In this document: positions 1 through 27,375 of the stretch, one piece after another | Layout of the letters: each line of letters opens with the position of its first letter | Numbering within the stretch: the stretch's first letter is position 1 | Source of the DNA: a virus | Length of the DNA stretch: 27,375 bases | IMG/VR virus record: IMGVR_UViG_3300005518_000038 | Coordinates: 1 to 27,375 of that record | Strand: one strand, 5' to 3' | The notes under the pieces: generated by a model | What the model was told of the DNA's origin: nothing | Database searches by the model: none | What the model saw: only the letters and a program-made list of their open reading frames with translations | Program-made: the position numbers and the translations under genes

Positions 1-2
1 GG

Positions 3-200
3 GAGGTCCTCGCCGAGGACCTGTGGACCTGGGCTGAACGCCAGCGCGCCGACTCCCGCTCGTGGCGCTGGATCGCTCAGCGCTTGGCCGTGCTCAGCGA
101 CGGACGGATTCAGGTCACCAAGCAGTACCTGAACCAGCTCTACCTGAAGCGGCACCGGGTCGACCTGCAGGAGCACGACGCCGGACAGCCCGCGGCCTGA
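3..200 (+). CDS. C-terminal fragment of a small HTH-like protein (5' partial)
   Basis: The reading frame is open from the window edge to a TGA at 198-200 and gives the last 65 residues of a protein. It is rich in Trp, Arg and Gln, and the stretch containing SWRWIAQRLA followed by VTKQYLNQLY looks like two helices of a helix-turn-helix, so DNA binding is possible. I do not recognise a named family. The start lies outside the window. GC-rich third positions and the short C/T-rich gap that follows support it being a real gene end. It could be a small phage regulator, but that is an inference from the helix pattern only. Confidence 0.6.
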   Translation, partial: EVLAEDLWTWAERQRADSRSWRWIAQRLAVLSDGRIQVTKQYLNQLYLKRHRVDLQEHDAGQPAA

Positions 201-302
201 CGCCGCACCCCCTCCCCCACCCCCTCAACAGCAAAACGCCCACCCCGAGGCCGTGCAGGGCTTCGGAGCGGGCTTGACCACGAGCCCCAGGAAAGGACCC
301 TC

Positions 303-881
303 GTGACCAGCTTGGAGACTACCGCCCCCATCGGGCGCATCGCCTACCTTCCCGACGCCGGGCGCCAGATCGACCAGCTCGCCCGGCTGCTCGCCTGGGA
401 GAACGGCCAGCGCGCCTACATGCACGTCGACCGCGACCCCGACGTCCTCGAGCAGTGCGCCGACGGCCGCTACGTGTCGTGGGGCGTACAGAGCGGCTAC
501 ACCCTGACCGACCGCGGCCGCAGCACGGTACTCCGCCTGGCGGAGATCGACGCGCACGCCGAGCACGACCGCCGCGAGCAGGACGCCGCCGAGCAGACGG
601 AGATCCTGCCCGCCGAGGGCACTCTCGCCGAGCCGCCGCTCGAGGCGACGCTGCCCGGCCGGCACCGGATCGTGAAGCGTCGTCGCACGCCGGGCTGGCT
701 GCTCGTCGCCTACCTCGCGGTGCTGGCCGCCGTCGACCGGCTGCTGACGCGGGTGGCGTTCCGGATCGCCCGGTTCGTGACGGTGCACGCGCGGGGTCTG
801 GCGTGGTTCGTCGTCGCCACGCCCGCGCTCGCTGCGGGTCTGGTCCTCGGCACCACCGGTGTCCTGTGGGTGATCCGATGA
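303..881 (+). CDS. Hypothetical protein with two C-terminal membrane segments
   Basis: This 192-aa protein starts at GTG 303, five bases after the good ribosome binding site AAAGGA (292-297). Residues 1-125 are soluble and charged. Residues about 131-148 and 165-191 are strongly hydrophobic, with a basic RRR just before the first, which fits two membrane-spanning helices ending at the C-terminus. The family is not recognised. Its TGA overlaps the next ATG (ATGA), so it opens a tightly coupled early operon that runs to about 4983. A membrane protein among phage early genes could act in exclusion or host take-over, but nothing in the sequence demonstrates this. Confidence 0.75.
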   Translation: MTSLETTAPIGRIAYLPDAGRQIDQLARLLAWENGQRAYMHVDRDPDVLEQCADGRYVSWGVQSGYTLTDRGRSTVLRLAEIDAHAEHDRREQDAAEQTEILPAEGTLAEPPLEATLPGRHRIVKRRRTPGWLLVAYLAVLAAVDRLLTRVAFRIARFVTVHARGLAWFVVATPALAAGLVLGTTGVLWVIR

Positions 882-1246
882 CGACGCGCATCACCGACCT
901 GCTGCACCTGCGTCGCCCGGCCGTGTCGTTCGTGCCGGACCAGACGGAGCCTCGCGCGCTGATCGCGCCTGTGGACGAGCGGATCGCGCAGCTGATGTCC
1001 ACGTTCTCCTACATCCACGTGACGATCGACCCGCGATTCGAACCCGGCGATTGCGCGTGGTGCGACGGGCAGGGCACGACCTCGGTCCGCGTGTACGGCG
1101 ATCCGGAGCACGACGAGCACGTCCAGAACCCGCTGGTGGAGGAGACGGTGTGCTTGGCGTGCGCGCTCAAGCCGCACGGTCCGATCTGGCAGGCCGGGTA
1201 CGAGTCCCGGTCGGACCGGGACATCCGAGTCGAGGTGTGCGCCTGA
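878..1246 (+). CDS. Hypothetical zinc-site protein (CxxC...CxxC)
   Basis: This 122-aa protein starts at ATG 878, overlapping the previous stop by four bases. Its second half has CAWC and CLAC pairs about 35 residues apart, a pattern typical of a small treble-clef or zinc-ribbon fold. The first CxxC is followed by DGQGTTS, as in CxxCxGxG-type zinc motifs. No catalytic motif is visible and I do not recognise a named family. The overlapping start indicates translational coupling to the membrane-protein gene upstream. It shares its general style, a small protein with paired cysteines, with many genes downstream. Confidence 0.8.
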   Translation: MTTRITDLLHLRRPAVSFVPDQTEPRALIAPVDERIAQLMSTFSYIHVTIDPRFEPGDCAWCDGQGTTSVRVYGDPEHDEHVQNPLVEETVCLACALKPHGPIWQAGYESRSDRDIRVEVCA

Positions 1247-1449
1247 TGTCCAGGGCCGACGACATTTTCCGGGACGAGCTGGACCCGGAAGACCTCAGCC
1301 AGCAGACACGCGGCGGGGAGCGGGGCCGGATCACGCCGACGCCGTCCGGCGGCGCCGGGTGCCCGCTCCGGCTCGCCGAGCTGGCCGGGTTCGGTGGCGT
1401 GGTCGTGGCGACGCTGGCGGCCGCGCTGGTGGGGCGGTGCCGCCGATGA
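1246..1449 (+). CDS. Small hypothetical protein with one membrane segment
   Basis: This 67-aa protein starts at ATG 1246, within the previous TGA. Residues 1-40 are charged and polar. The last 25 residues are hydrophobic (LAELAGFGGVVVATLAAALV) and end in Arg residues, which suggests a single C-terminal membrane anchor. The family is not recognised. It is the second likely membrane protein in the first 1.5 kb. A longer open frame extends upstream, but it overlaps the previous gene and has the Arg-rich composition of an out-of-frame shadow, so the coupled ATG is preferred. Confidence 0.65.
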   Translation: MSRADDIFRDELDPEDLSQQTRGGERGRITPTPSGGAGCPLRLAELAGFGGVVVATLAAALVGRCRR

Positions 1450-1727
1450 GCACCACGAAGCGGATGCCCGCCGACGAGCTGCGCCGCCAGCTCGGGCTGG
1501 CCGTCGAGATCCTGCAGGAGCAGCGGGACAGCGCCCTCCGCGAGGCCGAGGAGTCGAAGGCGCGGAGCACGGACCCCCTCGACTTCGCCGCGCAGGACGC
1601 CCGGTGCCTCCGATACAAGGCGTCCGGCTTCCAGCTGGCCCTGCACGCCATGGCGATCACGACGAGGGGTGAGTTCGGCGAGGAGATGCCCGACGACGTC
1701 GACGAGGTTCCGGCGGCGACGTCGTGA
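1446..1727 (+). CDS. Hypothetical helical protein
   Basis: This 93-aa protein starts at ATG 1446, overlapping the previous stop (ATGA). Residues 10-45 are a heptad-like run of Leu, Gln, Glu and Arg that should form a long helix or coiled coil. The C-terminal 20 residues are acidic. No known domain is recognised. It lies immediately upstream of, and overlaps by four bases, the YqaJ-type exonuclease gene. An accessory role in recombination is therefore possible, but this rests on position only. Confidence 0.75.
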   Translation: MSTTKRMPADELRRQLGLAVEILQEQRDSALREAEESKARSTDPLDFAAQDARCLRYKASGFQLALHAMAITTRGEFGEEMPDDVDEVPAATS

Positions 1728-2404
1728 CCATCATCGAATTCCCGGACGTGATCCAGGGCTCCGACGAATGGCACGACCAGCGCCGCGGGATCGTCAGCGC
1801 GTCCGTCGTCGGGCAGCTCGTCACCCCGAAAACCTTGAAGATCGCCGCCAACGACAAATCCCGCGCGATCGTCACGCAGCTCGTCGCCGAACGCATCACC
1901 GGCTACACCGACCCCACCTACGTCGGCGACGACATGCTCCGCGGCGTCGAGGACGAACTCCGGGCACGCGACCTGTACGCCGAGGTGTACGAGCGGCCTG
2001 TCCGCGAGGTCGGATTCCTGCTCCGCAAGGAAAACACGTGGCAGCTCGGCTACTCGCCGGACGGGCTCGTCGGCGACGACGGCCTGATCGAAGTGAAGTC
2101 GCGCCGCTCGAAGCTGCACCTGGCCACGATCCTCGCCGACGAAGTGCCCGCCGAATTCATGGCGCAGTGCCAGGCCGGCCTGCTCGTGTCCGGCCGCGAG
2201 TGGCTGGACTTCATCAGCTACTCGGGCGGGATGCCCATGTGGCACAAGCGCGTGCTGCCGGACCCCGCCTGGCACGAAGCGATCATCGCCGCCGCCGAAC
2301 AGTTCGAGACCACGGCCGCCGAGATGGTCGCGGACTACGCCACCAAGACCAAGGGCCTGCCCGCCACCGAGCGAACGTCCGACTACATGGAGATGACGAT
2401 CTAG
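1724..2404 (+). CDS. YqaJ/lambda-exonuclease-family recombination nuclease
   Basis: This 226-aa protein has the features of the YqaJ viral recombinase family, PD-(D/E)XK nucleases related to lambda Exo that resect double-stranded DNA ends. Residues 12-34 (GSDEWHDQRRGIVSASVVG and following) match the family's N-terminal 'GS.EW...R.G.ISAS' signature. The RG...E...AR..Y motif puts an acidic residue at E78. SPDGL followed by IEVKSR supplies D113, E123 and K125, the metal-binding and catalytic triad. Length is normal for the family. The start is GTG 1724, overlapping the previous TGA. The next gene begins one base after this stop, which fits a two-component exonuclease plus annealing or ssDNA-binding partner. 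Confidence 0.92.
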   Translation: MTIIEFPDVIQGSDEWHDQRRGIVSASVVGQLVTPKTLKIAANDKSRAIVTQLVAERITGYTDPTYVGDDMLRGVEDELRARDLYAEVYERPVREVGFLLRKENTWQLGYSPDGLVGDDGLIEVKSRRSKLHLATILADEVPAEFMAQCQAGLLVSGREWLDFISYSGGMPMWHKRVLPDPAWHEAIIAAAEQFETTAAEMVADYATKTKGLPATERTSDYMEMTI

Positions 2405-3079
2405 ATGGACCTCACCGACACCATCGCACCGACGAGCGACCAACTCGACGCGGTCGATCTCCTCAGCGGGCCGCGCACCTTCACCATCGACGCGATCAGC
2501 AAGGGCAACGCCGAGCAGCCCGTCAACATCAGACTCCTCGAATTCCCGCGAGTCTGGCGCCCCGGCAAGAGCATGCGGCGCGTCCTCGTCTCGTGCTGGG
2601 GGGCCGACGGCGCCAAGTACGTGGGTCGCCGCGTCACCCTCTACTGCGACCCCACCGTCCAGTTCGGCGGCCAGGCCGTCGGTGGCACCCGCATCAGCCA
2701 CCTCAGCCACATCGACAAGCCTCGGAAAATCCCGCTGCTCGTGACGCGCGGCAAGTCCACGATCTTCGTGGTGCAGCCGCTCGTCGAGACGACCGAGGAC
2801 CGCATCGCCGAGTACAAGCGCGAGTGGAAGACCGCCACCGCCGAGCGGCGAAAGGTCATCAAGGCCGAGGTCGCCGCCCTCACGGGCGCCACGGCACCGC
2901 CGAGCACACCCGCCGCGGAGGAACCGCCGGCGCCTCCGGCGGCCGCGCCGGAGGAGGTCGAGGGCGACCCGGAGCAGTTCGAGGAGGAGGACGTCGACAA
3001 CGACTCCGCCGACGACGACCCGACGTTCCCCGATGACCCGGACCTGACCGCGCACGAGCAGGCAGGAGCGGCCCAGTGA
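2405..3079 (+). CDS. Probable partner of the exonuclease; SSB-like acidic tail, function unproven
   Basis: This 224-aa protein starts at ATG 2405, directly abutting the exonuclease stop. Residues about 22-128 look compact and beta-rich (FTIDAIS, VLVSCWG, RRVTLYCD, STIFVVQPL) and could form an OB-like fold. Residues 130-160 are a charged helix. Residues about 163-224 are Pro/Ala-rich and then very acidic, with DDDPTFPDDP near the end, resembling the acidic tails of ssDNA-binding proteins. It has no clear RecT, ERF or RAD52 signature that I can see. Position suggests an annealing or ssDNA-binding partner. This is inference, because the family is not named here. Confidence 0.8.
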   Translation: MDLTDTIAPTSDQLDAVDLLSGPRTFTIDAISKGNAEQPVNIRLLEFPRVWRPGKSMRRVLVSCWGADGAKYVGRRVTLYCDPTVQFGGQAVGGTRISHLSHIDKPRKIPLLVTRGKSTIFVVQPLVETTEDRIAEYKREWKTATAERRKVIKAEVAALTGATAPPSTPAAEEPPAPPAAAPEEVEGDPEQFEEEDVDNDSADDDPTFPDDPDLTAHEQAGAAQ

Positions 3080-3792
3080 GCTGGCTGGCGGGGAAGTACC
3101 TCGCGTTCGACCTGGAGACGACGGACCGCATCCCGACCACCGCGCGGATCGTGACCGCGACGACGATCGGCATCGACCCGACCACCGGCACGAAAGACGT
3201 CGCGTCGTGGCTGTCCGATGTGGACGGCCACGAGATTCCGCCGGAGACCACGAAGATCCACGGCATCACGACCGCGCAGGCACGCGCCCACGGCGAACCG
3301 GCCGCCGAAGTCGCCGGCCACCTCGCCAACGCGATCGAACGGGCGTGGGACCAGGGCATCCCGATCGTCGGGCACAACGTCGGCTACGACTTCACCGTCC
3401 TCGACAGCGAGCTGCGCCGCTACTTCCCGAACCAGGGCGGCTTGAAGCTTCGCAAGGCCGTGCTCGACACCTACGTGCTGGACAAGCACTTCCACCAGTT
3501 CCGGAAGGGAAAGAGGAACCTGGTCACGACGGCGGCGCACTACGGGGTGTCGCTGTCGGAGTCCGACGCGCATGACGCCACCGCCGATGCGCTCGCGTCC
3601 GCGCGGATCCTGTGGGTGATGGCGCGGCGCTACCCGGCGCTGGCGAACATGTCGCTCGACGCACTTTACGACGCGCAGGTTGCCTGGTACCGCGAGCAGC
3701 AACTCTCGCTGGCGAAGCATTTCCAGAGCCAGGGCAACTACGAGCCCGTCTCCACTGAGTGGCCGATCCGGCCAGTCCCGGCGGTGGCGTGA
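3076..3792 (+). CDS. DnaQ-like (DEDDh) 3'-5' exonuclease
   Basis: This 238-aa protein carries the three exonuclease motifs of the DEDDh superfamily (DnaQ/epsilon, RNase T). Exo I is AFDLETT with D12 and E14. Exo II is HNVGYDF with D105. Exo III is HDATADA with H166 and D171. Members hydrolyse single-stranded or frayed 3' ends with two metal ions. The GTG start at 3076 overlaps the previous stop. The catalytic domain ends near residue 190 and a 50-residue tail follows. In this context it may process ends for recombination or proofread a host polymerase during phage replication. No polymerase gene is seen nearby. Confidence 0.9.
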   Translation: MSWLAGKYLAFDLETTDRIPTTARIVTATTIGIDPTTGTKDVASWLSDVDGHEIPPETTKIHGITTAQARAHGEPAAEVAGHLANAIERAWDQGIPIVGHNVGYDFTVLDSELRRYFPNQGGLKLRKAVLDTYVLDKHFHQFRKGKRNLVTTAAHYGVSLSESDAHDATADALASARILWVMARRYPALANMSLDALYDAQVAWYREQQLSLAKHFQSQGNYEPVSTEWPIRPVPAVA

Positions 3793-4037
3793 TGCCCGGG
3801 GCGACGAACAACCAGCTCGGTGCGATCGTGGCGGTGCTCGCCGAGCACGGTGTCCGCACCCGCGACCACCGCATCGCGATCATCGCCGCCGTCGCCGGAC
3901 GCCCGCTGCTCGCCTCGACGAAAGAGCTGTCCGCCCGGCAGGCCCGCGAGATCCTGGAGCACTTCGACCAGCTGCGCGCCATCGACGAACTCGGCCTGCT
4001 CGTCGAACAGCACCGGCCTGAGGCGGCGGCATCATGA
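3792..4037 (+). CDS. Small hypothetical helical protein
   Basis: This 81-aa protein starts at ATG 3792, inside the preceding TGA. It is mostly helical (AIVAVLAEHG, ARQAREILEHFDQL) and has no cysteines. An in-frame upstream GTG exists but would lie inside the exonuclease gene, so the coupled ATG is chosen. The RQAREILE pattern is seen in small actinophage proteins of unknown role. No function can be given. Confidence 0.75.
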   Translation: MPGATNNQLGAIVAVLAEHGVRTRDHRIAIIAAVAGRPLLASTKELSARQAREILEHFDQLRAIDELGLLVEQHRPEAAAS

Positions 4038-4435
4038 CCATCGAGTACGACGACGCGTACGCCCGGTCCCGCGACGTCCCCGCGTTCTCCAACGGCACCG
4101 AGGGCGAAGTCTGGACCGCGAACTGGTGCTACCGCTGCCTCCGCGACGCGCCGTTCCGGAACATGGGGAAGGGCTCCGGCTGCCCGCTCGTCCTCGTGTC
4201 GCTGATGTCCCGCACGCCTGCCGAGTGGCTCGACGGGCCGCGCGACGAGCAGGGCCGGTACTCGATGGCCGACCAGTACCACTGCATCGAGTTCAAGGGC
4301 CCGGGAGGCGGTGGTGGCGAGCCGAGACCGAAGCCGGACCCGCGCGGCATGGACGGCCTCTTCCCGCGGCCACCGAGCACCACGCGGATGCTCGTCCAGC
4401 CGGAGCCCGTCCGCGAGACGGCGAGCGCGTCGTGA
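4034..4435 (+). CDS. Conserved-looking phage protein with paired cysteines, unknown function
   Basis: This 133-aa protein starts at ATG 4034, overlapping the previous stop. It has NWCYRC near residue 33, a further Cys in GSGCPL, and a Cys in QYHCIEF about 50 residues later, which could together bind zinc. I recall similar proteins with this N-terminal NWCYRC and DQYxCIEF arrangement in actinobacterial phages, annotated only as hypothetical. The C-terminal third is rich in Gly and Pro and probably disordered. No enzymatic motif is seen. Confidence 0.8.
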   Translation: MTIEYDDAYARSRDVPAFSNGTEGEVWTANWCYRCLRDAPFRNMGKGSGCPLVLVSLMSRTPAEWLDGPRDEQGRYSMADQYHCIEFKGPGGGGGEPRPKPDPRGMDGLFPRPPSTTRMLVQPEPVRETASAS

Positions 4436-4983
4436 CGACCGCCGAGGACGTCCGGTGCGAACACTGCCACCGGCCGCTCACCGACCCCGAGAGCCGCGCT
4501 CTCGGCTACGGCCCGGTGTGCGCCGTCGGCGTCCTCGGCTTCGACACCCACCGCACACCCGTCCCGCGACCTCGGCGCCGCAAGGACACCGACCAGATCC
4601 CGCTACCCCTGGAGAACCCTGTGGACAGCTTCGATGAGCGCGCCGCCAAGGCGCACGCCGAGTCGGTCGCACGCGGTGAGCACGACGACCGCTGCGAATA
4701 CCTGGCTGTGCCCGGCTTCTACCTCTGCCACTGCTCGAAACGGCGCCGCGAGAAGGCCGGACACACCGAGCCGCCGGGAGAGCTGATCTTCCAGCAGCCG
4801 GTCTGCCCGCGCTGCGAAGAAGAGGTCTACCACGACGGCGACAGCTGGAACTGCACCCGCTGCTGCTGCCACTGGAAGACGGACGGCACCGACGCCCAGT
4901 TCTACGACGAGTACGGCGACCTCGACGCCGACCTCGCCAAGTGGCGCGCACGCCTCGAAGATCGCGAGCCGTCGACCCCCTGA
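4432..4983 (+). CDS. DUF6011-type zinc protein with C-terminal zinc ribbon
   Basis: This 183-aa protein starts at GTG 4432, overlapping the previous stop. Residues 9-30 (CEHCHRPLTDPESRALGYGP then VC; C9, C12, C30) match the DUF6011 pattern, a Cys-rich motif ending in GYGxxC. A second Cys cluster in the middle (residues about 88-105) and a third near residues 125-145 (CPRC, then CTRCCCHW) look like a further zinc ribbon. A related motif recurs in the minus-strand gene at 12166-12519. The domain's role is unknown. This is the last gene before the tandem hairpins at 4992-5054. Confidence 0.82.
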   Translation: MTTAEDVRCEHCHRPLTDPESRALGYGPVCAVGVLGFDTHRTPVPRPRRRKDTDQIPLPLENPVDSFDERAAKAHAESVARGEHDDRCEYLAVPGFYLCHCSKRRREKAGHTEPPGELIFQQPVCPRCEEEVYHDGDSWNCTRCCCHWKTDGTDAQFYDEYGDLDADLAKWRARLEDREPSTP

Positions 4984-4991
4984 GCTGCGGT

Positions 4992-5017
4992 CCGAGCTGT
5001 CCTCCCCTGCAGCTCGG
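4992..5017 (+). other. Perfect 8-bp inverted repeat (first of two tandem hairpins)
   Basis: Positions 4992-4999 (CCGAGCTG) are the exact reverse complement of 5010-5017, around a 10-base pyrimidine-rich loop. It lies 9 bases past the end of the DUF6011 gene. Alone it is a modest hairpin. With the stronger stem that follows at once, it suggests a transcript-end or attenuation structure. Confidence 0.5.
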
Positions 5018-5024
5018 CCCGCAC

Positions 5025-5054
5025 GCGGGGCCCGGAGGCGCGGCCGGGCCCCGC
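5025..5054 (+). terminator. Strong GC hairpin, probable transcription terminator
   Basis: Positions 5025-5035 (GCGGGGCCCGG) pair perfectly with 5044-5054 across an 8-base loop. This 11-bp all-GC stem sits in the only sizeable gap of the first 11 kb. No clean U-run follows (AACCCCTTCCCC), so this is a probable terminator or RNA-stability element of the kind often seen in high-GC actinomycetes, not a classic intrinsic terminator. It separates the recombination operon from the replication operon. Confidence 0.55.
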
Positions 5055-5088
5055 AACCCCTTCCCCTACAACCTCTGGAGGTGACCTC

Positions 5089-5439
5089 GTGATCATCAGC
5101 GTCGCCGCACACCGGCAAGCCGCCGGCCTCGTCGACCTCGCCGCCGAAGGCAAATTCGACGAGCACGCGCGCGGCCTCATCGAGGTCGCGCGCACGAACC
5201 CGGTCCGCGCCGTCGAACTGATCGCCGCCCTCGCCGCGTCCGCCGCCGAACTCAACCGCGCTCAGCTCGACACCACGCCGGCCTCCACGGTCGACCCGCT
5301 CACGGCCTACCTCCGGCGCGCCCACGCCGCCCACAAGAACGGGCTCCGGCTGCCGTGGGTCGTCCTCGGCGAGCGGGAATACCAGCGGCTGAAGAAACGC
5401 TCCCAGCGTGCCCGCGCGCGCCTGCAGGCCGCCTCATGA
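5089..5439 (+). CDS. Hypothetical helical protein preceding the replication gene
   Basis: This 116-aa protein starts at GTG 5089, seven bases after a good ribosome binding site GGAGG (5077-5081). This is one of the few non-coupled starts in the region and marks the beginning of a new operon. It is almost entirely helical and ends in a strongly basic segment (KKRSQRARARLQ), which could contact nucleic acid. No family is recognised. Its stop overlaps the start of the putative replication initiator, so the two are co-translated. Confidence 0.78.
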   Translation: MIISVAAHRQAAGLVDLAAEGKFDEHARGLIEVARTNPVRAVELIAALAASAAELNRAQLDTTPASTVDPLTAYLRRAHAAHKNGLRLPWVVLGEREYQRLKKRSQRARARLQAAS

Positions 5440-6287
5440 CCGCCGCCGAAGCCGACCCAGACACCACCCGGCCCGTCGGCCGCTACGAGTGGGAGAACGT
5501 CATGCGACGCCTGTCCAGCCGGGAGCAGATCTCCGACGAGTTGCTGCTCGCCGCGCTGCTGCTGTCCACCTACGCGGACCCCGACGGCACCCGCGTACGG
5601 CCCGGCGAGCGCGAGTTCGCCGAAGCGAACCGACGGAGCAAGCCCACTGCCCGCCGGCGTGTGGCGTGGTTGCAGGAGCACGGCTTCGTCCGTCTGGTGT
5701 CCCGCGGCGGTGGTACCGGTGTGCACGCACGGGCGTCCGAGTACCGGCTGACGCTGCCCGTGGATTTGCTCGAGCGGTTCGATGTCCGGCCGCCGGGTGT
5801 GGTCTCCCGGCGGCACATGACGGTGGTAACTGCGCTCACCCATGGTGAGCGCAGTTCCAGCGGGAACACCGCTCACCCAAGAGTGAGCGCAGTTCCCGCA
5901 CCGTCCCCTGTGGATAACTCCGGAACTCAGCTCACCCATGGTGAGCGCAGTTCCCTCGAACCGGACACGGAACTCCGCTCAAATAACGCCGTTTCTAAAC
6001 GGAACTCCGCTCAAATCGACCCCGAACTCCGCTCACCCATGCGTGAGCGCCCACCAACCACCACACCAACCACAAAAGCCACCACCACTGGTCCCGACCC
6101 AACGCAACCAGACACGCCGGATTGTATGCAATCCGCCGAAACGACCGATCCCGTCGCAGCAGCCACCGCCACCCCGCTCGGTCCCCGCCGCTGCCCCCAC
6201 GGCCTCAGCCGAGCCCGACGCGACGACGGCACCCCACGCTGCCCCGCCTGCCGCCGCCAACTCCCCGGACGAGGTGAACCCACATGA
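5436..6287 (+). CDS. Putative phage replication initiator (winged-helix, origin within gene)
   Basis: This 283-aa protein starts at ATG 5436. Residues about 18-108 look like a winged helix-turn-helix: SDELLLAALLLSTYADPDG, EREFAEANRRSKPTARRRVAWLQE, then a Gly-rich wing before SEYRLTLP. This arrangement is common in phage and plasmid initiators. From about residue 130 the protein becomes low-complexity because the DNA carries an iteron array with a perfect DnaA box (5826-6055). The last 30 residues form a small zinc-ribbon pattern (RCPHGL, then RCPACRR). A gene with its own origin inside it parallels lambda O. The function is inferred from the fold and the repeats. A transcriptional regulator binding its own gene is the alternative. 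Confidence 0.78.
   Translation: MTAAEADPDTTRPVGRYEWENVMRRLSSREQISDELLLAALLLSTYADPDGTRVRPGEREFAEANRRSKPTARRRVAWLQEHGFVRLVSRGGGTGVHARASEYRLTLPVDLLERFDVRPPGVVSRRHMTVVTALTHGERSSSGNTAHPRVSAVPAPSPVDNSGTQLTHGERSSLEPDTELRSNNAVSKRNSAQIDPELRSPMRERPPTTTPTTKATTTGPDPTQPDTPDCMQSAETTDPVAAATATPLGPRRCPHGLSRARRDDGTPRCPACRRQLPGRGEPT
5826..6055 (+). repeat. Iteron array, candidate replication origin
   Basis: The 13-base unit GGAACTNCGCTCA occurs nine times with at most one mismatch. Forward copies lie at 5826-5838, 5863-5875, 5922-5934, 5969-5981, 6001-6013 and 6023-6035. Reverse copies (TGAGCGCAGTTCC) lie at 5846-5858, 5884-5896 and 5942-5954. Three forward-reverse pairs form dyads. The first, 5828-5856, has perfect 13-bp arms around CAT. 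A tenth, degenerate reverse copy begins at 6044. The stretch 5981-6002 is unusually AT-rich for this genome and holds the inverted repeat CCGTTT-CT-AAACGG (5989-6002), a possible melting site. Iteron arrays bind initiators in plasmids and phages. Use as an origin is inferred. Confidence 0.85.
5909..5917 (-). promoter_or_regulatory. Perfect DnaA box within the iteron array
   Basis: TGTGGATAA at these positions is the exact reverse complement of the consensus DnaA box TTATCCACA. It lies between the second and third iteron dyads. A 9-base match alone is weak, but its position inside a nine-copy iteron array strongly supports a role in host DnaA recruitment. Confidence 0.75.
6118..6135 (+). repeat. 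7-bp inverted repeat downstream of the iterons
   Basis: CGGATTG (6118-6124) and CAATCCG (6129-6135) are perfect complements around TATG. It lies in the 3' part of the initiator gene, about 65 bases past the iterons, in a locally less GC-rich stretch. It could be a second binding site or a small hairpin. Its function is unknown. Confidence 0.5.
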
Positions 6288-6520
6288 TCCGCACCACCCC
6301 CCGCACAGCCCGCCGAGCACACCCATGCCAGCACCGCGGCTCGTACCCGCTCGCCAACTGCCGCATCCAGCCCGGCGACCGGTATCTCGAACTCGTCGCC
6401 TCACCCGAACACGGCGACCTCGGCAACCAGGGCTGGTGGCGCATGGCCGAATGCGCCGTCCACGCCGAATTCCACGGCCGCGGCGAACTGCTCGCCCGCG
6501 AACAGGTCTCGTCGCTGTGA
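6284..6520 (+). CDS. Small zinc-finger-like phage protein
   Basis: This 78-aa protein starts at ATG 6284, overlapping the initiator stop. Cysteines and histidines are spaced as in a small treble-clef finger: HPCQHRG, then NCRIQPGDRYLEL, then a Trp pair and MAECAVHAEFH. The 'C..I.PGDRYLE...P' followed by 'W....C..H' pattern resembles small actinophage proteins thought to bind zinc. No function is assigned. The strong alternative frame covering 5938-6789 is treated as genuine only from 6517. Confidence 0.75.
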   Translation: MIRTTPRTARRAHPCQHRGSYPLANCRIQPGDRYLELVASPEHGDLGNQGWWRMAECAVHAEFHGRGELLAREQVSSL

Positions 6521-6789
6521 ACCTCCGGCGAGGGCGTGGACGCGCCAACGGACCAGCCGGCCTCTGGCGCGACCTCCCCGGCCAAGGCCCCATCCCCGCC
6601 GACCAACTCCCACCCGAACTCGCCGCCAACCCCCTCCACGTCGCCTGCCCCTGGAAACCCTGCAAAGCCCCCATCCGCCGCACCTGCACCACCCACCGCG
6701 GCAAACCCCGCACACCCCACCCCAGCCGCATCGAAGCCGCAAACGCCCAGCTCAACCCATCGGAACCCGACACCCAGGAGAACCCGTGA
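6517..6789 (+). CDS. Phage zinc-binding protein (CPxxxC...C...H...H type)
   Basis: This 90-aa protein starts at GTG 6517, overlapping the previous TGA. Residues about 47-75 read HVACPWKPCKAPIRRTC, then THRGKPR, then HPSRIEAA. This matches the short zinc-binding motif seen in many actinophage proteins (CPxCxAxxGxxC...RG...H..R..AA), although the first pair here is CxxxC. The N-terminal 40 residues are Gly/Pro-rich. The protein probably binds nucleic acid through the finger, which is inference from family resemblance. Confidence 0.72.
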   Translation: MNLRRGRGRANGPAGLWRDLPGQGPIPADQLPPELAANPLHVACPWKPCKAPIRRTCTTHRGKPRTPHPSRIEAANAQLNPSEPDTQENP

Positions 6790-7265
6790 ACCAGCACAAA
6801 CACGCCGAAGACCTCCACGAAGGTCGAGGTTGGCTCAACCGTGCCGCCGAACGGCTCGACGCGGCCGAGGACTCCGTGTCCGCGGCCGAGTTCGCCTACG
6901 CCGCGGCGGTGATCGCGAACGGCTTCATCGGCCTGGCGCACGCCGAGCGAGCGTTGGCGTCGATGAACGAGGTTTCCCAGGTGCGGCAGGCGATCCTGTC
7001 CCTGCCGGACGAGCCGGAAACGACGCTCGGCGAGGCGATCGCCCGGGAGAAGCGCGCGGCGGCCGAGGCCCGGCCGCACGACGACGAGCCCGAACTGCCC
7101 TTCCTGGGTTTCACCGCGGACGGCCACCCGGTCGGCGGCCCGGTCCCCGACGACGTCCCTCGGCCGGCCCTGGTCGCCCGGTGCGGCGGCCCGGCGATCT
7201 GCGGTGCGTGCATGGACGACGCCGGCGACCTCCGCCGCGCCGCGCGGGAGGCTGGCCGTGGCTGA
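6786..7265 (+). CDS. Hypothetical protein with helical N-terminus and C-terminal CxxC motif
   Basis: This 159-aa protein starts at GTG 6786, overlapping the previous stop. Residues 1-65 form an Ala-rich helical pair (AERLDAAEDSVSAAEFAYAA and following). Residues 70-130 are acidic and Pro-rich. The C-terminus has RCGGPAICGACMDDAG, with three cysteines in a short zinc-knuckle-like cluster. No named family is recognised. Gene overlaps on both sides place it in the accessory operon that follows the origin. Confidence 0.75.
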   Translation: MNQHKHAEDLHEGRGWLNRAAERLDAAEDSVSAAEFAYAAAVIANGFIGLAHAERALASMNEVSQVRQAILSLPDEPETTLGEAIAREKRAAAEARPHDDEPELPFLGFTADGHPVGGPVPDDVPRPALVARCGGPAICGACMDDAGDLRRAAREAGRG

Positions 7266-8271
7266 CGACGTCGCCGGCGCCGTGCGCCGCACACCCCGCC
7301 CGACGCCGTACCCGCGCCCGGCCGGTGATCACCAGACCCCCGAAACGGGTGCCTCAGTTGCCCCAGGAGCCACGAACACGGCCTCTCCGGTGTCAGGGGA
7401 TCACCCGGCCGTTTCGTCACGGGTTTCGTCACAGGACTCGAAGGGCGTCGCCGACGCTGCCCTCGCCGCCCTCCGCGCCAAGCTCCGCGAAGAGCCCGAC
7501 GCCCTCGCCGCCTGCCTGCCCGGCCCCGAGTGCGACACGGAGGCCTACGCCGCGCTCCCGCCCTGCATGGCCTGCGAAGGCGGCGGCCAGGACACCCACG
7601 GCACCGTCTTCGAGGCCCCGCTCGCCGTCCACTTCGCCGGGCCGCCCGTCGAGATCGGTGGACGTCGCCGCCAGCTGTGCATGTGGTGCGGTCACGTGCT
7701 GCTCGACGCCCGGCTCGTCACCCACGCCGGCCAGCCGCCCACCTCGTGGCCCGTCGGCGCCCTCGTCCGGATCGAGGACGGCCTCGGCACCGTCGTCCCG
7801 CACCAGCCCGGCGCCGAGTTGCCGCCCGGCTGCTGCGCCCTCCCCGGCGAGGGCGACGAACCCATCTGCGACTGCGACCCCGAAACCGAACGCTGCCCCG
7901 CCTGCGCAGACGAACCCGCCCACGACGGACTGGACCGGCTCGACAACCTGTGCGGGAAGCACGTTCCGGGCACCAGCAGCAACCGGTGCCTCCTGCAGAC
8001 CGGCCACACCGGCGACTGCTGGGACGAATTCGCGCCGGCGCCTGCCCCGTGGGGCGTCTGCCCGAACACGCCGCGCTGCGAGCACCCCTCGCTGATCCAC
8101 GACGTCTCCGGCGACCCCGAAGACCCCAAGCCGATGTGCTGTGCCGACGGCTGCCGCTGCGGACAACCCGAGGACGGGCCCGACGAGGCGCAGGAAACCC
8201 GCGCCGCCGCCGGGTGGCCGGCCGAACCCGTCGACACGCGCTACGACGTGCAGGAGGCCGACCGTGCCTGA
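7258..8271 (+). CDS. Large Cys-rich hypothetical protein
   Basis: This 337-aa protein starts at GTG 7258, overlapping the previous gene by eight bases. The first 60 residues are low-complexity (Pro, Ser, Thr, Ala) and include an 8-residue near-repeat VSSR-VSSQ encoded by a 12-base direct repeat at 7411-7434. The rest holds about 20 cysteines in several clusters: CMACEGGG, CMWCG, CDCDPETERCPAC, and CxxH-type groups near the C-terminus (NTPRCEHPSLIH, MCCADGCRCG). It probably folds as several small zinc modules. No catalytic motif or named family is recognised. It is the largest unassigned gene in the early region. Confidence 0.72.
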   Translation: MADDVAGAVRRTPRPTPYPRPAGDHQTPETGASVAPGATNTASPVSGDHPAVSSRVSSQDSKGVADAALAALRAKLREEPDALAACLPGPECDTEAYAALPPCMACEGGGQDTHGTVFEAPLAVHFAGPPVEIGGRRRQLCMWCGHVLLDARLVTHAGQPPTSWPVGALVRIEDGLGTVVPHQPGAELPPGCCALPGEGDEPICDCDPETERCPACADEPAHDGLDRLDNLCGKHVPGTSSNRCLLQTGHTGDCWDEFAPAPAPWGVCPNTPRCEHPSLIHDVSGDPEDPKPMCCADGCRCGQPEDGPDEAQETRAAAGWPAEPVDTRYDVQEADRA

Positions 8272-8497
8272 CTTCCCGCCCGACTGGATCCCCGAAGACC
8301 CCGACGGCCACCGCTGGGTCACACCTGCCTCACCCGACTGCCCGAACTGCGAGTGCTGCAGCAGCTTCCTGTGCGACACCGCCAAGGAACGCGACAGCTC
8401 CTGCCACTGGGTCGGGAACCCCGGCCCCGGCGTGATGGACCTCCGCCGGTGCCCGTGCGCGCCGCTGCTCCCGCCCTCGGAGGTGCCCGGTGACTGA
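8264..8497 (+). CDS. Small Cys-rich hypothetical protein
   Basis: This 77-aa protein starts at GTG 8264, overlapping the previous gene by eight bases. It contains eight cysteines within about 45 residues (CPNCECC, FLC, SSCHW, RCPC), enough for two zinc sites. The N-terminal PPDWIPEDPDGHRW is acidic. No family is recognised. A longer upstream frame exists but lies within the preceding gene and lacks its composition, so the coupled GTG is used. Confidence 0.7.
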   Translation: MPDFPPDWIPEDPDGHRWVTPASPDCPNCECCSSFLCDTAKERDSSCHWVGNPGPGVMDLRRCPCAPLLPPSEVPGD

Positions 8498-8702
8498 CCG
8501 AACCCACGCCTGCCCCGGCGGCTGCGGACACCAGGTCCTCAACCACGAATTCGCCTGCCGCACCGACTGGTTCCGGCTCCCCCTCGACATTCGCCGCGGC
8601 ATCACCGGCAACTACCGCCGCGACCCCAACGCCCACTTCGCCGCCGTGCGCGACGCCATCGACTGGTACCGCGAGAACCCGCGGGAGGTGCGCGGTGGCT
8701 GA
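8490..8702 (+). CDS. Small phage protein with N-terminal zinc-like motif
   Basis: This 70-aa protein starts at GTG 8490, overlapping the previous stop by eight bases. It has CPGGCGHQV near the start and a third Cys in FACRTDW, then a helix-rich C-terminal half (AHFAAVRDAIDWYREN). Proteins with the CPxGCG...C...W..LP signature are familiar from actinobacterial phages, where they have no assigned function. It is immediately upstream of the VRR-NUC nuclease gene and overlaps it by eight bases. Confidence 0.78.
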   Translation: MTDRTHACPGGCGHQVLNHEFACRTDWFRLPLDIRRGITGNYRRDPNAHFAAVRDAIDWYRENPREVRGG

Positions 8703-9006
8703 TCTGTCCGAAGAGGACTTGCAGACGCGGATCCTGCAGGCCGCCACGCTGTACGGCTGGCGTGCCGCGCACTTCCGCCCGGCGCGCACCGCGAAGGGCT
8801 GGCGCACGCCGATGTCCGGCGACCCTGGCTTCCCGGATCTCGTGCTCGCCAGGGCTGGCGTGCTGATCGTGCCGGAGCTGAAGTCCCGCCGCGGCCGGAC
8901 GTCGCCCGACCAAGACCTCTGGCTGGAAGCCCTCGGCGACCACGCCCGTCTCTGGCGGCCGGCCGACTGGCCTGCCATCCAAAACGAACTCAGGAGAACC
9001 CGATGA
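8695..9006 (+). CDS. VRR-NUC domain nuclease
   Basis: This 103-aa protein is a compact single-domain VRR-NUC (PD-(D/E)XK fold) enzyme. PGFPDLVLA supplies D48, and PELKSRRGRTSPDQ supplies E61, K63 and Q73, matching the GxPD...ExK...Q arrangement. The N-terminal helix (SEEDLQTRILQAATLYGW) is typical. Stand-alone phage VRR-NUC proteins are thought to act as structure-specific nucleases, possibly resolving junctions during replication or before packaging. The GTG start at 8695 overlaps the previous gene. Cleavage specificity cannot be read from the sequence. Confidence 0.9.
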   Translation: MADLSEEDLQTRILQAATLYGWRAAHFRPARTAKGWRTPMSGDPGFPDLVLARAGVLIVPELKSRRGRTSPDQDLWLEALGDHARLWRPADWPAIQNELRRTR

Positions 9007-9476
9007 CGCGCACCGTGGCGGTCGACTTCGACGGCGTGATCCACCTGTACAGCCGTGGCTGGTTCGACGGCACGATCTACGACCCGCCCATCCCCGGCGC
9101 GCTGGAGGCGCTCACCGAGCTGCGGACCAGCTACGCCGTCTTCGTGCACACCACAAGGCAGCCCGTCGCAGTGGCCGAGTGGCTCGTGCGCCAGTACGAG
9201 GGGCGCGTCCAGTGCGTGACCGAGCACGAGCGCCCCCGCGAGGAGACGACCTGGCGGCTGACGGACTGGCCGCCGATCAACTTCCCTCCGGGTAATCGCT
9301 GGAGCGTCGTCGGCGAGAACGTCCGGCGCCGCGAGCAGCGGACCTTCTGGGACGACCAGACGAAGATCTTCGTGACGAACCGGAAGCTTCCGGCTGTGGC
9401 CTACATCGACGACCGCGGGATCCGGTTCACCAACTGGCGACAGGCCCTCGCCGACCTCGCGGCGGTGACCAAGTGA
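9003..9476 (+). CDS. HAD-superfamily hydrolase-like protein
   Basis: This 157-aa protein has HAD motif I AVDFDGVI (D8 nucleophile, D10), motif II at FVHTT (residues 48-51), a basic residue in NRKLPA (K128) that fits motif III, and an acidic DD pair in YIDDRGIRF (136-137) for motif IV. HAD enzymes are mostly phosphatases. Phage versions of this size are thought to act on nucleotides or nucleic-acid ends. Residues about 65-122 form an insertion between motifs II and III that is rich in Arg, Trp and Glu and may be a cap. ATG 9003 overlaps the VRR-NUC stop. The substrate is unknown. Confidence 0.85.
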   Translation: MTRTVAVDFDGVIHLYSRGWFDGTIYDPPIPGALEALTELRTSYAVFVHTTRQPVAVAEWLVRQYEGRVQCVTEHERPREETTWRLTDWPPINFPPGNRWSVVGENVRRREQRTFWDDQTKIFVTNRKLPAVAYIDDRGIRFTNWRQALADLAAVTK

Positions 9477-9865
9477 GCACGCCGGAGAAGCCGCGGCCGT
9501 CACTCGACGACACCCTCGCCCGCATCGAACAGGCCCTTGTCGAGCCGGTCCCCAACCCGCCATGCCTCCAGTGCGCCCGGCAAGCGCTGCTCGGTGAGCC
9601 ATACTGCGCTGCACACAAGCGGATCCCGCGCGAGATGATCGAGGAGCTCGGCCCGGTCACGCGCGACGGCAACACCTTCACGATCAACCAGTCCGGCGTC
9701 TACCAGATCGGCAACACCGTGCCCCCACACGGCAAGCCTCGGCCGGCCAGCGCTCACCTCCTCGGCGCGCCCGGCCCCACCTGCCCCGGCTGCGCGGCCG
9801 ACGCCGCACGGCCCGGCTGGCTCGCCCGCGCCCTCCACCGCCTCTTCGGGGACGGTGCCTCATGA
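9473..9865 (+). CDS. Hypothetical protein with two zinc-like motifs
   Basis: This 130-aa protein starts at GTG 9473, overlapping the previous TGA. It contains CLQC followed by YCAAH (residues about 31-48), a likely CxxC...CxxH zinc site, and a later TCPGC near residue 103. The middle (FTINQSGVYQIGN) is beta-like. The C-terminal 25 residues form an amphipathic helix ending WLARALHRLFG. No family is recognised. It is translationally coupled to its neighbours on both sides. Confidence 0.74.
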   Translation: MSTPEKPRPSLDDTLARIEQALVEPVPNPPCLQCARQALLGEPYCAAHKRIPREMIEELGPVTRDGNTFTINQSGVYQIGNTVPPHGKPRPASAHLLGAPGPTCPGCAADAARPGWLARALHRLFGDGAS

Positions 9866-10107
9866 GCCGCTGGAAGCGAGACCCCGACCGCGATCTCAAC
9901 CTGCTCGCCGCGGCACAACGCGGACAGCTCAGCTGCACGCGTGACCGCGACCTCAACCCCACGTACACGGCGCCGTTCGCACTGTACGAGGCCGACCGCG
10001 CCGCGATCATGCGGTTCGTCCTGCAGGGCACGCTGCGGTACGAGAAGTCCGGGCCGCACGGCTTCGGGATCGGTCGGCTGCTCCACTTCCGGACCGGTGC
10101 CCGGTGA
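9862..10107 (+). CDS. Small basic hypothetical protein
   Basis: This 81-aa protein starts at ATG 9862, overlapping the previous stop. The first half repeats the motif DRDLN (residues about 9-13 and 28-32). The second half is basic with aromatics (FALYEADRAAIMRFVLQG, RLLHF). No known domain is seen. Both ends overlap coding neighbours by four bases, which supports a real gene despite its size. Confidence 0.7.
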   Translation: MSRWKRDPDRDLNLLAAAQRGQLSCTRDRDLNPTYTAPFALYEADRAAIMRFVLQGTLRYEKSGPHGFGIGRLLHFRTGAR

Positions 10108-10370
10108 CGCCGAAGCGGCGGCAGGGCTCCGGCCGCGCCGCCATCGACCACATCGCCCGCCAACTCACCGACGGCCTGTCCGAGCTGTCCCGCGTCCAGG
10201 CGTCGCAGGCCGCGGTCGCCGCCGCCAACGACCCCGACCGGCTCGACGCGCTGCTTGACCGCCTCACCGTCGACACGCTGACCGCCGTCGCCGAATCGGC
10301 CGGACGGGTCCACGACGCAGCGCAGCACGCCCTCCTACAACGCCACGCCACCGAAGGGGGCTCGCCATGA
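10104..10370 (+). CDS. Small helical hypothetical protein
   Basis: This 88-aa protein starts at GTG 10104, overlapping the previous stop. The N-terminus is basic (KRRQGSGR). The remainder is a long Ala-rich helical region (LSELSRVQASQAAVAAAN and a second helix around LTAVAESAGRVHDAAQ). No cysteines and no known motif are present. It is coupled to the HTH/zinc gene downstream. Confidence 0.72.
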   Translation: MTPKRRQGSGRAAIDHIARQLTDGLSELSRVQASQAAVAAANDPDRLDALLDRLTVDTLTAVAESAGRVHDAAQHALLQRHATEGGSP

Positions 10371-11245
10371 ACCCGCGACCATGCGCGTTCGACCACGTGC
10401 GCGGCGACGAACAGGTCATGGCCGCGCCCGGCCTGCTCGTCTGCCACGCCTGCAGCGACCAGTGCCGCAAGGCCGTCGACTACCTCGGCCAGCTGTACGC
10501 CGGGCTACAGGACGTCGACGAGCTCACCCCCGGCGGCAGCCCGGACGGCACCGGCACCCGCAGCGTGCCGGGCTCGAAGTCGCCGGCCGTCGACGCGCTG
10601 CTCGTCCACTCCGACCCGCGCTCGTACGCCCGCGTGGGCGAGCACCCGGCCGCGCTCGCCACCATGGCCAGCTGGGCGCGGTTCATCCGCGAGGAACGAT
10701 CCCTCGACACCCCTCGCCACAAGCTGCGCGACACCATCCCTGCCGGCCGGGTGTCGATGGATCGTGAGCTGCAGACGATCCGGTTCCACTGGGACTGGCT
10801 CATGGGCCACCAGCTGGTGCTGGCGTTCGCGCAGGCCGTGAACGAGATCATCGACGGCCTGGAGTACGTGCGGCGGATGGTCCCGCCGGCGATCCGGATC
10901 GGTAAGTGCCCGGTCGTCGTGGACGTCGAGCAGCTGCCCGACGGCGGTGAGCTGCCGCTTGCCTGCTCGACGATGCTGCGGGTGCGGCCGGGCGATACGG
11001 AGATCCGGTGTCGCGGCTGCCATACCGCGTGGCCGCGGGAGCAGTGGCACCTGCTCGGCGACCCGTGGGCGGACTACGCCCATCTTTCCGCTGAGCTGGG
11101 CGTCAAGGTCGGGACGCTCTGGTACTGGGCCAGGAAGGACCGGTGGGAGGTGGCCGGCACGAAGGCGCGGCGGCTGGTGCGGCGGGCGGACGCGCTGGCC
11201 TCGTACGAGCGGTACCGCGGTGCGCTGCTGGGTGAGGCAGGATGA
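10367..11245 (+). CDS. Zinc-ribbon and HTH protein, probable DNA-binding regulator
   Basis: This 292-aa protein starts at ATG 10367. An N-terminal Cys cluster (C6, C26, C29, C33) looks like a zinc site. Residues 100-175 are helical. C181, C200, C215 and C218 form a zinc ribbon. Residues about 238-262 (LSAELGVKVGTLWYWARKDR) fit a helix-turn-helix whose recognition helix carries LWYWARK, followed by a basic helix. Actinophages commonly carry a protein of this layout near the end of the early region, annotated as HTH DNA-binding. It could control early-late switching, since it sits next to the control region. Targets are unknown. Confidence 0.8.
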   Translation: MNPRPCAFDHVRGDEQVMAAPGLLVCHACSDQCRKAVDYLGQLYAGLQDVDELTPGGSPDGTGTRSVPGSKSPAVDALLVHSDPRSYARVGEHPAALATMASWARFIREERSLDTPRHKLRDTIPAGRVSMDRELQTIRFHWDWLMGHQLVLAFAQAVNEIIDGLEYVRRMVPPAIRIGKCPVVVDVEQLPDGGELPLACSTMLRVRPGDTEIRCRGCHTAWPREQWHLLGDPWADYAHLSAELGVKVGTLWYWARKDRWEVAGTKARRLVRRADALASYERYRGALLGEAG

Positions 11246-11274
11246 CGCCAGCTGACTACTCGAGGAGATCGACC

Positions 11275-11640
11275 GTGCCTGACCAGATCATCCCGCCTGG
11301 CGTGTGGACGAAGCTGCACGGCGACGCCGGAACGGTCCTCAACGAGACGGGCGCCAGCGCGACGGTCACGGTGGACGAGGGCGGCACGGTCATGTTCGCC
11401 GCGCCGATGAAATGGCGGCCGTCCTCCGCCGAGCCGGTCACCGAGCACGCTGAGCGGTACACGAGCGGCGCGATGCTCGTCCGCAACTCGGCTCCCCAGG
11501 TCGAGCGCATGTACCCGTTGGAGCAGTGGATACCGGACCAGCAGGCGCACGGCGGCCGGATCTTCAAGCGGCGCGTGATCGTCGTCGAGGACTGGACCGA
11601 GATCCCGCGCTCGTCCGGTCAGGAGCGGGACAGCTCCTGA
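11275..11640 (+). CDS. Hypothetical protein, last gene of the early operon
   Basis: This 121-aa protein is taken from GTG 11275, seven bases after a good ribosome binding site GAGGAG (11262-11267). An in-frame ATG at 11242 overlaps the previous stop and would add 11 residues, so the start is uncertain. The chain is beta-rich (ASATVTVDEGGTVMFAAP, RIFKRRVIVVEDWTEI) with no cysteines. No family is recognised. Its 3' end overlaps the converging minus-strand gene by 22 bases (11619-11640), so the two transcription units meet tail to tail here. Confidence 0.72.
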   Translation: MPDQIIPPGVWTKLHGDAGTVLNETGASATVTVDEGGTVMFAAPMKWRPSSAEPVTEHAERYTSGAMLVRNSAPQVERMYPLEQWIPDQQAHGGRIFKRRVIVVEDWTEIPRSSGQERDSS

Positions 11641-11765
11641 CCGGGCGAGCGCTCACCGCGGAGCAGGGCAGGCTCGAAGATCGGGAACGGCTCGGCGTCG
11701 ATGTCCTCGCACCAGGCCGCGAACATCGCGGCCAGCAGCTCGTCGCGGGCGTCAGGTGCCGCCAT
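11619..11765 (-). CDS. Small acidic hypothetical protein (minus-strand cassette, third gene)
   Basis: This 48-aa protein is read on the minus strand from an ATG at 11765-11763 that shares a base with the upstream TGA (TGATG). It is acidic and helical (DELLAAMFAAWCEDIDAEPFP) with one Cys. The longer frame to 11879 would sit inside the previous gene and looks like a shadow. Tight coupling and codon use support it as real. Function unknown. Confidence 0.6.
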   Translation of the reverse strand: MAAPDARDELLAAMFAAWCEDIDAEPFPIFEPALLRGERSPGQELSRS

Positions 11766-12145
11766 CAGTACAGGTTCGTCATCTCGTGGGAGCCCACCAG
11801 GCGCACCACGCCGGTGTCCAGGTGCTCCACCAGGTAGCGGCGGCCGCTCACCGCGGCCCGCACGTGCCAGCAGCGGCACGGCTCCCCGGCCGCCCCGTCA
11901 CCTCGTACGTTGCACAGGCGGCCCACGTTGTTAAAGCCGTCCTCGACGAGGGTGGTGGACCAGTCCACGGCCACCAGGCGCGCCAGGCCCTGGGGAGCCC
12001 AGCCGACAGAGCCGTCCTCGAAGCGGAAGACGAACGAGGCGCCCCCGGCGTAGAAGCTCTCGCCCTCGACGTGGCCGACACCGGCGCCGTCTCGGGTGGC
12101 GTAGAGGACGCGGGAGCCGCGGCGGACGGTCAGGGTGTTCGACAT
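11765..12145 (-). CDS. Hypothetical beta-rich protein (minus-strand cassette, second gene)
   Basis: This 126-aa protein is read leftwards from ATG 12145, with one of the best ribosome binding sites in the window (AAAGGAG, the complement of 12151-12157, six bases from the start). The chain is beta-rich (SRVLYATRDGAGVGHVEG, ASFVFRFEDGSVGWAP, RRYLVEHLDTGVVRLV), like a small barrel, and has a CRCWH cluster near residue 90. Part of it (FEDGSVGWAPQGLARL) resembles an SH3-like or Tudor-like segment, which is only an impression. It follows the SWIM gene by 20 bases. Confidence 0.78.
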   Translation of the reverse strand: MSNTLTVRRGSRVLYATRDGAGVGHVEGESFYAGGASFVFRFEDGSVGWAPQGLARLVAVDWSTTLVEDGFNNVGRLCNVRGDGAAGEPCRCWHVRAAVSGRRYLVEHLDTGVVRLVGSHEMTNLY

Positions 12146-12165
12146 GGTGTCTCCTTTGTGGATGG

Positions 12166-12519
12166 TTAGGCGGCGGCGAGCTGGGCGGCGGCGAGGTGGT
12201 AGCAGGCGCGGCCGTTCTGCCCGGCCTTGCAGGTGCACGAGGCGTGCGCGGTGGACACCTCGTAGCGGTCGACGCCGTTCGAGGCGACGGCCAGAAAGGT
12301 GGTGCGGTCGACGCGGGCGATGCCGCCGTCGCGGAGCAGCTCCTTGACCTTCTCGACCTGGACGTCGGTGTACGCGGCGAGGAGGAGCTTGGCGGCCTCT
12401 TCCTGGCGGTGGAGGCGGTGGCAGTGGCGGCCATAGCCGCGGGCGATCGAGTCGGCCGAGCGGAGCGTGCGGTGGCAGCGCTTGCACTGGGGTTTCGGGG
12501 TGGCCGTCTCGGTTTCCAT
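12166..12519 (-). CDS. DUF6011 plus SWIM zinc-finger protein (minus-strand cassette, first gene)
   Basis: This 117-aa protein is read leftwards from ATG 12519. Residues 12-33 (CKRCHRTLRSADSIARGYGR and following C; C12, C15, C33) match the DUF6011 pattern also seen at 4432-4983. Residues 86-109 are a SWIM-type zinc finger: C95, C97, C106, H108 in CTCKAGQNGRACYH, preceded by a YEVSTAHA strand. SWIM fingers occur in DNA-, RNA- or protein-binding contexts. The pair of domains is seen in some actinophage and prophage proteins. No Shine-Dalgarno precedes the start. A perfect palindrome (12523-12537) does, so its expression is probably regulated. Confidence 0.85.
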   Translation of the reverse strand: METETATPKPQCKRCHRTLRSADSIARGYGRHCHRLHRQEEAAKLLLAAYTDVQVEKVKELLRDGGIARVDRTTFLAVASNGVDRYEVSTAHASCTCKAGQNGRACYHLAAAQLAAA

Positions 12520-12522
12520 AAG

Positions 12523-12537
12523 AGAAGCTTAGCTTCT
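12523..12537 (-). promoter_or_regulatory. Perfect palindrome at the minus-strand gene start, possible operator with -10 box
   Basis: AGAAGCT-T-AGCTTCT is a perfect 7-bp-arm palindrome ending 4 bases from the ATG of the SWIM gene. On the minus strand it contains TAAGCT, a TANNNT -10-like box 6 bases before the ATG, the spacing seen in leaderless actinobacterial genes. A related CTTCT-ATTTT-GGAAG lies alongside (12533-12547). No good -35 box is found. The operator and leaderless reading are inference. Confidence 0.5.
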
Positions 12538-12619
12538 ATTTTGGAAGTTGAGCGTCACGTTTAGATCACGGTGAGGGCCACCAAGAGCCAGACACTGCCG
12601 CTCAGTACCAGACCCCGCG

Positions 12620-12649
12620 TTGACGCCTGACCAGCAGCCAAGCTAGCTT
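12620..12649 (+). promoter_or_regulatory. Possible rightward promoter upstream of the late genes
   Basis: TTGACG (12620-12625) matches the -35 consensus in five of six bases. Eighteen bases later TAGCTT (12644-12649) matches the three most conserved -10 positions. It points to a start near 12656, in the only long gap between early and late modules and just before the terminator at 12680-12709. This is a weak match in a GC-rich genome. Confidence 0.35.
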
Positions 12650-12679
12650 TGATCACGTTGGTGCAGTGTCGAAACTGCC

Positions 12680-12711
12680 AAGCCCCGGTGAGCCCCGCTC
12701 CCGGGGCTTTT
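12680..12711 (+). terminator. Intrinsic terminator upstream of the late operon
   Basis: AAGCCCCGG (12680-12688) pairs perfectly with CCGGGGCTT (12701-12709), with a 12-base loop and a T-run TTTT at 12708-12711. It is the clearest Rho-independent terminator in the window. It lies 29 bases before the first late gene. A smaller hairpin, GCAGT/ACTGC (12663-12667 with 12674-12678), precedes it. Together they could act as an attenuator or end a short RNA. Confidence 0.75.
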
Positions 12712-12739
12712 CTCATGCCCACGGGAGGAGCGCCCCGCC

Positions 12740-13057
12740 ATGTCCGCCTGGTCCAACCGGCACCCCAGCGTCCGCCACTTCGAGCCACTGTTCGGCTACG
12801 AGCACCTGCCGCCGGCACTGCGCGAGGTCTCGCAGGGCTTCGCCTTGCTGGCCGAGACGCTGCTCGTCCAGCTGCCCGACGACAGCCCCGAGGTGGCCGC
12901 CTGCCTCCGCAAGCTCATCGAGGCCAAGGACTGCGCCGTCCGCGCCCGCGTCGCCGAGCTGCACCGCGCGAACACCTCCGACCTCGACGGCTCCGTCAAG
13001 ACCGCCGACGAGGTCCTCAAGGACGCCGGCCACACCCCGCCCGGGGAAACCCGATGA
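12740..13057 (+). CDS. Acb2/Tad1-hairpin-like protein, candidate anti-CBASS cyclic-nucleotide sponge
   Basis: This 105-aa protein starts at ATG 12740 after GGGAGGAG (12723-12730). Residues 8-74 resemble the family known as Acb2/Tad1 hairpin domain proteins. The visible pattern is HPSVRHFEP...HLPP, a helix with LREVSQGFALLAETLL, then LPDDSPE, then LRKLIEAKDCAVRARV. This parallels the family's helix-LPxxxE-helix with '.LeEA...A.aA..R'. Acb2 of other phages binds cyclic di- and trinucleotides and blocks CBASS. The 30-residue C-terminal tail is acidic and polar. The assignment is from memory of the family pattern, and binding activity is inference. Confidence 0.72.
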   Translation: MSAWSNRHPSVRHFEPLFGYEHLPPALREVSQGFALLAETLLVQLPDDSPEVAACLRKLIEAKDCAVRARVAELHRANTSDLDGSVKTADEVLKDAGHTPPGETR

Positions 13058-13545
13058 TCGAGATCACCGTCAAGCTCACCGCCGAAGCGGGCACCTTCCA
13101 GCCGACCAGCTTCACCGAGTACATCGGCCGCCTCGTCAACGTCACCGGCCTCGACCAGGCCCTTCACCACGTCCTCGTCGGCGTCGAGAACACCGAAGAC
13201 GGCACCGCGTCGACGCTGAAGGTCCAGACCCACTCCGAGGTGGACGCCGACCTGACGGCGAACATGTCGGTTCGGTGGGACACCCCCACCGCCGAAGTCC
13301 GCGCCTACGTCGGCGACGAGCTGCTCGTCACCGCCCGCATGGACGCGCCGCTGCAGCCCGGCCAGACCGTCCGCGTCGGCGAGAAGCTCTACACCGTCAC
13401 CGACGTCAGCAACCCCGCCCGCCTGCCGGACGGCACCATGGACGGCCCGGACTACCAGCGCGCCGACCTCGTCGAGACCGATGCCCCGACCTCGGTCGCC
13501 GGCCTCGGCGTGTCGCCGTTCGGCGCTCTGGTGCTCGGCGGCTGA
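13054..13545 (+). CDS. Hypothetical beta-rich protein between Acb2-like gene and terminase
   Basis: This 163-aa protein starts at ATG 13054, overlapping the Acb2-like stop. It is beta-rich and acidic without cysteines: MIEITVKLTAEAG, HHVLVGVENTED, STLKVQTHSEVD, VRAYVGDELLVTARMD, QTVRVGEKLYTVTDV. The alternation of strands and turns suggests one or two small beta-sandwich or OB-like domains. No family is recognised. Tight coupling to the gene before it suggests they are made together. It could be a packaging or head-associated protein, or an accessory protein. Confidence 0.75.
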   Translation: MIEITVKLTAEAGTFQPTSFTEYIGRLVNVTGLDQALHHVLVGVENTEDGTASTLKVQTHSEVDADLTANMSVRWDTPTAEVRAYVGDELLVTARMDAPLQPGQTVRVGEKLYTVTDVSNPARLPDGTMDGPDYQRADLVETDAPTSVAGLGVSPFGALVLGG

Positions 13546-13547
13546 CC

Positions 13548-14234
13548 GTGACCCGCAAGAAGTGCCGGGGCCACAACAAGGTCGGCAAGCCGTGCGGGAA
13601 CTGGCCGATCCGCGGCGGCACCGTCTGCACCGTCCACGGCGGCAAGGCCCCGCGCGTCGCCAAGAAGGCCCTCGTCCGGGCCGAACTGGCAGCGTGGGGG
13701 CTCGGCGATTCCAAGGTCGACCCGGGCGAGGTGCTACTCCGGCTCGTGTCGCAGTCGGCCGCGCGCGTCGAGCTCTACGGCCAGCTGCTGCGCGACGCCT
13801 ACGAGGCCGCCGAGCGGCTCAAGCAGGCGCATGAGGTCGAGTACCTCATCGAGGTGGCCGAGGCCGACGACTTCGTGCAGGAGCGCGCCGCGGTGCAGGT
13901 AGCCCGCGACGACCTCCGCAAGATCTTCGCCACCGGCGGAGTAGCCGCGCTGATCGGCAACACCTACGGCGACTCCAAGACCGGCGGGATCTACGCCACC
14001 GGCGAAGCCATCCGCGGCCTGGCCAAACTCGAGGCCGAGGAACGCACCCGGTGCGCGGACTTCGCCATGAAAGCCGTCAAGGCCGGGCTCGCCGAGCGAG
14101 AGGTCCGCCTGGCCGAACAGCAGGCCGAGATGGTCCTCAAGGCCCTTGACGCCGCCCTTGACGCCGCCGGTGTTCCGGTGGCCGACCGCGGCCCGGCGAA
14201 GCTGGCCGCCGCCCGGCACCTCAAGGCGGTGTAG
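13548..14234 (+). CDS. Putative terminase small subunit
   Basis: This 228-aa protein starts at GTG 13548, two bases after the previous stop. The N-terminus (residues about 6-32) has a Cys/His pattern CRGHNKVGKPCGNWPIRGG then TVCTVHGG, which is common at the N-terminus of actinophage small-terminase-like proteins. The rest is almost entirely helical with long charged helices, as expected of a ring-forming DNA-recognition subunit. Position directly before the large terminase supports the role. There is no clear HTH match, so the assignment rests on position and the N-terminal motif. Confidence 0.7.
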   Translation: MTRKKCRGHNKVGKPCGNWPIRGGTVCTVHGGKAPRVAKKALVRAELAAWGLGDSKVDPGEVLLRLVSQSAARVELYGQLLRDAYEAAERLKQAHEVEYLIEVAEADDFVQERAAVQVARDDLRKIFATGGVAALIGNTYGDSKTGGIYATGEAIRGLAKLEAEERTRCADFAMKAVKAGLAEREVRLAEQQAEMVLKALDAALDAAGVPVADRGPAKLAAARHLKAV

Positions 14235-14248
14235 CCGAGCGGGGGTGA

Positions 14249-15700
14249 GTGGTGGATGCGCTCGCCCTCGCTGCCGACCGGCTCGAAGCCGAAGCCGCGG
14301 CCCTCGAAAACCCCGCACCGGAGCAGACCCTCGGCCAGTTCACCCAGCAGCTCGACCCCGGCACCGTCCAGACGCCGGCGCTCGAGCTGCTCGACGAGAC
14401 CCTGCGGAAGGTCCGCGACGGCGAGCTGACCCGCGTCATCTGGTCGATGCCCCCGCAAGAGGGCAAGTCCGAACGGGTGGCCCGCCGGTTTCCGACGTGG
14501 ATGCTCAAGCACAACCCCGACCTGCGCATCGCCATCGCGTCGTACGAACTCGGGTTGGCGCGCCGTTCAGGCCGGCGGATCCGCAACGACCTCGCCGAGC
14601 ATCCCGAGCTCGGGCTCACCGTCAAGGGCGACACCAGCGCCGCGCACGAGTGGGAGCTCGAGGGCCACATCGGCGGCGTTTACTCCGTCGGCATCGGGGG
14701 CGCCCTGACCGGCCGCCCGGTGGACGTGATGATCATCGACGACCCGGTCAAGGACCGCGCACAGGCGGACTCCGAGACGTACCGCGAGGGCGCGTGGGAC
14801 TGGTGGACCGACGTCGCCCGCACCCGGTTGGCGCCGGGTGCGGTGGTCGTGCTGATCATGACCCGTTGGCACGAGGACGACCTCGCCGGCCGCCTCATCG
14901 CCGGTGGCGGCTGGACCGAGATCAACATCCCGGCGCAGGCCGACCACCGCCCCGAAGCCGGCCAGGTCGACCCGATCGGCCGCGAGGTCGGCGAGTACCT
15001 CGAGTCCGCGCGCGGCCGCACGCCCGTGGACTGGAAGCAGATCGAGGCCGACGTCCGGCCACGCACCTGGAACGCGCTCTACCAGGGGCGTCCGGCACCG
15101 TCCGACGGGTTCACGCTCAAGCGCGGATGGTGGCGCTACTACCGCGCCCCCATGGCACGCCAGCAGGCCGACGGCACGATGCGCGCCGCCGACTTCGACC
15201 AGCTCATCCAGTCCTGGGACATGGCGTTCAAGGACACCAAGGGCACGGACTACGTCGTCGGCCAGGTCTGGGGCATCCGGGGCGCGAACGCCTACCTGCT
15301 CGACCAGGTCCGCGACCGGCTCGACTTCCCATCGACGTGCCAGGCCGTGAAGAACCTGACCATCAAGTGGCCCCAGGCACACGCCAAGCTCGTCGAGGAG
15401 AAGGCGAACGGCGCCGCAGTGATCAGCCAGCTCCACGCCACCGTCGGCGGCCTCATCCCGATCATCCCGACGGAGTCCAAAGAGGCCCGTGCGTCGGCAG
15501 TGTCGACGTACGCCGAGTCCGGGAACGTCTACCTGCCCGACCCCGAACTCGCCCCCTGGGTGCCCGCGCTCGTCGACGAGGCCGCCGCGTTCCCGGCCGG
15601 CACCCATGACGACCAGGTCGACGCGCTCTCGCAGGCGCTGTCGCGCCTGCTGCTCTCCGACTCCGCCGCGGCCCGGTTCTTCGGCGCCCTCAACAAGTGA
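14249..15700 (+). CDS. terL: Terminase large subunit (ATPase-nuclease DNA-packaging motor)
   Basis: This 483-aa protein has the two-domain layout of TerL. The ATPase half has an atypical Walker A (SMPPQEGKSE, residues 66-75), Walker B VMIIDDP (160-166) and the coupling motif MTRWHEDDLAGRL (204-216). The RNase-H-fold nuclease half has SWDMAF (D324), VEEKANG (E383/E384) and THDDQVDAL (D454, D455, D458). Length is normal. It drives genome packaging through the portal and cuts the concatemer. Two adjacent GTG codons (14249 and 14252) could start it. The second is better spaced from GGGGG at 14241. Only weak SD-like sequence is present. Confidence 0.95.
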   Translation: MVDALALAADRLEAEAAALENPAPEQTLGQFTQQLDPGTVQTPALELLDETLRKVRDGELTRVIWSMPPQEGKSERVARRFPTWMLKHNPDLRIAIASYELGLARRSGRRIRNDLAEHPELGLTVKGDTSAAHEWELEGHIGGVYSVGIGGALTGRPVDVMIIDDPVKDRAQADSETYREGAWDWWTDVARTRLAPGAVVVLIMTRWHEDDLAGRLIAGGGWTEINIPAQADHRPEAGQVDPIGREVGEYLESARGRTPVDWKQIEADVRPRTWNALYQGRPAPSDGFTLKRGWWRYYRAPMARQQADGTMRAADFDQLIQSWDMAFKDTKGTDYVVGQVWGIRGANAYLLDQVRDRLDFPSTCQAVKNLTIKWPQAHAKLVEEKANGAAVISQLHATVGGLIPIIPTESKEARASAVSTYAESGNVYLPDPELAPWVPALVDEAAAFPAGTHDDQVDALSQALSRLLLSDSAAARFFGALNK

Positions 15701-15711
15701 AGGGAGTCACC

Positions 15712-18201
15712 GTGGCCCGCGCACGTGGGATCCGCCGGCCGCTGGCCGGTCACCGACCGGTCACCAAGGCCGCCCTCCCGGGCGGAATCCAGCTGCCGTC
15801 CGGCGCGCAGACGTCGAGCCTCTCCCCGCAGATCGCCGCACTGCAGCAGCAGACCGGGCAGGGCCAGGCGGGCGCCGTCGCGGTAGCCGAGCCGCTGCCG
15901 CGCTCGATGTCCGACTTCATCGCCGCGTTCGGCCCCGGCGTCCCGCTCGTCCCCGCCCCGCTCAACGACGTGCGGCCGGACACCGGCCAGCAGGACCCGC
16001 GCCGCTACGCCTACCCCGTCAGCTGGAACCTCTCCCGGGACATGCAGCGCCACACCCCGTGGTCGCTGCTGATCCAGGCCGCGGACAAGGTCGACATCAT
16101 CCGGCGTTGCATCGAGGTCCGTAAGGACGAGCAGACCCAGCAGGACTGGGACTTCACCCTCACCAAGCGGGCCCTCGAGGCGGCCGGGGCGAACACGCCC
16201 GCGGAGAAGGCCGCGCTGCGGGAGAAGTACTCCGCGAAGATCCGGGAGCTGGTCGAGTGGTGGCAGACCCCCGACAAGACCAACGGCCTCGAGTTCGAGA
16301 CCTGGCTGTCGATGGCGTTGGAGGAGCATTTCGTCCTCGACGCGCTGGCGATCTACCCGCGGCTGACCTACGGCGGCGACCTCGCGTCCCTCGAGGTTTT
16401 GGACGGGTCGACGATCAAGCCGCTGCTCGACGCCCGCGGCAACCGCCCGCCCGCGCCCGCGCCCGCGTTTCAGCAGTGGCTGTACGGGTTTCCCCGCGGC
16501 GAGTACACCGACCTCGGGCCGGCGGACAGCTGGGAGGGTGACGCCGGGTCGCTGATCTACGCGGTCAAGACCGCGCGGACCCGGTCGCCGTACGGGCTGT
16601 CCACGGTGGAGCAGGCGCTCGCGTCGGCGGACCTGTGGATGCACCGCCAGCAGTGGATGCGGTCGGAGTACACCGAGGGCACGCTCCCGACAACATGGCT
16701 CACCGTCGACCAGGCCGCCGGAAACATGACCCCGGAGCAGCTGCGCGCCTGGGAGACCGTGCTCAACGAGTTCTACCGCGGCAGCGCCACCGACCGGCAT
16801 GGCCTGCACCTGCTCCCGCAGGGTGTGTCGCCGGTCGACACGCAGGACGTGGCCGAGCGGTACAAGCCCGACTACGACGAGTTCCTCGTCAAGCTCGTGA
16901 TCTCGCACTTCAACGTGGACCCGATGGAGATCGGGTTCGCGCCGAAGGGCGGGCTCGGCGGCAAGGGGTTCTCCGAGGGGCAGCAGGACACGAAGTACCG
17001 GCAGGCGATCAAGCCGACGAACACGTTCCTGTCGAACGTCATCAACCAGATCTCCCGGCGGTTCCTCGGGATGCCGGCGGAGCTGACGCATCAGTTCCTC
17101 GGCATGGAGCAGGAGGACGAGAAGTCGGCTGACGAGGTCGCCGCGGCCCGGACGTCGTCGGGGCGGTCGACGTTCAACGAGGACCGCGACCGGCAGGGGA
17201 TGCCGCGGTACGACGGGGAATGGGCGGACAAGCCGTTCATCGTCACCGCGTCCGGGCCGGTGTGGCTCGACGACGCCTACGAGAAGTCGCTCGAGCCGCC
17301 GGAGCCAGTCCCCGCGCCGTTGGCTGCGCACGTCAATCCGCAGGCCCAGGGCCAGAAGCCGGACGAAGGGCCCGGGAATATACCGGCCGACGAAGAGGCG
17401 GACGAGGGAGCCGAGGAGGACACCAAGAAGGCGGTCGGCGAGCTGGTCGCGTTCGGACGCTTCCTCGCCAAGCGCAGCAAGGCCACCCGGCCGTTCGCGT
17501 TCGAGCACCTCGACAAGGCCGTCGGTGACGTCCTCAACGCCACTGCGACGGTAGATCCAGGGTGGGCTGCCGAGCAGGCCGGCGAGATCGTCAAGGTCGG
17601 CCCGAAGGGCTACGAGCACGGCTGGGTGTACGTCGGCGGGCCCGGCCTGCCGAAGAAGCCCGGCGGCAAGCACACTCCGGTCGCGCCGACCGAGTCCGAC
17701 AAGAAGGGCGTCAGGTCGGCGAAGCTGACCCCAGGCGCCCGGATCACGTACGACATCGCGCGGCATCAGGGCAAGTCCCATGAGGACGCGCTCGCCGACG
17801 CCAAGGCGCACGACGTCGTGATCCGGGAAGCGAAGCGGAAGCTGGCCGAGGACTCCCCGGGAGCCCGCGCGAAGAAGCCGAGCACCTTCCAGGACGACAA
17901 GGGCCGGAAGGTCACCCTGACCGCTGCGGACAAGAAGGCGGTCAGGGACGCGAAGCTCAAGCCCGCGCAGGCGATGCATTACCAGTCGCTGCGGTTCGAG
18001 GGGATGAGCCACGAACAGGCCCTGGCGAACGCGAAGGCGGCGCGCGTGGCCAAGGCCGACGGCGGTGGTGCCGGCGCGCGAGGCGAAGCTCCGGCAGGCC
18101 GAGCAGGGCTTGCTGGATCACGCGCGGGTGGTCACCCAGCACAAGGCGTCGATCGGGCGGGCTTTACGTGGGCTGATCACGACCCCTACCCAGCTCGCTG
18201 A
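15712..18201 (+). CDS. Portal protein with a long repeat-bearing C-terminal extension
   Basis: This 829-aa protein starts at GTG 15712 with ribosome binding site AAGGGAG (15700-15706). An in-frame GTG at 15697 overlaps terL but lacks a site. Residues about 70-560 are the portal core (RCIEVRKDEQTQQDWDF; GLHLLPQGVSP; EIGFAPKGGLGGKGFSEGQQ), a dodecameric ring in related phages. An acidic linker follows, then VGPKGYEHGWVYVG (about 629-642) and two 44-residue repeats (660-703 and 737-780). The last about 45 residues, overlapping the next gene, have the Gly/Ala/Arg composition of out-of-frame sequence, so the true end may differ. Length is well above the usual 450-550. Confidence 0.85.
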   Translation: MARARGIRRPLAGHRPVTKAALPGGIQLPSGAQTSSLSPQIAALQQQTGQGQAGAVAVAEPLPRSMSDFIAAFGPGVPLVPAPLNDVRPDTGQQDPRRYAYPVSWNLSRDMQRHTPWSLLIQAADKVDIIRRCIEVRKDEQTQQDWDFTLTKRALEAAGANTPAEKAALREKYSAKIRELVEWWQTPDKTNGLEFETWLSMALEEHFVLDALAIYPRLTYGGDLASLEVLDGSTIKPLLDARGNRPPAPAPAFQQWLYGFPRGEYTDLGPADSWEGDAGSLIYAVKTARTRSPYGLSTVEQALASADLWMHRQQWMRSEYTEGTLPTTWLTVDQAAGNMTPEQLRAWETVLNEFYRGSATDRHGLHLLPQGVSPVDTQDVAERYKPDYDEFLVKLVISHFNVDPMEIGFAPKGGLGGKGFSEGQQDTKYRQAIKPTNTFLSNVINQISRRFLGMPAELTHQFLGMEQEDEKSADEVAAARTSSGRSTFNEDRDRQGMPRYDGEWADKPFIVTASGPVWLDDAYEKSLEPPEPVPAPLAAHVNPQAQGQKPDEGPGNIPADEEADEGAEEDTKKAVGELVAFGRFLAKRSKATRPFAFEHLDKAVGDVLNATATVDPGWAAEQAGEIVKVGPKGYEHGWVYVGGPGLPKKPGGKHTPVAPTESDKKGVRSAKLTPGARITYDIARHQGKSHEDALADAKAHDVVIREAKRKLAEDSPGARAKKPSTFQDDKGRKVTLTAADKKAVRDAKLKPAQAMHYQSLRFEGMSHEQALANAKAARVAKADGGGAGARGEAPAGRAGLAGSRAGGHPAQGVDRAGFTWADHDPYPAR

Positions 18202-18847
18202 GCGGGTCATCGAGGCTGGGGCCGGGGAGGTGCCGCGACTCGTCGCGGACGCGCTCACCAAGCCGGACCCCGGGCCGCTGCTCGAGCTGTACCGCTCCGC
18301 GTGGGCGGTCGGCGCTGCGGCGGCGCGCCGCGCGGTGGGAGTGGTGGCGAAGGCGGCTCCGTGGGAGCCACCGGAGACGCCGCCCCCACCGCCGGTGCAA
18401 CCCGTACAGCCGGTCCCCGAGGGTGTGGTGCCGGTCGACCTGGCGGCGCTGCTCGAGCAGGGCGCGGTCACGTGGGAGGCGATCGCGGCAACGGTCGGCG
18501 ACCAGCTGGCCGACCGGATCACCGACATGCTCGCCCTCGAGCCGTCGGCGCGGGACGTCGCTCGCGCGATCTCGGACATCACCGAGTCGCCGGCCAAGGC
18601 CGAGCTGATCGCGGTCACGGAGACGACGCGGGGCATGACCGCGGCCACGTATTCGATCTACCGAGGTCTCGACGTTGAGCGCGTGGAGTTCCTGGCGACC
18701 GATGACGGCAAGGTCTGCCCGCTCTGTATTGCGAACGAGGAGCAGGGGCCGATTCCGATCGATGTCGAGTTTGAGCACGGTGCGCCGCCGGTGCATCCGC
18801 GGTGCCGGTGCGCGCTGCTCCCGGCGCTGGACCCGTTGGAGGACTGA
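18065..18847 (+). CDS. MuF-type minor head protein
   Basis: This protein of up to 260 aa has the SPP1 gp7/Mu gpF signature in its C-terminal half: DDGKVCPLC (C218, C221), a Gly-Pro-rich loop, then PPVHPRCRC (H244, C247, C249). The N-terminal helices (residues 1-95) are followed by a Pro-rich linker (about 99-118) and a second helical part with TETTRGMTAATYS. MuF proteins sit with the portal inside the head and may assist DNA ejection. The start is uncertain. This frame is open from 18008, and the first start is GTG 18065, inside the portal gene. High GC at third positions here favours this frame over the portal's. Confidence 0.85.
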   Translation: MVPAREAKLRQAEQGLLDHARVVTQHKASIGRALRGLITTPTQLAERVIEAGAGEVPRLVADALTKPDPGPLLELYRSAWAVGAAAARRAVGVVAKAAPWEPPETPPPPPVQPVQPVPEGVVPVDLAALLEQGAVTWEAIAATVGDQLADRITDMLALEPSARDVARAISDITESPAKAELIAVTETTRGMTAATYSIYRGLDVERVEFLATDDGKVCPLCIANEEQGPIPIDVEFEHGAPPVHPRCRCALLPALDPLED

Positions 18848-20478
18848 TGGCCAAGGGCGGCAAGGGGAACCAGGAAGCGCTGGACCACTGGGCCACCGAG
18901 ACGGCCGGGGGTGAGGCGCACTTCGCGTGGGGCACCGGCGGCGACTTTGACCGGTGCGTGGCCTTCCACAAGGAGAAGGCCGGACTGTCCGACCGGGTGG
19001 CGAAGGGCCACTGCGCGAACCTTCATCACCGTGCGCTGGGCGTCTGGCCCGGCCAGGAACACAAGAAAGGCGAGGCGTCCACGATGGACACAGCGCACGG
19101 CTACGTCCCGATCCTCAAGCACGAGAAGCTGGCTGACGGCACGCTGCTCGTCGAGGGCATCGCCACCGACTCCGGCATCGACCGCGACCAGCAGATCTGC
19201 GATCCCGGGTGGCTGTCCAAGGCCATGCCCGCCTGGTTCAAGTCCGGCGGGAACATCCGGGAGCAGCACGACCCGAAGCGCGCCGCCGGGGTGGCGATCC
19301 AGTACACGCCCAAGGACGAGGGCCACCACATCCGCGCCCGCGTCGTCGACCCCATCAGCGTGGCGAAGGTCGAGGCGGGAGTCCTCAAGGGCTTCTCGTT
19401 CGGTGCCCGCGGCGGCCGCGTCGTGGTGGACAAGGCGGCGAAGGGCGGCCGGATCGTCGACGGCGACATCTACGAGGTGTCCCTCGTGGACCGGCCCGCG
19501 AACCCGCGGTGCACGCTGACGATCGCGAAGACCGACAGCGCCGGTGACCTGCAGACGGTCGACGAGCCGGAGCTTGTCGAGAAGACCGACGAGCCGACGT
19601 TCACGCCCACGCAGTTCGCCGAGCTGCTCAAGACGCTCGGCAAGGCCCCGACGCCCGCACCGACCGTCGCCGTGGAGAAGCGCGTCACCGGCGTGTTCCG
19701 CCCGGTTGCCGACATCCCGGACTCGGCGGCCGCGGTCGCGCTGCTGTCCAAGGCGGATGGCCAGCAGGTGCACGACCCCAACGACATCGCCGCCGTCCGC
19801 GACGGCCTGATCGCGCTGATCAAGGCCGAGCTCGACGAACTCGCGTCCGGCCAGAACGAGCTGATGGACGTCTCGGACCTGCTCCAGGCGCTCCGGATGG
19901 TCATGTACTGGTGGCTCAAGGAAGCCCGTGGCGGCGAGACCACCAACCCGTTCGACACCAACCAGGAGGCGGCCCCCGTGGCATCCATCGAGCTGGCCGA
20001 CGGCACGAAGGCCGCCGGCACCACCCCGGCCCCGGAGGCCGACACCACCAAGACCGAGCAGCCCGCCGCCACCGGCGGCGAGGAGAACCCGGCCACCGAC
20101 ACGTCCACGGAGAAGACCGAGGGCACCGAGAAGCCGACCGAGCCCGCCGAGGGCACGGTCACGATCAGCAAGAGCGACGTCGCGTCCATGATCGAGGACG
20201 CCATCACGAAGGCCGTGCAGCCCTATGAGGAGCGCATCAAGACGCTCGGGGCCGAGCTGGCAGAGGTGAAGGCCACGCCGATCCCCGGCGGACCCGCGCG
20301 CACTCGCACACCCGGCCAGACCGCCATCACGCAGAAGGCCGACGGCCTCCGCGCCACCGTCGAGCACCTGCAGAAGGCCGTGGACGCATCGTCCGGCCTG
20401 CTGAAGCAGGGCTACCGCGAGCGCCTCGAAGAGGCCCAGGCCGACCTGCTCACCCTCGAAGGGAGCACCACCTCGTGA
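18847..20478 (+). CDS. Prohead protease fused to a scaffold-like C-terminal region
   Basis: This 543-aa protein starts at ATG 18847, sharing a base with the MuF stop. Residues about 85-220 match the HK97-type prohead protease (S78-like): H141 in REQHDPKRAAG, S184 in LKGFSFGAR, then YEVSLVDRPANP (E210). The N-terminal 75 residues (DFDRCVAFHKEKAG, GHCANLHHRALG) are an added domain. An internal ATG at 19084 could start a shorter form. Residues about 230-543 are acidic and Pro/Thr/Glu-rich with a coiled-coil end (EERIKTLGAELAEV; LQKAVDASSG), like a scaffold or delta domain. It would shape the capsid and then cut it. Confidence 0.88.
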   Translation: MAKGGKGNQEALDHWATETAGGEAHFAWGTGGDFDRCVAFHKEKAGLSDRVAKGHCANLHHRALGVWPGQEHKKGEASTMDTAHGYVPILKHEKLADGTLLVEGIATDSGIDRDQQICDPGWLSKAMPAWFKSGGNIREQHDPKRAAGVAIQYTPKDEGHHIRARVVDPISVAKVEAGVLKGFSFGARGGRVVVDKAAKGGRIVDGDIYEVSLVDRPANPRCTLTIAKTDSAGDLQTVDEPELVEKTDEPTFTPTQFAELLKTLGKAPTPAPTVAVEKRVTGVFRPVADIPDSAAAVALLSKADGQQVHDPNDIAAVRDGLIALIKAELDELASGQNELMDVSDLLQALRMVMYWWLKEARGGETTNPFDTNQEAAPVASIELADGTKAAGTTPAPEADTTKTEQPAATGGEENPATDTSTEKTEGTEKPTEPAEGTVTISKSDVASMIEDAITKAVQPYEERIKTLGAELAEVKATPIPGGPARTRTPGQTAITQKADGLRATVEHLQKAVDASSGLLKQGYRERLEEAQADLLTLEGSTTS

Positions 20479-22214
20479 GCACCACACCCACGATCGTCGA
20501 GCAGATGTTCGGCGACGTCCGCAAGGACCCCGTCGCCCTCAGCAAGAGGTTCGACGACTACAAGAAGTCCCTCGGCTCCGTGCCGTGGGCGCAGCTCGAC
20601 AACGCCGGACAGACCGTCAAGGGCAACCTCCGCGTCGCACACGCGGAGAAGACGTCCGGCGGCCAGCTGATCCAGGTCGAGAAGACCGTCTCCCACGTCG
20701 ACCAGATGCGGAACCTGCTCCAGCAGAGCACCATCAACAAGGCGATCGGGAACGACGACCTGCTCAGCTCGCTGACGGCGGCGCTCGGCGCGCAGGACGA
20801 GATCACCAAGGACATCAGCCTCACCAGCCCGGTGAGCACCGGCCTGGTCCTGTTCGACCTCAAAGCCCCGGCCGAGTTCCTCGTGCCGGTCGAGACGCCG
20901 CTCCGCAACCGGTTCCCGCGCACGCAGGGCGTCGGCACCGCCCTGAAGTACAAGCAGATCACCGGGATCACCAACGCGCAGACCACCGCCGGCCTGGCGC
21001 AGCTGCACCCCGGCATCGCCGACTCCGTGCAGACGGACTTCCGACCGCCCGGCGGCGCGAACGCCGAGTGGTTCAACCGCGGCCCGAAAATCTCCTACGC
21101 CGGTCAGGACCAGCAGGCGAGCTACTTCCAGTTCGGCCTGTCCGACGAGGTGACCTGGTCGGCGCAGTTCGCCGGCGTCGGCTTCGAGGACGTCCGCCAG
21201 CTGTCCCAGACCAGCGTGCTGTACAGCTCGATGCTGGCGGAAGAGCGCATGACGGTGTACGGCCGTGGCACGGTCGGCAACGGCTACTCCGGCACGATCA
21301 CGAGCCCTACCGGGGTGATGGGCGCCGCTCGTGCGGCGGCCGGGTCCGAGGTCGGCATCACGGCGTCGAACACCCTCACGGTCTGGCTCGTCGCCACGAC
21401 CGGCTTCGGCTACGCGCCGCCCGTGCAGGCGGGCGCCGGGGTTGCAGTCACCGCCGGGCAGGTCCTGCCCGTCACCGTCCCGAACACCGCCGGCGCAACC
21501 GGGTTCCTGGTGTTCGTCTCGACGAACGGCTCGCCGACGACCGCGAACGCGTTCTACTACGGCACGGTGTCCGGCTCGTTCGTGCTGCAGGGCGCGATGC
21601 CGACATCGGGCACGGCGGCGAACAACGCGCTGTACGCGTCGAACACGAGCGCGCAGGCGATCGGGTACGACGGCATCATCCCGATCGTCACCGGCCCGAA
21701 CGCGGGCTACGTGAAGAACCTGGGTGGTGCGCTGTTCGGTACGGCGAAGCCGGGCGCGGAGTTCCAGACCGCCTTCGCCGCGATGTACCAGCAGAACCTG
21801 GCCAACCCGGACGACGTGCTGCTCAACGGCAACGACCGCAAGCAGCTGTCCGACGCGCTGATCAGCCAGGGCAACCCGAACGGCTACCGGCTGACCATCG
21901 ACGCCGACGGCCTCGGCGGCCACAAGCTCGGCTCGATCGTGACCGGGCTGCAGAACGAAGTCACCGGCAAGCTCGTCGGGCTCGAGGTGCACCCGTACCT
22001 GCCCCAGGGCATCGCGCCGATCCTCACCAACGCGCTGCCGTTCCCGAACAGCAACGTGTCGAGCTGCTGGGAATACCGCAACGTCCAGGACTACATGGGC
22101 GTGAACTGGCCCGTCATCCAGTTCACCTACGACACCAGCTCGTACTGGTACGGCACGTTCTTCTGCCACGCCCCGGCGTGGCAGGGCGCGCTGACCGGCA
22201 TCGGGCAGGGCTGA
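20475..22214 (+). CDS. Major capsid protein (HK97-like fold) with an inserted domain
   Basis: This 579-aa protein starts at GTG 20475, overlapping the protease stop. Residues 1-120 form a helical N-arm, followed by LKAPAEFLVPVETPLRNRFPR (about 129-149) and a beta-rich A/P-domain region. AFAAMYQQNLANPDDVLLNG (433-452) and VGLEVHPYLPQG (501-512) are typical of the P-domain and loop region in long actinophage capsid proteins. Residues about 283-385 form a Thr/Ala/Gly/Val-rich beta domain (TLTVWLVATTG, VLPVTVPNTAGATGFLVF) inserted in the fold, probably Ig- or FN3-like and exposed on the capsid. It is followed by a strong hairpin (22218-22259). Confidence 0.88.
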   Translation: MSTTPTIVEQMFGDVRKDPVALSKRFDDYKKSLGSVPWAQLDNAGQTVKGNLRVAHAEKTSGGQLIQVEKTVSHVDQMRNLLQQSTINKAIGNDDLLSSLTAALGAQDEITKDISLTSPVSTGLVLFDLKAPAEFLVPVETPLRNRFPRTQGVGTALKYKQITGITNAQTTAGLAQLHPGIADSVQTDFRPPGGANAEWFNRGPKISYAGQDQQASYFQFGLSDEVTWSAQFAGVGFEDVRQLSQTSVLYSSMLAEERMTVYGRGTVGNGYSGTITSPTGVMGAARAAAGSEVGITASNTLTVWLVATTGFGYAPPVQAGAGVAVTAGQVLPVTVPNTAGATGFLVFVSTNGSPTTANAFYYGTVSGSFVLQGAMPTSGTAANNALYASNTSAQAIGYDGIIPIVTGPNAGYVKNLGGALFGTAKPGAEFQTAFAAMYQQNLANPDDVLLNGNDRKQLSDALISQGNPNGYRLTIDADGLGGHKLGSIVTGLQNEVTGKLVGLEVHPYLPQGIAPILTNALPFPNSNVSSCWEYRNVQDYMGVNWPVIQFTYDTSSYWYGTFFCHAPAWQGALTGIGQG

Positions 22215-22217
22215 GCC

Positions 22218-22259
22218 GTGGCGGGTGCGTTCGAACGCGCTCGCGAGCGCACCCGCCAC
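22218..22259 (+). terminator. Strong hairpin after the major capsid gene
   Basis: GTGGCGGGTGCG (22218-22229) pairs perfectly with 22248-22259. The pairing extends inwards to 16 bp with one G-U pair around a 10-base loop. It starts three bases after the capsid stop. No clear U-run follows. It probably slows or partly ends transcription, or protects capsid mRNA, so that capsid protein exceeds the downstream products. Confidence 0.65.
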
Positions 22260-22296
22260 ACCTACCCCCCGAGCGTCCCGGAAGGACGGTGTCCCC

Positions 22297-22557
22297 GTGC
22301 CCGATCGTCTTCTGCTGCCCGTGATCCAGACCGAGGTACGCCGCCCGGACGGCTTCACCCGCCGCTACCAGCCGGGCCGCGACGGCACCGTCACCCCCGT
22401 CGACGCGCACGACGCCCGCGCCCTGCGCGAAGCCGGAGCCACCACCGCCGGGGTGCGCGTGGGCGGCCGCGCACGCGTGTGCGGGAAGTGCGGGTTCAAG
22501 GCGCTGTTCGTCCGGTGTGGCCGGTGCGGCGGCACCTGCACACCCGAGGGCGGCTGA
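22297..22557 (+). CDS. Small zinc-ribbon protein after the capsid gene
   Basis: This 86-aa protein starts at GTG 22297, ten bases after GGAAGGA (22280-22286). The C-terminal half has CGKCGFKALFVRCGRCGGTC, a textbook four- to five-Cys zinc ribbon. The N-terminal 45 residues are beta-like (VIQTEVRRPDGFTRRY). Short zinc-ribbon proteins often lie between capsid and connector genes in actinophages; no role is assigned. An upstream in-frame extension to 22225 would run through the hairpin, so the GTG with its site is preferred. Confidence 0.72.
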   Translation: MPDRLLLPVIQTEVRRPDGFTRRYQPGRDGTVTPVDAHDARALREAGATTAGVRVGGRARVCGKCGFKALFVRCGRCGGTCTPEGG

Positions 22558-22558
22558 C

Positions 22559-23428
22559 GTGGCCACGTTCCTCAAGGGCTCCTACCTCACGATCGAGGAA
22601 TACCGGGCCGCACCGACCGCGCTCGCGACGAACAACCTCGTCCCCGGCGGCACGCAGGCCGATCAGGACAACGAGCTCGCCGCGATCATCAAGCGCGCGT
22701 CCACGTTCCTCGACAACACCGCCCGGCAGAAGCTGTACGCCACCTCCGCCACCCAGAACGAGAAGGTCCGCATCAAGGACGGCTACTTCGTGCTCCGCGC
22801 CTACCAGGACCGCGTCAAGAGCATCGACGCGTTCGCCTGGGGCGCCACGCCGAGCAACCTCACCGCGATGGCGATACCGATCCCGAGGAGCAGCTACTTC
22901 GTCGAGGAGAACCGCGTACTCCTCACCACCGGCGTCACCGGTGTCCAGTGGGTCGGCTCGCTGAACATGCTCGCGACGCCGATCGGCGGGAGCGTGTTCG
23001 CGTCGTGGATGTACACCGCGGGCTGGTTCACCACCCGGCTCGCCGTCCAGGCCGCCATCGGCGCCACCACGGTCACCGTCGAGGATCCGACCGGGATTCA
23101 GCCGGGCGCGTTCCTGCGCCTCATCGACGGCGCCCGGGTCGCCGACGCGCAGGTGTCCACCACCTACACGCCGGGCTCCGCCGTGGTGCCGCTGTTCGCC
23201 GCGCTCACCGAGGCGTTCCCGGCCGGTGCCGGGTTCACCGAAGTCGAAGGCGACGCCAAGGAAGCGTGCATCCTCGCGACGTCGCACTACATCAAGGACC
23301 GCAAGTCCGGCGGCTTCGTCCTGGCCGGCCAGTCCGCGACCGTCGACCAGACGACCGACGCGCAGCTCGGCCCGGACCTCGAGCGCGCGCGCCAGCTGGC
23401 GCTGCGGTTCGAGCGGCGGGCACCGTGA
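22559..23428 (+). CDS. Head-tail connector-like protein
   Basis: This 289-aa protein starts at GTG 22559, one base after the preceding stop. Residues about 8-60 (YLTIEEYRAAPTAL, then DNELAAIIKRASTFLDN) match the N-terminal layout of the gp6-like head-tail connector family, which begins with a helix pair and a conserved acidic turn. The middle holds beta repeats (ATTVTVEDPTGIQPGAFLRLIDG and following), which look like an inserted beta domain. The C-terminal helix (ACILATSHYIKDRK, LERARQLALRFERR) fits. Position after the capsid gene supports a connector ring under the portal. The exact type is not certain. Confidence 0.78.
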   Translation: MATFLKGSYLTIEEYRAAPTALATNNLVPGGTQADQDNELAAIIKRASTFLDNTARQKLYATSATQNEKVRIKDGYFVLRAYQDRVKSIDAFAWGATPSNLTAMAIPIPRSSYFVEENRVLLTTGVTGVQWVGSLNMLATPIGGSVFASWMYTAGWFTTRLAVQAAIGATTVTVEDPTGIQPGAFLRLIDGARVADAQVSTTYTPGSAVVPLFAALTEAFPAGAGFTEVEGDAKEACILATSHYIKDRKSGGFVLAGQSATVDQTTDAQLGPDLERARQLALRFERRAP

Positions 23429-23946
23429 CCGCCCCGGCCGGGACGGCGGAGGAAGTCCGGGCCGCGGTCGCCTCGTACCTGTCCGGCGGCGCGGTGCCGA
23501 ACCTGGCGATCGTGCTTCGCTCGCCGCCGTTCGACGAGGGCGAAATCGACTGGAACACGCTGCTCGCGCCGGGCGCGCTGGTGATGTGCTTCGGGGTGGT
23601 GTTCCTCGAGCGCGAGTCCGACGAGGACATCTCGCTCGACGGCGCAGGGGGCCGACGAGTGTGCACCTACGACGTCACCTTGGAGCTGTTCTTCCAGGAC
23701 ATCAGCGGCGACGCGATCGCCGCACAGGGACGCCTGGACAACATCATCACCGGCGTCAAGCAGCGGCTCCGCACGGACCCGCGCCTCGGCACCGGCACCG
23801 CCGACCCGCCGACGGACATCATCCAGGCCGCCGTGGCGAAGCTCGAGGTCGAGCGCGGCCGGCCGGAGCGGTACGGCGAGGGCAACACATTCGGTGCCTG
23901 GACGGGGATCAAGTTCACCGTCGATTCCTACGAGTACGCCACCTGA
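23425..23946 (+). CDS. Probable tail terminator or neck protein
   Basis: This 173-aa protein starts at GTG 23425, overlapping the connector stop. It runs from a helical N-terminus (AEEVRAAVASYLSGG) into alternating strands and helices (CTYDVTLELFFQDIS, QGRLDNIITGVKQRLRTDPRLG, FGAWTGIKFTVDSYEYAT). This resembles the tail-terminator fold that caps the tail tube. Position two genes before the major tail protein fits. No diagnostic motif is seen, so the assignment is mostly positional. Confidence 0.68.
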   Translation: MTAPAGTAEEVRAAVASYLSGGAVPNLAIVLRSPPFDEGEIDWNTLLAPGALVMCFGVVFLERESDEDISLDGAGGRRVCTYDVTLELFFQDISGDAIAAQGRLDNIITGVKQRLRTDPRLGTGTADPPTDIIQAAVAKLEVERGRPERYGEGNTFGAWTGIKFTVDSYEYAT

Positions 23947-23960
23947 ACAGGAGAAATGCG

Positions 23961-24401
23961 ATGGCGACTGCCTACGAATTCACCGGCCCGCAGGAGATGG
24001 AGTACCCCGCGTGGGGTCTGCGCGTCGCCCCGGGCGACGTGGTCCGGCTCGACGGCCGCCCGCCGGCGGACGGGCACTTCCAGGAGGTCACCGAGGACGT
24101 CGAGCCGACGGCCACCGCGGCGACCGAGCCGCCGGAGAACACCGGCGACCAGGGCGACGACGAGCCGCCCGTCGAGACGCCGAAGCAGCCGAACCTGGCC
24201 GCGTCCGCCGCCGAGTGGACCAAGTACGCCAAGGACATGGGCGTTCCGAAGGAGATCGCCGACAATTCCACCCGCAAGGCGATCATCGAGCACTTCACCC
24301 AGCCCGACGGCCCGTTCCTCGAGGGCGTCGAGCCGCCGAAGGCCGCCGACGAGAACGACGGCGGGGACGGCACCGAGCACACCGAGACCGAAGGCGAGTA
24401 A
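23961..24401 (+). CDS. Acidic hypothetical protein with a SAP/HeH-like helical motif
   Basis: This 146-aa protein starts at ATG 23961, seven bases after AGGAG (23949-23953). An ATG at 23956 is in another frame. Residues 1-35 are a short beta part (YEFTGPQEMEYPAWGLRVAPGDVVRL). Residues 45-75 are acidic and Pro-rich. Residues about 77-112 (NLAASAAEWTKYAKDMGVPK, then STRKAIIEHF) resemble the two-helix SAP/HeH motif found in small phage head-tail genes. The tail is acidic. The role is unclear. Confidence 0.7.
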   Translation: MATAYEFTGPQEMEYPAWGLRVAPGDVVRLDGRPPADGHFQEVTEDVEPTATAATEPPENTGDQGDDEPPVETPKQPNLAASAAEWTKYAKDMGVPKEIADNSTRKAIIEHFTQPDGPFLEGVEPPKAADENDGGDGTEHTETEGE

Positions 24402-24406
24402 CGACC

Positions 24407-25393
24407 GTGTCCACTGGCAGCACCGCGTCGACGTACCAGACAGTCCTGGGCATCGCGAAAGAAACCCAGCCGGCGACCGGTGCTCCGGTGGCCGCGACCG
24501 CCTTCATCCCGGTCAAGAAGCTCGAGCCGGAGAACAAGCCCGTCAAGCTGTACGACGACTCGTGGAAGGGGTCGATGGTCGAGGTGACCGGCGTGCAGGC
24601 CGGTGTGCAGTCGGCCGAGCTGTCCCTCGGCGGCAACGTCTACGCCGACACCGTCGGCTGGTTCCTGGCCGGGATGCTCGGCGACGTCGCGACCACCGGC
24701 GCGTCGGCGCCGTTCACGCACACCATGGCGCTGCTGAACTCCGGCAACGGCCAGCCGACCAGCTACACCCTCACCGACACCGATCCGCTGTCCACGCGGC
24801 AGTACGCGTCGTGCCGGTTCTCCGAGCTGACGCTCAAGTGGGACGCCGCCGAGCTGCTCACGTGGGAGGGCAAGGCGATCGGCTGGACCGGCGCCACCGC
24901 GTCGGCGCCGACGTCGTCGTTCAGCACGCTGCCGCCGGTTCCGGCGTGGGCGCTGACGGCCACCATCGGCGGCGTGTCCGCGCCGAACGTGAAGTCCGTC
25001 GAGCTGGCGTTCAAGCGGTCGAACTCCGAAGCGATCTTCACCGCGCAGAACAGCCAGAACCCCTACGAGGTGCACGTCGGCCCGATCACCCTCGAACCGA
25101 AAATCCAGTTCATCGCGAAGGACGAGCAGCCGCTCACCGACTTCCTGAACAACACCACTCAGCCGCTGGTGCTCAACTACGCCACCGGCGCCGGAGCGTC
25201 CGCGGTGCAGCTGCAGGTCACCATGACCGGCTGGAACTACGACGAAGTCAAGAAGGACAAGGGAAACAGCTGGATCGAGCTCGCCGCGGGCGGCAAGGCG
25301 ATCGGCAACGTCACCGACGCCGGCGCGTCCGGCGGCTACAGCCCCTGCAAGGTGCTGCTCAAGAACGCTCTTCCGGCCAGCACCTACGTGTAA
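24407..25393 (+). CDS. Major tail protein (tail tube)
   Basis: This 328-aa protein starts at GTG 24407. It has the layout of siphovirus tail-tube proteins: a mostly beta N-terminal domain with VLGIAKETQPATGAPVAATAFIP and SMVEVTGVQAG near the start, then alternating strands, then WALTATIGGVSAPNVKSVELAFKR and VQLQVTMTGWNYDEVKKDKG in the second half. It carries no added Ig-like repeats at its C-terminus. Position directly before the chaperone pair supports the call. It is followed by a 36-base gap containing GGAG before the chaperone gene. Confidence 0.82.
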   Translation: MSTGSTASTYQTVLGIAKETQPATGAPVAATAFIPVKKLEPENKPVKLYDDSWKGSMVEVTGVQAGVQSAELSLGGNVYADTVGWFLAGMLGDVATTGASAPFTHTMALLNSGNGQPTSYTLTDTDPLSTRQYASCRFSELTLKWDAAELLTWEGKAIGWTGATASAPTSSFSTLPPVPAWALTATIGGVSAPNVKSVELAFKRSNSEAIFTAQNSQNPYEVHVGPITLEPKIQFIAKDEQPLTDFLNNTTQPLVLNYATGAGASAVQLQVTMTGWNYDEVKKDKGNSWIELAAGGKAIGNVTDAGASGGYSPCKVLLKNALPASTYV

Positions 25394-25429
25394 CCACCGC
25401 AACAACTGTCCAATCAGGAGCGCGAGAAG

Positions 25430-25846
25430 ATGACCCAGGAGATCACCGGCCCGTCCGGGTTCGTGTACGTACTGCGCGAACCCGGCGGCCTCACCTACAA
25501 GCACCGCAAGCTGGTGCTGAAGAAGCTCGGCATGAACGCCGACCTCAACGGACACGTGGACGTCGACCTCGGCGCCGTGATGGGCGGCCTTGAGGAGGCC
25601 GTCCTCACCGTCGCGATCGCCTCGTGGAACGTGACCGAGCTCGAAGAGGACACCGGCACCCGCACCAGCGAGGTCCTGCAGATCCCGTTGCACGTCCCGG
25701 AGAACCTCGACCAGGTCCCCGCCGAGGACGCCGCGGTGCTGGCCAAGGCCAGCGAGCAGCTGCGGAAGATCCTCATGCCGGAGTTCGGCCCGGATCCGGA
25801 CGAGAAGTCCCCTACGCCGCCCTCCGCAGGCTCCGCGTCGCGCTGA
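25430..25846 (+). CDS. Tail assembly chaperone, short form (G-like)
   Basis: This 138-aa protein starts at ATG 25430, after the site AGGAG (25417-25421). It begins with the beta segment ITGPSGFVYVLREPGG and has a helical middle (MGGLEEAVLTVAIASW). It ends in a Pro/Ser-rich tail in the zero frame. Its position between the tail tube and tape measure, together with a second overlapping frame, is diagnostic of the G/GT chaperone pair. The longer product is described in the next entry. Confidence 0.82.
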   Translation: MTQEITGPSGFVYVLREPGGLTYKHRKLVLKKLGMNADLNGHVDVDLGAVMGGLEEAVLTVAIASWNVTELEEDTGTRTSEVLQIPLHVPENLDQVPAEDAAVLAKASEQLRKILMPEFGPDPDEKSPTPPSAGSASR

Positions 25847-26037
25847 TCGACGGGCCGGACCCCCGGCTCACCCTGCCGGAGGGCTACGACACCTACCGCC
25901 TGATGAAGATGTTCCACCTCACCCACCCCGACCAGGTGGACGCGCTGCCGGCCGAGTTCGTGTCGTGGGCGTTCGAGTTCGAGCGCGTCGAGCACGAGGC
26001 CCGCGCCGAGGTGCAGAAGAAGGCGCAGAAGAGGTGA
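25430..26037 (+). CDS. Tail assembly chaperone, -1 frameshift product (G-T-like)
   Basis: An ORF in the -1 frame (open from 25624, ending at 26037) follows and overlaps the short chaperone. Its sensible protein sequence begins YAALRRLRVALIDGPDPRLT and runs to helices typical of chaperone T-domains (TYRLMKMFHLTHPD, VSWAFEFERVEHEARAEV). The most likely slip is at TCC CCT (25808-25813), where a Pro-tRNA on CCT could re-pair with CCC. That would give join(25430..25813,25813..26037), about 202 residues. The exact site is inferred. No textbook GGGGGAA-type heptamer is present. Confidence 0.7.
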
Positions 26038-26041
26038 CGCC

Positions 26042-26512
26042 GTGGCCACCATCGTGTTCGAGGGCGACAACGTCCTGCGCGCCACCTTGTACACGATGGT
26101 GGCCCACGAAGAGGAAGTCACCCGCAAGGCCGTGCGGGACCTCGCCGTGCGGCTCACCAACTACGCGAAGCGGGAAGCGTCCGGCCCCGCCCGGGTCGGC
26201 ATCCCGCGCCGCAACCGCAAGGGCGAGCTGATCCCGTACCGCGCCGGCGGGCCCGGCGTGGTCTCCGGGACGCTCCGCCGGTCGATCCTGCCCCGCCGTG
26301 AGGGCCGCGCGGGCGCCTACAGCTGGTTTGTCGAGGTCGCCCCGGGCACGCCGTACTCGCGTCGGCTCGAGCTCGGGTTCTACGGCGTCGACTCTCTCGG
26401 CCGCCGCTACCAGCAGCCGCCGTACCCGTACATGAAGCCCGCCCGGGAGAAGACCCAGCGCGAGGCGAACGCGGTGTTCTACCGGGCCTGGGCGCGCGGC
26501 CTCGCGCCATAG
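26042..26512 (+). CDS. HK97 gp10-like neck/tail-completion protein
   Basis: This 156-aa protein starts at GTG 26042. The features match the HK97-gp10 family: a helical N-terminus (RATLYTMVAHEEEVTRKAVRDLAVRLTNYAKR), then VVSGTLRRSILPRRE, YSWFVEVAPGTPYSRRLELGFYG and a C-terminal PYPYMKPAREKTQREA, where the family has 'YA..lE.G' and 'P.l.PA'. The family forms part of the neck or tail completion. It is normally found before the tail-tube gene, but here it follows the chaperones. Overlap is none; about 48 bases separate it from the tape measure gene. Confidence 0.78.
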   Translation: MATIVFEGDNVLRATLYTMVAHEEEVTRKAVRDLAVRLTNYAKREASGPARVGIPRRNRKGELIPYRAGGPGVVSGTLRRSILPRREGRAGAYSWFVEVAPGTPYSRRLELGFYGVDSLGRRYQQPPYPYMKPAREKTQREANAVFYRAWARGLAP

Positions 26513-26560
26513 CAGAACGCCTGTCCGGCACACGGAACCTGATCGATCGGGGGTGGCCGC

Positions 26561-27375
26561 GTGTCGGAGTACCTCCCGCCCGTCGTCGCGAAGCTCATCG
26601 GTGACATCTCGGACTTCGTCCGCAAGTGGCGGCAGGCCGCCGACGAATCCGAGAAGCAGAACGAGCGGATCCGCTCCGGCTCGGAGCGGATGGGGCAGCA
26701 GGTCAAGGCCGCGCTCTCGTGGGTCGGCGACCAGGTCAAGAGCAACTTCTCCGGCATCCTGCAGCTCACGCGCTACTTCGCGATGTTCGGCGCCGTCGCC
26801 TCGGCGGGGGCGCTGGTCGCCGGCGGGGCGCTGGCCGCGCTGCCGTTGGCGTTCGCCGGGCTCGCCGCGATGGTGCTCAAGGACAACGCCGCCATCAAGG
26901 CGTCGTTCACGCAGCTGGGCAACCACGTCAAGACGTCGCTGACCCAGGCCGCGGCGCCACTGATCCCCTACTTCAAGCAGATCGCCGGCCAGTTGGGGCA
27001 GGCGTTCAACTCGATCCTGCCCCAGATCCGGACGATCTTCGCGACCATCGGCCCGTACCTGACCGATCTCACCGACGGGGTGTCGGCGTTCGTCACCGGC
27101 GCCATGCCCGGGTTCGTGACCGCGATCCAGGCCGCCGGTCCGGTGGTCCACGGGCTCGGCAATCTGCTCGCGAGCGCGGGCGAGGGGATCGGGCAGCTGT
27201 TCACCAACCTCGCCCCGGCCGCCCAGGCCGCCGGTCAGGCGTTCTCGGCGATCGGCCCTTCCCTGTCGAACACGCTGGCGGCGCTTGGGTCGGTGCTCGC
27301 CGCGCTCGCGCAGGCCGGCGGCCCGATCCTGCAGGCCGTCTTGCCGGTGATCGCCACGCTGGTCAACGGGCTGGC
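26561..27375 (+). CDS. Tape measure protein (3' partial)
   Basis: The frame is open from GTG 26561 to the window edge (271 codons), with no stop. A GGGGGTGG stretch lies upstream but the ribosome site is weak. Residues about 10-65 are charged helices (RKWRQAADESEKQNERIRSG). A hydrophobic segment about 69-110 (LQLTRYFAMFGAVASAGALV, ALAALPLAFAGLAAMVL) is followed by repeated Ala/Gly/Phe/Leu-rich helices with GPYL, GPVV, GPSL and GPIL spacings. This pattern is typical of tape measure proteins, which set tail length and may insert in membranes at infection. The end is outside the window. Confidence 0.85.
   Translation, partial: MSEYLPPVVAKLIGDISDFVRKWRQAADESEKQNERIRSGSERMGQQVKAALSWVGDQVKSNFSGILQLTRYFAMFGAVASAGALVAGGALAALPLAFAGLAAMVLKDNAAIKASFTQLGNHVKTSLTQAAAPLIPYFKQIAGQLGQAFNSILPQIRTIFATIGPYLTDLTDGVSAFVTGAMPGFVTAIQAAGPVVHGLGNLLASAGEGIGQLFTNLAPAAQAAGQAFSAIGPSLSNTLAALGSVLAALAQAGGPILQAVLPVIATLVNGL

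Follow-up and report, generated by a model that had tools for sequence, protein, structure and literature searches.

Acb2 and Tad1 are tiny phage proteins that bind bacterial immune signals and thereby defeat signalling defences, and Panoptes is a bacterial guard against such phage sponges. Acb2 forms a hexamer, binds cyclic di- or trinucleotides, and blocks CBASS; co-expression of T4 Acb2 with the Panoptes operon OptSE is toxic. Cyclic-dinucleotide binding by T4 Acb2 requires Tyr8 and involves stacking of Phe82 on the ligand (PMC12657218); Tad1 carries a beta-sheet at its N-terminus (PMC12043709). T4 Acb2 (Vs.4) matches the Pfam model PF24729 (E 7e-20), and Pfam counts it in the same domain as a group of viral proteins that we refer to as PF24729-type. 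We assigned fetched viral sequences to this group by 63-78% identity to a probe that is a self-written consensus-like sequence (97 bits against PF24729), and our conclusions are drawn from the real viral sequences and from PHROG matches. Here, we analyzed a window that is the whole 27,375-base virus record and find it well supported that a gene for a 105-aa protein in this window represents a divergent branch of the Acb2/Tad1 helical-hairpin superfamily. The branch extends a known superfamily and is not categorically new; as far as the databases and literature searched show, it carries no assigned function, and our literature search found no papers on recently named sponge families.

The gene and its genomic setting

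An open frame with a Shine-Dalgarno-like sequence occupies exactly the coordinates at which the sequence-only reading had placed a 105-aa protein. The features of this region are as follows:

12680..12712, (+): GC-rich hairpin followed by a T-rich tract, ~30 nt 5' of the gene for the 105-aa protein (sequence, folding)
12723..12730, (+): Shine-Dalgarno-like GGGAGGAG, about 9 nt 5' of the ATG (read from the sequence)
12740..13057, (+): CDS for the 105-aa protein of the phrog_5120/phrog_1761 family (ORF list, PHROGs, tblastn)
13054..13545, (+): second gene of the operon, encoding a 163-aa protein that matches no known family (Pfam-A and PHROGs searches)
13548..14234, (+): phrog_3678 protein of 228 aa, directly 5' of terL (PHROGs)
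14249..15700, (+): terminase large subunit (Terminase_6C, E 2.6e-17; phrog_38, E 8.4e-105)
15697..18201, (+): portal (Pfam-A and PHROGs searches)

The frame is intact from its ATG at 12740 and shares an ATGA overlap with the next gene at 13054-13057. It leads a rightward run that continues through the genes starting at 13054 and 13548 to terL and the portal gene, and the earlier placement of the gene at the head of the late operon, beside packaging genes, therefore holds. Judged by its position, the 228-aa phrog_3678 protein is possibly the small terminase. The portal-like protein has a length of 834 aa and contains two similar repeats in its C-terminal part (KLTPGARITYDIARHQGKSHEDALADAKAH and KLKPAQAMHYQSLRFEGMSHEQALANAKAA). 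The phage records nearest to the terminase DNA of the window are mostly from actinophages, and Microcystis phage MinS1 ranks first.

The hairpin at 12680..12712 is terminator- or leader-like; it was not called by the terminator scan, and the fold of the 121 nt that contain it has a z-score of only -1.26. It lies at a divergent junction between the rightward operon and a leftward gene (12166-12519, (-)) encoding a 117-aa protein that matches DUF6011 (E 4.8e-9) and a SWIM zinc finger. Further upstream, at 10367-11245, a 292-aa protein has a zinc-ribbon-like and HTH-like C-terminus; its weak match to mad1 in PADLOC (E 0.0022, residues 232-275) probably reflects the HTH alone.

The protein family and its variants

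The 105-aa protein matches phrog_5120 (E 1.6e-24) and phrog_1761 (E 7.3e-20), both listed in PHROGs as 'unknown function'. Using tblastn, we detected the family in 327 of 50,697 phage records, including phages of Vibrio, Erwinia, Mycobacterium, Acinetobacter, Gordonia, and others; some phages from these five genera have hosts that are grown in the laboratory. In almost all of these ~327 sequenced phages, the annotation of the family member is 'hypothetical protein'. A combined pattern and tblastn scan located the family in at least 580 viral-contig stretches, and a pattern scan located it in 125 bacterial-genome stretches whose titles cover about ten phyla. Because of the homologues in phage records and viral contigs and the match to phrog_5120, the ORF is a genuine gene and a chance ORF is excluded.

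The consensus of the family reads F-x-Y-x-H-L-P-x-x-L-Q-x-V-S-x-P-F-x-x-L-A-(x)6-L-P-D-x-P-E-L-T-A-G-L-R-K-L-L-E-A-K-D-C-x-V-R-A. The most conserved residues are H22, K58, E61, K63, D64, C65, and R68, although the invariance seen at residues 57-64 in part reflects how the wider locus set was fetched, namely with the pattern [RQ]KL[ILV]EAKD. Conserved residues outside this pattern are H22, which is invariant in all 94 members of a diverse set, F18, L23, E51, V67, and R68. In the 105-aa protein, the conserved motifs and the helices predicted by AlphaFold2 map as follows:

12797..12805, (+): Tyr20-Glu21-His22 of the N-terminal F-x-Y-x-H motif (HMM alignments, family alignment)
12812..12871, (+): helix 1 of the predicted hairpin, residues 25-44 (AlphaFold2)
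12887..12988, (+): helix 2 of the predicted hairpin, residues 50-83 (AlphaFold2)
12908..12946, (+): signature R57-K-L-I-E-A-K-D-C-A-V-R-A69 on helix 2 (family alignment)

The sequence-only reading had taken LPxxxPE and LRKLxEAKDxAVRA to be typical of Acb2/Tad1; both are instead hallmarks of the phrog_5120/phrog_1761 family. At the position of the signature, the PF24729-type group has S-R-E-K-S-L-A-x-T-K-L-E-E-A-V-M-W-A-N-A and T4 Acb2 has T-K-L-K-E-A-S-M-W-A-C-R-A. Even within the family the signature varies: in a roseophage variant (L265 4980-5201 and L305 1962-2189; ...LRSLWEAKNLAVFA), RKLLEAKDCxVRA is replaced by RSLWEAKNLAVFA, and not all signature residues are therefore essential.

The family domain also occurs in fusions. 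In loci L015, L140, L142, and L159, it is fused in frame behind a P-loop (GxxGSGKS) domain of ~75 residues, and among the loci fetched such fusions are found in jumbo phages only. A protein of Ochrobactrum phage vB_OspP_OH (A0A6G6XYP8), which is labelled as Anti-TRAP domain-containing and matches the family structurally in BFVD (prob 1.00), suggests another fusion of the family domain. A member in Acinetobacter phage Acba_16 (OQ101258, 13371-13535) is labelled 'occludin homology domain protein', which is probably an artefact of a weak match to Occludin_ELL. The short members include gp27 of Brevibacterium phage AGM2 and a protein of Acinetobacter phage 133, each of 64 aa.

Relationship to the Acb2/Tad1 superfamily

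For the 105-aa protein itself, a search against Pfam-A including PF24729 found nothing at E<=10, and a PF24729 search of the whole contig likewise gave no match. The sequence-only reading had proposed an HMM search against the hairpin family as its check, and taken literally for this single protein that check came out negative. The best family member scores 16.4 bits and misses the curated PF24729 cut-off of 27 bits. Among the 94 members, only six match PF24729 and seven match the unrelated helical family Occludin_ELL at E<=1, so that Pfam by itself does not rise above noise. Helical noise was also all that we obtained from phmmer with the 105-aa protein and from profiles A1 and A3 against PDB sequences, and from NCBIfam, where Dps-like matches (E 0.009) lie far under the cut-off. 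PADLOC returned nothing for the 105-aa protein, and the direct hhalign comparison of the family with T4 Acb2 was not significant (score 11.1).

Comparisons at the level of profiles revealed a significant and selective relationship of the family to the wider Acb2/Tad1 hairpin superfamily. In a scan of the 94 members against 38,880 PHROGs (E<=0.01), all members matched their own two families and the sole foreign PHROG was phrog_1454, which was matched by 27 members (best E 3.9e-5). Conversely, all 40 PF24729-type proteins matched phrog_1454, 10 matched phrog_1761, and 10 matched phrog_717, the PHROG of T4 Acb2; given 10 matches to either of the last two PHROGs, the link of the PF24729-type group to this family about equals its link to T4 Acb2. 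T4 Acb2 matches phrog_717 (E 2.3e-32) and phrog_1454 (E 7e-4). Across 46 phage contigs that carry a PF24729-type or T4-type acb2, an HMM of the family gave seven matches (E 0.002-0.025 per contig), perhaps representing three or four lineages and hence not fully independent, and all seven fall inside the roughly 195-bp PF24729 gene with none elsewhere in the 46 contigs. Alignment of the family profile with the PF24729-type profile by hhalign gave a score of 31.5 (P 2.9e-6), and the accepted pair of PF24729-type group and T4 Acb2 gave 31.7. By comparison, the best of 200 column shuffles scored 20.0, the reversed profile 9.4, and the best unrelated neighbour family 14.7 in a small null of 18 families. 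The best of 300 hydrophobicity-preserving shuffles, a stricter control than the neighbour families in which the pattern of hydrophobic and polar positions and the columns of Pro and Gly are retained, scored 25.0.

Individual sequences point in the same direction. PF24729 is the sole Pfam match of gp27 of Brevibacterium phage AGM2 (E 0.011, sub-threshold), and a genome scan with PF24729 lands on the gene for gp27 (E 8.5e-4). The contig of L110, which carries a family gene, also encodes a 77-aa PF24729-like protein (L310 930-1163 (-)) that reads ...IPNGEAKNQFVARLTEAKMWANTAL and, in TEAKMWANTAL, joins the E-A-K of the family to the M-W-A-N of the PF24729-type group. This is the one convincing PF24729-like gene among 50 family contigs surveyed for mutual exclusion, a count that comprises few cases and has no baseline. 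The earlier description of the protein as Acb2/Tad1-hairpin-like is thus borne out as distant homology of the family by PHROG, HMM, and hhalign comparisons, but not as a PF24729 match of the protein itself.

The predicted structure agrees with the two-helix pattern read from the sequence. AlphaFold2, supplied with 94 sequences, modelled the monomer with a mean pLDDT of 91.7 as short helices at residues 9-12 and 15-18 followed by the antiparallel helices 25-44 and 50-83, and a PF24729-type control was modelled with its elements in the same order, a short N-terminal helix and two antiparallel helices. In Foldseek searches of the PDB, the control found T4 Vs.4 (7uq2) first (prob 0.82), and the model of the 105-aa protein found neither Acb2 nor Tad1. 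In BFVD, past six family-like matches, the top of the rest was an Acb2/Tad1-hairpin protein of Providencia phage PS3 (prob 0.60, E 1.2). Taken as predictions, the structures are compatible with an Acb2/Tad1 relationship and are not decisive.

Proposed function and comparison with known systems

Judged from sequence, the 105-aa protein is most likely a divergent nucleotide sponge, possibly with a ligand other than that of Acb2. In HMM alignments, Tyr20 is the putative counterpart of Tyr8 of T4 Acb2, and 81 of the 94 members have an aromatic residue (Tyr, Phe, or Trp) at this position. The position of T4 Phe82 is not aromatic; it is Val71 in the 105-aa protein and Leu, Val, or Ile in 90 of 94 members, and PF24729-type members likewise have no aromatic residue there. 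We propose that, after the N-terminal aromatic segment, the two antiparallel helices assemble with those of other copies into a small oligomer, in which pockets between protomers would be built from the aromatic residue of that segment and, on helix 2, the invariant polar residues K58, E61, K63, D64, and R68, together with H22. A nucleotide-type immune signal from the host could be retained uncut in such pockets, and with the signal held the effector of a signalling defence would stay off. The ligand may be a cyclic oligonucleotide; another signal is conceivable because helix 2 carries other residues than in known Acb2. We assign a probability of about 0.5 to this full explanation, in which a branch of the superfamily forms an oligomer that captures a nucleotide signal against host defence.

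The location of the gene differs among phages: it can lie in the capsid/connector, tail/lysis, or early part of the genome, and it also occurs next to thymidylate synthase and, in a T4-like phage, with the topoisomerase and rIIA genes on either side. These unrelated positions indicate that it behaves as an accessory gene, which fits counter-defence without proving it. They also bear on the idea that the protein is a small packaging or capsid accessory protein of the terminase operon, for which one could cite the ATGA overlap with the next terminase/portal operon gene in the window and the location in several phages, with capsid genes on one side and connector genes on the other. Given that elsewhere the gene lies in early, nucleotide-metabolism, lysis, or rIIA-side regions and that so few of the phage records surveyed carry it, we consider a packaging role very improbable. 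Hardly more credible, and already disfavoured, is an ordinary amphipathic two-helix protein without shared ancestry that acquired Acb2/Tad1-like heptads by convergence. The missing Pfam match of the 105-aa protein, Pfam matches of the family that are as weak as its matches to unrelated helical families, and the lack of a fold match in the PDB all speak for such a protein; however, the PHROG matches are selective and reciprocal with no other foreign family, the family HMM finds PF24729 genes only, and pattern-preserving shuffles fail to reproduce the profile match.

A more serious contender, and quite possible, is that a hairpin oligomer of the same superfamily has been put to another use and binds a phage or host protein or a housekeeping nucleotide, with no counter-defence role. 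The top conserved residues of the family are unlike the MWAN of the PF24729-type group and Phe82 of T4, and the jumbo-phage fusions place the domain behind a small P-loop NTPase-like domain, an arrangement that is, to our knowledge, unlike any known sponge. Against this use stand the free variation of genome position among phages, which argues against a fixed partner, and the retention of an aromatic residue at the Tyr8 position in most members.

If nucleotide capture against host defence is the correct reading, the reach of counter-defence has been underestimated, with proteins of only 60-100 residues. A further-reaching version is more tentative, and we regard it as somewhat doubtful: a whole unrecognised sponge branch, spread over hundreds of phages and also occurring in bacterial genomes from about ten phyla, might catch an immune signal outside the known Acb2/Tad1 range in a new helix-2 pocket (H22, K58, E61, K63, D64, R68), coupled in jumbo phages to a P-loop NTPase-like domain. 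The suggestion that an actinophage version would stand in a little-studied host group is weaker than claimed because PF24729-type genes are already common in actinophages and some are annotated as Acb2, as in Mycobacterium and Microbacterium phages (PMC11953737, PMC13348362).

Among described groups, phrog_5120 and phrog_1761 are the family itself, and the phrog_1761 model adds an N-terminal P-loop-like domain that is missing in the 105-aa protein. Tad1 (PDB 7uav, 8kbg) and 'Acb2 homolog 43' (PDB 9ptq) share the C-terminal hairpin with the family, and a 41-residue stretch of 9ptq aligns to it (hhalign, Prob 60, P 8.8e-5); the antiparallel N-terminal sheet of Tad1 is missing in the 105-aa protein, whose AlphaFold2 model has no strands. 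T4 Acb2 (PDB 7uq2, phrog_717) resembles the family in having a short N-terminal segment and then two long antiparallel helices, and it is joined to the family through phrog_1454 and, by eye, through the likeness KLxEAxxxAxRA; it differs in that there is no direct significant match and that in the family the Tyr8 position is usually aromatic and the Phe82 position aliphatic. Compared with the PF24729-type group (phrog_1454), the family has neither the MWAN nor the S-R-E turn, has its own A-K-D-C-x-V-R, and remains under the Pfam cut-off; the two nevertheless share reciprocal profile matches and, at the same positions, the hairpin, an F-x-Y-H-like N-terminus, a Pro/Asp turn, a conserved Glu, and the K-L-x-E-A core.
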